Shown here in pieces: positions 1 to 64,000 of a stretch of DNA of 64,000 bases. The notes under the pieces are model-generated. The model searched no databases. It saw only the letters and a list, made by a program, of their open reading frames with translations, and was not told the origin of the DNA. Numbering within the stretch: the first letter of the stretch is position 1; each line of letters opens with the position of its first letter. The stretch comes from Serinibacter salmoneus (GTDB lineage Bacteria; Actinomycetota; Actinomycetes; Actinomycetales; Beutenbergiaceae). A program made the translations under genes and the position numbers. Where the stretch lies: NCBI RefSeq assembly GCF_002563925.1, contig NZ_PDJD01000001.1:2362973-2426972 (forward strand), read 5' to 3'.

Positions 1-331
1 AGGCGGTGGGCAGGCCCGCCGCGATCGAGACCACGGGGGAGCCACCGGGCAGGTGCGGGGAGATCTGGGCGAGCAGCGTGTCCATGTGCTGCGGCTTGAC
101 GGCGAGCACGATCAGGTCCGCGTCCCGCACCGCGGCGGCGCCGACGGTCCCCCCGGAGATCGAGACGGCGTACCCCTCGCTGCGCGCCCGGTCCTCCGCC
201 TCCCCCGCGACCCGGCGGGCGACCTCGCCGCGCACGTCGGTGACGCTCACCTCCGTCACGGACTCCTCGGCGGCGATGGAGGAGAGCACGGCGCTGCCCA
301 TCACTCCCGACCCCAGCAGTGCGATCTTCAT
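1..331 (-). CDS. proC: Pyrroline-5-carboxylate reductase, N-terminal part (cut by the window edge)
   Basis: ProC reduces 1-pyrroline-5-carboxylate to proline with NAD(P)H in the cytoplasm. The visible 110 residues are the Rossmann half. They start MKIALLGSGVMGSA, which carries the dinucleotide-binding GxGxMG motif. A VKPQHM stretch follows at about residue 85 and a VVSIAAG stretch near 102, both typical of this family. The ATG starts one base after the stop of the upstream membrane-anchored gene, so the two are probably co-transcribed. The C-terminal dimerisation half lies outside the window. Family assignment is confident; only the missing half is unknown. Confidence 0.88.
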   Translation of the reverse strand, partial: MKIALLGSGVMGSAVLSSIAAEESVTEVSVTDVRGEVARRVAGEAEDRARSEGYAVSISGGTVGAAAVRDADLIVLAVKPQHMDTLLAQISPHLPGGSPVVSIAAGLPTA

Positions 332-332
332 G

Positions 333-944
333 TCACATCCCGAATGCCTCGTAGAACGCGGTCCCGGCGCCTGCCGGAGCCTGTACATCGATCACCGTAG
401 CCCCGTTGGTCCAGCGCACGTGATCGCGGCCGCTCTCCTGCCAGGAGACCACCTCGCCGACCACCTCGGACCCGACCCTCACCTCTCCCCGCTCGCTACC
501 CTCGCTCGGCAGACCGGCTGCCGCGCGCTCGGAGGCCTCGGTCGCGGTGCGCCATTGCGAGACGGTCACCGCCACCTCCTGCCCGGTCCCGTCCTCATAG
601 CGCAGCGTCCACGCCTCCACCGCGCCCTGCGCCAGCGCCTCCTCGTGCCGGGTCTGCTCTGTGACGGCCCAGACCAGCACGGCATCCGGCAGCGCCTGCT
701 GCAGCGCCGTTTCGGTGGCGCGGGGGCTCGGCTGGATCGCCGGGGTCGGGATCGGGGCGGTCACGGTCTCCCCCGGCAGCGGGTCGAGCACGATCCGCTC
801 CGGTTCCTGAGCGGCGGTGTACCAGGCGTAGACCCCGCCCGCGCCGGCCCCGAGCAAGACGAGCGCGAGCACGAGTGCCAGCAGGCGACGGCGACGGAGG
901 GCGGCCGGTGTCGGCGCGGGCCGCGGTGCCGGGGCGCTGGACAT
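333..944 (-). CDS. Membrane-anchored protein of unknown function
   Basis: A 203-residue protein not recognised as a named family. The N-terminus is proline/alanine-rich and ends in an RRRR cluster, followed by one hydrophobic segment at about residues 20-42, giving a cytoplasmic-in single-pass anchor. A Pro/Thr linker leads to an outside domain of about 140 residues rich in Glu and Val, with tryptophans in the pattern W-TLRYEDG and VSQWRTATEA. The start is well supported by GGGAGGAG about six bases upstream. It lies one base upstream of proC and is divergent from radA. The architecture resembles the protein at 3666-4463, but no clear sequence relationship is visible. Confidence 0.75.
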   Translation of the reverse strand: MSSAPAPRPAPTPAALRRRRLLALVLALVLLGAGAGGVYAWYTAAQEPERIVLDPLPGETVTAPIPTPAIQPSPRATETALQQALPDAVLVWAVTEQTRHEEALAQGAVEAWTLRYEDGTGQEVAVTVSQWRTATEASERAAAGLPSEGSERGEVRVGSEVVGEVVSWQESGRDHVRWTNGATVIDVQAPAGAGTAFYEAFGM

Positions 945-1055
945 GACGGACTCCTCCCGGGGGGATCCCAGCGTAGGACGCCGCCGAGGGCGTGCCGGGG
1001 AGCCACACCGGCGTTCGGAGCGAACCACCGCGCTCAGGATGTCGGACCCAGCGCG

Positions 1056-1061
1056 TACGGT
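1056..1061 (+). promoter_or_regulatory. Leaderless -10 box of radA (TACGGT)
   Basis: TACGGT lies seven bases before the ATG at 1069, placing the transcription start at or next to the start codon. No Shine-Dalgarno sequence is present. Confidence 0.5.
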
Positions 1062-1068
1062 TCCCGAC

Positions 1069-2568
1069 ATGGCGACACGATCGACGGCGCGCAGCGGCCC
1101 GACCTGGCGGTGCACCGAGTGCGGCGCGAGTAGCGCGAAGTGGGTGGGACGGTGCACCCAGTGTCGCGCCTGGGGCACGGTGGAGGAGCAGTCCGCCCCC
1201 GTCGCGGCGGCCGTCCCCGTCACCCGCCCGACGGCGCAGGCCCGCCCGATCGCGCAGGTGGACGCCGATGTCGTGGCCACCCGGGCCACCGGGATCGGGG
1301 AACTCGACCGGGTGCTGGGCGGCGGGATCGTGCCGGGAGCCGTCACGCTGCTGGCCGGGGAACCCGGGGTCGGCAAGTCCACGCTCCTGTTGGCGGCGGC
1401 AGCGGCCGTGGCCCAGCGCGGTGTGCGCGTGCTGTACCTGACGGGCGAGGAGTCCGCCGCCCAGGTGCGGTTGCGCGCCCAGCGCATCGGGGCGCTGCAC
1501 CCGGACCTGCTCCTGGCCGCGGAGTCCGACCTCGGCGGAGTGCTCGGGCACATCGAGGACGTACAACCCGGGCTGCTGGTGCTGGACTCCGTGCAGACCA
1601 TCGCCTCGGCACAGGTGGAGGGGTCGGCCGGCGGCGTGGCGCAGGTGCGCCAGGTCACTGCCGCGGTGATCGCCGAGGCGAAGCGACGCCACCTCCCGGT
1701 GATCCTGGTGGGGCATGTCACCAAGGACGGCGGGATCGCCGGCCCCCGGGTGCTGGAGCACCTGGTGGATGTGGTGTGCGTGTTCGAGGGCGACAGGCAC
1801 TCCCGGCTGCGGATGATGCGCGCCGTGAAGAACCGGTACGGGCCAACGGACGAGGTGGGATGCTTCGACCTCACCGACTCCGGCATCACCGGGCTGGCGG
1901 ACCCGAGTGGGCTGTTCCTGTCCGAGCGGGGCCCGGTGGAACCCGGCACCTGCGTGAGCATCGCGCTGGACGGCGCCCGGGCCATGCCGATCGAGATCCA
2001 GGCGCTGATCGCCACGACGACCGCCCCCCACCCTCGGCGCGCCACCTCCGGGGTGGATGCCTCGCGGGTGAGCATGGCGCTGGCCGTGATGGAGTCCCGG
2101 CTCGGGGTGAGCACCGCCTCGCAGGACGTGTACGTCTCCACGATCGGCGGCGCGAAGGTGGTGGAACCCGCCGCCGACACCGCGCTCGCACTCGCTGTCC
2201 TCTCCGCTCGCACCGGACGACCCGTCGGCGAGGGCACGGTGGCCATCGGCGAGGTGAGCCTCACGGGGCAGTTGCGGCCGACCACCGGGCTCGAGCGACG
2301 CCTGGCGGAGGCGGCGCGCCTGGGCTTCGGTACCGCCGTCGTACCGCACAGCGCCGGCGAGAACCTGCGCATCGGATCCATGCGGATCCTGCGTGCGCGC
2401 GATCTGCGCGAGGCCGCGGAGTTCGCGCTCGTGGCGCCCCCGCAGGAGGGCATCACCGGAGCGCACCCGAACTCACCGGTCGACTCCCCCTCCGGGCGCG
2501 GCCCACACGGTGTCCGGAGCACCGAACACGACCGGCACGGGTCGAACCTCGCTCCCGTAGAGTTCTGA
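1069..2568 (+). CDS. radA: DNA repair protein RadA
   Basis: RadA is a RecA-like ATPase that helps process recombination intermediates. The 499-residue protein has the expected order. A four-cysteine zinc finger (C15, C18, C29, C32) comes first. A Walker A motif GEPGVGKST lies at about residue 98. The family KNRFG motif, here KNRYG, is near residue 252. A Lon-like C-terminal domain contains VGEGTVAIGEVSLTGQLR. An upstream in-frame ATG at 943 would add 42 basic residues of no family match. The ATG at 1069 places the zinc finger normally and sits behind a leaderless -10. disA begins three bases after the stop; in other bacteria RadA and DisA interact functionally. Confidence 0.95.
   Translation: MATRSTARSGPTWRCTECGASSAKWVGRCTQCRAWGTVEEQSAPVAAAVPVTRPTAQARPIAQVDADVVATRATGIGELDRVLGGGIVPGAVTLLAGEPGVGKSTLLLAAAAAVAQRGVRVLYLTGEESAAQVRLRAQRIGALHPDLLLAAESDLGGVLGHIEDVQPGLLVLDSVQTIASAQVEGSAGGVAQVRQVTAAVIAEAKRRHLPVILVGHVTKDGGIAGPRVLEHLVDVVCVFEGDRHSRLRMMRAVKNRYGPTDEVGCFDLTDSGITGLADPSGLFLSERGPVEPGTCVSIALDGARAMPIEIQALIATTTAPHPRRATSGVDASRVSMALAVMESRLGVSTASQDVYVSTIGGAKVVEPAADTALALAVLSARTGRPVGEGTVAIGEVSLTGQLRPTTGLERRLAEAARLGFGTAVVPHSAGENLRIGSMRILRARDLREAAEFALVAPPQEGITGAHPNSPVDSPSGRGPHGVRSTEHDRHGSNLAPVEF
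2558..2563 (+). promoter_or_regulatory. Leaderless -10 box of disA (TAGAGT), inside the end of radA
   Basis: TAGAGT ends seven bases before the disA ATG and overlaps the last codons of radA. disA could therefore be transcribed alone as well as with radA. Confidence 0.45.
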
Positions 2569-2570
2569 TC

Positions 2571-3644
2571 ATGTCCGAGTCGAAGCCCCAGGGCCTGGGG
2601 AGAGGTGTCCTTCGCTCCGTCGCGCCGGGTACCGAACTTCGCGACGGACTCGAACGCATCCTGCGGGGCCGGACCGGGGCACTGATCGTGGTCGGACACG
2701 ACGAGACGGTCGAGTCGATCTCCTCGGGTGGGTTCGAGTTGGACGTCGCGTTCTCCCCGACACGCCTGCGTGAACTGGCGAAGATGGACGGTGCCATCGT
2801 GCTGAACGGCACCGCCACGCGCATCATCCGCGCGGGGGTCCAGTTGCTTCCCGACGCCGCCATCCCCACCTCGGAGTCCGGCACGCGGCACCGCACCGCA
2901 CAGCGCACTGCCGTGCAGACCGGGTTCCCGGTCATCTCCGTGAGCCAGTCGATGCGCATCGTCGGGGTCTACGTCGGCGGCGTGCGCTACGTGGTGGAGG
3001 ACTCCGACTCGATCCTGTCCCGCGCCAATCAGGCCCTCGCGACCCTCGAGCGCTACAAGACCAGGCTGGACGAGGTCACTCAGACACTCTCGGCCCTGGA
3101 GATCGAGGACCTCGCCACGGTGCGGGACGTCGCGACCTTCCTGCAGCGTCAGGAGATGGTCCGCCGCATCTCCCACGAGGTCGCCGGCTACGTGATGGAA
3201 CTCGGCGCGGACGGCCGTCTGCTGTCGCTCCAGTTGGAAGAACTCGTCGGGCCGGCGTCACCGGATCGCACCCTCGTGATCCGCGACTACCTCCCCGAGT
3301 CGCGCCGCCTGGAGGACGTGCTCGCCGGCCTGGAGGACCTCGATTCCACCGATCTGATCGACCTCGCCAAGATCACCCGACTGCTCGGCCTGGGCGGGGC
3401 CGGGGGTGAGGCGCTCGACGACCCGGTCAGCCCCCGTGGCTACCGCATGCTCTCCCGCGTGCCCCGTGTACCCGTCTCCGTGGTCGAGGCCGTGGTGGGT
3501 CACTTCGGGAGTCTGCAGCGCATGCTCGCCGCCACCGTGGAGGACTTCCACCAGGTCGAAGGGATCGGCGCCGTCCGGGCCCGATCACTGCGCGAGGGAC
3601 TGTCCCGCCTCGCGGAAGCCTCCCTCATCGACCGCTTCGGCTGA
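2571..3644 (+). CDS. disA: DNA integrity scanning protein DisA, diadenylate cyclase
   Basis: DisA makes cyclic di-AMP from two ATP and senses branched DNA. The protein is 357 residues, the normal family length. The DAC active site is intact, with DGA at residues 73-75 and GTRHR at 104-108. A helical linker follows, then a C-terminal helix-hairpin-helix region (VEGIGAVRARSLREGL) that binds DNA junctions. In Gram-positive bacteria cyclic di-AMP restrains potassium uptake and osmolyte import. This window also holds a potassium system at 53.1-55.2 kb and a betaine-type transporter at 47.2 kb, but a regulatory link here is inference. Confidence 0.96.
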   Translation: MSESKPQGLGRGVLRSVAPGTELRDGLERILRGRTGALIVVGHDETVESISSGGFELDVAFSPTRLRELAKMDGAIVLNGTATRIIRAGVQLLPDAAIPTSESGTRHRTAQRTAVQTGFPVISVSQSMRIVGVYVGGVRYVVEDSDSILSRANQALATLERYKTRLDEVTQTLSALEIEDLATVRDVATFLQRQEMVRRISHEVAGYVMELGADGRLLSLQLEELVGPASPDRTLVIRDYLPESRRLEDVLAGLEDLDSTDLIDLAKITRLLGLGGAGGEALDDPVSPRGYRMLSRVPRVPVSVVEAVVGHFGSLQRMLAATVEDFHQVEGIGAVRARSLREGLSRLAEASLIDRFG

Positions 3645-3665
3645 GCAACGCGGCGAGACGCGGCC

Positions 3666-4463
3666 TCAACCCTGGTCGGGGTCGCCCCCATCCGATCCCT
3701 CGTCATCGGAGTCTGAGGCCTGCGTCACCGTGAAGGTGGCCTCGCCCGTCAACTCGGCTGCGGGCTGCTCCGCCGCTTCCCCCTCGCCCTCCGCGGGCGC
3801 CGTGGAGACCGTGGCCCTCACGCGGTAGGTGCCGGCCTCGGCCACGGGCGAATCGGACGGGCACCCCTGTGCCGAAAGCCGCCCCGACCAGCTGATCACC
3901 TGGGTGTCGTTCGCGTCGGGGCCGAGCAGGAGCTCACGCTCCTGCGGCGTGTAGGGACACTGCTGCGTGGACCACACCATGGCATCGCCGGAGGTGATCT
4001 CGACCGTGGTGCCGAGGGACCCCAGGTCCACCAGGCACCCGCGGGTCTCCCCGGTGACCACCTCGAGGGTGACCGTGAGGCCCCGGCCGGCCTCCGTCGA
4101 ACTCGGGACCGAGACCTCGACGTCGGCCTCCTCAGGCGTGCAGGCCACCGGCAGCCCCGGCGTCTCGCCGATCGCGGGCTCGGTCGACTCGGGCTCGAGG
4201 GGCTCCACCGATGACGTCGGCGTGGGTTGCGATCCTGGGGCCTGCGAGGCGTCCGTGGCGCTGCCCTCGCCGCCGCCCCAGGCCCGCACGATCGCCACCG
4301 CAGCGAATCCGATCGCCACCAGCAGCGCGACGGCCAGCACGAGCGCCACCAGGCGTCGGCGCCGGTACACCGCCTGGCTCGGTCGCGTGGTCGACCCCTG
4401 CGTCCCACCGCGGGGCCGGGATCGTCCCGACGGCTGGGGTCGGGGAGCACTCGAGCGCGGCAC
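3666..4463 (-). CDS. Single-pass membrane protein of unknown function, extracytoplasmic domain
   Basis: Not recognised. The 265-residue protein has a basic, proline-rich cytoplasmic N-terminus and one transmembrane segment at about 38-60. A Thr/Pro/Ser/Glu linker follows, then an immunoglobulin-like looking domain with three cysteines and a conserved-looking WSTQQCPYTPQERELLLGP stretch. The tail is acidic. I chose the GTG at 4463 because TATCCT lies six bases upstream, a leaderless signal. The ATG at 4511 would overlap the divergent mutY start and has no ribosome site. The gene converges on disA with a 21-base gap. Confidence 0.72.
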   Translation of the reverse strand: MPRSSAPRPQPSGRSRPRGGTQGSTTRPSQAVYRRRRLVALVLAVALLVAIGFAAVAIVRAWGGGEGSATDASQAPGSQPTPTSSVEPLEPESTEPAIGETPGLPVACTPEEADVEVSVPSSTEAGRGLTVTLEVVTGETRGCLVDLGSLGTTVEITSGDAMVWSTQQCPYTPQERELLLGPDANDTQVISWSGRLSAQGCPSDSPVAEAGTYRVRATVSTAPAEGEGEAAEQPAAELTGEATFTVTQASDSDDEGSDGGDPDQG

Positions 4464-4469
4464 ACCTGG

Positions 4470-4475
4470 AGGATA
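4470..4475 (-). promoter_or_regulatory. Leaderless -10 box (TATCCT) for the 3666-4463 gene
   Basis: TATCCT on the minus strand, six bases before the GTG at 4463. It decides the start over the ATG at 4511. Confidence 0.5.
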
Positions 4476-4491
4476 GGCGAGACTGCTGCGG

Positions 4492-5451
4492 ATGCCTCCT
4501 CGCCGCGCCACACCGCACCCAGCCTCCCTCGGGGTTCACCTCCCACCCTGCGCCGGTCAGGACCCAGCGGGGCCACCGGACGCCCTGGACCTGCGCCGCG
4601 CGGTCTGCGCGTGGTTCGAGGAGTCCGCCCGCGACCTGCCGTGGCGGGATCCCGCGGCCGGGGCGTGGGCCGTGCTGGTGAGCGAGGTGATGCTGCAGCA
4701 GACCCCCGTGGTGCGCGTCGAACCGATCTGGCGGGAGTGGATGCACCGGTGGCCCGATCCCCGGGCGCTGGCATCCGCGAGTACCGCCGAGGTGTTGCAG
4801 GCCTGGCGCGGACTGGGCTACCCGCGACGTGCCCTGCGGCTGCGGGAGTGCGCGGTGGTGATCCGCGACCACCACGGGGGCCGGGTGCCCTCCGAGGAGG
4901 CCCACCTGCGTGCCCTGCCCGGGATCGGGGAGTACACCGCGGCCGCGGTGCGCTCGTTCGCCTTCACCGCCCACGCCGTCGTGCTGGACACCAATGTGCG
5001 CCGGGTGCTGGGTCGGGTGGTAGGTGGCGAGGCACTCCCCCCGCCCACCCTCACCCGAGCAGAGCGTGAGCGAGCAGCCTCGCTGCTCCCGCGCGAGCCC
5101 GGCCAGGCAGCGCGATGGAACGTGGCCGTCATGGAACTCGGGGCACTGATCTGCACCGCACGCTCTCCGCTGTGCCAGGACTGTCCCGTGGCGCGCCACT
5201 GTCGCTGGCGCGCCGAGGGGTACCCGCCGGATGCTCACGCGGCACGACGACGTCGCCAGCCCTGGGAGGGGACGGATCGGCAGGCCAGGGGCCGGGTGAT
5301 GGCGGCGCTCCGCGCCTCGGCGCAGCCCCTGCCCCGGGACGAGCTCGAACCCCTGTGGCCCCAGGACCCCACCCAACTCGACAGGGCGCTGGCCTCGCTG
5401 GTCGCGGACGGCCTGGCCACACACACGCCACGGGGATACCTGCTGGGATGA
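4492..5451 (+). CDS. mutY: A/G-specific adenine glycosylase MutY
   Basis: MutY removes adenine mispaired with 8-oxoguanine. The 319-residue protein carries every expected feature. The catalytic Glu65 sits in SEVMLQQT. The helix-hairpin-helix is LPGIGEYTA at 142-150 and the catalytic Asp166 is in VVLDTNVRRV. The iron-sulphur cluster ligands are C221, C228, C231 and C237 (C-x6-C-x2-C-x5-C). The C-terminal 8-oxoG recognition domain is reduced compared with Escherichia coli, as in many actinobacteria. The first 30 residues look poorly conserved, so the start could lie slightly downstream. The gene diverges from the 3666-4463 gene. Confidence 0.93.
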   Translation: MPPRRATPHPASLGVHLPPCAGQDPAGPPDALDLRRAVCAWFEESARDLPWRDPAAGAWAVLVSEVMLQQTPVVRVEPIWREWMHRWPDPRALASASTAEVLQAWRGLGYPRRALRLRECAVVIRDHHGGRVPSEEAHLRALPGIGEYTAAAVRSFAFTAHAVVLDTNVRRVLGRVVGGEALPPPTLTRAERERAASLLPREPGQAARWNVAVMELGALICTARSPLCQDCPVARHCRWRAEGYPPDAHAARRRRQPWEGTDRQARGRVMAALRASAQPLPRDELEPLWPQDPTQLDRALASLVADGLATHTPRGYLLG

Positions 5452-5499
5452 CACCGGCGTGCACGGCGCGGGCCTGCCCGGCCGGCGCCCGCCAGGAAC

Positions 5500-5505
5500 T
5501 ACGGT
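5500..5505 (+). promoter_or_regulatory. Leaderless -10 box (TACGGT) for the 5512 gene
   Basis: TACGGT lies six bases before the GTG at 5512; no ribosome site is seen. Confidence 0.5.
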
Positions 5506-5511
5506 GGCGGG

Positions 5512-6027
5512 GTGAGCACACCCGCCCCCGGCCCTCGCCCCGTGCCGTCCCGAGACGACCCCGATGTGGCGCTCGGTCTTGCCCTGCGCGCCGCTCGCAA
5601 CGCCCTGCTCGCCCTGGCGGGATGCGCGCTCTTCATCGGCCTGGTGGGCGCGGGTGCCGCGGCGATGAGCGAGGTGGAGAACGGCGGCCAGGGCGCCGAG
5701 ATCGTGATCCCAGGGCTCGTCGTCCTCATGGTCGGGCAGTTCGCCGCCCTGGTGGCGTGCACGCTCGCCGTCCTGACCCTGGTGCAGCTCCTGCGTGGGC
5801 GGGTCCCGGACACCTCCCGGGCGCTGCGGGGCCTCTCCCGCGCACTCGGGCTGTGCGTGCGGGGACTGTTGGCCGCGCTGGTGGTCGCGGTGGCGATCTG
5901 GATCATCGCGCGCCCCGCGGCGACGCTCTCCGCGGTGCTCGGCGCGGTGGTCGCCCTCCAGGTGGCGGTGGTCATCGGTGTGGTGCGCTCCCGGGTGCTC
6001 GCACCCTCCTTCACCGACGTGAGGTGA
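5512..6027 (+). CDS. Four-helix integral membrane protein of unknown function
   Basis: The 171-residue protein is not recognised. It has four hydrophobic segments at roughly 28-52, 66-94, 117-137 and 140-162, with short loops and an arginine-rich loop near residue 100. The GTG start follows a leaderless -10 box by six bases. Its 3' end overlaps the convergent SorC-type regulator by 17 bases, so both genes share their terminal codons. No catalytic motif is visible; a DUF-type membrane protein is the most that can be said. Confidence 0.7.
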   Translation: MSTPAPGPRPVPSRDDPDVALGLALRAARNALLALAGCALFIGLVGAGAAAMSEVENGGQGAEIVIPGLVVLMVGQFAALVACTLAVLTLVQLLRGRVPDTSRALRGLSRALGLCVRGLLAALVVAVAIWIIARPAATLSAVLGAVVALQVAVVIGVVRSRVLAPSFTDVR

Positions 6028-6973
6028 GGCCGGAGCGCACCAGGGTCTGCGCGCTCGCGTCGTCGATGACCAGGTCCGTCACGGCGCCGGCGAGCAGCGC
6101 AGCACGCAGCGGGGCCACCTTGGCCTCCCCGGACACGACACACACCCGCCGCGCGATGCCCTGTAGCTGCCGGGGCGTGGGGCCGGTGGCGCGCGCATTG
6201 ATGGCGACGTCCTCCCAGGAGCCGTTCCCGCGCAGGAAGACCGTGCACACGTCCCCCACCACGCCGTCGGCCTCCAGTGCGCGGCGATCGGCGGTGTCGA
6301 GGTAGCCGGAGGTGTAGACGTGGGAGGGAACCGGGGCCACCAGTGCACCCACCCCGAACAGCGCGATCTCCGCGTGGCTCTGGATCTCCAGCACGTGGCG
6401 GACGCTGCGCTCGCGCCACATCAGTTGCCGCGTCTGGGCGTAGTCGAAGAACGCCGGCACCGGGAAGTAGGTCGGGACGGCGTCGAAAGCCGAGGCGAAC
6501 TGGCTGACCAGGTCGGTCCCGTACGCCAGACCGGAGGCGAGATTGTTCGCTGCACCGTTGAGCTGCACCACCGTGGCGTCCCGGCGGGGCGCGTGCGGGA
6601 GGTAGCGGGTCATCGCGGCCACGGTGGTCCCCCAGGCGATCCCCAGGGTCATACCCGGACCGAACCACTCCACCAGGAGCTGCGCGGCGTAGCGCGCCAC
6701 GTGGTCCAGGCGTACGTCCTCGGTGATCGAGGTGCGCACCGGCACCACGTGCGCACGCACCCCGTACTCCCGGGTGATGGTGCGCGCCATGTCGCCACCT
6801 GCGTCGGCCTGCGCCACGTGGATGCGCACGATCCCGCGTTCACGTGCCGACTTCAGCAGCCGGGAGACCCCGGAGCGGGACATCCCGAACTGCCGCGCGA
6901 TGGTCTCCATCGTCGCGTCCTGCAGGTAATACATCGACGCTGCCTCGTGCATCAAGTCGTCACGGTCGCTCAC
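6011..6973 (-). CDS. SorC-family sugar-binding transcriptional regulator
   Basis: This 320-residue protein has an N-terminal helix-turn-helix (DATMETIARQFGMSRSGVSRLLKSARERGIV, about residues 18-47). A SorC-type effector domain follows, with GIAWGTTVAAM and VVQLNGAANN, which in this family binds phosphorylated sugars. It is divergent from glpD with 168 bases between. The likely inducer is therefore glycerol-3-phosphate or a related phospho-compound, which is inference from position. The GTG at 6973 has GGAGG four bases upstream. A TGCAC-N4-GTGCA dyad in the shared gap is a candidate operator. Confidence 0.85.
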   Translation of the reverse strand: MSDRDDLMHEAASMYYLQDATMETIARQFGMSRSGVSRLLKSARERGIVRIHVAQADAGGDMARTITREYGVRAHVVPVRTSITEDVRLDHVARYAAQLLVEWFGPGMTLGIAWGTTVAAMTRYLPHAPRRDATVVQLNGAANNLASGLAYGTDLVSQFASAFDAVPTYFPVPAFFDYAQTRQLMWRERSVRHVLEIQSHAEIALFGVGALVAPVPSHVYTSGYLDTADRRALEADGVVGDVCTVFLRGNGSWEDVAINARATGPTPRQLQGIARRVCVVSGEAKVAPLRAALLAGAVTDLVIDDASAQTLVRSGLTSRR

Positions 6974-6989
6974 TGGGCCTCCATCCGAT

Positions 6990-7003
6990 TGCACATCCGT
7001 GCA
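6990..7003. promoter_or_regulatory. Candidate SorC operator, TGCAC-N4-GTGCA
   Basis: TGCACATCCGTGCA is a perfect 5+5 dyad with a four-base centre. It begins 17 bases upstream of the regulator start, in the regulator/glpD divergent gap. Position and symmetry suggest autoregulation and glp control; binding is unproven. Confidence 0.4.
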
Positions 7004-7141
7004 CCAGTGTTGCGCATACGTTCGGGATTCGAAAGAGTGGCAATGACCGGTGGCTGCGGCTCCGCCCCCTGCGCCGCAGCCACCGGTCCACGGCGATACC
7101 GGCAGGACCGGTGAGCAACGAGGCGACCGAGGAGAGTTCAC

Positions 7142-8875
7142 GTGAGCACCGCGATCACGAGTCAGACCCGCACCGAGGCCCTGGAGGCCATGTCGGACGA
7201 GGAGGGCCTGGAGGTCCTCGTCATCGGCGGCGGTGTGACCGGGGCGGGCATTGCCCTGGATGCCGCCACCCGCGGACTGCGCACCGGCATCATCGAGGCC
7301 CAGGACTGGGCGAGTGGCACCTCCAGTTGGTCCAGCAAGCTCGTCCACGGCGGGCTGCGCTACCTGCAGATGCTCGACTTCCACCTCGTGCACGAGGCCC
7401 TCACCGAGCGCGACCGCCTGATCAAGAACATCGCCCCGCACCTGGTCAAGCCGGTCTCCTTCCTCTATCCCCTCACCAACCGGGTCTGGGAGCGCGGCTA
7501 CGTCGGCGCCGGCGTGGCGCTGTACGACGCGCTGGCCGCGGTCGCCCCCGGCAAGCGCGCCATGCCGATCCACCGCCACCTCACCCAGTCCGGCATGGCG
7601 AAGAAGTTCCCCGACCTGCGCCACGACGCGGCCATCGGTGCCATCCGGTACTGGGACGCCTCGGTGGACGATGCCCGCCTGGTCCTCACGATCATCCGCA
7701 CGGCCGCCGCCTACGGCGCGCTGGCCGCGCCCCGCACCCAACTCGTGGAGTTGACCAAGTCCGCCCTCGGACGTGTCACGGGCGCCGTGGTCGAGGACCT
7801 GGAGACGGGTGAGCGCCGCACGATCAAGGCCGACCACGTCATCAACGCCACCGGTGTGTGGACCGAGGAGACCGAGTCCCTCACCGGCTCCGAGGGCGGC
7901 CTTCAGGTGCTGGCCTCCAAGGGCATCCACCTGGTGGTGCCCCGGGAACGGATCCGCGGCGAGGTGGGACTGATCCTGCAGACAGAGAAGAGCGTGCTCT
8001 TCGTCATCCCATGGTCGCGGTACTGGATCATCGGGACCACCGACACCCCCTACGAGCAGTCGTTGCGCCACCCCACGGCCACGGCCGCCGACATCGACTA
8101 CGTGCTCGAGCACGCCAACGCCGTCCTGGCCGACCCGCTGACCCGCGAGGACGTGATCGGCACCTACGCGGGCCTGCGCCCGCTGCTGCAGCCCGGCACC
8201 AAGGAGGGCACGTCCTCGGCGAAGGTCTCCCGCGAGCACACTGTCGCCTCCCCCGCCCCCGGCTTCGTCGCGATCGCCGGCGGCAAGTTGACCACCTACC
8301 GCGTGATGGCCAAGGACGCCGTCGACTTCGCCCTCGGTGACCGCGCCGAGTCCCTGCCCTCGATCACCGAGCAGATCCCGCTGATCGGCGCCGTGGGGCT
8401 CGCGGCCATGCAGCGCCAGTCCGCTCGACTGCAGCGCACCCACGGCTGGAGCGAGGCCGTGGTGGACCACCTGCTGCACCGGTACGGTTCGGCGCTGGGA
8501 GACCTCCTGGAGGCGATCGAGGAGCAGCCGGACCTCGCCCGACCGTTGGAGCACGCCCCCGCCTATCTGCGCGCCGAGGTGCACTACGCGGCCACACACG
8601 AGCAGGTCCTGCACCTGGAGGACGTGATGATCCACCGCACCCGCCTGTCCTACGAGGTTCGCGACTCCGGCCGCGCCGCCACCGACGAGATCCTCGAGGT
8701 GATCGCCCCGGTCCTCGGCTGGGACGAGGCGAAGTGCGCGCAGGAGAAGGCCTCCTACCTCGCCCAGCGGGACGCCGAGGATGCTGCCGCCCTCGCCCCC
8801 ACGGACGAGGAGGCCGACACCGCCCGCCGCTCCGCACCGGATGTGACGCCGATGGTGACGATGACCACCGAATGA
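7142..8875 (+). CDS. glpD: Aerobic glycerol-3-phosphate dehydrogenase (FAD)
   Basis: GlpD oxidises glycerol-3-phosphate to dihydroxyacetone phosphate and passes electrons to the quinone pool at the inner face of the membrane. The 577-residue protein has the FAD motif VIGGGVTGAGIALDAATRG at about residue 28. The family signature SSKLVHGGLRYL follows near 65, and GGKLTTYR lies near 380. The helical C-terminal domain is complete. The GTG start has GAGGAGAG upstream. It is the first gene of glpD-glpF-glpK. In this window its electrons would enter menaquinone, whose synthesis genes lie 17 kb downstream. Confidence 0.96.
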   Translation: MSTAITSQTRTEALEAMSDEEGLEVLVIGGGVTGAGIALDAATRGLRTGIIEAQDWASGTSSWSSKLVHGGLRYLQMLDFHLVHEALTERDRLIKNIAPHLVKPVSFLYPLTNRVWERGYVGAGVALYDALAAVAPGKRAMPIHRHLTQSGMAKKFPDLRHDAAIGAIRYWDASVDDARLVLTIIRTAAAYGALAAPRTQLVELTKSALGRVTGAVVEDLETGERRTIKADHVINATGVWTEETESLTGSEGGLQVLASKGIHLVVPRERIRGEVGLILQTEKSVLFVIPWSRYWIIGTTDTPYEQSLRHPTATAADIDYVLEHANAVLADPLTREDVIGTYAGLRPLLQPGTKEGTSSAKVSREHTVASPAPGFVAIAGGKLTTYRVMAKDAVDFALGDRAESLPSITEQIPLIGAVGLAAMQRQSARLQRTHGWSEAVVDHLLHRYGSALGDLLEAIEEQPDLARPLEHAPAYLRAEVHYAATHEQVLHLEDVMIHRTRLSYEVRDSGRAATDEILEVIAPVLGWDEAKCAQEKASYLAQRDAEDAAALAPTDEEADTARRSAPDVTPMVTMTTE

Positions 8876-9024
8876 GAACACCGGGGGTCGCCGTGGTGCC
8901 CGGCACGGCGACCGCCCGCGAACCCTTGACCCCGGGACGAGAGAACATCGTGACCGGCGCACTGGTCACGCGGGTTCGGCGCATACCCGCGTCGAACCTC
9001 ACAACGACGTGAGAGAGGTCATCC

Positions 9025-9768
9025 GTGACTGAGATCTTCATCCCGGAGATGCTGGGGACCATGATGCTGCTGCTGTTCGGTGGCGGCGTCGTAGCCAACG
9101 TGCTGCTCAAGGACTCCAAGGGATTCAACGGAGGCTGGCTGCTGATCAACTTCGGATGGGGCATCGGTGTGTTCGCCGGTGTCTACACCGCGTTCAGCAC
9201 CGGCGCACACATCAACCCCGCCGTCACCGTCGGCCTGTGGGTCAACGGCTCCGACTTCTTCCCGGGCGACCCCGCCCGCGACCTGCCGGCCATCCCCGCC
9301 ACCGCGGGCAACGCGATGCTGTACTTCTCCGGCCAGATGGTCGGGGCGATGCTCGGTGCGCTCCTGATGTACCTGGCGTACAAGAAGCACTTCGACGCCA
9401 CCGACAACCCGGGCGCCAAGTTGGGGATCTTCTCCACCGGTCCGGCCATCCGCTCCTACGGGTGGAACCTGATCACCGAGATCATCGGCACCTTCGTGCT
9501 CGTGTACGTCGTGATCATGTTCGGTCAGACGCCCTCGGGGCTCGGACCGCTGGCGGTGGCGCTGCTGGTCGTCGGCCTCGGCGCCAGCCTCGGTGGGCCC
9601 ACCGGGTACGCCATCAACCCGGCGCGTGACCTCGGCCCGCGCATCATGCACCAGATCCTCCCGATTAAGGGCAAGGGCGACTCCGACTGGGGCTACTCCT
9701 GGGTGCCGGTCGTCGGGCCGCTCATCGGTGGCGCGATCGGTGGTCTGCTGGCCGCCGTCGCCATCTGA
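9025..9768 (+). CDS. glpF: Glycerol facilitator, aquaporin family
   Basis: A 247-residue MIP channel with six transmembrane helices and both pore boxes, HINPAVTVGLW near residue 67 and GYAINPARDLGPR near 195. The aspartate after the second NPAR is the usual marker of glycerol-conducting members. Length is normal. The GTG start has GAGAGAGG about seven bases upstream. It sits between glpD and glpK, so it brings in glycerol for the kinase. The glpD-glpF gap is 149 bases, long enough for an internal promoter, although none is convincing. Confidence 0.95.
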   Translation: MTEIFIPEMLGTMMLLLFGGGVVANVLLKDSKGFNGGWLLINFGWGIGVFAGVYTAFSTGAHINPAVTVGLWVNGSDFFPGDPARDLPAIPATAGNAMLYFSGQMVGAMLGALLMYLAYKKHFDATDNPGAKLGIFSTGPAIRSYGWNLITEIIGTFVLVYVVIMFGQTPSGLGPLAVALLVVGLGASLGGPTGYAINPARDLGPRIMHQILPIKGKGDSDWGYSWVPVVGPLIGGAIGGLLAAVAI

Positions 9769-9844
9769 TCGATCGCCCGCACCCATCAGCAGCCGCTCCC
9801 GGCTGACGAACAAGCAACGCACACCGACGTGAAGGGACAGACAC

Positions 9845-11359
9845 ATGGCTGACTACGTTCTCGCCATCGACCAGGGCACCACGAGCTCCCGGGCCATCAT
9901 CTTCGACCACTCCGGGCAGCCGGTTGCCAGCGGGCAGAAGGAGCACGAGCAGATCTTCCCGAAGGCGGGCTGGGTCGAGCACGATGCACTGGAGATCTGG
10001 GCGAACGTGCGCGAGGTGGTCGCCCAGGCCCTCAGCCGCGCAAGCCTGAACGCCTCCGACATCGCCGCCGTGGGCATCACCAACCAGCGCGAGACCGCGG
10101 TGGTGTGGGACAAGAACACCGGCAAGCCCGTCTACAACGCCATCGTCTGGCAGGACACCCGCACCCAGAAGATCTGCGACCGCCTCGCGGGCGACGTGGG
10201 CCCGGAGATCTACAAGGACAAGGTCGGCCTCCCGCTGGCCACCTACTTCGCCGGTCCCAAGGTGATGTGGATCCTGGAGAACGTCGAGGGCGCCAAGGAG
10301 AAGGCCGAGGCCGGCGACCTGCTCATGGGCACCATGGACACCTGGGTGCTGTGGAACATGACGGGCGGCGCCAACGGTGGCGTCCACGTCACCGACGTCA
10401 CGAACGCCTCGCGCACCCTGATGATGGACCTGGACACCCTGGCCTGGGACGAGTCCATCGCCGCGGACATGGGCATCCCCACCTCGATGCTGCCGGAGAT
10501 CCGCTCCTCGGCGGAGGTCTACGGGCACGACCGCAAGGAGGGACTGCTCGCCGGCGTCCCGATCGCCGGCATCCTCGGCGACCAGCAGGCGGCCACCTTC
10601 GGCCAGGCCTGCTTCGAGGTGGGCCACGCGAAGAACACCTACGGCACGGGCAACTTCATGCTCATCAACACCGGCACCGAGCCGATCCCGAGCAAGAACG
10701 GCCTGCTGACCACCGTGGCGTACAAGATCGGCGAGAAGGACGCGGTCTACGCGCTGGAGGGCTCGATCGCCGTCACCGGTTCGCTGGTGCAGTGGCTGCG
10801 CGACAACCTCAAGGTGATCTCCTCCGCGCCCGAGATCGAGAAGCTCGCCGCGACGGTCGAGGACAACGGCGGGGCCTACTTCGTGCCGGCCTTCTCCGGC
10901 CTGTTCGCCCCGTACTGGCGCAGTGACGCCCGCGGCGCCCTGGTGGGCCTGACCCGGTACGTGAACATCGGCCACATCGCCCGCGCCGCCCTGGAGGCCA
11001 CCGCCTTCCAGACGGCGGAGGTGCTCGAGGCCATGAACGCGGACTCGGGGGTGGAGCTCACCGAGCTGAAGGTGGACGGCGGCATGGTCGCCAACGAGGT
11101 CCTTATGCAGTTCCAGGCCGACGTGCTCGGGGTGGACGTGGTGCGGCCGAAGGTCGCGGAGACCACCGCGCTCGGCGCCGCCTACGCCGCCGGCATCGCG
11201 GTCGGCTTCTGGTCCGGCGAGCAGGACGTCATCGACAACTGGGCCGAGGACAAGCGCTGGAGCCCGTCGATGGACACCGGCGAGCGGGACCGCCTGCTGC
11301 GCAACTGGAAGAAGGCCGTCACCAAGACGATGGACTGGGTGGACGACGACGTGGAGTAG
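9845..11359 (+). CDS. glpK: Glycerol kinase
   Basis: GlpK phosphorylates glycerol, trapping it in the cell. The 504-residue protein opens with the FGGY-family phosphate loop [15 protein letters not shown]. It also carries the GNFMLINTG stretch near residue 275 and the ATP-binding [16 protein letters not shown] near 405. The ATG is preceded by GAAGGGACAG. It is the last gene of the glp operon and is followed by a strong 14-bp hairpin. The HGH-like phosphorylation loop known in some Firmicutes is not evident. Confidence 0.97.
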
Positions 11360-11399
11360 TCGCCCGCTCCGCTGCCCCGGGCAGCGCGCCTCGGACACC

Positions 11400-11439
11400 G
11401 ACTGTGCCCCGCCTCCCACATGGGTGGCGGGGCACAGTC
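11400..11439 (+). terminator. Terminator hairpin after glpK
   Basis: A perfect 14-bp GC-rich stem (11400-11413 with 11426-11439) with a 12-base loop. There is no T run, as is usual in high-GC actinobacteria. It lies 40 bases after the glpK stop. Confidence 0.75.
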
Positions 11440-11477
11440 GCGCGCGAGCGCCGGATACGTCTCCTGAATAACGATGT

Positions 11478-11492
11478 GGCATCAGTGATGCC
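11478..11492. promoter_or_regulatory. 15-bp palindrome, candidate operator
   Basis: GGCATCAGTGATGCC is a perfect 7+7 inverted repeat around one base, lying between glpK and the acyl-CoA dehydrogenase-like gene. It looks like a dimeric repressor site. Which regulator uses it is unknown. Confidence 0.35.
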
Positions 11493-11568
11493 GTCACCCG
11501 CACCTGTACCCACCTCGGCGCCGTCCCTGGGTTAGCGTGCATGGTGTCCTCAACGACGCGGACTCGCT

Positions 11569-11601
11569 GTGGCCGGTCGCTCCCCCCTGCCGACCGGCCA
11601 C
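11569..11601. promoter_or_regulatory. Hairpin upstream of the acyl-CoA dehydrogenase-like gene
   Basis: An 11-bp perfect stem (GTGGCCGGTCG, 11569-11579, with 11591-11601) and an 11-base loop, 57 bases before the start at 11659. It could be an operator or a 5' transcript structure; no terminator context is apparent. Confidence 0.3.
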
Positions 11602-11658
11602 AGGCATATCCGCACCGGTGCCACGCACGGTCTCCTGCACACCTGGCAGTCTTGGGGC

Positions 11659-12801
11659 ATGGCACGCACGCTGCTCACCGATGATCTGCTGGCCCGCATC
11701 CACGATCGTGCCGCGCACCACGACGCGGAGAACACCTTCCCCCACGAGGACCTGGCCGACCTCGCCGACGCCGGGTACCTACGCGCCTTCGTCCCCGAGG
11801 ACATGGGAGGATCCGGCTTCACGCTGCAGGAGGTGGCTTCCGAGCAGCAGCGCCTCGCGGCGGCCGCCCCCGCGACCGCGCTGGCCGTGAACATGCATCT
11901 GGTGGTCACCGGTCTCGCAGCGGCCCTGCACCGCACCGGGGACGCGACCACCGACTTCATCCTGCGGGATGCGGCCGCAGGTGAGGTCTACGCCTTCGGC
12001 AACTCCGAAGCCGGCAACGACTGGGTGATGTTCGACTCCCGCACCCGGGCCGAACCCGACGGCGAGGGCGGCTACCGGTACTGGGGCACCAAGATCTTCA
12101 CCTCCCTCAGCCCGGTGTGGACGCGGCTGGCGACCTTCGGGCGCGATGACAGCGACCCGGAGAACCCGCTGCTCGTGCACGGCGTCGTCACCCGTGAGGG
12201 CACCGAGAGCCGCGGGGACTGGGACACGCTGGGGATGCGCGCCACCCGATCGGAGTCCACCGTGCTCGCGGGCGCGCACGCACCCGCGGCCCGGGTCTAC
12301 CGGCGCCTGGCCCCCGGGCCCAACTCTGATCCGTTCACCTTCGCGCTGTTCACCACGTTCGAGGTGCTGCTGGCCGCCGTGTACACCGGCATCGGTGCCC
12401 GTGGCCTGGAGCTGGCCGCCCAGGCCGTGCAGCGCCGTACTTCGATGCGCACCGGGGCGAGCTACGCCGTCGACCCCGACATCCGGTGGAAGATCGCCGA
12501 TGCCGCCCTACTGCAGGACTCCTCCGTGCTACAGGTGCGGGCCCTGGCGCGGGATGTGGACGAGGGGTACCCGCACGGCGCGCGGTGGTTCGCCCAGGTC
12601 GTGGGGCTGAAGGTGAGGGCGGTGGAGAACGCCCGCGCCGTGGTCGACATCGCCTTCCGCGTCAGCGGTGGTGCCGGGTACTCCGCCGGGAACGAACTGT
12701 CCCGGTTGTACCGGGACGTGCTCGCGGGGATCTTCCATCCCAGCGATGAGGAGTCCGCGCACGCCACCGTCGCCTCCTCGATCCTGGGGCCGTTGCCCTA
12801 G
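11659..12801 (+). CDS. Acyl-CoA dehydrogenase-family flavoprotein
   Basis: A 380-residue protein of the acyl-CoA dehydrogenase fold. The N-terminal helical part contains YLRAFVPEDMGGSGFTLQEV, typical of the family. The middle beta-domain has the YRYWGTKIFTS loop that contacts FAD. The C-terminal helices end in the glycine-rich FRVSGGAGYSAGNELSRLYRD stretch. A canonical catalytic glutamate is not obvious, so it may be a DszC-like flavin monooxygenase rather than a beta-oxidation enzyme. The start chosen is MARTLL; the longer frame from 11569 would translate across the upstream hairpin. It stands alone, convergent with the esterase. Confidence 0.8.
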   Translation: MARTLLTDDLLARIHDRAAHHDAENTFPHEDLADLADAGYLRAFVPEDMGGSGFTLQEVASEQQRLAAAAPATALAVNMHLVVTGLAAALHRTGDATTDFILRDAAAGEVYAFGNSEAGNDWVMFDSRTRAEPDGEGGYRYWGTKIFTSLSPVWTRLATFGRDDSDPENPLLVHGVVTREGTESRGDWDTLGMRATRSESTVLAGAHAPAARVYRRLAPGPNSDPFTFALFTTFEVLLAAVYTGIGARGLELAAQAVQRRTSMRTGASYAVDPDIRWKIADAALLQDSSVLQVRALARDVDEGYPHGARWFAQVVGLKVRAVENARAVVDIAFRVSGGAGYSAGNELSRLYRDVLAGIFHPSDEESAHATVASSILGPLP

Positions 12802-12840
12802 ACCGGGCCACGCTGGGTCCCGCGAGACCGTGCCTCCTGC

Positions 12841-12873
12841 GCCGAGGCCGTGCCCGCACGGTACGGTCTCGGC
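12841..12873. terminator. Bidirectional hairpin between convergent genes
   Basis: An 11-bp stem with one G-U pair (12841-12851 with 12863-12873), between the dehydrogenase-like gene and the convergent esterase. Extra copies of the stem motif GAGACCGTG flank it at about 12824 and 12885. Confidence 0.5.
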
Positions 12874-12895
12874 GCTTCCGCACGGAGACCGTGGC

Positions 12896-13963
12896 CTACT
12901 GCCAGCCCAGGTCGGCCACCAGCCGCGGTAGCCCGTCCAGCGCCAGGAGCCTGGCCGCCTCCCAGTCGTGACCGCCGGGGACCACGTGGAGCTCGACATC
13001 GGCACCCGCCGCCAGCAGCGCCTCTGCGATCTGCTCACCCTCCCCAGTGCCGTCCACCGAGGGAATCCCCAGGTAGATCGGCATGCCGTCCAGGTCGCCC
13101 GCAGCGGCGATCACCGGGAGCGGGGAGGCCGCGGCCAGCGCCTCGGGGTCCCCGCGGACGACGGCCGCCTCGGGAGTGAGGTAGGGCATGATCGAGAGGA
13201 TCCCGCCGAACTCCCCCAGGCCCTCGCCGAGGCCGATAGTCAGGGCGCCCAGGCCCCCGGCGCTCATCCCACCGATGACCTGTTGATCGGCTGCCGCCCG
13301 CACGGGCAGGTGGTCGGCGGCCCAGGAACGCACGTCCTGGGTGAAGAACGTGGCCCGCTGCGGGCCCTCGCCTGGGTAGTTCACCGGTTCCGAGGCGCGG
13401 CCGAGATCCATGTCCGGGGCCAGCACGATCATCGCCGGCAGCGCACCAGTGGAGATCAAATCGTCCAGCGCGCCGTCGAGGTCGGCGGCACCGAACCAGT
13501 CCGAGGCGTAGCCGGGGGATCCGTGCATGAGGTACGCGATCGGGTAGTCCTCCTGGGCACCCTGGCTGTACCCGGGCGGCAGGTAGACGAACGAGTCGGC
13601 GTCGGGCACACCGGGGCTCGTGGAGGGGATCATCACCTCCACCACCGACCCACGCTCGTTCGTGGTGGCGCGCACCGGCCGGACCCTCTCACCCGGCGGC
13701 AGTGGATCGGGGTCGGCGCCGAAGGCCGCCTGCAGGAGGAGGCCCACCGAGCGCCAACTGGTGAAGTATCCGCTGCTGGCACCCCCGATGCCCATCAGTG
13801 CGACGGTGACGGCGAGCACGGCGGCAAGCCACCATCCCAGGCTGCGCGCGACGCGGCGCTCAGGGGACCGGCGCACCGCCCGGATCGCCAGCCACAGGAA
13901 GACGACTGCCAGGAGGATCGCCACCACCACGGCAGCCCAGATCTGCCACACGCTCGAGACCAC
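12896..13963 (-). CDS. Membrane-anchored esterase, alpha/beta hydrolase (esterase D/mycolyltransferase-like)
   Basis: The 355-residue protein has two N-terminal transmembrane helices (about 8-28 and 43-63) and then an extracytoplasmic alpha/beta hydrolase domain. The nucleophile elbow is GGMSAGG near residue 225, and the oxyanion region is YLMHGSPGYASDW near 145. The catalytic histidine is likely in PGGHDWE near 335. This layout matches the putative esterase family that includes the antigen 85 fold, but the substrate is unknown. The GTG start at 13963 follows GATAAT by six bases, suggesting leaderless transcription. Confidence 0.82.
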   Translation of the reverse strand: MVSSVWQIWAAVVVAILLAVVFLWLAIRAVRRSPERRVARSLGWWLAAVLAVTVALMGIGGASSGYFTSWRSVGLLLQAAFGADPDPLPPGERVRPVRATTNERGSVVEVMIPSTSPGVPDADSFVYLPPGYSQGAQEDYPIAYLMHGSPGYASDWFGAADLDGALDDLISTGALPAMIVLAPDMDLGRASEPVNYPGEGPQRATFFTQDVRSWAADHLPVRAAADQQVIGGMSAGGLGALTIGLGEGLGEFGGILSIMPYLTPEAAVVRGDPEALAAASPLPVIAAAGDLDGMPIYLGIPSVDGTGEGEQIAEALLAAGADVELHVVPGGHDWEAARLLALDGLPRLVADLGWQ

Positions 13964-13969
13964 CGACCC

Positions 13970-13975
13970 ATTATC
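13970..13975 (-). promoter_or_regulatory. -10 box (GATAAT) for the membrane esterase
   Basis: GATAAT on the minus strand, six bases before the GTG at 13963. Confidence 0.45.
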
Positions 13976-14049
13976 GGCACCGTCACGAGCACATGCCGTA
14001 CCGAGGCGTTGGTTTGATTAGGCTCGTGGCATCCGACGAAGGAGCACCT

Positions 14050-15261
14050 GTGGTCCAGCGCCAACTCCCCGACCTCCGTGAGCTCAGCGAGCTCATCCGC
14101 CTGCGCCCGTTCGACCCGGACGGCACCCGCCGCCGACTCGCCAAGGCCCTCACCGTCGCCGATCTGCGCGATCTCGCCATGCGCCGCACGCCCCGGTCGG
14201 TCTTCGACTACACCGATGGCGCAGCGGAGGCGGAGATCTCACTGCGCCGTGCCCGCCGCACCTTCGCGAACCTCGAGTTCCACCCCGCGATCCTGCAGGA
14301 CGTCAGTCAGGTGGACACCACCACCGACATGCTCGGCACGCGCGCCGCGCTCCCGTTCTCCTTCGCCCCCACCGGATTCACCCGGATGATGCACACCGAG
14401 GGTGAGTCCGCCGTGGCACGGGTGGCCGAGCGCCATGGCATCCCCTACGCCCTGTCCACGATGGGCACCACCTCGATCGAGGACGTCGCGGCTGCCGCAC
14501 CGGGCGCCCGCAAATGGTTCCAGTTGTACGTGTGGCGCGACCGGTCGCGCGGCGAGGACCTCATGGCGCGCGCCAAGGCGGCGGGCTTCGACGCGCTGCA
14601 GCTCACGGTGGACGTCCCCGTTGCCGGTGCCCGGCACCGGGACACCCGCAACGGCTTCGCGATCCCCCCGCAACTGTCCCTGAGGACGATCGCCGACGGC
14701 GCGATGCACCCGAACTGGTGGATCGACCTGGTCACCACGCCACCGCTGGAGTTCGCCTCCCTGGACTCCTGGGACGGGACCGTGGGTGAGCTCTTGGACT
14801 CCCTCTTCGACCCCACGATGACCATGGCGGACCTGGAGTGGCTGCGGGAGAACTGGGACGGCCCTCTGGTCATCAAGGGCATCCAGACCCTTGCGGACGC
14901 CAAGAAGGTCAGCGCCGCCGGGGCCGATGCCGTGGTGCTCTCCAACCACGGCGGGAGACAGTTGGACCGCGCACCCGTGCCCCTGCGCCTCGTCCCGCAG
15001 GTGCGCGAGGCGATCGGTGAGCGCACGCAGGTCTGGGTCGACACGGGCATCATGTCCGGCGGCGACATCGTGGCGGCGATCGCCCTGGGCGCGCACGCGA
15101 CCATGGTGGGCCGCGCCTACCTGTACGGCCTGATGGCGGGCGGCGAGCGGGGCGTGGAACGCGCCGTGGAGATCCTCTCCGGGGAGATCCGCCGCACGAT
15201 GACGTTGCTCGGAGTGAACGCCATCGAGGACCTGAACCCCGGTCACGTCACGCTGCGCTGA
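14050..15261 (+). CDS. lldD: FMN-dependent alpha-hydroxy acid dehydrogenase (L-lactate dehydrogenase-like)
   Basis: A 403-residue TIM-barrel flavoprotein that oxidises 2-hydroxy acids, most likely L-lactate to pyruvate, passing electrons to quinone or oxygen. The active-site signature SNHGGRQLD lies near residue 302, with the catalytic histidine. The N-terminal FDYTDGAAEAE and FSFAPTGFTRM stretches bind FMN. The GTG at 14050 is preceded by GAAGGAG at the right spacing, so the upstream GTG at 14026 is less likely. The substrate (lactate, glycolate or mandelate) cannot be fixed by eye. Confidence 0.86.
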   Translation: MVQRQLPDLRELSELIRLRPFDPDGTRRRLAKALTVADLRDLAMRRTPRSVFDYTDGAAEAEISLRRARRTFANLEFHPAILQDVSQVDTTTDMLGTRAALPFSFAPTGFTRMMHTEGESAVARVAERHGIPYALSTMGTTSIEDVAAAAPGARKWFQLYVWRDRSRGEDLMARAKAAGFDALQLTVDVPVAGARHRDTRNGFAIPPQLSLRTIADGAMHPNWWIDLVTTPPLEFASLDSWDGTVGELLDSLFDPTMTMADLEWLRENWDGPLVIKGIQTLADAKKVSAAGADAVVLSNHGGRQLDRAPVPLRLVPQVREAIGERTQVWVDTGIMSGGDIVAAIALGAHATMVGRAYLYGLMAGGERGVERAVEILSGEIRRTMTLLGVNAIEDLNPGHVTLR

Positions 15262-15350
15262 CTCGGAGCGCTCTCTGCCGCGGTCGTCGCGAACACCGGC
15301 TTCCGCCGACGCCCTGGTGAGCGGCGGCTGGTGCGGGTCACGATGGGGAG

Positions 15351-16196
15351 ATGACCACCTCATCGATGCCCCCAGGACCTGTGGCCACCTCCGCCGACCG
15401 GCTGCGTCAAGTCACCCTGGTCGTGGTGGGCGCGGCCGCCATGGCAGTCGCAGCGTGGGGCGCCGGTGCCTTCGGCGGCCAGGAGATCCAGAACGCCGCC
15501 AGCGGTGCGCTGGCGGCCGATGCCACCGTCCTGGCCCCCGGCACCGGGGCGTTCCGGGTCTGGAGCGTGATCTATCTCGCGCTGATCGTGACCGTGATCC
15601 TGCAGGCGCTCCCCTCACGGGCCGCACTGCCGCTGCACCGCACCCTGGGGTGGTGGGTCCTGGCCTCGCTGGTCCTCAACGCCGCGTGGATCAGCGCGGC
15701 GCAACTCGGCCTGCTCGGGCTGACCGTGCCGATCATCGGCGCGCTGGTCGCCGTGCTGGCACGCTGCCTGGTCCTGCTGCGCGCTCGGCCGGCGGCGCCA
15801 CGCCTGGACTCCCTGATCGTGGGCACCACGGTGGGCCTGTACCTGGGATGGGTGTGTGTGGCGACCGTGGCCAACGTGACGGCCGTGCTCGCCTTCTCCT
15901 CGTGGGACCTGTCGTTCCTGCCCGAGGGGGTGTGGGTCACGGTGGTCCTGGCAGTGGCCGCCGCCGTGTGCGGGGTCACCGCCCTGGCTGCGGGTCAGCG
16001 CGCCGTGGCGATCGGCGTCACCCTTACCTCCACCTGGGGCCTGGTGTGGATCGCGATCGGCCGGCTCACCGCGGGGCCCGACTCCACCATCACGGTCGTC
16101 GTGGCCCTCGCGGCAGCCGCCGTCGTGCTCCTGCTCGGGGCCCTCGGGGCGGTGCGTGCCCCGAGGCCCGCTACTGCGCCGAGTCCTCGCGCTTGA
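15351..16196 (+). CDS. TspO/MBR-like tryptophan-rich membrane protein
   Basis: A 281-residue integral membrane protein with seven or so hydrophobic helices. The FRVWSVIYLALI motif at about residue 65 and repeated W-rich segments (GWWVLASLVLNAAWI, GVWVTVVLAV) resemble the TspO-related tryptophan-rich family. Typical TspO is about 160 residues, so this is the longer tandem-like variant seen in actinobacteria. Its role, perhaps porphyrin or stress related, is uncertain. The last 26 bases overlap the convergent yceI gene. Confidence 0.68.
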   Translation: MTTSSMPPGPVATSADRLRQVTLVVVGAAAMAVAAWGAGAFGGQEIQNAASGALAADATVLAPGTGAFRVWSVIYLALIVTVILQALPSRAALPLHRTLGWWVLASLVLNAAWISAAQLGLLGLTVPIIGALVAVLARCLVLLRARPAAPRLDSLIVGTTVGLYLGWVCVATVANVTAVLAFSSWDLSFLPEGVWVTVVLAVAAAVCGVTALAAGQRAVAIGVTLTSTWGLVWIAIGRLTAGPDSTITVVVALAAAAVVLLLGALGAVRAPRPATAPSPRA

Positions 16197-16734
16197 CGGC
16201 GGAGATCTCGAGCTCGAGCGAGATGCGCTCGGAGACCAACACGCCGCCGGTGTCCAGGGCCACGTTCCACTCCAGCCCGAAATCGCGCCGGTTGAGCCTG
16301 CGGGAGCCCTCGAATCCCGCGCGCAGCGCGCCGGTGGCGTCCCGGTGCACCCCGATGAGGGTGACGGGGATCATCACCTGCCGGGTGATGTCGCGGATGC
16401 GCAGGTCACCGGTGACGGCGTAGGCGCTGTCCTCGACCTCCTCGATCGCGGTGGAGGTGAACTCGATCGTGGGCCACACGTCCACGTCGAAGAAGTCCGC
16501 GCTGCGCAGGTGCGCATCGCGCTGGGAGTTGCGGGTGTCGATGCTGGCCACCTGCACCACCACGTGCGCACTGGAGGCCGACAGGTCCTCAGGATCCACC
16601 ACGAGGTGCCCCGTGACCTCGTTGAATGCCCCGCGCACCGACGTCACCATCGCATGCCGCGCGGAGAACCCGATCCGGGTGTGCGCGGGATCGAAGTCCC
16701 ACTCCCCCGCCAACATCCCCACGTTGTCGTCCAT
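16171..16734 (-). CDS. YceI-family lipid-binding protein
   Basis: A 187-residue member of the YceI family, beta-barrels that bind isoprenoid-type lipids. The family pattern is clear: WDFDPAHTRIGFSARHAMVTSVRGAF at the start, a DTRNSQRDAHLRSADFFDV stretch near residue 70, and GVLVSERISLELEISAVK at the end. There is no signal peptide, so it is cytoplasmic. A second copy lies at 43170-43703; the two are clearly related. The ATG has GGAAGGAAAG upstream. In a cell making menaquinone the ligand may be a polyprenyl compound, which is inference. Confidence 0.88.
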   Translation of the reverse strand: MDDNVGMLAGEWDFDPAHTRIGFSARHAMVTSVRGAFNEVTGHLVVDPEDLSASSAHVVVQVASIDTRNSQRDAHLRSADFFDVDVWPTIEFTSTAIEEVEDSAYAVTGDLRIRDITRQVMIPVTLIGVHRDATGALRAGFEGSRRLNRRDFGLEWNVALDTGGVLVSERISLELEISAVKREDSAQ

Positions 16735-16800
16735 CTGTTCTTTCCTTCCCCATACGTCCGCGCCGCTGCGTGCGACGGGTGCAACCCCGGCCTGCCGAAC

Positions 16801-18006
16801 CTACCCGGTCCAGCGCGTCGGCGCAGCGAGAACCGCTCGCAGCACCTCCCTCGCCCCACCGATCAGTGCGGCGTGTCCCTCCACCGGCGCACGGTGAAGC
16901 GTAATCGGCGCCCATCGGCTCGAGAGCACGGCGTCGTTCAGGCGCGGGGCCACCAGGGGCGCCAGGGCCTCGAAGAGCGGTGCGTAGATCCCGCCGAGGA
17001 CCACGGCGTCGACGTCCAGGAGATTGAGCGCATCCCCCAGCGCGCGGGCCAGCGCGGTGGCGGTGGTGGCTACGGCCGCCAGCGCGCGCTCATCGCCCCG
17101 CTCCAGGGCGGCGGCGACGTCGCCGGGGTCGCCGCTGCTCGGCAGGCCCGCGGCACGCAGCAGTGCGGACCGGCCCGCGTACTGCTCCAGGCATCCGCGG
17201 TTCCCACAACTGCACGGTGCGCCATCCGCCTCGACCACGACGTGCCCGATCTCGCCACTCCACCCGTGCTGCCCCTGGTACAGCTCCCGCGCCACCAGGA
17301 CGGCGGAGCCGATGCCCACGTCCGCGGAGACGTACAGGAACGTCGCCGGGAGCTGAGCGGTCGGCTCGCCGGCCGTCATCCCGGCCCGCATCGGGGTCTG
17401 CGCCAGGCCCGCCAGTTTGGCCTCGTTGCGCACCTCGACCTGGATCCCGTCCAAGCCCAGGAGGGGCACGGGGTCCAGGTCGTGCCAGTTCAGGTTGGGG
17501 GCCACCTCGAGGCGGCCGGTGTCGGGGCGGACCAGACCCGGAAGCGCGAGCCGCGCCCCACCCACCGCCATCCCGCGCTCGGCGAGGTCCGCGATCATCT
17601 CGCGCGCCCGGGTCCCGAGCTCCGCGAGCACCTCGGGCGCGGACCGGCTCGCGGGTGCTGCGGGGCTGACCCAGCGCCGGATCACCGCCCCGGTGAGGTC
17701 GACGGCGCAGATCCCCAGGTAGTTGACGTTCACCTCGAGCCCCAGGCCCACCAGCGAGCGCGGGTGCGGCGCCAGGGGGATGGCGGGACGCCCCGCCCGG
17801 GTGGGGGCCGCCGGCGGGAGTTCGAGGAGCAATCGGGCTCCCACCAGGGCGTCTACGAGCGTGGAGACGGTGGCCCGGGTGAGTCCCGTGCGCGCGGCGA
17901 CCTGCGCCCGCGAGATCGGCATCTCGGCGTCGAAGACCGTGCGCAGCACCGTGGAGAGGTTCATCTCCCGCAGGCTGTGCTGGCGCGCGACCGCCGGGGA
18001 CTCCAT
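16801..18006 (-). CDS. xylR: ROK-family transcriptional regulator, probably of the xylose genes
   Basis: A 401-residue ROK repressor. The winged helix-turn-helix is at about residues 15-65 (ISRAQVAARTGLTRATVSTLVDALV). A sugar-kinase-like domain follows, with the family zinc motif CSCGNRGCLEQYAG near 260 in the right spacing. It lies just downstream of xylA and xylB on the same strand, so xylose control is likely by context. The ATG at 18006 follows a TAGGCT box by seven bases. That box overlaps the xylB stop codon, giving the regulator its own leaderless promoter. Confidence 0.85.
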   Translation of the reverse strand: MESPAVARQHSLREMNLSTVLRTVFDAEMPISRAQVAARTGLTRATVSTLVDALVGARLLLELPPAAPTRAGRPAIPLAPHPRSLVGLGLEVNVNYLGICAVDLTGAVIRRWVSPAAPASRSAPEVLAELGTRAREMIADLAERGMAVGGARLALPGLVRPDTGRLEVAPNLNWHDLDPVPLLGLDGIQVEVRNEAKLAGLAQTPMRAGMTAGEPTAQLPATFLYVSADVGIGSAVLVARELYQGQHGWSGEIGHVVVEADGAPCSCGNRGCLEQYAGRSALLRAAGLPSSGDPGDVAAALERGDERALAAVATTATALARALGDALNLLDVDAVVLGGIYAPLFEALAPLVAPRLNDAVLSSRWAPITLHRAPVEGHAALIGGAREVLRAVLAAPTRWTG

Positions 18007-18013
18007 TCGACCG

Positions 18014-18019
18014 AGCCTA
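18014..18019 (-). promoter_or_regulatory. -10 box of the ROK regulator, sharing the xylB stop codon
   Basis: TAGGCT on the minus strand; its TAG is the xylB stop codon. The ATG lies seven bases downstream. Confidence 0.5.
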
Positions 18020-19441
18020 CTGTCGGTCCAGGTAGTGCGGCGCCGCGCGAGCGTACGCCGCACGCACGGTAGGGGCAGGTGTGGCAGTGGCCGTCGCCCC
18101 GACCGGCGCGCTCCAGTTCGGCAGCTCGGCCGGGCCCGCACCCGAGGCCAGCACCCAGGCCGCCTGGCGGGCTGCGCCGTCGGCCACGTACTCCCCGGGC
18201 TCCGGCAGGGCGATGTCGATCCCGAGTACGCTCGGGGCGATCTCGCGCATCGCGGGGGATCTCACGGCGCCGCCGACCATGCGTACTGAGCCCACCTCCA
18301 GTCCGACGGCGCGCACGGCATCGATCCCGACGCCGAGGCCGCACACGACGGCCTCGAAGGCCGCCCGGGCCAGGTGGGCGGGGGTGTAGTTCTCCAGCGT
18401 GATGCCATGCAGCGCCCCGGTCGCGTTCGGCAGGTTCGGGGTGCGCTCACCCTGTAGGTAGGGGACGAGGGTGAGACCGTCGCTGCCCGCCGGGACGCTG
18501 AGCGCGAGATCGGCGAGTTGGTGGACGTCGACCCCGAGCAGCGAGCGGGTGGCGTCCAGCACCTGTGCGCAGTTCACGGTGGCCACCAGGGGCAGGTAGT
18601 GCCCGGTGGCGTCGGCGAAACCGGCGACCGTCCCGGTGAGGTCCGCGACGGGATCGGCCACGACGGCGCACACCACCCCGGAGGTGCCCACCGAGAGGAG
18701 CACATCGCCGGGGCCGAGGCCGAGCGCGAGGGCCGCCGAGGCATTGTCGCCGGCCCCGGGGCCCAGCACGGCGCGTGAGGAGAAGGTGGCGAGTTCACCG
18801 ACCGCCTCGGTCGGGGCCGCCACCCGCGGCAGGACGATGTCCTCGCGCCCGAAGGCGTGCCGCAGCAGCTCCCGGCGGTAGGCGCCCCGGGAGGCGTCGA
18901 AGTAGCCGGTGCCGGAGGCGTCGGAGGTGTCCGTGACCAGGTCACCGATCGCCGTCGACCCCCGCAGTCGCCAGGTGAGGTAGTCGTGCGGCAGGCAGAC
19001 GGCCGCGACCCGGGCGGCGTTCTCGGGCTCGTGCTCGGCGAGCCAGCGCAGTTTCGTGGCGGTGATCGAGGCGACCGGCACGGTGCCGGTCTCCCGGGCC
19101 CAGCGCTCGGCCCCCAGCTCCTCGACCAGGTCGGCGGCCGCCTGCCCGGAGGAGTTGTCGTTCCACAGCATCGCGGGGCGGATCGGCCTGCCCTGCTCAT
19201 CGAGCGTGACCATGCCGTGCTGCTGCCCGCCCACGCTGACGGCGGCGACGTCCGCCAGCCCCCCGGCCTGCTCGACGGCGACCTGGAGGGCGCGCCACCA
19301 CGCCTCGGGGTCCACTTGTGTGCCGGCGGGATGGGGCGCGGACCCCGAGCGCACCAGGGCGCCGCTCTCGGCCTCGCGGATCACCACCTTGCAGGACTGG
19401 GTCGAGGAGTCGATCCCGGCTACGAGCGTGGGCGTGGTCAT
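18017..19441 (-). CDS. xylB: Xylulokinase
   Basis: XylB phosphorylates D-xylulose to xylulose-5-phosphate, feeding the pentose phosphate pathway. The 474-residue FGGY kinase opens with [14 protein letters not shown], the phosphate loop. Family landmarks follow: [11 protein letters not shown] near residue 72, [10 protein letters not shown] near 90, and the C-terminal [19 protein letters not shown]-binding segment. It follows xylA on the same strand after a 107-base gap that contains a strong hairpin, so expression of xylB relative to xylA may be tuned there. Confidence 0.95.
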
Positions 19442-19478
19442 GGTCTCGTCCTCCGTCGGCGAGCGTGGTCAGAGTACG

Positions 19479-19535
19479 GCGAGGTGGTTGCGCCCCCACC
19501 GCGAGGTGGTTGCGTCCGCCGGAACCACCTCGCGG
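19479..19535. repeat. CGCGAGGTGGTT repeats forming a hairpin between xylA and xylB
   Basis: GCGAGGTGGTTGCG occurs twice in direct orientation (19479 and 19501). A third inverted copy makes a perfect 13-bp stem (19499-19511 with 19523-19535, 11-base loop). On the xylA-xylB transcript this could slow 3' decay of xylA mRNA or attenuate xylB. The same core recurs near 37.5 kb. Confidence 0.7.
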
Positions 19536-19548
19536 CCGGGGGGTCGGG

Positions 19549-20730
19549 TCAGCCGATGAGGTGCTCGAGGGCGAGCTGGTTCAGCGCCACGTAGTTGGTC
19601 TCCCGGGCGCCGGCGGCGTCGGCGTCGAAGTCCTCGAAGGCGCTGCGGTCGGCGAGCAGGTCGGCGATCGACTCCCCGGCGGCCAGGGTGGGCTGCGCGG
19701 CCTCGAACACGCCGGCCGCCTCGAAGGCGGCCTGGGTGCGCGGGTCCTCGCGGTAGGCCTTGGCCTTCTCCGCCAGCATCAGGTAGGTGTCGATGTTGGC
19801 CTTGGCCGAGGCCCACACGCCGTCGAAACCCTCGGTGCGCGAGGGCTTGTAGTCGAAGTGGCGCGGGCCGGTGTAGGTCGGGCCGCCGTTCGGGAAGCCG
19901 TTCTCCAGCAGGTCCACGGTGAAGAACGCCGAGAACAGGTCACCGTGACCGAAGACCAGGTCCTGGTCGTACTTGATGGAGCGCTGCCCGTTGAGGTCGA
20001 TGTGGAAGAGCTTGCCCGCCCACAGCGCCTGCGCGAGGCCGTGGGTGTAGTTCAGGCCCGCCATCTGCTCGTGCCCGGTCTCGGGGTTCAGGCCCACGAT
20101 GTCACCGTTCTCGAGCTGTGCGATGAGACCGAGGGCGTGCCCGATGGTCGGCAGGAAGATGTCACCGCGGGGCTCGTTCGGCTTCGGCTCCAGCGCGATG
20201 CGCAGGTCGTAGCCCTTCTCCTTGATGTAGGCGGCCACGGTGTCCAGGCCCTCGGCGTAGCGCTCGAGCGCGGAGTGCAGGTCCTTGGAGCCGTCGTACT
20301 CGGTGCCCTCGCGCCCGCCCCACATCACGAAGGTGGAGGCGCCGAGCTCGGCGGCCAGGTCCACGTTGCGCAGCACCTTGCGCAGCCCGAAGCGGCGGAC
20401 GGCGCGGTCGTTGGCGCTGAAGCCGCCGTCCTTGAACACGGGGTGGCTGAAGGTGTTGGTGGTGACCATCTCGATGACGAGGCCGACCTCGTCGGCGGTC
20501 TGCTTGAACCGGGCGAGGATCTCCTCGCGCTCGGAGTCCCCGGCGCCGAAGGGCACCACGTCGTCGTCGTGGAAGGTCACGCCCCAGGCGCCGGCCTCCT
20601 TCAGCGGGGCCAGGTACTCCCAGGGTGCGAGGTCGGCGCGGGTGGCGTCGCCGAACTGGTCCTTGCCCGCCCAGGCCACGGTCCACAGACCGAAGGAGAA
20701 CTTGTCCTCGGGGGTTGCTGCACGCACCAT
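19549..20730 (-). CDS. xylA: Xylose isomerase
   Basis: XylA converts D-xylose to D-xylulose using two divalent metals. The 393-residue protein is the shorter class typical of actinobacteria. Active-site landmarks are present: VTFHDDD near residue 52, FVMWGGREG near 135, the metal ligands in [10 protein letters not shown] near 180, [12 protein letters not shown] near 215, and FHIDLNGQ near 243. The ATG at 20730 has AGAGG at good spacing; a GTG one codon upstream is possible. A strong promoter and a dyad lie upstream at 20788-20827. Confidence 0.96.
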
Positions 20731-20787
20731 CACTGCCTCTTTCGCTCGCAGGTCGCCCTCGACGCCGCGTCTCGCCGTCGAGATTCA

Positions 20788-20800
20788 TTCACCCGTTGAA
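20788..20800. promoter_or_regulatory. Candidate xyl operator, TTCA-N5-TGAA
   Basis: On the minus strand TTCAACGGGTGAA is a 4+4 dyad with a five-base centre that begins inside the xylA -10 box and covers the expected transcription start. This is a good place for ROK repression; binding is inferred. Confidence 0.4.
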
Positions 20801-20827
20801 CTTATAGCCTCGTGCGCGTCCCGTCAA
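20799..20827 (-). promoter_or_regulatory. xylA promoter (TTGACG, 17 bp, TAAGTT)
   Basis: A near-consensus sigma-A promoter on the minus strand: -35 at 20822-20827, -10 at 20799-20804, 17-bp spacer. It is the clearest two-box promoter in the window and leaves a leader of about 60 bases before xylA. Confidence 0.7.
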
Positions 20828-20847
20828 CGCCGGAGCGCGGCACGTGA

Positions 20848-21453
20848 TCAGCGCAGGGTGAGACCGAAGGTGGCGGCGTCGTCGCCGCCCACGGGCACGA
20901 ATCCGACCCGCGGGTAGAAGGCGAGCGCTCCCGGATTGGCGCGCGAGGCGGAGGCGTGCAGCCCCTCACAGCCCCGAGCGCGCAGCGCGTCGGCCAGCAC
21001 GCCGATCAGGACCCGCCCCCATCCCCCGCCCTGCGCCCGCGGGAGCAGGTCGATGTGCAGGTGGGCCGGGTAGCCCACGGGGGCTACGCCGTCGTCCGCC
21101 CCACCCTGCCCACGCGAGTAGCCGTAGGCGACCATCGCATCGGACCGCGTGCGCACGGGCGCCGGCCGCGGCCAGCGTGTCGCGCCACGCTGAGACCACC
21201 AGGACCCCGCGAACCACGCCTCGAAGGCCGCGGTGTCGTCGGTGCCCACGATGTAGCCGATCGGCGTGTCCTCCTCGTCCGCGAGGACGAAGGCCAGGTC
21301 CGGGTGCCGCTCCAGATACGGCAGGAGGAAGAGCTCGGGCAGCAGGTCGTCGTCGAACACCCCGGTCGCATCGCCGCCGCTGTCCCCCGTCAGGACGCAG
21401 ATCCGGGCGAGGGCGCGATCATCGGTGGGGCGGTAGGGACGCACGGCTGACAT
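20848..21453 (-). CDS. GNAT-family N-acetyltransferase
   Basis: A 201-residue acetyltransferase. N-terminal motif C/D region is VRPYRPTDDRALARICVLTGDSG. The acetyl-CoA loop is PRAQGGGWGRVLIGVLADALR near residue 145, with the QGGGWG form of the RxxGxG/A motif. Motif B is SRANPGALAFYPRVGFVPVG. It resembles O-GlcNAcase-like acetyltransferases that act on small molecules, but the substrate is unknown. The ATG at 21453 follows TATGCT by six bases. Confidence 0.85.
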   Translation of the reverse strand: MSAVRPYRPTDDRALARICVLTGDSGGDATGVFDDDLLPELFLLPYLERHPDLAFVLADEEDTPIGYIVGTDDTAAFEAWFAGSWWSQRGATRWPRPAPVRTRSDAMVAYGYSRGQGGADDGVAPVGYPAHLHIDLLPRAQGGGWGRVLIGVLADALRARGCEGLHASASRANPGALAFYPRVGFVPVGGDDAATFGLTLR

Positions 21454-21459
21454 GGCGCG

Positions 21460-21465
21460 AGCATA
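21460..21465 (-). promoter_or_regulatory. Leaderless -10 box (TATGCT) for the GNAT gene
   Basis: TATGCT on the minus strand, six bases before the ATG at 21453. Confidence 0.5.
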
Positions 21466-21545
21466 GGGACTCGCGAGAATCAGCCGGCGGACAGGGGGCT
21501 CTCCCGCGGGCGCGCGCTGGCGCCACCCGCCCCGATGGGACTGGA

Positions 21546-21551
21546 TAGGAT
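21546..21551 (+). promoter_or_regulatory. Leaderless -10 box (TAGGAT) for the P-loop kinase gene
   Basis: TAGGAT lies six bases before the GTG at 21558. It supports that GTG as the start although the first 35 residues look unstructured. Confidence 0.5.
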
Positions 21552-21557
21552 CGCACG

Positions 21558-22247
21558 GTGCCGTCCCGATCCGAGAGCGAACGCCACCCCGGCCCACGCG
21601 CCGAGCACGGGCAGGGGCAGGACGGCGAGGCCCTGTTCGACCTCCCCCGGGATGCCCACGTCCCCACCCGCCGGGTGATCCTGCTCGCCGGTGCCTCGGG
21701 ATCGGGCAAGAGCTCCGTGGCGCGGGCCCTCGGCCTCCCGGTCGCCCGCCTGGACGACTTCTACTACGACCACGACGAGCCGGGCTTGCCACGCACGCGC
21801 GGCATCGTGGACTGGGACGACGTCGCCACCTGGAACGCCGAGGCCGCGGTGGAGGCGCTCGCTGCCGCGTGCTTCGGCGATCGGCTGATGGCACCCACCT
21901 ACAGCATCCCGCTCTCCCGGCGCACAGGCCAGGAGAGCATCGACGTCACGGGCGCTCCGGCGCTGCTGGCCGAAGGGATCTTCGCCGCCGAGATCGCGCG
22001 GCCGCTGCGCGAGCGCGGACTGCTCGCCGGTGGCTACTACCTGCAGCAGTCCCGGCACCTGACCGCGATGCGCCGATTCGCCCGGGACATCGGGGAGAAC
22101 CGCAAGCCTCCGCTGGATCTCCTGCGGCGTGGGGCGGCGCTGTGGCGGGACGAACCGAGGATGGTGCGCACCTGGCGTTCGTGCGGCCTGCACCCCCTAC
22201 CGCGGCAGGGTGCCGAAGAGCACCTGGCGCAACTCATCGCCGACTGA
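21558..22247 (+). CDS. P-loop kinase of the uridine kinase type
   Basis: A 229-residue nucleoside-kinase-like protein. After a polar 35-residue N-terminus comes the Walker A motif LLAGASGSGKSS at about 42-53. Then come LDDFYYDHDEPGLPR, which in uridine kinases is the substrate region, and DWDDVATWN near 85. The C-terminal RFARDIGENRKPPLDLLRRG looks like the lid with phosphate-contacting arginines. It matches the actinobacterial uridine kinase-like ATP-binding family, whose substrate is not firmly known. Confidence 0.78.
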   Translation: MPSRSESERHPGPRAEHGQGQDGEALFDLPRDAHVPTRRVILLAGASGSGKSSVARALGLPVARLDDFYYDHDEPGLPRTRGIVDWDDVATWNAEAAVEALAAACFGDRLMAPTYSIPLSRRTGQESIDVTGAPALLAEGIFAAEIARPLRERGLLAGGYYLQQSRHLTAMRRFARDIGENRKPPLDLLRRGAALWRDEPRMVRTWRSCGLHPLPRQGAEEHLAQLIAD

Positions 22248-22348
22248 GGCCGCTCAACGCACCACGCGCGGAGAACCGGAGCCCATTCCGGGTGCAGGAG
22301 TTCCTCACATGAGGAACACTCGCATAATCCCCCGACGAAAGGCCTCCT

Positions 22349-24040
22349 GTGTCCTCGCCGCGCGCTACGACCCGAATCCGCCGCACCCGACCGGCCCTGA
22401 TCGCTGCCTGCACCGCGCTCCTGGCCCTCGCGACCGCCTGCACCCCCGAGGACGGCGAGAGCCCGGACCCCACGCCCTCGGCGGCGCCCGAGGACGCCAC
22501 CACCGACGGGTCCATCACGGGTGATCTCACCCTGTCCGACCTCGGCCCCGACGGCGATACCACGGTGTTCCCCGGCGGCTCCGCGCAGGCCGCGGTCGAC
22601 CAGGTCGAGCAGGTCGTCGACCAGGTGCTCGCCGATACCGGGGTGCCGGGTGCCGCCGTCGCGATCGTGACCGGGGATGAGGTGCTCTACACCGGCGGCT
22701 TCGGCGTCCGGGACCTCACCACCGGGGAGCCGGTGGATGCCGAGACGGTCTTCCAGATCGCCTCGGTCTCCAAGTCCGTCGGTGCCACCGTGGTGGCCAC
22801 CCAGGTGACCGACGGTGTCGTCTCCTGGGACGACCCCTCCCACACCTACCTCCCCGAGCTCGAGCTGAGCGATGCGTGGGTCAGCGAGCATGTGACGATC
22901 GGTGATCTGTACTCCCACCGCACGGGTCTGCCGCACGCTGCGGGCGACCTCCTGGAGGACATCGGCTACGACCGCACCGAGATCCTGCAGCGCCTCGTGT
23001 ACCAGCCGCTGAACCCCTTCCGCACCTCCTACGCCTACGCCAACTACGGCACGACCGCGGGCGGCGAGGCCGTGGCCCACGCCGCCGGCACCACGTGGGA
23101 GGACCTCTCGCAGGACGCTCTGTACGACCCACTCGGCATGACCTCCACCAGTTCCCGGCACGTGGACTACGAGGCGGCGGCGAACCGCGCCACGCTGCAC
23201 ATGTACCTGGGCGACGGCGAGTTCGAGCACGTCGCCGAGCGGGACCCGGACCCGCAGTCCCCGGCGGGCGGGGTGAGTTCCACCGCGAGCGACCTCGCGC
23301 TGTGGTTGCAACTCCTGCTGAACGACGGCGTGGGGCCGCAGGGGCAGGAGCTGATCGCCCCGGAGGCGCTGCAGCCGGCCATCACGCCGCAGTCCTTCTC
23401 CGCCCCTGCCTCCGTGCCGCAGGCGCGGTCGGGATCCTACGGCTACGGATTCAACGTGGGCGTCACCGCCGGCGGGCAGCCCAAGCTCAGCCACTCCGGC
23501 GCCTTCGTGATCGGCACCGGCACCTCCTTCGTGGTGCTGCCGGGCCTGGACGTGGCCGTCGTGGCGCTCACCAACGGCGGACCCGTGGGTGCCGCCGAGG
23601 CGATCACGGCCTCCCTGGCAGACCTCGCGGAGTACGGCGAGGTGACACGCGACTGGGCCGCCGGGTACGGCGCACTCTTCGAGCCCTATCACGCTCCGGT
23701 CGGGGACCTGGCCGAGCAGGATCCCCCCGCCGACGCCGCCGCGCCGCAGGACCTGGCGACCTACACGGGCGCCTGGGAGAACGACTACTACGGCGAGGCG
23801 GTCGTGAGCGTCGCGGGTGAGACCCTCGTGGCCGAACTGGGCCCGGACGGCGGGTACGTCCTGGAACTCCAGCCGTGGGACGGGGACACCTTCGCGTTCG
23901 TCCCCACGGGGGAGAACGCGCCGCTCGGCTCGCTCTCCTCCGCCACCTTCACGGTGCCCGACGGCACCGCCCGCGCGGAGACCATGACCCTGGAGTTCTT
24001 CGACGCCACGGGCCTGGGGACCTGGACCCGGGCGAACTGA
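22349..24040 (+). CDS. Secreted serine hydrolase lipoprotein (class C beta-lactamase fold)
   Basis: A 563-residue lipoprotein: basic N-terminus, hydrophobic segment 16-30, and lipobox LATAC with Cys31. The catalytic domain has the SxxK tetrad S139-V-S-K142 in QIASVSKSVG. A YANYG motif near 230 stands for the YxN element, and LSHSG near 390 for the HxG element. The C-terminal lipocalin-like portion, after about 470, is typical of the esterase/D-aminopeptidase relatives of this family. It is outside the cell, probably acting on peptidoglycan peptides or esters. The GTG start has GAAAGG upstream. Confidence 0.87.
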   Translation: MSSPRATTRIRRTRPALIAACTALLALATACTPEDGESPDPTPSAAPEDATTDGSITGDLTLSDLGPDGDTTVFPGGSAQAAVDQVEQVVDQVLADTGVPGAAVAIVTGDEVLYTGGFGVRDLTTGEPVDAETVFQIASVSKSVGATVVATQVTDGVVSWDDPSHTYLPELELSDAWVSEHVTIGDLYSHRTGLPHAAGDLLEDIGYDRTEILQRLVYQPLNPFRTSYAYANYGTTAGGEAVAHAAGTTWEDLSQDALYDPLGMTSTSSRHVDYEAAANRATLHMYLGDGEFEHVAERDPDPQSPAGGVSSTASDLALWLQLLLNDGVGPQGQELIAPEALQPAITPQSFSAPASVPQARSGSYGYGFNVGVTAGGQPKLSHSGAFVIGTGTSFVVLPGLDVAVVALTNGGPVGAAEAITASLADLAEYGEVTRDWAAGYGALFEPYHAPVGDLAEQDPPADAAAPQDLATYTGAWENDYYGEAVVSVAGETLVAELGPDGGYVLELQPWDGDTFAFVPTGENAPLGSLSSATFTVPDGTARAETMTLEFFDATGLGTWTRAN

Positions 24041-24066
24041 TGCGGGCGGCCTGACCCGGACTCGTC

Positions 24067-24096
24067 GGCCGTGGCGGCGGCGCCGTCGCCGCGGCC
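24067..24096. terminator. Hairpin between convergent genes
   Basis: A 10-bp GC stem with one G-U pair (24067-24076 with 24087-24096) in the gap between the serine hydrolase and menG. It is plausible as a shared terminator. Confidence 0.4.
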
Positions 24097-24105
24097 GGCC
24101 GCGCG

Positions 24106-24804
24106 TCAGGCGGTCGGCACCTGCGCGCGGTGCAGCGCCACGATGCCGCCGGTGAGGTTGCGGTAGCCCACCGAGCGCCAGCCCGCCTCGTGCAGCATCG
24201 CGCCGACCCCCGCCTGATCGGGCCAGTCGATGATCGACTCCGCGAGGTAGTCGTAGGCCTCCGGCTCCGAGCTCACCGCACGGGAGATCGGCGTCAGGAC
24301 GCGGTGCAGGTAGAAGCGGTAGAGCGCGCCGAACCAGGCGGCGGGGGGCGTGGAGAACTCACACACGACCAGGCGCCCGCCCGGCTTGGTGACCCGCAGC
24401 ATCTCCGTCAGGCCCTGCACGGCGGGGTTGACGTTGCGCAGGCCGAAGGAGATGGTCACCGCGTCGAAGGAGTCATCGGCGAAGGGCAGCGCGGTCGCGT
24501 CGCCGGCCACGAATGCCAGGTCCGGGCGGCGGCGCTTGCCCTCCAGCACCATCCCGGTGGAGAAGTCGCAGGAGACCACGTCCACGCCACGATCGGCCAG
24601 CACGGCACTGGAGGTGCCGGTGCCGGCCGCGAGATCCAGCACCCGCTCGCCGGGCCTGGCGTCGATGGCGGCCACGGTGGCGCGGCGCCAGAGCCGGTCC
24701 ATGCCGAGCGAGAGCACATCGTTGGTGATGTCGTAACGGCGGGCCACGCCGTCGAACATCCCGGCGACGGCGGTGGGGTCCTTGTCGAGCTGAGCGCGAG
24801 CCAT
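24106..24804 (-). CDS. menG: Demethylmenaquinone methyltransferase
   Basis: MenG (UbiE family) carries out the last step of menaquinone synthesis, SAM-dependent C-methylation of demethylmenaquinone. The 232-residue protein has the family opening [26 protein letters not shown] and the SAM motif [12 protein letters not shown] near residue 55. The signature FGLRNVNP lies near 122, followed by VCEFSTPP near 150. Length is normal. It is divergent from menF across 100 bases, so the two menaquinone genes may share control. GATGAT lies six bases upstream of the ATG and may be its -10. Confidence 0.95.
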
Positions 24805-24890
24805 GCTCCGATCATCCCACCGGATGCCCCCGGGTCGGCACGCCATGCCCCGGCCGGTGTCATCCAGCGGGCGGTCGGCGGCGGGCGGCG

Positions 24891-24896
24891 TAGGCT
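24891..24896 (+). promoter_or_regulatory. -10 box (TAGGCT) of menF
   Basis: TAGGCT eight bases before the menF ATG; GAGGAG between them may also act as a ribosome site on a very short leader. Confidence 0.4.
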
Positions 24897-24904
24897 GAGG
24901 AGCG

Positions 24905-26227
24905 ATGTCCGCACCCGTCACGAGCGCCACCAGCGCGCCCGTCCTCACCGTCGCCACCCGCGAGATCCCCGACCCCGGGGACCTGATCGCCGCCCTCCCC
25001 CACCCCGAGGGCGCGCTGGCCTGGGTGCGCCGCGGCGAGGGCTTCGTCGCCTGGGGCGAGGCCGCCCGGTTCGAGGGTGAGGGTGCCGGCCGGATGCTCG
25101 ACGCCGATGCGTGGTGGTCGGCCGTCACCGCCAGCGCCCAGGTCACCGATGCGGTGGGACTGCCCGGCAGCGGACTGCTCGCGCTCGGCGCCTTCGGCTT
25201 CGACGACCACACCACCCGCCCGGGCGGCCTGGTGGTGCCCCGGGTGGTCGTGGGGCGCCGCAACACGCCCGCCGGGATGCGCGCGTGGGTCACCACGATC
25301 ACACCCGACGGCGCAGCACACCCAGGCCCCGACGCCACCGATGCCACCGACGCCACCGACGCCGTGGTCGAGCCGCTCACCCACCCCCGCGACGTGACCT
25401 GGTCTGAGGGCTCCCTGACGGCCGCGGAGTGGATGCGCCGGGTGGCCGGGGCCATCACGCGCATCCGCGACGGCGAGGCGCACAAGGTCGTCCTCGCCCG
25501 GGACGTATGGGCGACCTCCGCGGAGCCGCTGGATGTGCGGGTGCTCGCCGCGAGGTTCGCGCAGGCCTACTCCACCACGTGGACCTTCGCCGTCGACGGC
25601 CTGGTCGGGGCCACCCCGGAGCTCCTGGTCCGACGCGAGCGCGGCCTGGTCGCCTCGCGGGTGCTGGCCGGCACGATCCGCCGCACGGGCGACGACGAGG
25701 CCGACCTCGCGCACGCCGCCGCCCTGGCCAGGTCCTCCAAGGACCTGGAGGAGCACGAGTTCGCGGTGGCGTCGCTGGCCGAGTCCCTGGAGCCGTTCGT
25801 GGCCAGCGCGAACGTCCCCGAGGTCCCCAGCGTGCTGCACCTGCCGAACGTGATGCACCTGGCGACCGACGTGACCGGGGTGCTGCAGGCGGACGGCGAG
25901 GGCCGCTTCCCCTCGGTGCTGCGGGTGGCCGCCGCCCTGCATCCCACGGCGGCCGTGGGGGGCACGCCGCGAGCCGTGGCGGTCTCCCTCGTCAGCGAGA
26001 TCGAGGGGATGGACCGCGGTCGCTACGCGGGGCCGGTGGGCTGGCTCGGGGCCGACGGGGACGGGGAGTTCTGCATCGCCCTGCGGTGCGGCTCCATCGA
26101 CCGCGAGGACGCGCGGCGGATCCGCCTGTTCGCCGGGTGCGGCATCGTGGCGGCCTCCGACCCGCGCGCCGAGTTGGACGAGACCGAGGCCAAGCTCGAG
26201 CCGATGCGTCAGGCCCTGCTCGGCTGA
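24905..26227 (+). CDS. menF: Isochorismate synthase
   Basis: MenF isomerises chorismate to isochorismate, opening the menaquinone pathway. The 440-residue protein belongs to the chorismate-binding family. A variable N-terminal half is followed by the catalytic half with [10 protein letters not shown] near residue 197 and [18 protein letters not shown] near 230. The [10 protein letters not shown]-type metal site ([11 protein letters not shown]) lies near 278, and the C-terminal [11 protein letters not shown] and [11 protein letters not shown] signatures are present. The absence of a nearby salicylate or enterobactin gene and the presence of menD and menC favour menaquinone over siderophore use. 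Confidence 0.93.
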
Positions 26228-26250
26228 GCCCGCCTTCGGGCGCTCAGCCG
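26221..26250. terminator. Hairpin formed by the ends of menF and the htrA-like gene
   Basis: An imperfect stem with outer arms CGGCTGAGC and GCTCAGCCG and an inner CCG/CGGG part, spanning both convergent stop codons (26225-26227 and 26244-26246). It is symmetrical, so it can serve both transcripts. Confidence 0.55.
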
Positions 26251-27968
26251 TTGCCGCCGGGGCCGCCGAACGGCAGGCCGCCGAAGCCCTCGAGCCCTTC
26301 GAGGCCCTCCAGGCCCTCCAGGCCCTCCAGCCCCTCGGGCAGCTGACCCTGCTCGGGCGCCTGGCCCGAGTACCCGTCCTGCGTCTCGGTGTCACCCTCG
26401 GTGGCCACGTCGTCGGCGGGGATCGTCACGAGCGAGGCGGTGACGTCGATCGCGGCGCCATCGCGCACCACCGTGAGGGTGACCTCGTCGCCGGAGGAGA
26501 ATTGCCGGATATAGCCGGTCAGCGACTCCGCCCCCTCGACCGTCTTGGCGTTGATGCCGACGATCACGTCGCCGGCGCGCAGCCCGGCCGCCTCCGCGGG
26601 CGTGTCGGAGGAGACGCTCTGCACCACCGCACCGGCGCGGGTGACGCCGTCCGCGGTGGCGGTGCCGTCACTCAACGTGACGCCGAGGAAGGCGTGCTCG
26701 GCCTCGCCGGTCGCGATGAGCTGCTCGGCGACGTCGCTGGCCTGGTTGGAGGGGATAGCGAACCCCAGCCCGATGCTGCCCGCGTCCTCGGAGGTGGAGG
26801 CGATGGAGGAGTTGATGCCGATGACCTCCCCGGCCGTGTTGAACAGCGGCCCGCCGGAGTTGCCCGGGTTGATCGCGGCATCGATCTGGATCGCGTTCGT
26901 CACCACGGCGGTCGTGGAGGACTCGCCCGTGGTGGAGACCGGGCGGTCGATGGCGGAGACGATGCCGGTGGTCACGGTGCTCGCCAGGCCCAGCGGGTTG
27001 CCGACGGCCATCACGTCCTCGCCCACGAGCACCGAGGAGGAGTCACCCCACGCCGCCTCGGCGAGGTCCTCGGGCACGGAGGCCAGCTGGATCACCGCGA
27101 TGTCGGTGGTGGGGTCCGTGCCCACGATGGTGGCCTCGATGATCTCACCGTCGGCCAGCAGCACCGAGATGCCACCGGTGGAGGCGTCGCCCACCACGTG
27201 GTCGTTGGTGACGACGTATCCGTTCTCGGCGTCGATGACGACGCCCGATCCGGCCCCCTCACCGTTGGCGGTCACGACCTGGATGGCCACGACGGAGTCG
27301 CGCACCTGGGAGGCGAGTGCCTGCCACTGCACCGATTCGCTCTGCGCGGCAGCGACCTGCTGGGTGGTCCCCAGGGAGGAGAACACGCCAGAGGAGGTGG
27401 TGTCGGAGAACGCCCCGGTGGCCAGGGCCGTGCCACCCGAGGCGAGCACGGCGGCCAGGCCCGCGGCCGCCGCGACGGCGGGCCACTGGCGGCGCTGCTT
27501 GGTGCGACGTGGGGCCGCGCCCTCCGCCTGGGTGTGTGCGTCACCGGACGGGGCGTACCCGTGCTGCGGGTGGGACTGCTGGGCGTACTGGCCGTAGGCC
27601 GCGTACTGGTCGGCCGAGTTCCCGCCCGCTCCCCCCGTGTAGGGCTGACCGGCGTAGTGCTGCCCGGCCTGAGGCTGACCCGCGTGAGGCTGCGGGGAGT
27701 AGTGCGGGCCCTGCGCCTGGCCCTGCTGCTGCGGCCACGCATAGGCGGCACCGGCCTGGAACGTGGGTCGCTGCGAGACGGGGATGCGCAGGGTGGGGTT
27801 CGGGTCGGCGGCAGCCGGCTGCTGCGCCGTCACGTCCGCGACGGAGGGGGCGGCGGCCGGCGTGGAATCCTGCCTGGCATCCTGCGCGGGATGCTGCGCG
27901 GGACCCTGAGCGTGCGGCTGCTGCTCGGGCTGCGGGTCCTGGTCGGGGCGGCGGGTGAACTCGCTCAT
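26244..27968 (-). CDS. HtrA-like trypsin-type serine protease with PDZ domain
   Basis: A 574-residue membrane-anchored protease for envelope protein quality control. Order of parts: a Gln/Pro/Gly/His-rich cytoplasmic tail (1-160), one transmembrane helix (162-185), the trypsin domain with H257 (TNDHVV), D289 (TTDIAV) and S371 (NPGNSGGPL), and a PDZ domain at about 425-515. The C-terminus (about 555-574) is a run of Leu-Glu-Gly repeats ending in a glycine-rich tail. The ATG at 27968 has GGAGG at good spacing. Four 11-bp-spaced repeats upstream suggest control by a response regulator, as for mycobacterial pepD under MprA. Confidence 0.93.
   Translation of the reverse strand: MSEFTRRPDQDPQPEQQPHAQGPAQHPAQDARQDSTPAAAPSVADVTAQQPAAADPNPTLRIPVSQRPTFQAGAAYAWPQQQGQAQGPHYSPQPHAGQPQAGQHYAGQPYTGGAGGNSADQYAAYGQYAQQSHPQHGYAPSGDAHTQAEGAAPRRTKQRRQWPAVAAAAGLAAVLASGGTALATGAFSDTTSSGVFSSLGTTQQVAAAQSESVQWQALASQVRDSVVAIQVVTANGEGAGSGVVIDAENGYVVTNDHVVGDASTGGISVLLADGEIIEATIVGTDPTTDIAVIQLASVPEDLAEAAWGDSSSVLVGEDVMAVGNPLGLASTVTTGIVSAIDRPVSTTGESSTTAVVTNAIQIDAAINPGNSGGPLFNTAGEVIGINSSIASTSEDAGSIGLGFAIPSNQASDVAEQLIATGEAEHAFLGVTLSDGTATADGVTRAGAVVQSVSSDTPAEAAGLRAGDVIVGINAKTVEGAESLTGYIRQFSSGDEVTLTVVRDGAAIDVTASLVTIPADDVATEGDTETQDGYSGQAPEQGQLPEGLEGLEGLEGLEGLEGFGGLPFGGPGGNG
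26286..26339 (-). repeat. 9-bp coding tandem repeat (Leu-Glu-Gly) in the protease tail
   Basis: A run of CCCTCCAGG-type nonamers encodes five consecutive Leu-Glu-Gly units at the C-terminus of the HtrA-like protease. Slippage could vary the copy number without breaking the frame. Confidence 0.75.
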
Positions 27969-28023
27969 CGTGTCCTCCGTGGAACTGGGTCTGGTCAACT
28001 GCCACGAAGTGAATCAAGCGGAT

Positions 28024-28061
28024 CTGGGCCGAGCCTGGGGCGAGGCTGGGAGAAACCTGGG
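28024..28061. promoter_or_regulatory. Four CTGGG direct repeats at exact 11-bp spacing upstream of the htrA-like gene
   Basis: CTGGG begins at 28024, 28035, 28046 and 28057 (CCCAG on the transcribed minus strand). One-turn spacing of direct repeats is typical of OmpR-type response regulator sites. It lies 56-93 bases before the protease start. Confidence 0.6.
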
Positions 28062-28072
28062 AACCGGCTGCC

Positions 28073-29842
28073 TCAGTGCTCGGCGGCCGCCGCCGCGATC
28101 CGTACCAGCTCCGCGTGACGGGTCCGTCGCCGCTCGGCCGCGCCCGCGCGCTCCAGTCGCACCTCCACGATCCCCAACCCGCGCACCGGTGCCGCGAGCG
28201 CCTCGGCGAGCTGCGCCGTCGTGCGCACCTGGGTGTGGGACGCGCCCGCCGCGCGGGCAGCCGCCCCGATGTCCAGGCGCTGCGGGGTCGCGAACACCCG
28301 ATCGTGCACGCGGGCGTGCTCGGGGCGGCCGTGCTCGAGGGTGGCGAAGATGGAGCCGCCGTCGTCGGCCAGGACCACCACCTGCAGGTCGATCGCGCGT
28401 TCCAGGCTCCCCCGCACGAGGCCGCCCAGGTCGTGCTGCAGCGTGAGGTCGCCGAGCAGGGCACGCACCGGGCCCCGTCCCGCCGCAGTGCCCGTGCGCT
28501 CCCCCGCGGCCGGCTCACACCGGGCGAGAGCGTGCCCGATCGCGGTGCTCACGCTGCCGTCGATCCCCGCCACGCCCCGGTTGGCCACCACGCGGGCGCG
28601 CCGGTCGCCGGCCAGGTCGAGCTGCCGGATCGCCATCGACGCCCCGGCCAGCAGCACGCCACCGTCCCGCGCCACGGCGCGGCTCACCAGCCGCGCCACC
28701 ACCCAGCCCTCGGGCTGGACGCCCCGGGTGAGGGCGGACTGGAGCTCGGCGTCCAGGTCACCCTGGACCGCCCGATCCGCCGCGAGCCAGCGTTCGGACC
28801 ACTCGGTGCCCCGCGCCCCGTCCGCACCCTGCCGGGCTCCCGCGGTCGGTCCGTGCTCGGCGCCGGGCGCATCGAACCAGGCCCGTTGCCCCGGCGGGTC
28901 CACGATCCGCGCCCGCGCGCGCCCCAGCAGCCGGGTCTGCTGGCGCGAGAGCGTCGGGCGTCCCAGCACGACGACGTCGCTGACCTCCTCCCCCAGGGCG
29001 TCCAGGAGCACCGGCGAGGCGCCCAGACCCAGGCCGGGCTGCGCCGTCGGTTCGGCCAGCACCGGGCAGCCGACCTCGGCCAGGGCAGGCCATGCGGGGG
29101 CGCCGTCGGCCACGAGGTAGAGCAGGCCGGCGGCGTCCGGGCCGGGCTCGGCGGCGTCGGCCGCACCGTCTGCGGCGGGCGCACCCGGCCCGGTGGCCGC
29201 ACACGCGCGCTCCCCGGCGCCCGGCCACTCCCGCGCCGGGACGGCGGGCACGAGGGGATCGGCGAACCGGAGATTGAGGTGGCAGGGCCCGGCTCCCGTG
29301 AGCAGCCCCGCCCCCAGCGGCGAACCCTCCCGTGAGGCGCGCAGCAGGTGGCCGACGGCGCCCGTCACCTCGCCCGGGTCGCTCACCTGGGCGAAGGCGC
29401 GGGGATGGGCATGCGCCCGACCCTCGCCGAAGATGCCGCGGTGCTCGGTGGTCTGGCTCGTGTGCCGACGCACGAGATCGGCGGGTCGGTCGCAGGAGAC
29501 GACGAGGATCGGCACGCGCTGGTGCCCGGCCTCCACCACCGCGGGGTGCAGATTCGCGACGGCGGAGCCCGAGGTCACCACCACCGGGACGGGTCGCGTG
29601 GTGGCGGCGGCGAGACCGAGGGCCGTGAAGCCGGCGGCTCGCTCGTCGATCACCACGTGCAGCCGGATCGCGCCGCCGGACTCCGCGGCGGCGAGGGCGT
29701 AGGCCATCGGGGCGCTGCGGGAGCCGGGGGCGAGGACCACGTCGGTCACGCCGCCGGCGATGAGGGCCGCGACGGTCTCCTCGGCGAGCGCCTGGGAGGC
29801 CGGGCGGGCGGCGCCCTCACGAGGCTCACCCACGGCCCTCAC
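28073..29842 (-). CDS. menD: 2-succinyl-5-enolpyruvyl-6-hydroxy-3-cyclohexene-1-carboxylate synthase
   Basis: MenD is the thiamine-diphosphate enzyme that joins 2-oxoglutarate to isochorismate. The 589-residue protein shows the family start VTDVVLAPGSRSAPMAYAL, the catalytic DERAAGFTALGLA near residue 67, and VVVTSGSAVANLHPAVVEA near 90. TSQTTEHRGIF follows near 128, and the ThDP-binding GDLTLQHDLGGL lies near 465. The start is uncertain: GTG at 29842 or GTG at 29833. Both overlap the end of menC, so menC and menD are translationally coupled. The middle part holds an alanine-rich insertion near 235-255. Confidence 0.93.
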   Translation of the reverse strand: MRAVGEPREGAARPASQALAEETVAALIAGGVTDVVLAPGSRSAPMAYALAAAESGGAIRLHVVIDERAAGFTALGLAAATTRPVPVVVTSGSAVANLHPAVVEAGHQRVPILVVSCDRPADLVRRHTSQTTEHRGIFGEGRAHAHPRAFAQVSDPGEVTGAVGHLLRASREGSPLGAGLLTGAGPCHLNLRFADPLVPAVPAREWPGAGERACAATGPGAPAADGAADAAEPGPDAAGLLYLVADGAPAWPALAEVGCPVLAEPTAQPGLGLGASPVLLDALGEEVSDVVVLGRPTLSRQQTRLLGRARARIVDPPGQRAWFDAPGAEHGPTAGARQGADGARGTEWSERWLAADRAVQGDLDAELQSALTRGVQPEGWVVARLVSRAVARDGGVLLAGASMAIRQLDLAGDRRARVVANRGVAGIDGSVSTAIGHALARCEPAAGERTGTAAGRGPVRALLGDLTLQHDLGGLVRGSLERAIDLQVVVLADDGGSIFATLEHGRPEHARVHDRVFATPQRLDIGAAARAAGASHTQVRTTAQLAEALAAPVRGLGIVEVRLERAGAAERRRTRHAELVRIAAAAAEH

Positions 29843-30824
29843 CCGCCAGCGCGCGGACCTCCTGCAGCCGGGTGAGCCAGGCGCGGCGCAGCGCGGGGTC
29901 GACCTCTCCGGGGTGATGCCCATCGGGGTCCACGCTCCCGGCGAGGCCCTCGCGCGGCGTGAGGTCGCCCGCACCCAGCACCGGGAGGGTTCCGTCGGTC
30001 GGCAGCAGCGGGGTGGTCGCGGCGTCCCGCTCGAACAGGTGCACGGTGGCGAGCCCGCACGCGTGCGGCAGTTCGGGCAGCGCGGCGGCCAGCGCCAGCC
30101 CCGCGGCGATCCCGAAGGAGGACTCCAGCGCCGAGCTGACCACCACCGGGAGCTCCACCTGCTCGGCGAGGTCGAGGCAGGCCCGGACGCCGCCGAGCGG
30201 CTGGACCTTGAGCACCACGATGTCGGCGGCCTCGGCGCGCTTGACCGCGAGCGGGTCCTCGGCGCGGCGGATGGATTCGTCCGCGGCCACCGGCACGTGC
30301 TGCGCGCGGCGCACGTGGGCGAGGTCCGCCACGCTCGGGCACGGCTGCTCCACGTACTCCAGGCCACCGGCGGCGCGGTCCAGCACCGCCAGCGCAGCGA
30401 GCGCCTCCTCAAGGTCCCAGCCGGCGTTGGCGTCGATGCGGATGCGGCCGGCGGGACCCAGGGCGTCCCGCACCGCCTCCAGCCGGGCCTGGGCCTCCCG
30501 CAGGGACTGGCCGCGCTCGGCCACCTTGACCTTCGCCGTCGTGCACCCGCCGGATCGCGTGACGATCTCGTGCGCGCGCTCGGGGCCGACGGCGGGCACC
30601 GTGACGTTGACGGGGATTCGATCGCGCAGCGGCCGCGGCCAGCCGCGCTCGGCGGTCTCGAGGGCGGCGCGCAGCCACGGCAGGCTGGTGGGGGCGTCGT
30701 AGTCCCAGAACGGGGAGAACTCTCCCCAGCCGGCCACGCCGGGTAGCAGCACACCGTCCCGCGTGGTCAGTCCCCGGAACCTGCTGCGCAGCGGGGTGGA
30801 GTAGACCAGCGGGGAGTCGGACAC
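29826..30824 (-). CDS. menC: o-Succinylbenzoate synthase
   Basis: MenC dehydrates SHCHC to o-succinylbenzoate. The 332-residue enolase-superfamily protein has the N-terminal capping part WGEFSPFWDY and the KxK catalytic region TAKVKVAERG near residue 95. The barrel metal ligands lie in RIDANAGWDLEEA near 130, YVEQPCPSVADL near 160 and VAADESIRR near 180. VLKVQPLGG near 208 carries the second lysine. The start GTG at 30824 follows TAGGCT by six bases. It overlaps menD by 17 bases in the same operon. Confidence 0.95.
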   Translation of the reverse strand: MSDSPLVYSTPLRSRFRGLTTRDGVLLPGVAGWGEFSPFWDYDAPTSLPWLRAALETAERGWPRPLRDRIPVNVTVPAVGPERAHEIVTRSGGCTTAKVKVAERGQSLREAQARLEAVRDALGPAGRIRIDANAGWDLEEALAALAVLDRAAGGLEYVEQPCPSVADLAHVRRAQHVPVAADESIRRAEDPLAVKRAEAADIVVLKVQPLGGVRACLDLAEQVELPVVVSSALESSFGIAAGLALAAALPELPHACGLATVHLFERDAATTPLLPTDGTLPVLGAGDLTPREGLAGSVDPDGHHPGEVDPALRRAWLTRLQEVRALAGEGRG

Positions 30825-30830
30825 CCGTTC

Positions 30831-30836
30831 AGCCTA
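30831..30836 (-). promoter_or_regulatory. Leaderless -10 box (TAGGCT) of menC-menD
   Basis: TAGGCT on the minus strand six bases before the menC GTG. Confidence 0.5.
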
Positions 30837-30872
30837 GATCCCCCGCGTCCCACCACCCGCCCACCTCGCCCC

Positions 30873-30996
30873 CACCGACCGTGCCCTTGCGCACACCCAC
30901 CCCCACCGACCGTGCCCTTGCGCACCCACGCCCGCGCCGAGCGTGCTCTTGCGCAGGCTCGCGGCACCGGAGCCCTGCGCAATCACACGGTCGGCG
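30873..30996. repeat. Dispersed repeat family A, cluster 1 (menC/menB gap)
   Basis: Core CCGACCGTGCCCTTGCGCA in two near-identical direct copies (30873-30893 and 30904-30924, 31-bp period). A diverged third copy (30935-30955) and one inverted copy (30976-30996) follow. The inverted pair can form a hairpin. Related copies lie at 61153-61276 and 62773-62899. Confidence 0.7.
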
Positions 30997-31037
30997 AGGG
31001 TGAGGGTGCGGTGCCGTGTGGTGTGGTGCAAGCGCAG

Positions 31038-31043
31038 TACGTT
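31038..31043 (+). promoter_or_regulatory. Leaderless -10 box (TACGTT) of menB
   Basis: TACGTT six bases before the menB GTG at 31050. Confidence 0.5.
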
Positions 31044-31049
31044 GGGGGC

Positions 31050-32000
31050 GTGAGCGAGACAGCGAGTTCCTTCGACCCCCGCCGGTGGCGCACCGTGGAG
31101 GGCTTCGACTTCACCGACATCACCTACCACCGCGGCATCGCGCCCGGTGGCGGCGAGGACACCGCCGGCCCACGCGACCTCCCGGTGGTCCGGATCGCCT
31201 TCGACCGCCCCGAGGTGCGCAACGCCTTCCGCCCCCACACGGTGGACGAGCTCTACCGCGCCCTCGATCACGCGCGGATGACCTCCGACGTGGGCGCCGT
31301 GCTGCTGACCGGCAACGGCCCCAGCCCCAAGGACGGCGGCTGGTCCTTCTGCTCCGGGGGCGACCAGCGGGTGCGTGGTCGCGACGGCTACCGGTACGCC
31401 GTCGAGGACGGCGGGGAGACCTCGGAGTCCGTGGACCCGGCGCGCGCCGGGCGCCTGCACATCCTGGAGGTGCAGCGACTGATGCGCACCATGCCCAAGG
31501 TGGTCATCGCCGTCGTGGACGGCTGGGCCGCGGGCGGCGGGCACAGCCTCAACGTGGTCGCCGACCTCTCCCTCGCCTGCCGCCAGCACGCCGCCTTCAT
31601 GCAGACGGACGCCAACGTGGGCTCCTTCGACGCCGGGTACGGTTCGGCGCTGCTGGCGCGGCAGGTCGGGGACAAGCGCGCCCGCGAGATCTTCTTCCTC
31701 GCTCGGCGCTACAGCGCCGAGGAAGCCGAGCGCTGGGGCGCCGTGAACGAGGCGGTGGACCACGACCACCTGGAGGACGTGGCGCTGCAGTATGCCGCGA
31801 CGATCGCGACCAAGTCGCCGCAGGCGATCCGGATGCTGAAGTTCGCCTTCAACCTCGCCGATGACGGCATGGCCGGTCAGCAGGTGTTCGCCGGGGAGGC
31901 CACGCGACTGGCCTACGGCACCGACGAGGCCGCCGAGGGGCGCGATGCGTTCCTGGAGCGCCGGGAACCGGACTGGAGCGGCTTCCCCTACGCCTTCTGA
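31050..32000 (+). CDS. menB: 1,4-Dihydroxy-2-naphthoyl-CoA synthase
   Basis: MenB closes the second ring of the menaquinone head group. The 316-residue crotonase-fold protein has the FDRPEVRNAFRPHTVDEL start region, the FCSGGDQRVRG oxyanion segment near residue 105, and VVDGWAAGGGHSLNVVADLSLA near 155. FDAGYGSALLARQVGDKRAREI follows near 195, as in true MenB. The GTG at 31050 follows a leaderless -10 box; longer upstream frames run through the repeat cluster and are unlikely. It is divergent from menC-menD. Confidence 0.96.
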   Translation: MSETASSFDPRRWRTVEGFDFTDITYHRGIAPGGGEDTAGPRDLPVVRIAFDRPEVRNAFRPHTVDELYRALDHARMTSDVGAVLLTGNGPSPKDGGWSFCSGGDQRVRGRDGYRYAVEDGGETSESVDPARAGRLHILEVQRLMRTMPKVVIAVVDGWAAGGGHSLNVVADLSLACRQHAAFMQTDANVGSFDAGYGSALLARQVGDKRAREIFFLARRYSAEEAERWGAVNEAVDHDHLEDVALQYAATIATKSPQAIRMLKFAFNLADDGMAGQQVFAGEATRLAYGTDEAAEGRDAFLERREPDWSGFPYAF

Positions 32001-32067
32001 GCGATCCGGCGTGCCCCACCTCCCTGAGCGAGGGCGAGGCCCGGACGCGCCCGCCCCGCCCGAGTGG

Positions 32068-32595
32068 TCAGTCCTCCACGCGCAGCAGCCATGCGCGCAG
32101 GATCCGCTCCAGCGCGGCGCGGTCGGCATCGGGAAGGTCCGCGAGCAACCGGTGCTCGTTGGCCATGTGCTCGGTGAAGGCGGCGTCGATCACCTCGCGG
32201 CCGCGGGCGGTGAGCGCGGCGTCGCGGCCGCGGCCGTCGCTCTCACTGCGGAACCGGGCCACCAGCCCGGCGCGTTCCAACCGATCCAGTCGCTTGGTGA
32301 CGGCGCCGGAGGTCACCATGGTGCGCTCCCCGATCTGGGAGCAGGACATCCGCTCGACCTGCGAGCGGCGCAGCGCGGCGAGGACGTCGAACTCGCCCTC
32401 GCCGAGGCCGTGGCGCGCGAACACCGGGGTGAGTTCGCCCTGGAGGTAGTCCGCGAGGCGGGACACCCGCCCGATCACGCCCTGCGGTGAGGGGTCCAGG
32501 TCCGGGCGGGCGCGGCGCCACTGCGCCTGGATGGAGTCCACGTGGTCACCACCGGCGTCGCCGTGCGCCGCGCCAGGCGGCCGGGTGTCGCTCAT
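32068..32595 (-). CDS. MarR-family transcriptional regulator
   Basis: A 175-residue winged-helix regulator. The recognition region is MSCSQIGERTMVTSGAVTKRLDRLERAGLVAR (about residues 84-115), followed by the wing ESDGRGRDAALTARG. It is divergent from the EamA transporter gene with only 39 bases between the two start codons. TAAGAT lies six bases before its ATG, and an ATCTTCC-CC-GGAAGAT palindrome sits between the two opposed -10 boxes. It therefore probably represses both itself and the transporter until a ligand, likely an exported compound, binds. Confidence 0.9.
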   Translation of the reverse strand: MSDTRPPGAAHGDAGGDHVDSIQAQWRRARPDLDPSPQGVIGRVSRLADYLQGELTPVFARHGLGEGEFDVLAALRRSQVERMSCSQIGERTMVTSGAVTKRLDRLERAGLVARFRSESDGRGRDAALTARGREVIDAAFTEHMANEHRLLADLPDADRAALERILRAWLLRVED

Positions 32596-32601
32596 GGATT
32601 G

Positions 32602-32607
32602 ATCTTA
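32602..32607 (-). promoter_or_regulatory. Leaderless -10 box (TAAGAT) of the MarR gene
   Basis: TAAGAT on the minus strand, six bases before the ATG at 32595. Its first base is shared with the palindrome at 32607-32622. Confidence 0.55.
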
Positions 32608-32622
32608 TCTTCCCCGGAAGAT
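32607..32622. promoter_or_regulatory. MarR operator 1, ATCTTCC-CC-GGAAGAT
   Basis: A perfect 7+7 dyad with a two-base centre. It touches the -10 box of the MarR gene at one end and that of the EamA gene at the other, so one bound dimer would block both promoters. Confidence 0.7.
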
Positions 32623-32627
32623 AGAGT
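32622..32627 (+). promoter_or_regulatory. Leaderless -10 box (TAGAGT) of the EamA gene
   Basis: TAGAGT seven bases before the ATG at 32635. Its first base is the last base of operator 1. Confidence 0.55.
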
Positions 32628-32630
32628 CCC

Positions 32631-32640
32631 TTCCATGGAA
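32631..32640. promoter_or_regulatory. MarR operator 2 candidate, TTCCATGGAA
   Basis: A perfect 10-bp palindrome with the EamA start codon at its centre, 21 bp (two turns) from the centre of operator 1. Confidence 0.45.
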
Positions 32641-33816
32641 ACATCTTCCGCGGAAACCATGCGGTGGGCCGCCATCACGGCGATCGCGCCCATCGCGTGG
32701 GGCAGCACCTACGTGGTCACCTCCTCGCTGCTCCCGGACGGTCAGCCGCTGTGGGGTGCCACCCTGCGCGCCCTGCCCGCGGGCATCCTGCTCATGCTCC
32801 TCGTGCGCACACTCCCCCGCGGGCGCTGGTGGTGGCGCGCCGCGGTCCTCGGCGTCCTCAACGTCGCGGCGTTCTTCCCGCTGATCTACCTCGCGGCGCT
32901 CCTGCTGCCCTCCTCCATGGCCTCGAGCATCATGGCCGCCGCGCCGGTCGCGATGATGGCCGCGGCGTGGGCCCTGACCGGCGTCCACCCCACCCTGCGA
33001 GCGGCCGCCGGTGCGGCCATGGGGGTGGTCGGCGTGCTCGCGATCGTGGGCGCCGCCACCACCGACACCCCCGTCCTCGGGGTCCTGGCGGCCGTGACCG
33101 CGATGGCGATGAACGCCGTCGGGGCTGTGCTCTCCCAGCGCTGGCGGGGCGAGCACGACGTGCGCACCGTCACCGCCTGGCAGGTCTCGCTCGGCGGGTT
33201 GATCCTGCTCGCCACCGCACTGCTCATCGAGGGTGCGCCGCCCGCCCTGGACGGCCCCGCCGTCGCCGGATTCGCCTACATCAGCCTCATCGCCACCGCC
33301 GTGGCCTACCTCGCCTGGTTCGGCGGCCTGCAGCGGCTGCCGGCCGCCACCGTCGGCGTGATCGGGCTGCTCAACCCCGTCACCGGGGTCCTGCTCGGCG
33401 TGCTGGTCGCGAACGAGACCCTCACGCTGCGGCAGGGCCTGGGCATCCTCGCGGTCCTCGCGGGCATCCTCATCGTCAACGTGCGCCGTCCGCACCGGGC
33501 GGTGCGACCGGCTCCCGCCGCTCAGGACACCGACATCGAGGACTCGAGCGGGAGCAGCTCCACCCAGGTCGTGCCCGGTTCGAGCAGCACCTCCTCGCCC
33601 TCGCCGTCCACCAGTTCCAGCACCTCATCGGCCGCCCCCTTGGTCCACCTCGCCTCGATGGACCGCCCGGCGGAGGCCACCAATGCCTCCCCCTCACCCT
33701 CCAGGTGGGTCACCGGGATGGGGTTGCCCGCGGGATCCACGCCGCCGTCGTTGGTCACCCGGACCCGCAGCACCACCACATTGGCGGCGGAGAGCCGCAC
33801 GTCGTCCGCCGAGTAG
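32635..33816 (+). CDS. EamA-family (DMT) membrane transporter, C-terminus antisense to the DUF3048 gene
   Basis: A small-molecule exporter of the drug/metabolite family. Ten transmembrane helices fit within residues 9-284, as two EamA repeats (APIAWGSTYVV and the second repeat near VAYLAWFGGLQRLPAATVGVIGLLNP). Family members are about 300 residues, but this frame runs on to 393. The last roughly 97 residues are a Ser/Thr/Pro-rich stretch lying antisense to the DUF3048 gene. Either the overlap is real and the tail dispensable, or a frameshift removed the natural stop. It is the presumed target of the divergent MarR regulator. Confidence 0.86.
   Translation: METSSAETMRWAAITAIAPIAWGSTYVVTSSLLPDGQPLWGATLRALPAGILLMLLVRTLPRGRWWWRAAVLGVLNVAAFFPLIYLAALLLPSSMASSIMAAAPVAMMAAAWALTGVHPTLRAAAGAAMGVVGVLAIVGAATTDTPVLGVLAAVTAMAMNAVGAVLSQRWRGEHDVRTVTAWQVSLGGLILLATALLIEGAPPALDGPAVAGFAYISLIATAVAYLAWFGGLQRLPAATVGVIGLLNPVTGVLLGVLVANETLTLRQGLGILAVLAGILIVNVRRPHRAVRPAPAAQDTDIEDSSGSSSTQVVPGSSSTSSPSPSTSSSTSSAAPLVHLASMDRPAEATNASPSPSRWVTGMGLPAGSTPPSLVTRTRSTTTLAAESRTSSAE
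32646..32655. promoter_or_regulatory. MarR operator 3 candidate, TTCCGCGGAA
   Basis: A perfect 10-bp palindrome within codons 4-7 of the EamA gene, preceded by ATC so that its left arm repeats the ATCTTCC of operator 1. Its centre is 15 bp from operator 2. Confidence 0.45.
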
Positions 33817-34577
33817 CTCGGTGCGCCTCGCTCGCTGCGCAGCCAGGCCGACTCCCCAGCCGACCACTCCCACCCCGGAGAGGCCGCGGGGAAACCTAGG
33901 TCGATCCGTGCGGTCGGGGAACCCGCCGCGGCGCTCGGCTCCTGCTGCCCGAAGGTGAACGCGAACTGCTGCGGCGGGGGCACCGCGCGGTCCGCGTGCG
34001 CGGCGTCGGCCATCACCGGCACGTCGCCGTAGACGTTGTGCGGCATCGCCCGGAAGGACACCCGGTACATGCCGGGATCACCGGCGTCGTTGTCCAACAC
34101 CTGCAGCCCCGCGTCGATCATCTGATCGATGAACACGCCCTGGCCGCCGGAGAACGCCAACAGGCCGTGCAAGGGCGCGGCGATCGCCGCATCCATCGGG
34201 CGCACCGAGCGGATCGGCCCGATGCCCTCCGGCATCGAGGAGTTGAACACCGCGTTGAAGCGGGTGATGCCGCCCTCCACCATCTCCTCCCAGACCACGT
34301 CGGCGTGTTCCAGGCCGCTCTGCGGGCGCGCCGCGGAGGAGTTCTCGATCTTCACCGCCACCGCCACCCGCGCCGTGACCTCCCCCTCGATGCCGGTCAG
34401 GGGCCAGGAGTCCGGGACCACCGGCTCGGGAGCCGCGCTGCGCTCCACGGAGGTGTCCGGCTGCACGGTGGTGGCGGGATCGGTGGGCTGCACCACCACG
34501 GGATCCGGTGCGCAGGCGGCCAGCAGGAGCGCAGCGATCGCGGCCGCGCCCATGCGGCCGACCCCGGGGGAGGACAT
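33522..34577 (-). CDS. DUF3048-domain lipoprotein
   Basis: A 351-residue lipoprotein with hydrophobic segment and lipobox LLLAAC (Cys at about residue 22). A Pro/Thr-rich spacer follows, then the two DUF3048 parts: RVAVAVKIENSSAARPQSGLEHADVVWEEMVEGGITRFNAVF near residue 70, and the C-terminal domain with PGTTWVELLP. Relatives include YerB of Bacillus. The molecular role is not established. Its last 295 bases overlap the convergent EamA frame. CACAGT six bases before the ATG may be a weak leaderless -10. Confidence 0.88.
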   Translation of the reverse strand: MSSPGVGRMGAAAIAALLLAACAPDPVVVQPTDPATTVQPDTSVERSAAPEPVVPDSWPLTGIEGEVTARVAVAVKIENSSAARPQSGLEHADVVWEEMVEGGITRFNAVFNSSMPEGIGPIRSVRPMDAAIAAPLHGLLAFSGGQGVFIDQMIDAGLQVLDNDAGDPGMYRVSFRAMPHNVYGDVPVMADAAHADRAVPPPQQFAFTFGQQEPSAAAGSPTARIDLGFPAASPGWEWSAGESAWLRSERGAPSYSADDVRLSAANVVVLRVRVTNDGGVDPAGNPIPVTHLEGEGEALVASAGRSIEARWTKGAADEVLELVDGEGEEVLLEPGTTWVELLPLESSMSVS

Positions 34578-34613
34578 CACCCCACTGTGCCACCACGATG
34601 GCCGGGCCACACC

Positions 34614-34619
34614 TACTCT
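34614..34619 (+). promoter_or_regulatory. Leaderless -10 box (TACTCT) of menE
   Basis: TACTCT six bases before the GTG at 34626. Confidence 0.5.
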
Positions 34620-34625
34620 GGGGGT

Positions 34626-35897
34626 GTGCCGCACGATCTCCCCACCTCCGCGCCCGGCCGGGCTGCCGACCGGGGCCTGCGGGATCTCTTGGCCGCGGCG
34701 CTGGCCGGGGAGGGCACCCTGGACCTCACCGGCAGGACTCCACAGCTCGTGCCACGGGATCCCGCCGGTCACGCTGCGCCGGCCGCCGTGCTGGTCGCCA
34801 CCTCGGGCTCCACCAGCGGACGGCCCGACCGCATCGCGATCACTGCCTCGGCGATCCGCGCCTCGGTCGCGGCGACCCAGGAGGCCCTCGGCGGGCCGGG
34901 CGCGTGGTTGCTCACCCTCGCCCCGGATCACATCGCCGGCCTCATGGTGCTGGCGCGCGGACTGCTCGGCGGCGGGCCCGTCACGCACGCCGCCCCCGGG
35001 CCGTTCCGACCCGACTCCTTCGTCCGGGACGCGGAGCGACTGGCCGCCACGGCACCGGGAGCGCGCCGCTACGTCTCCCTGGTGCCGACCCAGCTGCGCC
35101 GGGTACTGAGCGACCCCGCGGCACGCGAGTCCGCCGCCGGGTTCGAGGCCATCCTGGTCGGCGGCTCCGCGACGCCCCCGGCCATGCTGGAGCAGGCCCG
35201 CGCGGCCGGCCTGGCCGTGGTGACCACCTACGGCATGACCGAGACGTGTGGCGGGTGCCTCTACGACGGCGTCCCCGTGGGCGCGGCACGCGCCGACCTG
35301 ATCGACCCGGACCGCGACGGCGCGGGCCGGATCGTGCTGCGCGGCCCCCAGGTCGCGCTCGGCCGCCTCGCCTCCGACGGCGCCCTGCTCCCTTTCCATG
35401 GCGAGGTCGTCACCGCCGATCGTGGCCGCTGGGAACGCGGGGCCGACGGCGTGCGCCGCCTGCGCGTGCTCGGTCGGATCGACGAGGTGATCCTCAGCGG
35501 CGGCCTCAACGTGGACCCCCACCAGGTGGCGGACGTCATCACGCGGCTGGACTCGGTGGCGGAGGCGTGCGTGGTCGGCGTCCCCGACCCCGAGTGGGGG
35601 CAGCGGGTCGTGGCGGTCGTGGTGCCCGCAGCAACGCCGCACGCTCTGACAGGTTCCGCGGGCAGCCTGCCGGATGACGTCCGTGCGGTCTGTGCCGCTG
35701 CCCTGCCCCGCGGCTGGGCGCCGCAGGAGGTCCTGGTCACCGACCACCTGCCCACCCGGGGTCCCGGGAAGGTGGACCGCCGCGCGGTGGCCGCCTACGC
35801 CGTCGCGCGCCTCCAGGGCGAGTCGAGGGCGGCCAGCGAGGACGTCACGGCCGAGGTCTCGGCGCCGCGCGACGAGGAGTCGCAGCGGACGAACTAG
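34626..35897 (+). CDS. menE: o-Succinylbenzoate-CoA ligase
   Basis: MenE activates o-succinylbenzoate with ATP and CoA. The 423-residue AMP-forming ligase has the phosphate loop VLVATSGSTSGRPDR near residue 55 and the adenylate motif TTYGMTETCGG near 203. The hinge and C-domain GRIDEVILSGGLNV lies near 285, and the catalytic lysine is in TRGPGKVDRRA near 383. It is shorter than the usual 450-500 residues, mostly by a trimmed N-terminus. The GTG at 34626 is chosen from the leaderless -10. The next gene is menA, whose -10 box uses the menE stop codon. Confidence 0.93.
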   Translation: MPHDLPTSAPGRAADRGLRDLLAAALAGEGTLDLTGRTPQLVPRDPAGHAAPAAVLVATSGSTSGRPDRIAITASAIRASVAATQEALGGPGAWLLTLAPDHIAGLMVLARGLLGGGPVTHAAPGPFRPDSFVRDAERLAATAPGARRYVSLVPTQLRRVLSDPAARESAAGFEAILVGGSATPPAMLEQARAAGLAVVTTYGMTETCGGCLYDGVPVGAARADLIDPDRDGAGRIVLRGPQVALGRLASDGALLPFHGEVVTADRGRWERGADGVRRLRVLGRIDEVILSGGLNVDPHQVADVITRLDSVAEACVVGVPDPEWGQRVVAVVVPAATPHALTGSAGSLPDDVRAVCAAALPRGWAPQEVLVTDHLPTRGPGKVDRRAVAAYAVARLQGESRAASEDVTAEVSAPRDEESQRTN

Positions 35898-35900
35898 GCT
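35895..35900 (+). promoter_or_regulatory. -10 box of menA, sharing the menE stop codon
   Basis: TAGGCT whose TAG is the menE stop codon, eight bases before the menA ATG. This is the same arrangement as xylB and the ROK regulator. Confidence 0.45.
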
Positions 35901-35908
35901 CGGGCATC

Positions 35909-36823
35909 ATGGCCACCGCTTCCCAGTGGGTCGAGGGCGCACGCCCCAAGACCCTGCCCGCCGCCGTCGCCCCCGTCATCGTCGGGACCGGCGCCGCCGC
36001 CGGGCTCGACGCCGTCGATCCTCTCGCCGCGCTGCTGTGCGCGCTCCTCGCGCTCGCGCTGCAGGTGGCGGTGAACTACGCCAACGACTACTCCGACGGC
36101 GTGCGCGGCACCGATGAGGTCCGCACCGGCCCGATGCGCCTAGTGGGCTCCGGCGCCGCCTCCCCTGCGGCCGTCAAGCGTGCCGCGCTGCTCTCGGGCC
36201 TGGCCGCCGCCCTGATCGGCGTGGCCCTGTGCGCCTACACCGAGCGGTGGTGGCTGCTGGTGGTCGGCGCGGTGTCACTCGTCGCCGCCTGGGGGTACAC
36301 CGGCGGCAGGCGCCCCTACGGCTACCTCGGGCTCGGGGAGGTCATGGTGTTCGTGTTCTTCGGGCTCGTGGCCACCGCCGGCACCACCTACGCCCAGGCG
36401 GGCACCGTGAGCGCGGGAGCATGGCTCGGGGCAATCGCGATCGGATCGCTCGCGTGCGCGCTGCTGATGGTGAACAACATCCGCGATGTCCGCACCGACG
36501 CGCCCGCGGGCAAGCACACCCTGGCGGTGCGCCTCGGGGAGGAACGGGCGCGCGCGGTGTTCGCGGGCACGCTGCTGGTGCCGTTCGTGGCGGCCTTGGG
36601 CATGATCGCCGTCGGCGGCGCGGAGGTACCGCTGCGGTTCGCGCCGATCCTCGTGCTCACGGCGCTGGGACCGGCGATCCGGCTGGGGCAGATCGTGCGG
36701 GCGGGCGCTGAGGGTCAGGCACTGATCGCCGTGCTGCGTGACGTGGGCCGCCTGGAGCTGATGGTCTCGGTGGCGCTCGCCCTGGGCCTGTGGTGGAGCA
36801 CCCAGCCTGGCGCGCTGGCCTGA
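35909..36823 (+). CDS. menA: 1,4-Dihydroxy-2-naphthoate polyprenyltransferase
   Basis: MenA attaches the polyprenyl chain to dihydroxynaphthoate in the membrane. The 304-residue UbiA-family protein has about nine transmembrane helices. The first aspartate motif is NYANDYSDGVRGTDE near residue 50 and the second is NNIRDVRTDAPAGKHTLA near 190, which bind prenyl diphosphate through magnesium. It opens with QWVEGARPKTLPAAVAPV, as in known MenA. It follows menE by 11 bases. With menF, D, C, B, E and G, only the thioesterase and any lyase step are not seen here. Confidence 0.95.
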   Translation: MATASQWVEGARPKTLPAAVAPVIVGTGAAAGLDAVDPLAALLCALLALALQVAVNYANDYSDGVRGTDEVRTGPMRLVGSGAASPAAVKRAALLSGLAAALIGVALCAYTERWWLLVVGAVSLVAAWGYTGGRRPYGYLGLGEVMVFVFFGLVATAGTTYAQAGTVSAGAWLGAIAIGSLACALLMVNNIRDVRTDAPAGKHTLAVRLGEERARAVFAGTLLVPFVAALGMIAVGGAEVPLRFAPILVLTALGPAIRLGQIVRAGAEGQALIAVLRDVGRLELMVSVALALGLWWSTQPGALA

Positions 36824-36839
36824 TCGCTACCGGCGTCGC

Positions 36840-37103
36840 TCAGCCCTCGGTACCGTCGATCGCCGCGTCCTCTGCGTCCGCGTCCTCATCCCGCCGCTGC
36901 GCACGCTTGCGCGTGGCAGCGCGGTTCTCCAGCGCGGTGACAGCGGCCACCCGCTGCCGTGGCAACACGAGATAGGAGACCGCTCCAGCGATGAGCACCG
37001 CCGCCACGATCCACAACCAGCCACGCAGTCCGAGCAGCCAGGTGAGCCCGCAGGCGAGCACGAGGACGGCGAGGCGGAGCAGGGTGTAGCGAAGGAGTGG
37101 CAC
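36840..37103 (-). CDS. DUF4229 small membrane protein
   Basis: An 87-residue protein with two transmembrane helices (about 8-25 and 28-48). The charged C-terminal tail begins LPRQRVAAVTALENRAATRKRAQRRDED and ends acidic. This matches the actinobacterial DUF4229 family, often found beside menA or cytochrome c biogenesis genes. The GTG at 37103 is placed by TACCCT six bases upstream; an upstream ATG would add a stretch without family match. Function is unknown. Confidence 0.78.
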   Translation of the reverse strand: MPLLRYTLLRLAVLVLACGLTWLLGLRGWLWIVAAVLIAGAVSYLVLPRQRVAAVTALENRAATRKRAQRRDEDADAEDAAIDGTEG

Positions 37104-37109
37104 GCCACC

Positions 37110-37115
37110 AGGGTA
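37110..37115 (-). promoter_or_regulatory. Leaderless -10 box (TACCCT) for the DUF4229 gene
   Basis: TACCCT on the minus strand, six bases before the GTG at 37103. Confidence 0.5.
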
Positions 37116-37149
37116 GTCCCGCACCTGTCTCACTCCGAGCCGGTCGTCG

Positions 37150-37155
37150 TAGGAT
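37150..37155 (+). promoter_or_regulatory. Leaderless -10 box (TAGGAT) for the 37162 gene
   Basis: TAGGAT six bases before the ATG at 37162. Confidence 0.5.
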
Positions 37156-37161
37156 CGAAGG

Positions 37162-37470
37162 ATGCTCCGCGCACTGCTGCTCCTGCTGATCATCGGCGTC
37201 GTGGTCTACGCCGTGGTCTGGCTCCTCCTGCGCTCGCGCGAGGGAGGCAACGGCGGCTCGAACCGGCGCCGCAGCGCGCCGCTCCCCCCGGACGACGACC
37301 CCGCGTTCCTCGCGGGGATCGACAAGCGCCTGGCGGAGGAACGCCGTCGACGTGAGCGCGCCGAGCGCCTGAAGAACGAGGAGGGCGCGGCGCCTGAGGA
37401 TGGTGCGGAGGAACCCAACGGCGAGAGCAACGACGACGCCGACGCCTCCCCGGACGACCCCCGCCCCTGA
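37162..37470 (+). CDS. Small single-pass membrane protein, unknown
   Basis: A 102-residue protein with an N-terminal transmembrane helix (LLLLLIIGVVVYAVVWLLL, residues 5-23). A glycine/arginine linker, a short helix (DDDPAFLAGIDKRLAEERRRRERAERL) that may form a coiled coil, and an acidic tail follow. Similar small proteins accompany the cytochrome c biogenesis cluster in many actinobacteria, but no function is assigned. A leaderless -10 box marks the start. It is followed by the 22-bp tandem repeats. Confidence 0.7.
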   Translation: MLRALLLLLIIGVVVYAVVWLLLRSREGGNGGSNRRRSAPLPPDDDPAFLAGIDKRLAEERRRRERAERLKNEEGAAPEDGAEEPNGESNDDADASPDDPRP

Positions 37471-37473
37471 CCT

Positions 37474-37548
37474 ACCTCGCGGTACCTGCAGAACCACCTC
37501 GCGGTACCTGCAGAACCACCTCGCGGTACCTGCAGAACCACCTCGCGG
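37474..37548. repeat. 22-bp tandem repeat, 3.4 copies
   Basis: Three exact 22-bp units begin at 37474, 37496 and 37518, and a fourth is partial to 37548. Each unit reads ACCTCGCGG then TACCTGCAG then AACC, so it contains the inverted form of the CGCGAGGTGGTT core seen between xylA and xylB. It lies between two convergent genes. Confidence 0.8.
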
Positions 37549-37564
37549 AGGGGGAGACGCAGCC

Positions 37565-37653
37565 CGTCGAGGGGCGGGGACCCGCTCCGGAGTGGCTGGG
37601 CGTGGGGCGCGAGGAACGAGCGCCCGGGCAGAGGGGGTCCCCGCCCCTCGACG
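37565..37653. repeat. 19-bp perfect inverted repeat spanning 89 bp
   Basis: CGTCGAGGGGCGGGGACCC (37565-37583) pairs exactly with 37635-37653 across a 51-base centre. It lies just before the ccsB stop, so it may end ccsB transcription, although the long loop is unusual for a terminator. Confidence 0.65.
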
Positions 37654-37672
37654 CCCGTGCGCCCCGCGCGGC

Positions 37673-38623
37673 CTACAGGCCCGAGTAGCTGTGGAGGGAG
37701 TTCACGAAGAGGTTCACGCCGTAGAAGTTCACCAGGGTGGCGATGAACCCGATGATGGAGAACCAGGAGGCCTTGCGCCCCTCCCAGCCGCGGGTGGCGC
37801 GCGCGTGCAGGTAGGCCGCGTAGATCACCCAGATGATGAGGGAGACGACCTCCTTGGGGTCCCACCCCCAGTACCGCGACCACGCGTGCTCGGCCCAGAT
37901 CGCGCCGGAGATCAGCGTGAAGGTCCACAGCACGAACCCGACGGCGTTGATGCGGTAGGCGAGGCGGTCCATCACGTCGGCGGCGGGCAGGGAGGAGAGC
38001 ACGCGACCCTGCTCCTTCCCGGAGGTGACGGCCCGGTCCTTGGCGATCTGCAGGCCGGAGAACACGGCGCCGACGCCGAACACCCCCATGCCCGCCGTGG
38101 CCACGGCCACATGGATCACGAGCCAGTAGTTCTCCAGGATCGGCTGCACCGGTTCGGCGTCGACGTAGAGCACCGTGAGCGCGAGGAACAGCCCGACCAC
38201 CCCGGCGCCCGCCACGAACGTGCCGACGTAGCGCACGTCGCGGGTGCGCTGGATCCCGAGGAACACGAAGGAGGCCACGAGGATGCCCACGAGGGTGAAC
38301 TCGTACATGTTCGCCCACGGCACCCGGCCGGCAGCCAGCCCGCGGGTCACCAGGCCCGCGAGCAGCAGGGCGGTGGCCACCCAGAAGGTGGACATCCCGA
38401 TCCGAGCGGCCTTGCGCACCCTGCCCGACGGCGTCGCCTCCGGCGCGTCGGGCGCACCCACGCCGGTGCTCGTCGGGGCAGTGGAGGCTCCTGCGGCGAC
38501 CAGGGCGGGTGTGCGTGAGGCCGCCTTGCCGGTGAGGTCGATCGCGAACGCGATCATCGAGACCAGGTAGGCGGTCATCGCGCCCGTCACGAGGTAGAGG
38601 CTGGCCTGCCCGAGGTCACCCAT
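37673..38623 (-). CDS. ccsB: Cytochrome c biogenesis protein CcsB (ResC)
   Basis: CcsB/ResC carries heme across the membrane and works with ResB to attach it to apocytochrome c (system II). The 316-residue protein has about eight transmembrane helices. The tryptophan-rich heme motif WAEHAWSRYWGWDPKE lies near residue 245, and likely axial histidines are in ENYWLVIHV near 170 and LHARATRGW near 275. An alanine/proline-rich loop at 40-65 is an actinobacterial feature. It begins four bases after the resB stop, as the last gene of the operon. Confidence 0.95.
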   Translation of the reverse strand: MGDLGQASLYLVTGAMTAYLVSMIAFAIDLTGKAASRTPALVAAGASTAPTSTGVGAPDAPEATPSGRVRKAARIGMSTFWVATALLLAGLVTRGLAAGRVPWANMYEFTLVGILVASFVFLGIQRTRDVRYVGTFVAGAGVVGLFLALTVLYVDAEPVQPILENYWLVIHVAVATAGMGVFGVGAVFSGLQIAKDRAVTSGKEQGRVLSSLPAADVMDRLAYRINAVGFVLWTFTLISGAIWAEHAWSRYWGWDPKEVVSLIIWVIYAAYLHARATRGWEGRKASWFSIIGFIATLVNFYGVNLFVNSLHSYSGL

Positions 38624-38626
38624 GCG

Positions 38627-40297
38627 TCACACGTCCTTCCGGGCGGGGGCTCCGCCGTCGTCCTGGTGCTCCTGAACCTGCTCAACCGCCTGCTCAGGTG
38701 CGGGCCGTACCGGCGCCAGCACCCGCTCCAACTCGCGCCCGAGTCCGGGGTCGTCGTTGCGGGCGAGGGCCGCCGCCGTCACCACTGTACGGCCCTGCCC
38801 GTCGGTGCCGATGCGGGCGAAGACCCGCCGTCGGGGCAGGAACAGGGAGGCGCACAGCCCCGCCAGCGCGAGCAGCGCGAACGCCAGCACCCAGCCGAGT
38901 GTCGGGTCGTAGCGCAGATCGAAGCCCGCGAAGCGCGGCACCGCCTCGAAGGTGATGCTGCCCAGGCCCTCGGGCAGGTCGACCGTCTCGCCGAGGGTGA
39001 CGATGACGCGCACCGGCTCCTGCCCGCCCTCGACCTCCTCGGTGACCTGGGTCATGGCCGTGGTGTCGAGCTCGTAGACGTTCTGCGGCACCCCGAGGTC
39101 GAGGCCGAGGTCGCCGTACCAGACGTCCAGCACGAGCATCGGGTTCTCGGGGTCCGGGGAGAGCGAGAAGGCCTGGTCGCCGTCCACCACGCCGGTGGGC
39201 AGGAACCAGCCGTTGAGCCCGACCTGGTAGTCGGTGGTGGTGTCCGGGACCTTGATCACACCGCGGGAGGTGTAACCGATGTCGTCCTCGGGCACGAACG
39301 GCACCGCCCCGGAGAAGGCGAGTTCGCCGTTGCCGTCACGCACGGTCACCTGGGGCGCGTACCCGTTGCCCTGCAGGGACACGGCCGCGCCGCCCACGCG
39401 CAGCGGGGCGTTCAGCCGGATGACCTCCGCGCGCGATTCGCCGTCCTCGGTCACGGTCACATCCGCCTGGAAGTCCACCGCGCGGCCGGCGTCGGTGAAC
39501 TCCGCGGTGAACTCCTCCAGCGTCATCCGGAAGGGGTCGAGGTCGCCGTCGGCGTACCAGACGCCCGAGTCGAAGGAGTCGTAGGCGAGGCGGGAGTTGG
39601 CGAACGTGTCGCCCTCGACCACGATCACCTGACCGCGGTAGTGCACGAGGGAGCCGTACAGCACCGAGAGCAGCAGGCCCACCAGGGCGAGGTGGAAGGT
39701 GATGTTCCCCGCCTCGCGCAGGTACCCCTTCTCGGCCGAGAGGGTGGTGACGCCCTCGGCCTCCTCGCGGCGGATCCGGTAGCCGCGCAGCGCCCCGGTG
39801 ACCGCGTCGGCGGCCTGCGGCGCCCCGAGCGGGCTGACGAACGCGGCGTGGTTGTCGAACCGCGTGAATCGGCGCGGGGCCTTTGGCGGTGGTGTGCGCA
39901 GCGCCCGGGCGTGATCCACGGCGCGGGGCACGATGCACCCCACGAGGCTGATGAACAGCAGAAGGTAGACGGCTGCGAACCACGGCGAGGCGTAGACGTC
40001 GAACAGCGAGAACCGATCCATGATCGGCGCGAGGTCGGGGTAGTCGGCGTAGTACTGCGCGACGCCCTCGGGGGCCTGGTCCCGCTGCGGGATGAAGGAG
40101 CCGGGGATGGCCACCACGGCGAGCAGCAGCAGGAGGAGCAGAGCCACCCGCATGGAGGTGAGCTGACGCCACACCCACCGCAGCCAGGCGCGCAGGCCGA
40201 AGCGGGCGGGCGCCGCCGTCGCGGCGTCCTCGCGGGGCCCGGGTGGGCCGTCCTCGGCGTCGGGGTCCTGGACCAGGCCCTCGGGTCGGTACCGCAT
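38627..40297 (-). CDS. resB: Cytochrome c biogenesis protein ResB (Ccs1)
   Basis: ResB partners CcsB in heme attachment. The 556-residue protein has three N-terminal transmembrane helices (about 48-65, 103-120, 205-225), a large outside domain to about 480, and a final helix (LGWVLAFALLALAGLCASLFL). The opening RVALLLLLLLAVVAIPGSFIPQ and the RFTRFDNHAAFVS segment fit the family. The ATG overlaps the ccdA stop by one base (TGATG), showing tight coupling in the resA-ccdA-resB-ccsB operon. Confidence 0.94.
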   Translation of the reverse strand: MRYRPEGLVQDPDAEDGPPGPREDAATAAPARFGLRAWLRWVWRQLTSMRVALLLLLLLAVVAIPGSFIPQRDQAPEGVAQYYADYPDLAPIMDRFSLFDVYASPWFAAVYLLLFISLVGCIVPRAVDHARALRTPPPKAPRRFTRFDNHAAFVSPLGAPQAADAVTGALRGYRIRREEAEGVTTLSAEKGYLREAGNITFHLALVGLLLSVLYGSLVHYRGQVIVVEGDTFANSRLAYDSFDSGVWYADGDLDPFRMTLEEFTAEFTDAGRAVDFQADVTVTEDGESRAEVIRLNAPLRVGGAAVSLQGNGYAPQVTVRDGNGELAFSGAVPFVPEDDIGYTSRGVIKVPDTTTDYQVGLNGWFLPTGVVDGDQAFSLSPDPENPMLVLDVWYGDLGLDLGVPQNVYELDTTAMTQVTEEVEGGQEPVRVIVTLGETVDLPEGLGSITFEAVPRFAGFDLRYDPTLGWVLAFALLALAGLCASLFLPRRRVFARIGTDGQGRTVVTAAALARNDDPGLGRELERVLAPVRPAPEQAVEQVQEHQDDGGAPARKDV

Positions 40298-41067
40298 CAG
40301 ACCACCAATCCGTAGGAGGCCACCCAGCCCTGCACGAGGCCGGCGAACCGACCCCACAGGCCGGTGACGAGGGCCACGCCGAGCAGCACCAGCATCCCGC
40401 CGCCGATCCGCATGATCGTCAGGCGGTGGCGCCGCATGAAGCCCAGGGCGCGCGCGCTGCGGCGGAACGCCATCGCGATGAGCAGGAACGGCACCCCGAG
40501 CCCGGCACAGTAGGCCAGTGCGAGGATCGCGCCGCGGGCCGGGGTGCCGGTCGGCAGGGCGAGCACGGTGATCGCCGAGAGGGTCGGGCCGATGCACGGC
40601 ACCCACCCCAGGCCGAACGTCACGCCGAGCAGGGCCGCGCCGCCGAGGCTGGCCCGCGGCTGGATGTGCAGGCGCTTCTCGTTCTGCAGGAACGGGAGCC
40701 ACCCGAGGTAGGCCAGGCCCATGAGGATCACGACGACGCCCAGCACCCGCATCACCACGTCGAGCCACGGTGCGAGGGCGGCGCCGACCTGGACGAACAC
40801 GAGCGAGAGCGCGACGAACACCACGCTGAAGCCGGCGATGAACAGGCTGACGCCGATCAGCAGCTTCCCGCGCTGCGCACCACGGGGGTTCTCCAGGTCC
40901 ACGCCCGTGGCACCGCTGACGTAGCCGAGGTAGCCCGGCACCAGCGGCAGCACACACGGCGAGGCGAAGGAGATCAGGCCAGCAGCGATCGCCACGGGCA
41001 GCGCCGCGAGCAGGGGGCCGGACAGGATGGTGTCGCTGAAGGTGGCACCCAGTCCGCTCAGGTCCAC
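40297..41067 (-). CDS. ccdA: Thiol-disulfide transporter CcdA
   Basis: CcdA passes reducing electrons from cytoplasmic thioredoxin to the outside thiol protein ResA. The 256-residue protein has six transmembrane helices. The paired redox cysteines are in SFASPCVLPLVPGYLGYVSG near residue 38 and GLGWVPCIGPTLSAI near 155. The GTG start lies just after the resA stop. Length is normal for the short actinobacterial form. It couples directly to resA on one side and resB on the other. Confidence 0.95.
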   Translation of the reverse strand: MDLSGLGATFSDTILSGPLLAALPVAIAAGLISFASPCVLPLVPGYLGYVSGATGVDLENPRGAQRGKLLIGVSLFIAGFSVVFVALSLVFVQVGAALAPWLDVVMRVLGVVVILMGLAYLGWLPFLQNEKRLHIQPRASLGGAALLGVTFGLGWVPCIGPTLSAITVLALPTGTPARGAILALAYCAGLGVPFLLIAMAFRRSARALGFMRRHRLTIMRIGGGMLVLLGVALVTGLWGRFAGLVQGWVASYGLVV

Positions 41068-41068
41068 C

Positions 41069-41692
41069 TCAGCCCTCGGCCAGGGTGTCGTCGAGGATCC
41101 CGCGCAGGGTGGCGTCGTCGGCGATCCCGAGGATCCGCGCCGCGGGCCTGCCGGAGGTGTCCAGCACCACGGTGGTGGGCACCGCGTTGAGCGGCACGGC
41201 GCCCTCCATCGCGGCGACGGCGGCGGCGTCCCGGTCGTCGATGCTGGGGTAGGTGACGCCGAAGGTGTCGTTGAACGCCTGGGCCGTGGCGGCGTCGTCC
41301 CGGCCGTTCACGCCCAGGAAGGTGACGCCCTGGTCGGCGTAGTCCTTCGAGATCGCCTCGAGGTCCTCCGCCTCCACCCGGCACGGCGGGCACGCGGCGT
41401 ACCAGTAGTTGAGGACCACGACGTCACCGCGCAGGTCGGCGAGGGAGATCTCCTCGCCGTCGTAGGTGGTGGCGGTCAGGTCGATGGCATCAGCGCGACC
41501 ACCGGGACCCCAGGAGGTGTAGGACCCGTCCCCCGCCTCGTAGCCCGCGTTCGCGACGGCGGGATCGGCCTCCTCGGGGGCGCAGCCCGCCAGCAGGGGC
41601 ACGGCGACCAGGGCGATGAGGGCGGGGAGCACGGCGAGCGGGCCGCGGCGCGCTCCCCGGTGTGGGGCACGCGTGCGCAGTGGTTCAGGCAC
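41069..41692 (-). CDS. resA: ResA-like thiol-disulfide oxidoreductase lipoprotein
   Basis: ResA keeps apocytochrome c cysteines reduced outside the cell. The 207-residue protein has a basic start, a hydrophobic stretch and the lipobox LLAGC. The TlpA/thioredoxin domain has its CxxC in NYWYAACPPCRVE near residue 100 and the cis-proline in LNAVPTTVVLD near 170. The GTG at 41692 overlaps the upstream phosphatase stop by eight bases, so translation is coupled. It is the first redox gene of the biogenesis operon. Confidence 0.94.
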   Translation of the reverse strand: MPEPLRTRAPHRGARRGPLAVLPALIALVAVPLLAGCAPEEADPAVANAGYEAGDGSYTSWGPGGRADAIDLTATTYDGEEISLADLRGDVVVLNYWYAACPPCRVEAEDLEAISKDYADQGVTFLGVNGRDDAATAQAFNDTFGVTYPSIDDRDAAAVAAMEGAVPLNAVPTTVVLDTSGRPAARILGIADDATLRGILDDTLAEG

Positions 41693-42341
41693 CGGCGACC
41701 CCCGGCTTCTCCGGGAGCAACGCGGCGGCCGGCTCGGCGTAGTCGTGCGTGAGCAGGGTGGCACCGTCGAACGTCAGCGTGGTGACCGAGGCCAGCGAGC
41801 ACTCCCGGGTGCGGGGGTCGTGCCACAGCGGCTGCCCCTGGAGCGCGCGGCGCAACGCCCAGATCGGGCTCTGGTGGGAGACCAGCACCGCCTCTCCCCC
41901 ACCGGCGGCGTCCACGGCGGTACGGGCGCTTGCCACGGCGGCGATCATCCGGTCGCGCTGCTGCGTGAACGGCTCCCCCCAGGAGGGGGTGAACGGGTTG
42001 TAGAGGTGGCGCAGCACATCGGGCGCGAGCAGAGCCGTCGGGCCGCCCGCGGAGAGTCGACGCCCCTGAAGGATGTTGCCGGCCTCGAGCAGTCGGGCGT
42101 CGACCCCCACCTCCAGGCCGAAGGCGCGCGCCATCGGCGCGGCAGTCTGCTGGGCTCGGAGCAACGGCGAGGCGACGACGAGGCGCACCTGGGCGCCGCC
42201 GTCGTGCAGGGTGTCGGCGACCAGCTGCGCCATGGCAAGACCGCGCTCGGAGAGGCGGTAGCCGGGCAGCCTGCCGTACAGCACGCCGTCGGGGTTGTGG
42301 ACCTCACCGTGCCGCACGACGTGGACGAGGGTTCGTGGCAT
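41685..42341 (-). CDS. Histidine phosphatase family protein
   Basis: A 218-residue phosphoglycerate-mutase-fold phosphatase. The phosphohistidine motif is VRHGEV at residues 9-14. ASPLLRAQQTA near 58 carries the second arginine, and VLVSHQSPIWAL near 153 the second catalytic histidine. The substrate is unknown. It is the first gene of the cytochrome c biogenesis operon, as in other actinobacteria, but a role in that pathway is not shown. GACACT six bases before the ATG is a candidate leaderless -10. Confidence 0.88.
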   Translation of the reverse strand: MPRTLVHVVRHGEVHNPDGVLYGRLPGYRLSERGLAMAQLVADTLHDGGAQVRLVVASPLLRAQQTAAPMARAFGLEVGVDARLLEAGNILQGRRLSAGGPTALLAPDVLRHLYNPFTPSWGEPFTQQRDRMIAAVASARTAVDAAGGGEAVLVSHQSPIWALRRALQGQPLWHDPRTRECSLASVTTLTFDGATLLTHDYAEPAAALLPEKPGVAGA

Positions 42342-42414
42342 TCCTCTAGTGTCGCAAACTCCCCTGGGTGTCCGACCCCACCCGATCGCACAGCGTCGGG
42401 GTGGGCACGCTGGG

Positions 42415-42945
42415 TCAGGCCTGCGCGGCAGGCACCGGACGCCCGGTGCGGGGATCGGCGGTCACCGCTCGGGAGCCCGCCGCCGCGAGCACGTCGCGCA
42501 TCGCGCCGCCGAGCGCCGCGAGTTGCTCGCGCGTGAGGACGTCCACGAGGTGATGGCGCACCGAATCCAGGTGATGGGGCGCCGCGACGTCGAGGGTCGC
42601 GTAACCCCGCTCAGTCAGGACGGCCTCGACGCCGCGGCCGTCGTGGCGCGCAGCCTGCCGGCGCACGAGGCCACGCGTCTCCAGTCGGGAGACGGTATGG
42701 GTGACACGGCTTCGGGTGTGGGCGAGGCTCGCCGCGAGCTCGGACATCCGCAGGGTCCAGTCCGCAGACTCCGAGAGCCGCACGAGGATCTCGTACTCCG
42801 GCAGGGACAAGCCATCGGTGAGTTCCAGGTCCCTGCTCAGGACGGCGAGCAGGTGCGTCATGCCGACCACGGCGGCACGCCAGTCTCGTTGTTCATCGGG
42901 ATCGAGCCAGCGGATCTCGCTCGAACGCCCCCGTTCCGCTTCCAT
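42415..42945 (-). CDS. MarR-family transcriptional regulator
   Basis: A 176-residue winged-helix protein: LSLPEYEILVRLSESADWTLRMSELAASLAHTRSRVTHTVSRLETRGLVRR covers the core (about residues 46-96). The wing HDGRGVEAVLTERG follows. It is divergent from yceI at 43170, and the pairing of MarR with a YceI protein is frequent in actinobacteria. The start follows a TAGGCT box by seven bases. A dyad with CTAC/GTAG arms in the yceI promoter is its probable site. Confidence 0.88.
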   Translation of the reverse strand: MEAERGRSSEIRWLDPDEQRDWRAAVVGMTHLLAVLSRDLELTDGLSLPEYEILVRLSESADWTLRMSELAASLAHTRSRVTHTVSRLETRGLVRRQAARHDGRGVEAVLTERGYATLDVAAPHHLDSVRHHLVDVLTREQLAALGGAMRDVLAAAGSRAVTADPRTGRPVPAAQA

Positions 42946-42952
42946 GGGACTG

Positions 42953-42958
42953 AGCCTA
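42953..42958 (-). promoter_or_regulatory. Leaderless -10 box (TAGGCT) of the MarR gene
   Basis: TAGGCT on the minus strand, seven bases before the ATG at 42945. Confidence 0.5.
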
Positions 42959-43105
42959 GGTCGAGACCAGGCCCCGCGATGGGATTCAGTTGGGACCCCG
43001 CCGAACCGGGAGCGCCAAACCGTCTCATGCCATGCCAGACGTCATCCTGACACCCCCCGGCCGGAGAGCGCCGTCGCGCGGCGGGCCACGCCCCCATCCA
43101 TTTAC

Positions 43106-43134
43106 TTGTCTCTACAACGACAACGTGGTAGACA
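43106..43134 (+). promoter_or_regulatory. yceI promoter with MarR dyad in the spacer
   Basis: TTGTCT (43106-43111) and TAGACA (43129-43134) are 17 bp apart. An imperfect dyad with arms CTACaACG and CGTgGTAG fills 43112-43131. A MarR dimer here would block RNA polymerase. Confidence 0.5.
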
Positions 43135-43169
43135 CTTGCTTGTTCAACCAATTCTGACCGGAGGACACC

Positions 43170-43703
43170 ATGAGCATCCCCGCCGCCACCTACGCCATCG
43201 ACGCCTCGCACAGCGAGGTCGCGTTCACCATTCGTCACGCCGGCATCGCCAAGGTCCGCGGGCGCTTCACCCAGTTCGCCGGCGAGATCGTGGTCGCCGA
43301 GAACCTCGCCGACTCCACCGCCAACGCCACCATCCAGGCCGCCAGTGTGGACACCGGCAACGCCCAGCGCGACGGCCACCTGAAGACCTCGGACTTCTTC
43401 AACACCGAGACGCTGCCGGAATGGACCTTCGCCAGCACTGGCGCAACCGGCAGCGGCGAGGAGTTCACCCTGGCCGGGGACCTCACGGTCAACGGCATCA
43501 CCAAGCCTGTCGAACTGGATGTGGAGTTCAACGGCGCCAACAAGGACGCCTACGGCGCCGAGCGCATCGGGTTCTCCGCCACCACCGAGATCTCCCGGGC
43601 GGACTACAACGTCACCTGGAATGCCCCCCTGGAGGGCGGCGGCGTGCTGCTGGGCGACAAGGTGAAGATCTTCATCGAGATCTCCGCGGTCAAGCAGGCC
43701 TGA
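43170..43703 (+). CDS. YceI-family lipid-binding protein
   Basis: A 177-residue YceI protein, paralogous to 16171-16734. Landmarks are AIDASHSEVAFTIRHAGIAKVRGRF at the start, DTGNAQRDGHLKTSDFFNTE near residue 62, and GVLLGDKVKIFIEISAVKQA at the end. There is no signal peptide. The ATG has GGAGG at optimal spacing and a real leader, unlike most neighbours, which suggests higher or regulated expression under the divergent MarR protein. The ligand may be a polyisoprenoid; this is from family knowledge. Confidence 0.92.
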   Translation: MSIPAATYAIDASHSEVAFTIRHAGIAKVRGRFTQFAGEIVVAENLADSTANATIQAASVDTGNAQRDGHLKTSDFFNTETLPEWTFASTGATGSGEEFTLAGDLTVNGITKPVELDVEFNGANKDAYGAERIGFSATTEISRADYNVTWNAPLEGGGVLLGDKVKIFIEISAVKQA

Positions 43704-43715
43704 GATCGTGCGCCG

Positions 43716-43743
43716 CGGCGCCGGTGCCGGGAGACCGGCGCCG
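43716..43743. terminator. Hairpin between yceI and the convergent glutaredoxin gene
   Basis: A 10-bp perfect stem CGGCGCCGGT/ACCGGCGCCG with an eight-base loop, 12 bases after the yceI stop. Confidence 0.6.
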
Positions 43744-43787
43744 GCGCCGCGCGCGTTCTCCAGCGCGGCCGGCAGCGGCCCGGTCGA

Positions 43788-44054
43788 TCAGCCCTCGAGG
43801 GCCTCGCGCAGCCGCTGCGGGACCACCCGGTAGCGAGCGATCTCTCGACCGTCCACCAGCACCACAGGAACCGCGTCACCGAAGGCCTCACGCAGCACCG
43901 GATTGTCGTCGACGTCCACCGCGGCCCACCGCACACCGACCGCGGCAGCCACCCGCGCCACGTCGGGCGCCGCCTCCTGGCACAGGTGGCATCCGCGTCG
44001 CTGCAGGAGGAGTACTCGCACGTCGATCCCGCCGGGCGCGGCCTGCTCGTTCAC
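43788..44054 (-). CDS. Glutaredoxin-like protein
   Basis: An 88-residue thioredoxin-fold protein with the redox motif RRGCHLC at about residues 20-26 and the cis-proline segment AVPVVLVDGREIARYRV near 62. It matches the glutaredoxin-like DUF836 type. The GTG at 44054 follows TAGGGT by seven bases. It is divergent from the HAD phosphatase with 60 bases between. Redox partner is unknown. Confidence 0.85.
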   Translation of the reverse strand: MNEQAAPGGIDVRVLLLQRRGCHLCQEAAPDVARVAAAVGVRWAAVDVDDNPVLREAFGDAVPVVLVDGREIARYRVVPQRLREALEG

Positions 44055-44061
44055 GCTCCCG

Positions 44062-44067
44062 ACCCTA
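44062..44067 (-). promoter_or_regulatory. Leaderless -10 box (TAGGGT) of the glutaredoxin-like gene
   Basis: TAGGGT on the minus strand, seven bases before the GTG at 44054. Confidence 0.5.
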
Positions 44068-44101
44068 CGCGGCGCGCCGCCCGCACGCCCCCTCGACCCC
44101 C

Positions 44102-44107
44102 TAGGCT
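44102..44107 (+). promoter_or_regulatory. Leaderless -10 box (TAGGCT) of the HAD gene
   Basis: TAGGCT seven bases before the ATG at 44115; it decides this start over longer upstream frames. Confidence 0.5.
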
Positions 44108-44114
44108 TGGACAG

Positions 44115-44921
44115 ATGACCGACGCCGACGGCCGCCGAGCCGACCCCCCGCAGCGCGCCACCGCGGCGGCGTTCTTCGACGTCGACAACACCCTGCTGCG
44201 CGGGGTGAGCACCTTCTACCTCGCCCGAGAGATGCACGAGGTCGGCTTCTTCGACCGCAAGGACCTGGCCGCGATCAGTCGCGAGGCCCTGCGCTACGCC
44301 CTGCGCGGCGAGCGCAACTCTCGCCTCGCGGGCATCCAGGAGCGGGCGCTCGGCATGGTGGCCGGGCACACCCGCGCTGAGCTCGCCGCCGTCTGCGAGA
44401 GCGCCTACGACCACGCCCTGGCGCACCGGATCTTCCCGGGGGCGCGCGCCATCGTCGAGTCACACCTGGCGTCCGGCAACGAGGTGTGGCTCGTCACCGC
44501 GAGCCCGATCGAGGTGGGCTCACTCCTGGCGAAGCGACTGGGTGCGACCGGCGCACTGGGGACGGTGGCCCAGGTCGAGGGCGACCGGTACACCGGGCGC
44601 CTGGAGGGGAGCCTCATGCACGGCGAGACCAAGGCCCGAGCCATCCGGGACCTGGCCGATCGGCGTGGCCTGGACCTGGCGACATCCAGCGCCTACGGCG
44701 ACTCCGCGAACGACCTGCCCATGCTGCGCACGGTCGGGCACCCGGTGGCGGTCAACCCGGATCGGCGGCTGCGACGCGTGGCACAACACGAGGGCTGGCC
44801 GATCCGGCGCTACACCCACGAGTCGAAGTCCTCCACGGCGCTGCGGATCTCCGTCCTGGCGGCGATCGCCGCCACGGGCATCGTGCTCCACCGCGCAACA
44901 CGGCGCCCCGGCGGGGCGTGA
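44115..44921 (+). CDS. HAD-IB family phosphatase (SerB-like)
   Basis: A 268-residue HAD hydrolase. Motif I is AFFDVDNTLLRG near residue 18, with the nucleophile and acid aspartates. Motif II is WLVTASPIEVG near 125, and motif III/IV is ATSSAYGDSANDLPML near 193. It belongs to the IB subfamily of phosphoserine-phosphatase-like enzymes, which in actinobacteria includes membrane-associated phospholipid-type phosphatases. The C-terminus has a hydrophobic segment (LRISVLAAIAATGIVL), so it may be membrane attached. The substrate is unknown. Confidence 0.88.
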   Translation: MTDADGRRADPPQRATAAAFFDVDNTLLRGVSTFYLAREMHEVGFFDRKDLAAISREALRYALRGERNSRLAGIQERALGMVAGHTRAELAAVCESAYDHALAHRIFPGARAIVESHLASGNEVWLVTASPIEVGSLLAKRLGATGALGTVAQVEGDRYTGRLEGSLMHGETKARAIRDLADRRGLDLATSSAYGDSANDLPMLRTVGHPVAVNPDRRLRRVAQHEGWPIRRYTHESKSSTALRISVLAAIAATGIVLHRATRRPGGA

Positions 44922-44996
44922 TAGATCACACCCGGCATGGAGACGTGCGAATCTACGCATGACCTCCACATTTCTTCAGCCCGTTATCTCACCTGG

Positions 44997-45004
44997 GGTA
45001 TACC
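44997..45004. promoter_or_regulatory. GGTATACC palindrome over the HTH-MurA -10 box
   Basis: A perfect 8-bp palindrome overlapping the presumed -10 box of the fusion gene. It could be an autoregulatory site for the protein's own helix-turn-helix; this is speculative. Confidence 0.3.
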
Positions 45005-45006
45005 AT
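45001..45006 (+). promoter_or_regulatory. Leaderless -10 box (TACCAT) of the HTH-MurA gene
   Basis: TACCAT seven bases before the ATG at 45014; TATACC two bases upstream is an alternative register. Confidence 0.45.
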
Positions 45007-45013
45007 CGAGCGC

Positions 45014-46558
45014 ATGACGACTCTTGAGGACGACACCACGCCGCTCGCCGTGATCGGCACGCTGATCCGCAGCGCCCGCCAGCACAAGGGCCTCACGCAG
45101 GCCCAACTCGCCGAGAGCCTGTCCACCTCGCAGAGCGCCATCGCCCGGATCGAGCAGGGAAGCCAGAACCTCTCGGTCGACATGCTCGCTCGCATCAACG
45201 CGGCACTCGAGGCCGACCTGCTGCCCTTCGCCGGCACCACCCGGCCCACCCACCTGCGGGTCACCGGGGCACAGCAGCTCTCCGGCACGATCACCGTGAA
45301 CTCCTCCAAGAACGCGGCGGTCGCGCTCCTGTGCGCCTCCCTGCTCAACCGCGGTCGCACCGTGCTGCGCCGCGTGGCCCGCATCGTGGAGGTCGACCGG
45401 ATCGTGGCCGTCCTGCGCTCCATCGGGGTGCAGGTGACGTGGTCCGAGGACGGGCACGACCTCGAGATCGTGCGACCCGAGCACCTCGACCTGAGCGCGA
45501 TCGACAACGACGCCGCGCGCCGCACCCGCAGCATCATCATGTTCTTCGGTCCGCTGCTGGGGCAGGAGCCCGCGTTCGACCTGCCCTACGCCGGTGGATG
45601 CGACCTGGGCACACGCACCGTGGAGCCGCACATGATCGCCCTGCGGCCCTTCGGCCTGGACGTCTCCGCCTCGGCGGGCGTCTACCACGCGGCCGTGGCA
45701 CCCAACACGGGCGAGCGGGTGCGTGTGGTGCTCACCGAGCGGGGCGACACGGTGACGGAGAACGCCATCATGGCCGCCGCCGGGCGTGAAGGGGTGACCG
45801 AGATCCGCAACGCCTCCCCGAACTACATGGTGCAGGACCTCTGCTTCTACCTCGAGTTGCTCGGCATCCGCATCGACGGCATCGGCACCACCACCCTCAC
45901 CGTGCACGGGGCGGGCGAGATCAACGCCGATGTGGAGTACCAGGTCTCCGAGGACCCGGTCGAGGCGATGAGCATGCTCACCGCCGGGATCGTCACGAAC
46001 TCCGAGATCACGGTGGCCCGGGTGCCGATCGAGTTCATGGAGATCGAGCTGGCGGTGCTCTCGGAGATGGGGCTGCGCTACACGCTGAGCGAGGAGTACC
46101 CGGCGCTGAACGGCCGCACCCGCCTGGTGGACCTCACGGTGCACCCGAGCGCGTTGAAGGCGCCGATCGACAAGATCCACCCGATGCCCTTCCCCGGCCT
46201 GAACATCGACAACCTGCCCTTCTTCGCGCTCATCGCGGCGTGCGCCACCGGCCACACCACGATCCACGACTGGGTCTACGACTCCCGCGCGATCCACCTC
46301 ACCGACCTGACTCGGCTGGGCGCGAATGTGCGCCTGCTGGACCCGCACCGCCTGGACGTCACCGGCCCGACCCACTGGTCCGGCGCCGAGGTGAGCTGCC
46401 CGCCGGCGCTGCGCCCCGCCGTCGTGATCCTGCTGGCGATGCTCGCCGCGAAGGGGACCAGCGTGCTGCGCGGGGTGGACATCATCGCGCGCGGCTATGA
46501 GCAGCTCGCCGACCGTCTGCGCGAGCTCGGTGCACACATCGAGACCTTCCGCGACTGA
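45014..46558 (+). CDS. Helix-turn-helix domain fused to a MurA-type UDP-GlcNAc enolpyruvyltransferase
   Basis: A 514-residue fusion. Residues 12-66 are an XRE helix-turn-helix (IRSARQHKGLTQAQLAESLSTSQSAIARIEQG). Residues 80-510 are a complete MurA fold. By alignment with E. coli MurA, the key residues appear kept: Lys99 (SSKNAA, for K22), Cys196 (AGGCDLGTR, for C115), Arg201 (R120), Asp399 (FPGLNID, for D305) and Arg467 (R397). It is therefore probably an active UDP-GlcNAc 1-carboxyvinyltransferase that can also bind DNA. Normal MurA is about 420-450 residues, so the N-terminus is a true addition. Whether it is the main or a second MurA cannot be told from this window. Confidence 0.88.
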   Translation: MTTLEDDTTPLAVIGTLIRSARQHKGLTQAQLAESLSTSQSAIARIEQGSQNLSVDMLARINAALEADLLPFAGTTRPTHLRVTGAQQLSGTITVNSSKNAAVALLCASLLNRGRTVLRRVARIVEVDRIVAVLRSIGVQVTWSEDGHDLEIVRPEHLDLSAIDNDAARRTRSIIMFFGPLLGQEPAFDLPYAGGCDLGTRTVEPHMIALRPFGLDVSASAGVYHAAVAPNTGERVRVVLTERGDTVTENAIMAAAGREGVTEIRNASPNYMVQDLCFYLELLGIRIDGIGTTTLTVHGAGEINADVEYQVSEDPVEAMSMLTAGIVTNSEITVARVPIEFMEIELAVLSEMGLRYTLSEEYPALNGRTRLVDLTVHPSALKAPIDKIHPMPFPGLNIDNLPFFALIAACATGHTTIHDWVYDSRAIHLTDLTRLGANVRLLDPHRLDVTGPTHWSGAEVSCPPALRPAVVILLAMLAAKGTSVLRGVDIIARGYEQLADRLRELGAHIETFRD

Positions 46559-46594
46559 CGCACCACCCGCTCTCCCGCCCGGGCGGGTGACATG

Positions 46595-46634
46595 ACGACG
46601 AAGGGCCCCGCCGGATGGCGGGGCCCTTCGTCGT
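46595..46634. terminator. Strong bidirectional terminator
   Basis: A perfect 18-bp stem (46595-46612 with 46617-46634) with a GGAT tetraloop, between the HTH-MurA gene and the convergent bS22 gene. It is the best terminator in the window. Confidence 0.9.
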
Positions 46635-46659
46635 CGCGGGCGTCACACGGACGCGCGCC

Positions 46660-46758
46660 TCACTTCTTGTTGCGGCGCTGGTGACGCGTACGACGCAGCA
46701 ACTTGCGGTGCTTCTTCTTCGCCATGCGCTTGCGGCGCTTCTTGATGACGGAACCCAT
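46660..46758 (-). CDS. Small ribosomal subunit protein bS22
   Basis: A 32-residue, strongly basic protein, MGSVIKKRRKRMAKKKHRK at the start and RRTRHQRRNKK at the end. It matches the AURKAIP1/COX24-type mini-protein identified as bS22 in mycobacterial ribosomes and conserved across actinobacteria. The ATG at 46758 has GCGAGG upstream. At 99 bases it is easily missed by gene callers. It ends 25 bases from the strong shared terminator. Confidence 0.93.
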   Translation of the reverse strand: MGSVIKKRRKRMAKKKHRKLLRRTRHQRRNKK

Positions 46759-47192
46759 GGGAACCTCGCTCGTGTCGACAGATGCTTCTCGGATCCACCG
46801 CGACAGTGGACGCCCGATGGAGCAGACTGACGTCGCGTGGAACACAATCCCGCCTATCCTACGCCCCAGGCTCGCATGCTCGCGCCGCGATCCGCGAGGA
46901 GCACCCTCGGCGGGGTTTCCTGACAAGACGGGCCCAGTTCGTCATTTCCCACAACCGTCGCGCGTCAGCCCGGCGCCCGCGCGCCACCGGCGCCGCGATC
47001 GACATCACCGCAGGTAAGAGCCGCATCGAGGCGGTTCGAGGGGAGCACGGCAACCCTCCACCACGCACACTTGACCGATTGATGACCAAGGCCATACCGG
47101 TATGGTTCTGCGCGCTCATAGCGGCGAGCGATTTCGCCGCGCCTACACAACTAGCGACATACGACACGAACGCATCTCACGAGAGGCACGCC
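46759..47192. other. 434-base gap between bS22 and the BCCT transporter
   Basis: No gene is supported here. The left part should hold the bS22 promoter; TAGGAT on the minus strand at 46856-46861 is a candidate. The right part holds a promoter and a 14-bp palindrome. A segment near 47010-47065 can fold a little (GAGGGG with CCCTCC), but it matches no riboswitch I recognise. Confidence 0.6.
47079..47106 (+). promoter_or_regulatory. BCCT gene promoter with 14-bp palindrome over the -10
   Basis: TTGATG (47079-47084), 16 bp, TATGGT (47101-47106). The perfect palindrome CCATACCGGTATGG at 47092-47105 overlaps the -10 box. TTGACC at 47071 is an alternative -35. The leader would be about 80 bases. 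Confidence 0.45.
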
Positions 47193-49160
47193 ATGTCATC
47201 GGAGCATGACAATCAGATGAAGAGACCCGCGCAGGAGGGGCAGCGCAAGAAGGTCGCCGAGGTCCTGAAGGAGGTCGTCACCTCCCCCGGCAAGGTCCAC
47301 CCGGCCCTCATCCCCGGCATCGGGGTGGAGAAGACTGGTCGTCAGTTCCAGACCAACTGGACCGTGTTCGCCGTCGCGGCCGCCATGACCCTCGGGGTGA
47401 TCCTGTGGGCGGTCTTCGACCCGGAGAGCATCACAGCGGTCGGCTCGACCTCCCTGGCCTGGGTCTCCAGTAACTTCGGTTGGCTCTTCGGTGGCCTGGC
47501 CATCATCATCGCCGCCTTCATGTTGGTCCTCGGCTACGGCCGCACCGGCGGCGTGCGGCTGGGGGCGGACGACGAGAAGCCCGAGTTCTCCACCACCTCG
47601 TGGATCGCGATGCTCTTCTCCGCGGGCATCGGCATCGGCCTGTTGTTCTACGGTCCCTACGAGCCCCTGATCTACTTCCTCGATCCGCCCTACGGCTTCG
47701 ATGTCGAGCCCGGCACGGTCGATGCCATGCAGACCGCCATGGCCCAGGTGATGCTGCACTGGGGTCCGGTCGCCTGGGCCTTCTACGCCCTGGTCGGCGG
47801 AGCCATCGCCTACAGCGCATACCGGCGCGGGCGCCCCCCGCTGATCTCGGCAATCTTCGAGCCGCTGTTCTCCAAGGGCACCTCCCGGGTCGTGGGCCCC
47901 GTGATCGACATCTTCGCGATCATCGTGACGCTGTTCGGCACCGCCGTCTCCCTGGGCATCGGGACACTGCAGATCACCCGCGGCTTCGAGGTGGTCACCG
48001 GACTGGGGCCGATGGGCAACGGCTTCCTGATCGGCGTCGTGGCGCTGCTCGGCGTGCTGTTCGTGCTCTCCGCCGTCTCCGGCATCAAGCGCGGCATCCG
48101 TCTGCTCTCGAACATCAACATGGCGCTGGCCGGCGCACTCGGCGTGTTCGTGTTCATCGTGGGACCCACCCTGTTCCTGCTGAACTTCATCCCCACGGCA
48201 CTGCTGGAGTTCTTCAATGAGCTCGGGACCATGCTGGTGCGCAACCCGAACCAGGGCGAGGAGGCCGCGGCCTTCATGCAGGGCTGGACCACCTTCTACT
48301 GGGCGTGGTGGGTCTCCTGGACGCCCTTCGTGGGGATGTTCATCGCGAAGATCTCCCGCGGTCGCACGCTGCGCGAGTTCGTCACCGTCGTCATCATCGT
48401 CCCCTCCATCGTCTGCCTGGTCTGGTTCGCCGTGTTCGGCGGCACCGCGATGTGGATGGAGATGGAGGGACTGGGGATCAGCGCGCTCGGCTCCGGTGAG
48501 GAGATCCTGTTCGGGGTGCTGAACAACCTGCCGATCGGCGCCGCGACGTCCGCGATCGCGATGCTCTCGATCATCATCTTCTTCGTCACCTCGGCCGACT
48601 CCGCCTCCATCGTGATGGGGTCGATGTCCCAGCAGGGCCGCCCCGAGCCGTCCACCTGGGTGACCATCCTGTGGGGCGCCATGCTGGCCCTCGTGGCCGG
48701 CTCGCTGCTCCTGGCCGGTGGCCAGGACGCGCTCTCCGGCCTGCAGTCGATCATGGTGGTCTCCGCGCTGCCGTTCGCGATCGTGGTGATCGGCATCATG
48801 ATCGCCTGGGCCAAGGACCTGCGCACCGATCCGTACATGCTGCGGTACAAGTACGCGCGCGCCGCGATCGCCCAGGGTGTGCGGGAGGGCATCGCCGAGC
48901 ACGGCGACGACTTCTACTTCGGTGCCTCCGAGGCCGAGCCGGACTCCGGCGCCGGTGCGTGGCTGGACTCCGAGGACCCGGAACTCTCCGAGTGGTACGT
49001 CGAGGCCGCGACCGGGGAACTCTCCGCGGTGACCGCGCAGGACGTGCAGCGCGTCCTGGACCCCGGCCACATCCAGCCCCGGGGCCCGCAGGACCCGAGT
49101 CACACCGCCTCCGGCGATGCGTCCCTCACCGTCGGCGAGGACCGGCACGCGAAGGACTGA
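47193..49160 (+). CDS. BCCT-family betaine/carnitine/choline transporter
   Basis: A 655-residue sodium- or proton-coupled importer of compatible solutes. Twelve transmembrane helices run from about residue 62 to 560. The BCCT signature WTTFYWAWWVSWTPFVGMFIA appears near residue 375, and a glycine-rich SAGIGIGLLFYGPYEPL segment near 160. The N-terminal charged tail of 60 residues and an acidic C-terminal tail of about 90 residues are both cytoplasmic; such tails sense osmotic stress in relatives such as BetP. The ATG has GAGAGG at six bases. The substrate is most likely glycine betaine. Confidence 0.93.
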   Translation: MSSEHDNQMKRPAQEGQRKKVAEVLKEVVTSPGKVHPALIPGIGVEKTGRQFQTNWTVFAVAAAMTLGVILWAVFDPESITAVGSTSLAWVSSNFGWLFGGLAIIIAAFMLVLGYGRTGGVRLGADDEKPEFSTTSWIAMLFSAGIGIGLLFYGPYEPLIYFLDPPYGFDVEPGTVDAMQTAMAQVMLHWGPVAWAFYALVGGAIAYSAYRRGRPPLISAIFEPLFSKGTSRVVGPVIDIFAIIVTLFGTAVSLGIGTLQITRGFEVVTGLGPMGNGFLIGVVALLGVLFVLSAVSGIKRGIRLLSNINMALAGALGVFVFIVGPTLFLLNFIPTALLEFFNELGTMLVRNPNQGEEAAAFMQGWTTFYWAWWVSWTPFVGMFIAKISRGRTLREFVTVVIIVPSIVCLVWFAVFGGTAMWMEMEGLGISALGSGEEILFGVLNNLPIGAATSAIAMLSIIIFFVTSADSASIVMGSMSQQGRPEPSTWVTILWGAMLALVAGSLLLAGGQDALSGLQSIMVVSALPFAIVVIGIMIAWAKDLRTDPYMLRYKYARAAIAQGVREGIAEHGDDFYFGASEAEPDSGAGAWLDSEDPELSEWYVEAATGELSAVTAQDVQRVLDPGHIQPRGPQDPSHTASGDASLTVGEDRHAKD

Positions 49161-49183
49161 CCTGCGCGCGCTCCCGCGCGAGA

Positions 49184-49224
49184 ACGGCGGCCCGGATCAC
49201 CCCAGCGGTGGTCCGGGCCGCCGT
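49184..49224 (+). terminator. Terminator after the BCCT gene
   Basis: A 13-bp perfect stem ACGGCGGCCCGGA/TCCGGGCCGCCGT with a 15-base loop, 24 bases after the stop. Confidence 0.8.
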
Positions 49225-49311
49225 CGTCCTGCGGCTCGGACGCGCGCGGCAACGACAGTCCGGGCCGAGCCTCCAGGAGGGGTGTTCCGTAGGAGCGGTC
49301 AGGAGGAGCGG

Positions 49312-50508
49312 TCAGTAGGAGGGGTCGATGCCGTGGGCCGGGAAGACCGCGTTGCGGGTGGCCATGATGGCCCGATCCACCTCATCGGCGGGGTCGAAGC
49401 CCGCCGAGAACGGCCTCAGCGTGACCGGCACGCCGTCGCCCCAGTACTCCGGGGCCGGCAACCGCAGCCGGTTCTCCACCGCGCCACGCCACCGCTCGGG
49501 CAGCCTGCGGGAGAGGTCGGGGACGACCCCGGCACTGATCGCGGCCAGGCCCGCCCACACTCGGGGCACCACCTCCACCACCGTGTAGCCGCCGCCGCCG
49601 GTGGCGACCCACCGGCCGCCGGCGTGCTCGGCGGCAAGGTCCCGGATCATGGTGGCAGCGGCCAACTGGTGCTCCACGCTGACCCGCAGGTTGGTGAGCT
49701 GATCACTGCCATGGGCGTCGCAGCCGTGCTGGCTCACGATGACATCCGGGGCGAACTCCGCCAGCAGCGGGGGCACGATCGCCTCCACCGCACGCAGCCA
49801 CGCGTCGCCCCCGGTCCGGGCCGGGAGGGCCACGTTCACCGCGCAGCCCTCGGCGCCCGGGCCACCGGTCTCGCTGGCGTACCCCGTCCCGGGGAACAGG
49901 GTCAGCGGCGACTCGTGCACCGAGATCGTCAGGACGTCCGGATCGTCCCAGAACACTGCCTGCACGCCGTCGCCGTGGTGGGCGTCCAGGTCCACGTACG
50001 CGACCCGGCGCGCCCCCTGGCGTTGCAGCCACCGGATGGCCACGGCGACGTCGTTGTAGACGCAGAACCCAGAGGCGCGTCCCGGCATCGCGTGGTGCAT
50101 GCCGCCCGCGATCGACAGGCCGTGGGGCAGGTCCCCGCGCCACACCGCCTGTGCGGCAGCGAGCGTGGACCCCACGATGCGGCAGGCTGCCTCGTGTATC
50201 TCGGGGAAGACCGGGTTGTCCTGCGACCCCAGGCCGAACGCCGCCGCCTGGTCCGGCGTGAGGTCCCCACGGGCGGCGTCCTGCACGGCGGCGACGAAGG
50301 CCGGGTCGTGCACGGTGGCGAGGAGTTCGCCGTCCACCGGCACGGGGTCCACCTCCACGATGCCGGGGACGGCGAGCGCCTTGACGAGGTCCCGGGTGAG
50401 CGAGAGCCGGATCGGCGCCATCGGGTGCCCGGGCCCGAAGTCGTAGCGCGGCAGGTCCTCGGCCCATGCGAACGCCGTGCGCGCCGGGATGTCAACGCCG
50501 TGATGCAT
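49312..50508 (-). CDS. acuC: AcuC-like histone-deacetylase-family protein
   Basis: A 398-residue zinc deacetylase of the arginase/HDAC fold. The active-site dyad is AGGMHHAMPGRASGFCVYND near residue 137, and the zinc ligands are in YVDLDAHHGDGVQ near 172 and VSQHGCDAHGSD near 258. VATGGGGYTV near 300 carries the catalytic tyrosine. It resembles AcuC, which removes acetyl groups from acetyl-CoA synthetase in Bacillus, but no acs gene is near. GGAGG is close to the ATG, and a TAGGGT about 27 bases upstream may be the -10. Confidence 0.9.
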   Translation of the reverse strand: MHHGVDIPARTAFAWAEDLPRYDFGPGHPMAPIRLSLTRDLVKALAVPGIVEVDPVPVDGELLATVHDPAFVAAVQDAARGDLTPDQAAAFGLGSQDNPVFPEIHEAACRIVGSTLAAAQAVWRGDLPHGLSIAGGMHHAMPGRASGFCVYNDVAVAIRWLQRQGARRVAYVDLDAHHGDGVQAVFWDDPDVLTISVHESPLTLFPGTGYASETGGPGAEGCAVNVALPARTGGDAWLRAVEAIVPPLLAEFAPDVIVSQHGCDAHGSDQLTNLRVSVEHQLAAATMIRDLAAEHAGGRWVATGGGGYTVVEVVPRVWAGLAAISAGVVPDLSRRLPERWRGAVENRLRLPAPEYWGDGVPVTLRPFSAGFDPADEVDRAIMATRNAVFPAHGIDPSY

Positions 50509-50599
50509 GCCGCCTCCGCTCCATCGAGTGTGACCACCCTATGTGCCTGCCGACCGTCCACCGGCACTGCGGTGCCGACGGCGCGGCGCCCGGGCATGC

Positions 50600-50634
50600 C
50601 GGTGGCCCGGGTGCGCAACGCACCCGGGCCACCG
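50600..50634. terminator. Terminator hairpin downstream of the HesB-like gene
   Basis: A perfect 16-bp stem (50600-50615 with 50619-50634) and a three-base loop, 18 bases after the HesB-like stop and before the AcuC start. Confidence 0.85.
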
Positions 50635-50652
50635 TGAAGCGTCTCGGACGCC

Positions 50653-50937
50653 CTACGCCTGCGTCGGGTGCAGGCTGAAGGCGGGCGCCTGCGCGCTCAG
50701 GTCCGCGTCCAGCGTGAGCGCGTCCAGGGCCGGCGCCGTGTCCGGGGAGACGAACACCCGGGCCGGGCCGGAGTCCACCACCTGATCTCCGTCCACCGGT
50801 TCGGGTGCCAGGGACAGCACGATCCCGTTCGCATCCTCGGGCGAGCGGGCGATCCGCAGGCCACCGCCCTCGGGCAGGTCGGCCTTGGTGGCGATGTCCT
50901 GGACGGCCGTCACGGCGTCGTCGGTCAGGGTCAGCAT
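50653..50937 (-). CDS. HesB/IscA-fold protein lacking cysteines
   Basis: A 94-residue protein opening MLTLTDDAVTAVQDIATKA, as in iron-sulphur A-type carriers. RIARSPED follows, then VDGDQVVDSGPARVFVSPDTAPALDALTLDA, matching the fold's strand order. The three cysteines of true IscA/HesB are absent, so it cannot carry a cluster in the usual way. Such cysteine-free homologues are common in actinobacteria and of unknown role. The ATG at 50937 has GAGAGGAG at ideal spacing. Confidence 0.78.
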   Translation of the reverse strand: MLTLTDDAVTAVQDIATKADLPEGGGLRIARSPEDANGIVLSLAPEPVDGDQVVDSGPARVFVSPDTAPALDALTLDADLSAQAPAFSLHPTQA

Positions 50938-51122
50938 GGGCAACTCCTCTCGTCGGGGTCCCTCCAGGCCACCCCAGTCGGGCACCGGAACGCAACCGTC
51001 TCGCGCCCGATCGCGCCGATCCACTCAGCATGTGAGAACGGGTCTTCCGAGCAGAGACCGGGGCTCGACGCCTTCTCCCGCGACCCGTACGGTCGCGCGA
51101 CGCGCACGTCGCGCGCGAGGCC

Positions 51123-52412
51123 TCAGCCGGCGAAGAGCACCTCACCGTGCGCACCGAGCACCCGCGCGACCGGCCGGCCTGCCCCGGTGAGATCCAGCTC
51201 GACCTCGAGGCCGGCATCGCTGCCGGGATCGGCGCAGCGGTAGACGCAGCGGGTGTTGGTCAGTTCCACCATGGTGGTGCGGGCACGGTGCAACCACGGG
51301 TGCCGCCGACGCAGCGCTGCCAGCGCACGGTAGGCGCCCTGCACCCGGTCACCGTGCGCCGTCCCGGACAGGTCCGTCGCGCTCGCGGCGTCCGGGAGCG
51401 CCGGCCGGATCGCGTCGTCGCCGCCGATCCGTTCCTCCTTGAGCGCCTCCAGACCCCACTCGTCGCCGTAGTACACGCTCGGCACGCCGGCGACGGTGAA
51501 CAGCACGGTCGCCGCGAGCACCGCCTTGTCCGCGCCGACCCGGCTGGCGATCCGGGTGACATCGTGGTTGCCCACGAACGTCATCGGGGCGAAGGTCTCG
51601 GCGAACTCACCGTGCCGGCGCAGGTTCCAGTCCAACTCGAACAGGTTCTCCTCCCGCAGGCTGCTCCAGATCGCCTTCCACAACTCGTACTGCGTCACGG
51701 AATCCAGCCCCGAGGCGGACACATACCCCGGGTAGTCGCCGTGGATCATCTCCCCCACGAACCAGGCCTGCGGGTGTCGCTCGCGCACCCGGGGCAGCAC
51801 GCGTGCCCAGAACGCGGCGGGCACGGCGTAGGCGGCGTCCAGGCGCCAGCCGTCCGCTCCCGCGTCGAGCCACTGGATCATCACGCGCGCGACCTCCGCA
51901 GCCACCGCCGGGTTGGAGTGGTTGAGGGCCACGAGGGAGCCATGCCCCTCGAAGTCCGCCGGGCGCGGCCCGCCGGCCGCGTCCCAGTCGATGCGGAAGA
52001 AGTCGGCGCGTGCGCCGGCGGGCCCCTCCGCGAGCGCCTGCCGCACCCAGGGGTGGTGCTCGCCGACGTGGTTGAAGACACCGTCCAACAGCACCCGGAT
52101 GCCGCGCTCGTGGCATGCCGCGACGAGAGCGTCGAAGTCCGCACGGTCACCCAGTCGCGGGTCGATCACGTCGAAGTCGACGGTGTCGTAGCCATGGCTG
52201 CCCGAGGCGAACACGGGCCCCAGCGCAAGGCCGTTCAGGCCGAGGTCGATGAGGTGATCGAGCCACCCGATCAGGTCGCGCAGTGTGCGTCCATCCCCGC
52301 CTGCGCCCGTGGGCGCCTCATCCGGGCGGATCGGTGCACCGAGCGCCCCCAGCGGGTAGACCTGCCACCACATCACGTGCTGCGTCCAGTCGGGAGCCGT
52401 CTGCTGTGTCAT
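51123..52412 (-). CDS. GH13 alpha-amylase-family glycosidase
   Basis: A 429-residue TIM-barrel glycosidase. The four conserved regions are DGVFNHV near residue 109, the nucleophile in GWRLDAAY near 192, the acid in FVGEMIHG near 222, and FVGNHDVTR near 282. There is no signal peptide, so it acts inside the cell, probably on maltodextrin or trehalose-type substrates. AGGAGG precedes the ATG. Its promoter is bracketed by two TGAGT-N3-ACTCA sites, and a TetR gene is divergent, so it is probably induced. The exact substrate cannot be told. Confidence 0.88.
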   Translation of the reverse strand: MTQQTAPDWTQHVMWWQVYPLGALGAPIRPDEAPTGAGGDGRTLRDLIGWLDHLIDLGLNGLALGPVFASGSHGYDTVDFDVIDPRLGDRADFDALVAACHERGIRVLLDGVFNHVGEHHPWVRQALAEGPAGARADFFRIDWDAAGGPRPADFEGHGSLVALNHSNPAVAAEVARVMIQWLDAGADGWRLDAAYAVPAAFWARVLPRVRERHPQAWFVGEMIHGDYPGYVSASGLDSVTQYELWKAIWSSLREENLFELDWNLRRHGEFAETFAPMTFVGNHDVTRIASRVGADKAVLAATVLFTVAGVPSVYYGDEWGLEALKEERIGGDDAIRPALPDAASATDLSGTAHGDRVQGAYRALAALRRRHPWLHRARTTMVELTNTRCVYRCADPGSDAGLEVELDLTGAGRPVARVLGAHGEVLFAG

Positions 52413-52427
52413 CCGAGTGCCTCCTAT

Positions 52428-52440
52428 TGAGTGGGACTCA
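52428..52440. promoter_or_regulatory. TetR operator 1, TGAGT-GGG-ACTCA
   Basis: A perfect 5+5 dyad, downstream of the GH13 -10 box and covering the expected transcription start. Its centre is 33 bp from that of operator 2. Confidence 0.6.
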
Positions 52441-52444
52441 GTTC

Positions 52445-52474
52445 AGCATAGCCCCGCTACTGAGTGTGACTCAA
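52445..52474 (-). promoter_or_regulatory. GH13 gene promoter (TTGAGT, 18 bp, TATGCT)
   Basis: On the minus strand -35 TTGAGT (52469-52474) and -10 TATGCT (52445-52450). The -35 box is part of operator 2. Confidence 0.55.
52461..52473. promoter_or_regulatory. TetR operator 2, TGAGT-GTG-ACTCA
   Basis: A second copy of the same dyad, overlapping the -35 box. With operator 1 it brackets the promoter. Confidence 0.6.
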
Positions 52475-52518
52475 CAAACCGGGCGTACCGCTGCCCGGGC
52501 GATCCGCCCCGACCTCAG

Positions 52519-52524
52519 TAGGGT
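52519..52524 (+). promoter_or_regulatory. Leaderless -10 box (TAGGGT) of the TetR gene
   Basis: TAGGGT seven bases before the GTG at 52532. Confidence 0.5.
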
Positions 52525-52531
52525 GAACCGG

Positions 52532-53140
52532 GTGAGGAGCACCGAGCGCACGCGCCTGGCACCCGCCGAGCGCCGCGGGGCCATCGTTGCCGCCGCCCTG
52601 AGCGTGCTGGACGACGGCGCCGGGGACGAGGGTGCGGGGCCGCCCGTCGCCGCCGTGGCGCGCCGCGCCGGCATCTCCGAGGCCCTCGTGTACCACTACT
52701 TCCCTACCAAGGCCGACCTCTTCGCGGCCGCCGTGGCCACACGGCTTGCCGAGCGTGCCGAGCGTGTCGCGGGTGCCTGGGCGGGCATCAACGGCGCACC
52801 GGCGCGGGAGTACATGCGCATCGCCGTGGAGGCCCACCTGGACCACGTGGCCGCGCACCCCAGCGCCTGGTCGCACACCCTGGGCACCCTCGGCTCCGAG
52901 GCCGCCCCGGCCCGCGCGGCGCGCCAGGCTGCGCGTGCGGACTACCTCGAAGCCGTCGCCCTGCACCTGCAACCGGACCCCCGCCCCCAGCGCGCCTACG
53001 CGCTCGCCGGGCACGTCGCGGTGCTGGACGGCGTGGCTCACCACTGGGTGGAACGTGGTCTGCCCGCCCACGAGCGGGACCCACTGCCGACCCTGGTGAT
53101 CGATGCGCTGCAGGGCAGCCTCGGCGACTGGGGCCGCTGA
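52532..53140 (+). CDS. TetR-family transcriptional regulator
   Basis: A 202-residue repressor. The N-terminal helix-turn-helix is VAAVARRAGISEALVYHYFPTKADLFAAAV (about residues 34-63), followed by an all-helical ligand domain. The GTG at 52532 is placed by a leaderless -10; frames starting further upstream run through the operators. It is divergent from the GH13 gene and overlaps the potassium transporter start by one base. It may therefore control both directions: the GH13 gene through the paired dyads and the potassium genes as part of its own transcript. Confidence 0.88.
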   Translation: MRSTERTRLAPAERRGAIVAAALSVLDDGAGDEGAGPPVAAVARRAGISEALVYHYFPTKADLFAAAVATRLAERAERVAGAWAGINGAPAREYMRIAVEAHLDHVAAHPSAWSHTLGTLGSEAAPARAARQAARADYLEAVALHLQPDPRPQRAYALAGHVAVLDGVAHHWVERGLPAHERDPLPTLVIDALQGSLGDWGR

Positions 53141-54510
53141 TGCGACTACCCGAGTTCCTCGCCAAGCGGCGCGACGCCCTGGACCACGTGGCGCGCCACT
53201 CCCCCGCCCGCCTCGCCGTGGGCGTGTTCGCCTCCGTCATCGCGATCGTGACCCTGCTGCTGTGGCAGCCCATCGCCACCACATCCGGGGAACGCCCGGG
53301 TTTCGTCGACGCCCTGTTCACCGCCACCTCGGCGGTCTGCGTCACCGGTCTGGTGACGGTCGACACGGCGACCTACTGGTCCACGTACGGCCAGTTCGTC
53401 ATCATGGTGGGCATCAAGATCGGCGGGCTCGGGGTGATGACACTCGCCTCGATCCTCGGCCTCGCGGTCTCCCGGCGGATCGGGCTCACCCAGCGCCTGC
53501 TGACGGCGAGCGAGACCAAGACGAACAAGCTCGGTGAGGTCGGCTCCCTCATCCGCGCGGTCATCATCGCCTCCGTCGCGGTGGAGGTCACCCTGGCGCT
53601 GATCCTCTTCCCGCGGTTCCTCACGCTCGGTGTGCCTGCGCTCGCCTCGGCGTGGGAGGCGGTCTTCCTCGCCGTCTCGATCTTCAACAACGCCGGGTTC
53701 GTGGTGCTCCCGGAGGGCATGGCGCCCTACGTGGGTGACTGGTGGATGTGCCTGCCCCTGATCATCGGCACGGCGATCGGCGCCGTCGGCTTCCCCGTGA
53801 TCCTCAACGTCTGGACCCGGCGGCGTTCACTACGCCGCGTGACTCTGCACACCAAGCTCACCCTCACCACCTACGCCGCGCTGTTCGTGGGCGGCACGAT
53901 CGCCATCGGCGCGTTCGAGTGGACCAATGAGCGCACCCTCGGCGCGCTGCCGCTCGCCGACCGTGTGCTGGCCACGATGGTCGCGGGGATCACGCCGCGC
54001 TCCAGCGGGTTCTCCACGGTGGACGTGGGCGCAATGCACGAGTCCACCTGGTTCCTCACCGATGCGCTGATGTTCGTGGGCGGCGGCTCCGCCTCCACCG
54101 CCGGCGGGATCAAGGTCACCACGCTGGCGGTGCTGCTCCTGGCGATCGTGGCCGAGGCCCGCGGCGATCGGGACGTAGAGGTCTTCCGGCGGCGGATCGA
54201 CCCCGCCGTGATCCGGGTCGCGATCGCGGTCTCCTTCATCGGCGCCACGATCGTGGGGGTCTCCACCCTGATCCTGCTCAACCTGACCAACCTGCGCCTG
54301 GACGTGATCCTGTTCGAGGTGATCTCCGCGTTCGCGACCTGCGGGCTGTCCACCGGGATCACGCCGCTGCTCCCCGAGTCGGGCAAGGTCCTGCTCGTGG
54401 TGTTGATGTTCTTCGGGCGGATCGGCACGATGACCCTCGCCGCCGCCCTCGCGCTGCGCAACCGCCGCCGCGTGATCCGACTCCCCGAGGAAAGGCCGAT
54501 CATTGGTTGA
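53140..54510 (+). CDS. Potassium uptake protein, TrkH/KtrB family
   Basis: The membrane subunit of a Ktr/Trk potassium importer, 456 residues with eight transmembrane helices and four pore loops. Selectivity-filter segments are recognisable at TSAVCVTGLVT near residue 67, SIFNNAGFVVLP near 186, GITPRSSGFSTVD near 286, and FATCGLSTGITP near 400. The ATG overlaps the TetR stop (TGATG), so translation is coupled. The next gene is the cytosolic RCK subunit. Cyclic di-AMP binds the RCK partner in Firmicutes; here that is only a possibility. Confidence 0.94.
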   Translation: MRLPEFLAKRRDALDHVARHSPARLAVGVFASVIAIVTLLLWQPIATTSGERPGFVDALFTATSAVCVTGLVTVDTATYWSTYGQFVIMVGIKIGGLGVMTLASILGLAVSRRIGLTQRLLTASETKTNKLGEVGSLIRAVIIASVAVEVTLALILFPRFLTLGVPALASAWEAVFLAVSIFNNAGFVVLPEGMAPYVGDWWMCLPLIIGTAIGAVGFPVILNVWTRRRSLRRVTLHTKLTLTTYAALFVGGTIAIGAFEWTNERTLGALPLADRVLATMVAGITPRSSGFSTVDVGAMHESTWFLTDALMFVGGGSASTAGGIKVTTLAVLLLAIVAEARGDRDVEVFRRRIDPAVIRVAIAVSFIGATIVGVSTLILLNLTNLRLDVILFEVISAFATCGLSTGITPLLPESGKVLLVVLMFFGRIGTMTLAAALALRNRRRVIRLPEERPIIG

Positions 54511-55210
54511 TCACCGACCCCGCGACACCCGCGATGCCCGCCGGGACGCGCGTCGCGAGAGCGACCCCGAGGCCGTCCTCGTGATCGGGCTCGGGCGCTT
54601 CGGCAGCGCGCTGGCCTCCACCCTGGACGACCTGGGCAGACGGGTGCTCGGCGTGGAGCGGGACCCGGCCCTCATCCAGCAGTGGAGCGGCGTGCTCCCA
54701 CTCGTGGAGGCCGACGGCCGCAACCCGGACGCGTTGGAACAGCTCGGAGCCCGGGAGTTCCGCACGGTGGTGGTCGGGATCGGTACCGACCTGGAGGCGA
54801 GCGTGCTGACCACGGGGAATCTCGTGGACATGGAGATCCCCCAGATCTGGGCGAAGGCGATCACCGCCGAGCACGGCCGCATCCTCAAGCGCATCGGCGC
54901 CCACCACGTGGTCTATCCCGAGTACGACGCGGGGCACCGCGTGGCGCACCTCGTCTCGGGCCGGATGCTGGACTACATCGAGATGGAGGACGGTTTCACG
55001 ATCGTCAAGATGCGCCCACCGCAGGAACTGCACGGGTTCACGCTCGGCCAGGCGGACGTGCACAAGCGGTACGGCGTGACCGTCCTGGGGGTGAAGGCAC
55101 CGCGTAGACCGTTCGAGTACGCCACCGCAGAGACCCGGATCGACGGCGAGGACCTGATCGTGGTCAGCGGGGACACCACGCTCCTGGAGCGGTTCGCCGC
55201 GCGCCCCTAG
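54503..55210 (+). CDS. Potassium channel regulatory subunit, TrkA/KtrA family (TTG start)
   Basis: A 235-residue cytosolic gating ring subunit. The N-domain opens with the nucleotide-binding VIGLGRFGSALASTLDDLGRRVLGVE (about residues 26-51). The C-domain (about 155-230) includes LHGFTLGQADVHKRYGVTVLGVKA. The start is a TTG that overlaps the transporter stop by eight bases, with GAGGAAAGG upstream; no ATG or GTG is better placed. It ends 15 bases from the convergent kinase gene. Confidence 0.93.
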   Translation: MVDHRPRDTRDARRDARRESDPEAVLVIGLGRFGSALASTLDDLGRRVLGVERDPALIQQWSGVLPLVEADGRNPDALEQLGAREFRTVVVGIGTDLEASVLTTGNLVDMEIPQIWAKAITAEHGRILKRIGAHHVVYPEYDAGHRVAHLVSGRMLDYIEMEDGFTIVKMRPPQELHGFTLGQADVHKRYGVTVLGVKAPRRPFEYATAETRIDGEDLIVVSGDTTLLERFAARP

Positions 55211-55225
55211 CACCCCGGCGGGCGA

Positions 55226-57106
55226 TCACCCGACCGGGATCCCCGTGCCCTGGAGGAGGGCCGGAGCAGGCAGTGGCGCCCAGTCCACCGGCAGGAACCA
55301 TCCCGTGATCCCGACGGCGAGGGTCACCGCGAGCAGGATCGCCACCCACGTGCGGGTGGCACCGCCGCTGGGTGCCACGGCTCGCCAGGCCGCGCGCGCC
55401 CCGTGCCTGGTGACCTCTGCGATCGGGACCCACCAGGCGGCGAGCAGCGCGGCCGCGAGCGCCGCCGGAGGGAGCAACGCTGCCCACGCAGCAGATCCGG
55501 TGACCCGGGCCAGGCCCTCGATCCCCGCGAGGTCATCCGGGCCGGCCAGTTGCGCACCCAGCCACAGCACGGCGGCGCCCGCGAGCGCCCCGACCAGGAG
55601 AGGCAGGAGCGCCATCGGCACGGCCGCGAGCAGCAGGGGCAGGCTCCACGCCGTCGCCACGAAGGAGTCCGAGCGCCGCTTGCCTGCGGCGAGGCGGCGG
55701 CGGCGAGTCCGGCGCTCGACCATGCCCGCGGCGGTCGCGAGCACGAACCCCGCCGACACCGCGATCACGGCGATTCCGGGCCAGGCAATGGCGACGGCGA
55801 GTACGAGAAGCCCGGAGAGCATCACCATCCCTGGCCGCGGGCGGGGCGGCATCGCCCACGCCGGCACCGGTGGCTGCGGCGCACCGGCGTCCTCGAGCCC
55901 GCCGCCCGCACCGACGCCACGCACGCCGCCGCCGAGGCCCGCGCCGGACTGCTCAACGTGCCGATCGGCGCGATCCCGCCCGGCGAGCGGAGGCAGCGGC
56001 GTGGTGGGCGAGCCAGGCGGGGAGCCGGGAGCAGCAGCACTGGTCGGCTGCCACGGCATCGTCCTGGTCGCGGCCACCGAGTCCCGAGCCGGCGACCTGG
56101 GCGCCTGGGCCTGTGCTGTGTCGCGAGGCGGAGGCGGCGGTGCCTGTCCGCGCACATCGGCTCCACCCCCTGCCGCCGCCTCGAACGGGGCGGCACCCGG
56201 TGGGGGTGGCGGCGGTGCGACCACCCGGGTCGCCTCGCCTCCGATCGCCGGGTCGGCGAGCGAGGCATCGGCAAGTCCCGCGGCAGCGGCACTCGGCGCG
56301 GGCAGATCCTCGCCCTCGGCGTAGGCATCCAGGCGCGCGAGAAGGTCCGCGGGTGGCATGCGTCGCTGCGGGTCGGGGTGCAGCGCGAGCCAGAACGAGG
56401 CGGCGAGTCCGTCCGGCAGGCCCTCCACATCGGGGCGCCCCGTGCTCAACCTGGCGAGCACGGCGTCCATGCCGCCGCGGCCGAAGGGTGCCCGACCGGT
56501 CGCCGCGAGCAGGAGCACCGCCGTCCACCCGAACCAGTCTCCCTCGGCCCCGATCGCGGCCCCCGAGAGTGCGGTCGGGTCGAGGTAACCCGGAGTCCCG
56601 GTGACGAAGCCGGTGTGGGTGAGCCGGTCGTCGTCGACCACCTGCGCGATGCCGAAGTCGATCAGCACCGGCCCGGAGTAGGTGAGCATCACGTTCCCGG
56701 GCTTGATGTCACGGTGCAGGAGGCCGGCGCTGTGCACATGGGCGATTGCCTCGTGCAGCCCGCGGGCGAGTGGGGCGAGATCCAGCGGGTGGAAGGCCTC
56801 CTCCGCTGCCACCGAGTCGGCCAGGCTCAGCCCGTCGATCAACTCCGTGACGATGAAGGCCCGCTCGCCCTCGAGGTCCGCATCCAGCACCCGGGCCACA
56901 CGGTCGCTGCGCAGGCGTTGCAGGTTCGCCACCTCGCGGGAGAACCGCGCGCGAGCGTCAGGGTCGGCGCAGAAGCCGGGATGCAGCAACTTCAGCGCGA
57001 CCCCGCGCCCCTCGGCGGTGGTGGCCTCCCACACGGCGCCCATACCGCCGGAGCCGATCTGCCGGCGCAACACATAGCCGCCGATCTGATCCCCGGGTGC
57101 GCTCAC
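55226..57106 (-). CDS. Serine/threonine protein kinase with polytopic C-terminus
   Basis: A 626-residue Hanks-type kinase. Catalytic landmarks are the glycine loop GSGGMGAVW (18-26), Lys39 (VALK), HRDIKPGN (131-138) and DFG (150-152), then GTPGYLDPTALSG. A proline/alanine-rich linker (about 285-425) joins a C-terminal membrane domain with about five helices (440-600). There are no PASTA repeats, so it is not a PknB-type lipid II sensor. The GTG at 57106 follows TACCGT by six bases. Its position beside the potassium genes is suggestive only. Confidence 0.9.
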   Translation of the reverse strand: MSAPGDQIGGYVLRRQIGSGGMGAVWEATTAEGRGVALKLLHPGFCADPDARARFSREVANLQRLRSDRVARVLDADLEGERAFIVTELIDGLSLADSVAAEEAFHPLDLAPLARGLHEAIAHVHSAGLLHRDIKPGNVMLTYSGPVLIDFGIAQVVDDDRLTHTGFVTGTPGYLDPTALSGAAIGAEGDWFGWTAVLLLAATGRAPFGRGGMDAVLARLSTGRPDVEGLPDGLAASFWLALHPDPQRRMPPADLLARLDAYAEGEDLPAPSAAAAGLADASLADPAIGGEATRVVAPPPPPPGAAPFEAAAGGGADVRGQAPPPPPRDTAQAQAPRSPARDSVAATRTMPWQPTSAAAPGSPPGSPTTPLPPLAGRDRADRHVEQSGAGLGGGVRGVGAGGGLEDAGAPQPPVPAWAMPPRPRPGMVMLSGLLVLAVAIAWPGIAVIAVSAGFVLATAAGMVERRTRRRRLAAGKRRSDSFVATAWSLPLLLAAVPMALLPLLVGALAGAAVLWLGAQLAGPDDLAGIEGLARVTGSAAWAALLPPAALAAALLAAWWVPIAEVTRHGARAAWRAVAPSGGATRTWVAILLAVTLAVGITGWFLPVDWAPLPAPALLQGTGIPVG

Positions 57107-57112
57107 CCTCCC

Positions 57113-57118
57113 ACGGTA
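57113..57118 (-). promoter_or_regulatory. Leaderless -10 box (TACCGT) of the kinase gene
   Basis: TACCGT on the minus strand, six bases before the GTG at 57106. Confidence 0.5.
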
Positions 57119-57198
57119 GTCGGCGGCCCGCGCACGGGCGGGGAACCGCGGCGACTCCCGTCACCCCAGTGGGTCCGTTCCTGTGCTGGGATGGCAGG

Positions 57199-58677
57199 AT
57201 GCGCCGTCGGCCCCCCACGCCCACGATCTCGGCTTCAGCGATCGCGGCCACAGCACTCACGCTGCTCCTCGGATGCTCCGGAGGCGACGCGGCCCCGAGC
57301 GGCTCCGAGGCGGCGGACGCCGGAGCGGAGCAGGCGCAGGAGACGGGTCTGGAGACTGGGCAGGAGACGGGGGCCGGGGACGACGCCGAGGTCCCCGCCG
57401 ACGATCTCGGCCGCCAGGTGACCTGGGTCACCGAGGCCCTGGACCCGGACACCCCGGCGAGCACCGACGACGTGATCGCGCACGTCTCCGAGGCCACCCT
57501 CGCCCAGATCTCGGCGGACGATCTGCGCCTCACCCTGACGCGACTCGGCCTGACCGGGCCGTGGCAGGTGGTGGGGTACGAGGCCGACCAGGACGGGGCA
57601 CTCGCCACGATCCGCGACACCGCGGGCACCGAGCTGGAGCTCACCCTCACCCTGGCGCAGGACGGGCTGATCCACACCCTGCTCTTCCAGGAGCCGTACA
57701 CCCACACCGAGGCGACGACGTGGCAGGAGCTGAGCGACGCCGTCGATCGCCTGCCGGCCGACACCACTCTCGTGGTGACGCGACTGGGAGAGGATGGCGT
57801 GAGCGAGCCGGCGTTCGCCGTCGGGGAGCAGGAGGCGTGGCCGATCGGATCCGTGTTCAAGGTGTACGTGCTCGGTGCGCTCACGCAGGCGGTGGCGGAC
57901 GGCACGATCGGGTGGCAGGACGAACTCGCGGTCACCGACGAGCTGCGCAGCCTCCCCACCGGGCGTCTGCAGGACGCCGAGACAGGAACCGTCGTGACCG
58001 TGCGGGAGGCCGCCGAGCTCATGATCTCCATCAGCGACAACACCGCCACCGACCTGCTCATCGACGCGCTCGGCCGCGAACGCGTGGAGGCAGCCGTGGT
58101 CGCGATGGGACACGCCCGGCCCGAGCTGCTCACACCCTTCCCGAGCACTCGGGAGATGTTCCACCTCGCCTGGGCGGGCGCCGCCCCGGAGCGGGAGGAA
58201 CGGCGCGCGCGGTGGCGGGAGGCCTCCGCGGACGAGCGTCGCACGATGCTCGCGGACCTCCCCGAGACGTTGGCGGTCGAGGCCGAGGCGGTCACCGATG
58301 CCGCCTGGCCCGACGGACTGGACTGGTTCGCTGACGCCGACGACCTCACCGCGGCGTGGGCATGGCTACGCCAGGCGGCCGGGACGACGGCGGGGGCACC
58401 CCTCCCGGAGATCCTCGCGATGAATCCGGGGCTGCCCGAGCACACCGCGGCGCACGCCGACCAGGTGTGGTTCAAGGGCGGAAGCGCACCGGGCGAACTC
58501 GCGCTCAGCTGGCTGGTGCGAGGACGTCATGGCGGCGAGGAGGGCGCCACCGGGACGGATGCGTTCGTGGTGACGCTGCAGGCGCGCCACGCCGCACCGA
58601 TGGCGGTCGCGGATGCGCGACCGTACGCGGCGTCGGCAGCCGATGCCGTGCGGCTGGCACTGGAGGGCGAGGGCTGA
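57199..58677 (+). CDS. LpqF-like serine hydrolase lipoprotein (beta-lactamase fold)
   Basis: A 492-residue lipoprotein with lipobox LLLGC (Cys26) and a low-complexity Glu/Gly/Ala spacer to about residue 62. A small N-terminal domain of the ORF12/LpqF kind follows (about 65-170), then a class-A beta-lactamase-like domain. Catalytic elements are SVFK (218-221), SDN (279-281) and KGG (near 424). A typical Glu166 is not evident, so true beta-lactamase activity is doubtful. The start follows TGGGAT by six bases. It may be an esterase or a cell-wall peptidase; mycobacterial LpqF is of unknown function. Confidence 0.85.
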   Translation: MRRRPPTPTISASAIAATALTLLLGCSGGDAAPSGSEAADAGAEQAQETGLETGQETGAGDDAEVPADDLGRQVTWVTEALDPDTPASTDDVIAHVSEATLAQISADDLRLTLTRLGLTGPWQVVGYEADQDGALATIRDTAGTELELTLTLAQDGLIHTLLFQEPYTHTEATTWQELSDAVDRLPADTTLVVTRLGEDGVSEPAFAVGEQEAWPIGSVFKVYVLGALTQAVADGTIGWQDELAVTDELRSLPTGRLQDAETGTVVTVREAAELMISISDNTATDLLIDALGRERVEAAVVAMGHARPELLTPFPSTREMFHLAWAGAAPEREERRARWREASADERRTMLADLPETLAVEAEAVTDAAWPDGLDWFADADDLTAAWAWLRQAAGTTAGAPLPEILAMNPGLPEHTAAHADQVWFKGGSAPGELALSWLVRGRHGGEEGATGTDAFVVTLQARHAAPMAVADARPYAASAADAVRLALEGEG

Positions 58678-58746
58678 GGCCGAGCCGGTGGCGCACCCGG
58701 GGGTGGATTCTTGGGGAAGCCTTGGTGGGTTCGCGATCCGAGCGCC

Positions 58747-58752
58747 TAACCT
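58747..58752 (+). promoter_or_regulatory. Leaderless -10 box (TAACCT) of otsA
   Basis: TAACCT six bases before the GTG at 58759. Confidence 0.5.
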
Positions 58753-58758
58753 AGGACC

Positions 58759-60273
58759 GTGACCATCGGAGCTGCCAGCGAACCCGACCCCGAACCCACT
58801 CCTACGCTCGCCCCCACCGTGCTGCCCGACAGCATCGACCCGGAGGCCGACGGCGCCTACGACTTCGTGGTGGTCGCCAACCGGCTCCCGGTGGACGCCG
58901 ACGTCGCCGAGGACGGCAGCCCCACCTGGAAGCGCGCCCCCGGCGGGCTGGTCACCGCCCTGGCCCCGATCATGCGCGCGAACGACGGCGCCTGGGTGGG
59001 ATGGCCCGGGAAGCCGGACGTCACCCTGGAGCCCTTCGACGCCGACGGGATGCACCTGGTACCGGTCGACCTGTCCGAACAGGACGTGGAGCTGTACTAC
59101 GAGGGGTTCTCCAACGGCACCCTGTGGCCGCTGCTGCACGATGCCGTGGTGGATCCCGTGTTCCATCGGGCATGGTGGAACGCCTACGTCAGGGTGAACC
59201 GGCGCTTCGCGAAGGAGGCCGCCAAGGTGGCCGCCAAGGAGGCCACGGTCTGGATCCAGGACTACCAGCTGCTGCTGGTGCCGACCATGCTGCGGGCGCT
59301 GCGGCCCGACCTGCGCATCGGCTTCTTCCTGCACATCCCCTTCCCGCCGCCGGAGATCTTCGCCCAGTTGCCGTGGCGCAAGCAGATCCTCGACGGGTTG
59401 CTGGGTGCCGATCTCATCGGCACCCAGCGCACCTCCGACGCCGGCAACATCCAGCGCTCCGTGCGTCGCCTGACCGAGTGGACCACCCGCGGCCAGGTCG
59501 TCACGATCGGCAGCCGCTGGACCCGCCCCGAGCGTCACGTGCGGATCGCCGCGTTCCCGATCTCCATCGACACCACCGGCATCACCGAGGTGGCACAGCG
59601 CCCCGAGGTCATCGAGCGAGCCAAGGAGATCCGCCGCGACCTCGGCGATCCCGACACGGTGCTGCTGGGCGTGGACCGGCTGGACTACACCAAGGGCATC
59701 CGGCACCGGCTGAAGGCGTTCGGCGAACTCCTGCACGACGGCCGCCTGGTGGTGCCGGAGGTGACGCTGGTGCAGGTCGCCAGCCCGTCCCGGGAGAACG
59801 TGGACTCCTACAAGCAGCTGCGGGACGAGGTCGAGGTGACGGTAGGCCGCATCAACGGCGACCACGGCTCCCTCGGTCGGGCCGCGATCCACTACATGCA
59901 CCACTCCTACCCGCTGGAGGAGATGGTGGCCCTCTACCTCGCGGCGGACGTCATGCTCGTCACGGCGCTGCGGGACGGGATGAACCTCGTGGCCAAGGAG
60001 TACGTCGCCGCACGGGTGGACCTCGACGGCGTGCTGGTGCTCAGCGAGTTCGCCGGCGCCGCGGACGAACTCGCGCAGGCGCTCATCATCAATCCCCACG
60101 ACATCGACGGGATGAAGCGGGCCATCACCGAGGCGATCGACATGCGGCCCAAGGAACGTCGCCGCCGGATGCGTTCCCTGCGCCGCCGGGTGGTCGACAA
60201 CGACGTGCAGCAGTGGGCGAAGAACTTCCTGGGCACGCTCAATGCCGGGCCCTCCCGCACGAGCCACGTGTGA
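58759..60273 (+). CDS. otsA: Trehalose-6-phosphate synthase
   Basis: OtsA joins glucose from a nucleotide-glucose to glucose-6-phosphate. The 504-residue GT20 enzyme has FVVVANRLPVDADV near residue 35 and WVGWPG near 79. WIQDYQLLLVPTMLR near 172 precedes the donor-site region FLHIPFPPPEIF. GVDRLDYTKGIRHRLKAF near 302 and LRDGMNLVAKEYVA near 405 complete the active site. A 35-residue acidic N-terminus precedes the domain. The GTG follows a leaderless -10 box. otsB follows after 15 bases. Confidence 0.96.
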   Translation: MTIGAASEPDPEPTPTLAPTVLPDSIDPEADGAYDFVVVANRLPVDADVAEDGSPTWKRAPGGLVTALAPIMRANDGAWVGWPGKPDVTLEPFDADGMHLVPVDLSEQDVELYYEGFSNGTLWPLLHDAVVDPVFHRAWWNAYVRVNRRFAKEAAKVAAKEATVWIQDYQLLLVPTMLRALRPDLRIGFFLHIPFPPPEIFAQLPWRKQILDGLLGADLIGTQRTSDAGNIQRSVRRLTEWTTRGQVVTIGSRWTRPERHVRIAAFPISIDTTGITEVAQRPEVIERAKEIRRDLGDPDTVLLGVDRLDYTKGIRHRLKAFGELLHDGRLVVPEVTLVQVASPSRENVDSYKQLRDEVEVTVGRINGDHGSLGRAAIHYMHHSYPLEEMVALYLAADVMLVTALRDGMNLVAKEYVAARVDLDGVLVLSEFAGAADELAQALIINPHDIDGMKRAITEAIDMRPKERRRRMRSLRRRVVDNDVQQWAKNFLGTLNAGPSRTSHV

Positions 60274-60288
60274 GGTGAGCAGGACCAC

Positions 60289-61152
60289 ATGACCGAGGCT
60301 GCGCCGTCGGGCACAACACGGAAGGCTGGGGGCGTGGAACTGACGCTGCAGGAGGACCAGACCGCACGCATCCGGGAGTGGGCGGGCGCCGAGCGCCTGC
60401 TCATCGCGCTCGACTTCGACGGGACGCTCGCCCCGTTCCGGGACGACCCGATGGCCGTGAGCATCGTGGCCGGTGGCGCCGAGGTGCTCGCGGGCCTCGC
60501 GGCGCTGGAGCGGGTGCAGCTCGCGCTCGTCTCGGGCCGGCGGCTCGCGGACCTCGCGGCGCTCGCCGCTCCCCCGCCCGGGACCCTGCTGGCCGGCTCG
60601 CACGGCGCGGAACGTGGCCACGTCTCGCCCTCGGGTGAGCTCGAGGTGGAGGCGGGCGGCGCCACCGAGGCGGAACTCGCGCTGCTCGCCGAGCTCACCG
60701 CATCGCTCGAGTCGATCGTGGCGTCCGCCCCGGGCTCGTGGGTGGAGCACAAGACCTTCGGCCGGGTGCTGCACACCCGGAAGGCGGAGCCGGAGGACGC
60801 CGAGCGCGCCACCGAGGAGGCACTCACCGGGCCGGGCTCGCTGCCGGGCGTGCACACGATCCACGGCAAGCGGGTCGTGGAGATCGCGGTGCGCTCGGTC
60901 ACCAAGGCCGACGCCGTCGCCGCGATGCGTGCGCAGGTGGCGGATGCCTCGGGGGTCGGGGTGGACAGGGTCGCGGTCCTGTTTGCCGGCGATGACACCA
61001 CCGACGAGTTCGCGCTCGCCTCCCTGGTGGCGGGTGACCTCGGCGTGAAGGTGGGCGAGGGCGAGAGCGCCGCGAGCCTGCGGGTCGCCGACGAGGCGGC
61101 GATGGTGACGCTGCTCGGTGAGGTGCTGCGCGCGCTGCGCGCCTCCGCCTGA
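60289..61152 (+). CDS. otsB: Trehalose-6-phosphate phosphatase
   Basis: OtsB dephosphorylates trehalose-6-phosphate to trehalose, an osmoprotectant. The 287-residue HAD-type enzyme has ALDFDGTLAPF near residue 41, LVSGRRLADL near 83, and AGSHGAERGHV near 104. FAGDDTTDEFAL near 240 holds the last metal aspartates. The first 15 residues are unstructured, and a GTG at codon 16 is a possible later start. It forms an operon with otsA. The stop lies directly against the first copy of repeat family A. Confidence 0.95.
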   Translation: MTEAAPSGTTRKAGGVELTLQEDQTARIREWAGAERLLIALDFDGTLAPFRDDPMAVSIVAGGAEVLAGLAALERVQLALVSGRRLADLAALAAPPPGTLLAGSHGAERGHVSPSGELEVEAGGATEAELALLAELTASLESIVASAPGSWVEHKTFGRVLHTRKAEPEDAERATEEALTGPGSLPGVHTIHGKRVVEIAVRSVTKADAVAAMRAQVADASGVGVDRVAVLFAGDDTTDEFALASLVAGDLGVKVGEGESAASLRVADEAAMVTLLGEVLRALRASA

Positions 61153-61276
61153 CCGAGCGTGCCGTTGGGCTGGGCCCCACCCGCCGACCGTGCCGTTGCG
61201 CAGCGCTGACGCACGCCAACCCCGCCCAACCCATCACTCGGCGAACCCCACCACCGCCGAACGTGCCGTTGCGCAG
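61153..61276. repeat. Dispersed repeat family A, cluster 2 (after otsB)
   Basis: Three direct copies of CCGACCGTGCCGTTGCGCAG-like sequence at 61153-61170 (diverged), 61181-61203 and 61254-61276. The last two are 73 bp apart and both are followed by an ACGCACGC...AACCCCGC stretch, so the full unit is about 73 bp. Confidence 0.7.
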
Positions 61277-61304
61277 CCCCCACGCACGCGAACCCCGCAG
61301 TGCC

Positions 61305-61580
61305 GTGACGGTTCGAGCGGCGATGCGCGCGGACTCCGACACGATCGCCCACGTGCGGACGGGGTACGCGCTCCTGCGCGTAGTTCTGGATACGCTCGCG
61401 GACCGAGGCTGCTCGATCGCGCGGCGCTGGGTCCTGGACGGCAATGAGCAGGCGATCCAGTTCTACCTGCGTCAGGGATTCCGCTTGGACGGGCGGGTGC
61501 AGGAGGACGAGTCGCTCACCCCTGGACACCCGCTGAGGGAGCTCGGGATGACGAACGAGTTGAGAACGGCCGCGGACTAA
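61305..61580 (+). pseudogene. GNAT acetyltransferase remnant (C-terminal part only)
   Basis: The frame encodes a recognisable acetyltransferase end: GYALLRVVLDTLADRGCSIA, then RRWVLDGNEQAIQFYLRQGF, then [14 protein letters not shown]. These are the second half of motif A and motif B. The N-terminal half that should hold strands 1-4 is missing and replaced by a short basic stretch next to the repeats. Its last 65 bases overlap the convergent AbiEi/DUF559 gene. I read it as a truncated gene; a working 92-residue protein is unlikely. Confidence 0.65.
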
Positions 61581-62604
61581 CGAACGCCTCGGGATCCACG
61601 GAGTGCAATCGACGGTCGGGCGGCACGATCCCACCATGAGCGATCGCGAGCGTCCGTACGTCGTGCACCATCCGTCCTTCGCGACCCAGTGCCGCCGAGC
61701 CGTACCGCAGCACGGGTGTGCCGTCGAGGACGGCGATCGTGTTGTCGCGCGCGTCATCGACTCCAGGCTGGTCGTGCCACTCGCGACCGTCCAGCTCCAG
61801 GAAGCGGTGCGACCCGTCACGGAAAACCAGAGCGATGTCGGCGCGGGCGCGCGCCACGCCCTGTTCGTCGCGCACCGGGACCTGGATGCCGGTCGGCTCC
61901 AGACCTTCGGCCGTCAGGTCGAAGTAGGCCCAGGACTCCAGTGGCGATTCCCTCCGGCCATCCACGAGGTCCCAGATCACTGCCACCCGTCGGCACCAGC
62001 GACGACCTCGCATCAACGCCCGCACGCGGACGAGGTCGGCCTCAGTGATGACTCCGCGATGCAGCGCACTGTCGAGCAGGCCGAGGGCGGTCCGCGGCGC
62101 CACCTCGGGTAGGGCCTGCGCCAACGCCAGACAGGGCTCGACCACCCGCAGCCCATCCACAGTCCAGACCTCGCCGGGCTCGAAGCGACGGCATCGAGCG
62201 CTTCCACGCCCGGCCCTGCCCCCGATGTCACTGGTGGTGATCTGCGGTGGCTCGCGCATCGGCACACCCCAGACACCGTGGATCGTCAGCGCCGTCAGGC
62301 CGACCGCTATCGCCCGGTCGCCGTAGGTGACCAGCGCCACGAAGGCGGCGCGGCGCGTTCGCTGCTCATGGGTGAGGTCCGCGGGGGCGCACGCCGCGAG
62401 GTCGTACACCCCTCGGCACAATCGCACCCACCGCCCCGCACGCACGCGGGTCGTGCGGGTCGAACGCCCCACGCCTGCCGCGTCGAGTTGGCGCGTGGAG
62501 ACGATGCCGCACTGCCGGGCTGCCATCGCCCGAGCGGTCTCGGTGAGCGCGCGGTCAGCGAGGATAGGAACCTGCTGCTCACCCGTTCTGATCGTGGTCG
62601 CCAT
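61516..62604 (-). CDS. AbiEi-like winged helix plus DUF559 nuclease-fold protein
   Basis: A 362-residue protein. Residues about 20-85 ([46 protein letters not shown]) match the AbiEi-type antitoxin winged helix. A middle part resembles the AbiEi C-terminal region ([15 protein letters not shown]). The last third (about 215-310) is a DUF559, restriction-endonuclease-like fold with [19 protein letters not shown] and [13 protein letters not shown], giving plausible E, D and E-x-D residues. No AbiEii toxin lies beside it, so it is an orphan. The role is unknown; defence or DNA repair is conceivable. GAGAGT six bases before the ATG may be the -10. Confidence 0.8.
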
Positions 62605-62772
62605 CGCAACACTCTCGCCGCGCTGCGGACGACGGCGCAGCGCACCTGAGCACAGCCGGGATTCGCCGCGGCACTCGCCCCTCTGTGGACAGCCGGGAAC
62701 GGCGCGGACTCGCGCTCGGCCCGCCGGGGAGCACCCTGCACACCGCCCGGCCCGGCCCTGCGGGTGAGGGCT

Positions 62773-62899
62773 GGCACAACCACACGCTCGACGGGAGTGG
62801 GGTGCGCCGAACGATGAGTTGCGCAGCGTCTACACGCGCCGGCGCAGCACAACCACACGCTCGACGGGCGAGGGCTGGCACAACCACACGCTCGGCGGG
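62773..62899. repeat. Dispersed repeat family A, cluster 3
   Basis: Three inverted copies (62773-62795, 62847-62868, 62877-62899; core CACAACCACACGCTCGACGG) and one direct copy (62804-62826; core CCGAACGATGAGTTGCGCAG). The first and last inverted copies share about 33 nearly identical bases. Confidence 0.7.
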
Positions 62900-62948
62900 T
62901 GAGGGCGCGGGAGAGGACGCAGGAGTCGGCGCGGGAGTGGGCGCGGAC

Positions 62949-62964
62949 GTGAGAGATCTCTCAC
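62949..62964. promoter_or_regulatory. 16-bp perfect palindrome upstream of the ABC ATPase gene
   Basis: GTGAGAGATCTCTCAC, perfectly symmetrical, 149 bases before the ATPase start. It looks like a dimeric repressor operator. Confidence 0.5.
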
Positions 62965-63113
62965 ACCACCACCGGGTGAGCTGTGCGAGAATGAGACCGC
63001 CGCGGAGCAGGGGCATTGCGCTCCCGCCCTCGGCGTGTCAGCGCAGACGCTGCTGCCACTCTTCACAACGGATCGTCCGGCACGTACCTGCCGGTGAAGG
63101 GAAGTTTGTCCGC

Positions 63114-64000
63114 ATGGCTACCGTCACATACGACGCCGCAACACGCCTCTACCCCGGTTCCACCCGTCCCGCCGTGGACTCCCTGAACCTGGACATCGCC
63201 GACGGCGAGTTCCTCGTTCTCGTCGGCCCCTCCGGCTGCGGGAAGTCCACCTCCCTGCGCATGCTCGCGGGTCTGGAGGACGTCAACGCCGGCCGCATCC
63301 TCATCGGTGACCGTGACGTCACCGACGTGCAGCCCAAGGACCGGGACATCGCGATGGTGTTCCAGAACTACGCGCTGTACCCGCACATGTCCGTGGCGGA
63401 CAACATGGGCTTCGCGCTGAAGATCGCCGGCAAGTCCAAGGCCGAGATCCGCCAGCGCGTCGAGGAGGCCGCCAAGATCCTCGACCTGACCGAGTACCTG
63501 GACCGCAAGCCAAAGGCCCTCTCCGGTGGTCAGCGTCAGCGTGTCGCCATGGGCCGCGCCATCGTGCGTCAGCCGCAGGTGTTCCTCATGGACGAGCCGC
63601 TGTCGAACCTGGACGCCAAGCTCCGCGTGCAGACCCGCACCCAGATCGCCTCGCTGCAGCGCCGCCTCGGTGTCACCACCGTGTACGTCACGCACGACCA
63701 GACCGAGGCCCTGACGATGGGTGACCGCATCGCCGTGCTGAAGGACGGCCTGCTGCAGCAGGTGGGCACGCCGCGCGACATGTACGACACCCCCGCCAAC
63801 GTCTTCGTCGCCGGCTTCATCGGCTCCCCGGCGATGAACATCGGCCACTTCAAGGTCGTCAACGGCGCCGCGCAGGTGGGTACCGCCTCCATCCCGCTGA
63901 CCCGTGAGGCCGTGGCCGCGCTCACCGAAGCCGACGAGAGCCAGATCCAGGTGGGCTTCCGCCCCGAGTCCCTGGACCTGGTGGACGCCAGCGCCGAGGG
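63114..64000 (+). CDS. Sugar ABC transporter ATP-binding protein (UgpC/MsmX type), cut by the window edge
   Basis: The visible 295 residues give the ATPase domain and the start of the C-terminal TOBE domain of a MalK-type subunit. Walker A is GPSGCGKST near residue 39 and the Q-loop is [14 protein letters not shown] near 81. The signature [15 protein letters not shown] lies near 135, Walker B is [14 protein letters not shown] near 155, and the switch is [13 protein letters not shown] near 190. Members energise several sugar importers at once (maltose, glycerol-3-phosphate and others). The ATG has GAAGGGAAG about ten bases upstream. Confidence 0.95.

Follow-up and report, generated by a model that had tools for sequence, protein, structure and literature searches.

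A MarR-family regulator gene and an EamA/DMT-family transporter gene, arranged divergently in Serinibacter salmoneus, are read here, with a probability of about 0.8, as an autoregulated exporter switch of PecS/PecM-like type, in which a second operator would be centred on the leaderless start codon of the exporter. The window, i.e. the whole stretch of 64,000 nucleotides that was analysed, carries the pair about halfway along its length. Under this reading, a PecS/HucR-like MarR dimer would bind an 18-bp operator, TANCTTCC-NN-GGAAGNTA. The first copy (site 1) would lie between back-to-back leaderless promoters and overlap each -10 box at one end, so that one dimer bound there could shut off the MarR and EamA genes alike. 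A second dimer would occupy site 2, which lies 21 bp (two helical turns) away, and could cooperate with the first on the same face of the helix. Centred on both the transcription start and the start codon of the exporter, it would add repression to the exporter alone. Binding of a ligand would then take the protein off the DNA and allow both genes to be expressed.

A divergent promoter with three palindromes

The regulator gene occupies positions 32068–32595 of the minus strand (ATG at 32595) and encodes 175 amino acids, among which a MarR winged-helix domain is present (Pfam PF01047, 8.4e-11, 42 bits against a cut-off of 24.6). The transporter gene runs along the plus strand from its ATG at 32635 to 33816 and scores 2.3e-36 against the EamA Pfam family (PF00892; query 32635–33576). 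Both are predicted to be leaderless, and their start codons point away from each other with 39 bp in between. The EamA frame remains open to 33816 and would overlap a convergent minus-strand frame, which ends at 33522, by 295 bp (33522–33816). On the other side, the pair adjoins menB (30912–32000, and neighbours; NCBIfam PRK08321, 536 bits against a cut-off of 378) within an apparent menaquinone gene cluster, the remaining neighbours being labelled MenA, MenC, MenE and a lipoprotein. These five proteins, cut by eye, gave no tblastn match at E 1e-8 in the flanks (1.5–3 kb) of loci L005–L117 of the set of relatives.

Three palindromes sharing a TTCC-NN-GGAA core are read from the sequence at the centres that the sequence-only reading had given. 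Site 1, TATCTTCC-CC-GGAAGATA, is an operator-like site at 32606–32623 (centre 32614.5) and lies between the two -10 boxes. Site 2, TTCCATGGAA (TTCC-ATG-GAA), extends from 32631 to 32640 (centre 32635.5) and contains the ATG at 32635–32637, the first and second base of this EamA start codon forming its dyad. Site 3, TTCCGCGGAA, is found at 32646–32655 (centre 32650.5), within EamA codons 4–7. The steps from centre to centre are 21 bp between sites 1 and 2 and 15 bp between sites 2 and 3. Palindromy extends over 18 bp in site 1 only, sites 2 and 3 being 10-bp cores. The exact core TTCCNNGGAA occurs three times in the 64-kb window, always at this promoter, against an expectation of 0.20, and none of 100 dinucleotide shuffles contained three or more. 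In the 3.27-Mb genome, TTCCNNGGAAGAT has three matches, all of them here (site 1 on both strands, site 3 on one), and site 1 is the sole place that matches TATNTTCCNNGGAANATA with up to two mismatches.

The predicted -10 boxes are TAGAGT for EamA (32622–32627, plus strand), 7 nt before its ATG, and TAAGAT for MarR (32607–32602, minus strand), 6 nt before its own. In each box the two leading bases are supplied by one end of site 1. The proposal that a single site lies between the two promoters and touches both is thus supported. A -10 box 6–7 nt before the start codon, without a Shine-Dalgarno sequence, is what a leaderless start would look like. A -35-like TTGATC (32599–32604, plus strand) lies 17 bp from the EamA -10 box and is not kept in relatives: across -36 to -31 the one strongly conserved base, A-33, forms part of the mirrored -10 box.

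Conservation of the two sites

Relatives were sought with the MarR protein, without use of the DNA motif. In the bacterium's own family, all 24 of 24 genomes gave a MarR match at 1e-15 or better and the best 30 places were taken as loci; from a search of genome contigs, the best 80 of 92 relatives were kept. After detection of EamA by tblastn, 92 divergent MarR/EamA loci were available, namely the window, 11 loci of the same family (L009–L019) and these 80, which by their titles represent 28 named genera and 7 further records. Another 22 MarR loci (L005–L008, L020–L037) have no EamA match in their flank (mostly 1.5 kb) and were excluded from the operator counts. The peptides used for selection included part of the recognition helix, so the sample favours proteins of the same specificity, and its loci share ancestry.

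Two counts were made. The frame-blind count records every exact TTCCNNGGAA in the interval running from 150 bp upstream of each EamA match to 60 bp downstream of it. The anchored count requires TTCC-RTG-GAA to have an in-frame start codon at its dyad, with 7/8 or more core bases matching, and takes the 3′-most site, a choice needed because a step of 21 bp keeps the frame and would allow site 1 to pass as the start. Anchoring largely builds in the AT/GT spacer and the GAA second codon; the frame-blind count serves as a check on this circularity, and it agrees.

In the frame-blind count, exact cores number none in 4 loci, one in 16, two in 69 and three in 3. Among the 88 loci with a core, the spacer of the one nearest EamA is AT in 64, GT in 21 and neither of these in 3, as compared with AT or GT in only 9 of 75 upstream cores. 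This nearest core falls within the open EamA frame in 85/88 loci and coincides with an in-frame ATG or GTG in 82/88, the six exceptions being the window and L103 (where site 3 is the one nearest EamA), L058, L071, L085 and L107. Two or more cores are present in 72 loci, and in 63 of these a step of 21 bp separates the last two.

The anchored count places site 2 on an in-frame EamA start in 85 of the 92 loci, 84 of them exact, with 63 ATG and 22 GTG starts. Site 1 lies exactly 21 bp upstream in 75 of these 85 at a core of at least 6/8, 63 being exact; in the other 10 it is found at 20, 22, 23, 28 or 32 bp or is degenerate. The 21-bp spacing also holds in 53 of 62 representatives less than 80% identical to one another, and each of the 28 named genera has one or more loci with a start-codon dyad. 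An exact site 1 is present in 74/92 loci (71 of the 85 anchored ones at any spacing, plus L058, L071 and L107), and its spacer is of 14 kinds among the 79 loci with a site 1 core of at least 7. The sequence-only reading had named, as the case that would speak against it, conservation of the first site alone; as regards conservation this case does not hold, site 2 being exact on the start codon in 84/92 loci and site 1 exact in 74/92. Its proposal of a start codon embedded in an operator-like sequence is thereby well supported by conservation.

Seven of the 92 loci have no site 2 on an open in-frame start: L016–L019, L058, L071 and L107. In L071 and L107, site 1 and a leaderless-looking start are kept while site 2 is absent, and site 2 is therefore not indispensable. 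In L058, a MAG locus (read from 3524 in the MarR-minus orientation), both sites are kept, but the frame of the central ATG is only seven codons long and ends in an ATGA that overlaps the start of the transporter, as translational coupling or an assembly error might produce. Elsewhere, L061 (Streptomyces) carries an additional exact palindrome towards MarR, 42 bp before the EamA start codon, so that a third site repeats the 21-bp step, and L043 has a 7/8 core in the same place.

The columns conserved beyond the cores fit two mirrored -10 boxes together with the outer arms of the operators. On the exporter side, TANNNT is found at -13 to -8 in 71 of the 85 anchored loci, the strict form being absent from 14, and single columns reach 84% (T-13), 98% (A-12) and 100% (T-8). 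On the opposite strand, A-33, T-29 and A-28 amount to 81%, 91% and 89%, and all three occur together in 66/85. A Shine-Dalgarno-like sequence precedes the EamA start in 0/85 anchored loci. Measured from the centre of site 1, the first in-frame MarR start is 19.5–21.5 bp away in 56 of 81 loci, and in 4/85 no start was found. Both genes thus look leaderless and mirrored around site 1. Combining the columns of both sites gives the 18-bp operator mentioned above, which relative to the exporter start would extend from -29 to -12 (site 1) and from -8 to +10 (site 2).

A third site, probably by duplication, and a proposed constraint on the first codons

The sequence-only reading had proposed a three-site array and had looked to its conservation among orthologous gene pairs. 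Sites 1 and 2 are indeed conserved as a pair; for site 3, only 2 of 85 loci have a core at +15, the window and L103 (Actinosynnema pretiosum), and the array is therefore rejected as the ancestral form. In the window, an imperfect tandem repeat on the plus strand (32630–32644 and 32645–32659, thus 32630–32659) matches in 11 of 15 positions and stays in frame. The same comparison of 15 with 15 bp gives 12/15 in L103 and 0–7/15 in the other 83 loci. Site 3 is probably a lineage-specific, in-frame duplication of five codons (15 bp) containing the start-codon operator. Such a duplication is absent from the remaining members of both neighbourhoods and therefore probably arose twice.

A graded operator, with one MarR protein occupying sites 1, 2 and 3 one after another and repression growing at each step, is not supported by conservation, though it is the least improbable of the alternatives. 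All three cores are exact in the window, and a matrix built on site 1 ranks the three sites as its best places, with site 3 (17.2) above site 2 (7.6), site 1 at 29.5 and the next-best place at 3.9. There is a precedent in the PecS protein of Agrobacterium fabrum, which has a single binding palindrome at pecS and a pair of overlapping sites at pecM (PMC12288460). Against such an array stands the rarity of site 3; moreover, at a step of 15 bp two 18-bp sites would have 3 bp in common and lie on different faces of the helix, which makes their joint occupancy doubtful. The low rank of site 2 reflects weak outer arms, orthologous sites 2 having a median of 27.0 with the same matrix. Scored with a site-2 matrix, it reaches 24.1, as against a median of 34.0 and a minimum of 24.0 among 61 others. 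With a weaker site 2 than usual and a site 3 in addition, the window is an atypical member of a conserved two-site family rather than its type, and site 3 may partly replace the weakened site 2.

In the two-site reading, the first codons of the exporter would be held at the level of DNA. The second codon is GAA in 85 of the 92 pair loci (nearly forced in the 85 anchored ones), as compared with 61 of 320 Glu codons in the bodies of these genes. The third residue varies over eight amino acids, yet A is found at +10 in 94%. Information in the flank (-50 to -37) is mostly 0.0–0.3 bits (0.5 at -39), against about 1.2–2.0 at conserved positions of the sites.

Leaderless starts can prefer particular second codons. 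Site 1 might accordingly be the sole operator, with TTCC-RTG-GAA and the GAA codon serving leaderless translation or promoter escape, and L071 and L107 do retain the gene pair without site 2. This explanation is nonetheless improbable. If the transcript is leaderless, TTCC at -4 to -1 would be untranscribed, yet it is kept as the exact reverse complement of GGAA. The core is the same as that of site 1 and lies mostly 21 bp from it, and the pairs C-5/G+7 and T-8/A+10 extend the symmetry of site 2 beyond the core.

Still less probable is a start of EamA at the in-frame ATG 32659, which follows a weak Shine-Dalgarno-like stretch (GGAAACC) and would leave sites 2 and 3 in a 5′ leader. The starts of the orthologues speak against it: the nearest palindrome coincides with an open in-frame start codon in 82/88 loci of the frame-blind count, a Shine-Dalgarno sequence is lacking in 85/85 loci, and 32659 is the final base of a repeated stretch peculiar to the window genome.

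Taking these observations jointly, we lean, with less assurance than for the switch itself, towards a broader view. The start-codon-centred operator would be a durable device across actinobacteria; the operator, and not protein function, would fix the first codons of the exporter (ATG or GTG, then GAA); and operators would multiply by in-frame duplication of those codons, as here and, apparently independently, in Actinosynnema. A single stretch of 10 bp would then apparently act at once as operator, start of transcription, start codon and part of the coding sequence, in a widely conserved case. The free spacer of site 1 and the AT/GT spacer of site 2 separate two constraints, which makes the trade-off between binding and coding directly measurable. 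The motif is also specific enough for annotating this group of regulators and for checking the start codons of their exporters.

The regulator and related systems

The neighbouring MarR protein would bind these sites, as suggested by the gene pairing, by the occurrence of the sites only beside the pair in the genomes searched and by their covariation with the recognition helix. In samples of larger groups, the strict two-site pattern was found in 3 of 396 genomes of the phylum and 21 of 297 genomes of the order. All 24 loci fetched with the motif encode both MarR and EamA (two are the window itself, and several repeat loci already sampled); the strict pattern stands beside the pair in each fetched case, and no wider regulon was found among them. 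The recognition helix reads TMVTtGA.tKR in the 85 loci with TTCC sites. In L016–L019, a sister MarR/EamA pair from the same family, the palindrome is GTTGAATAGTTCAAC, the start is of Shine-Dalgarno type and the helix reads MRTSGAITNR (TNR for TKR). The 22 MarR proteins without EamA have TlVsSGTMTNR. Site 1, a conserved 18-bp palindrome and putative operator near the promoter of MarR itself, falls within the usual size of MarR-family operators (about 16–20 bp). The link between MarR and the sites being indirect, another transcription factor regulating the pair might bind the palindromes, but this is the least probable explanation of all, given that the strict pattern was found only beside the pair (24/24 fetched loci with both genes), that no other full site was found in the bacterium's own genome and that the motif changes along with the recognition helix in L016–L019.

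By sequence, the closest solved structures to the MarR protein are 8ylf and 8ylh, followed by HucR. The urate-binding set of HucR consists of W20, D73, R106 and R118. When aligned with HucR (2fbk), the window protein places D70, R102 and R114 opposite D73, R106 and R118, as counted along the alignment; W26 was assigned by inspection only, in an N-terminal stretch outside the alignment. Each of the four residues is kept in 90% or more of the proteins of the TTCC group. Compared with the urate-responsive MarR proteins HucR and UrtR, however, the overall similarity to HucR is low (E 2.2e-8).

Regulatory sites close to start codons are known in other systems. The footprint of Rv0678 reaches its start codon. 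In Rhodobacter sphaeroides, acuR has a leaderless transcript and an inverted repeat operator that overlaps the core promoter (PMC3017554), while the leaderless nreA of Mesorhizobium has its operator at -30 to -12, between -35 and -10 (PMC12724321). Unlike site 2 here, a start-codon dyad is not described for either in the available text of these sources. Lambda cI and Tn1721 tetR are also named as leaderless (PMC3017554). Among actinobacterial regulators of the MarR family, CrtR of Corynebacterium glutamicum combines a leaderless gene with a divergent target (PMC5401885). Ms6508 of Mycobacterium smegmatis has a palindrome located shortly before a start codon, with no other copy found in the genome; this is a single site, protected from -35 to -7 relative to that codon and thus short of it, and the ABC transporters concerned lie in one operon instead of a divergent exporter gene (PMC4143341). 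A start-codon-centred operator was not found described among open-licence titles and the beginnings of abstracts, which is weak evidence of absence.

The closest known arrangement is the PecS-PecM divergon of A. fabrum, Vibrio vulnificus and Dickeya, in which a MarR regulator gene is divergent from an exporter gene and palindromes occupy the short intergenic region. The exporter gene pecM is of the DMT/EamA type, and loss of DNA binding in response to urate or xanthine is a characteristic of the divergon. The overlapping pair of sites in A. fabrum extends across the pecM promoter into the coding region (PMC12288460); V. vulnificus has a site 6 bp ahead of the start of pecM (PMC6391409). The PecS consensus operator is AT-rich (PMC6391409), as opposed to the TTCC-NN-GGAA core seen here, and the pair is for this reason classed as PecS/PecM-like and not as a member of that group. 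It differs further in that both genes look leaderless and that sites 1 and 2 are spaced by 21 bp. The new element is the dyad of site 2, centred on the start codon of the exporter.
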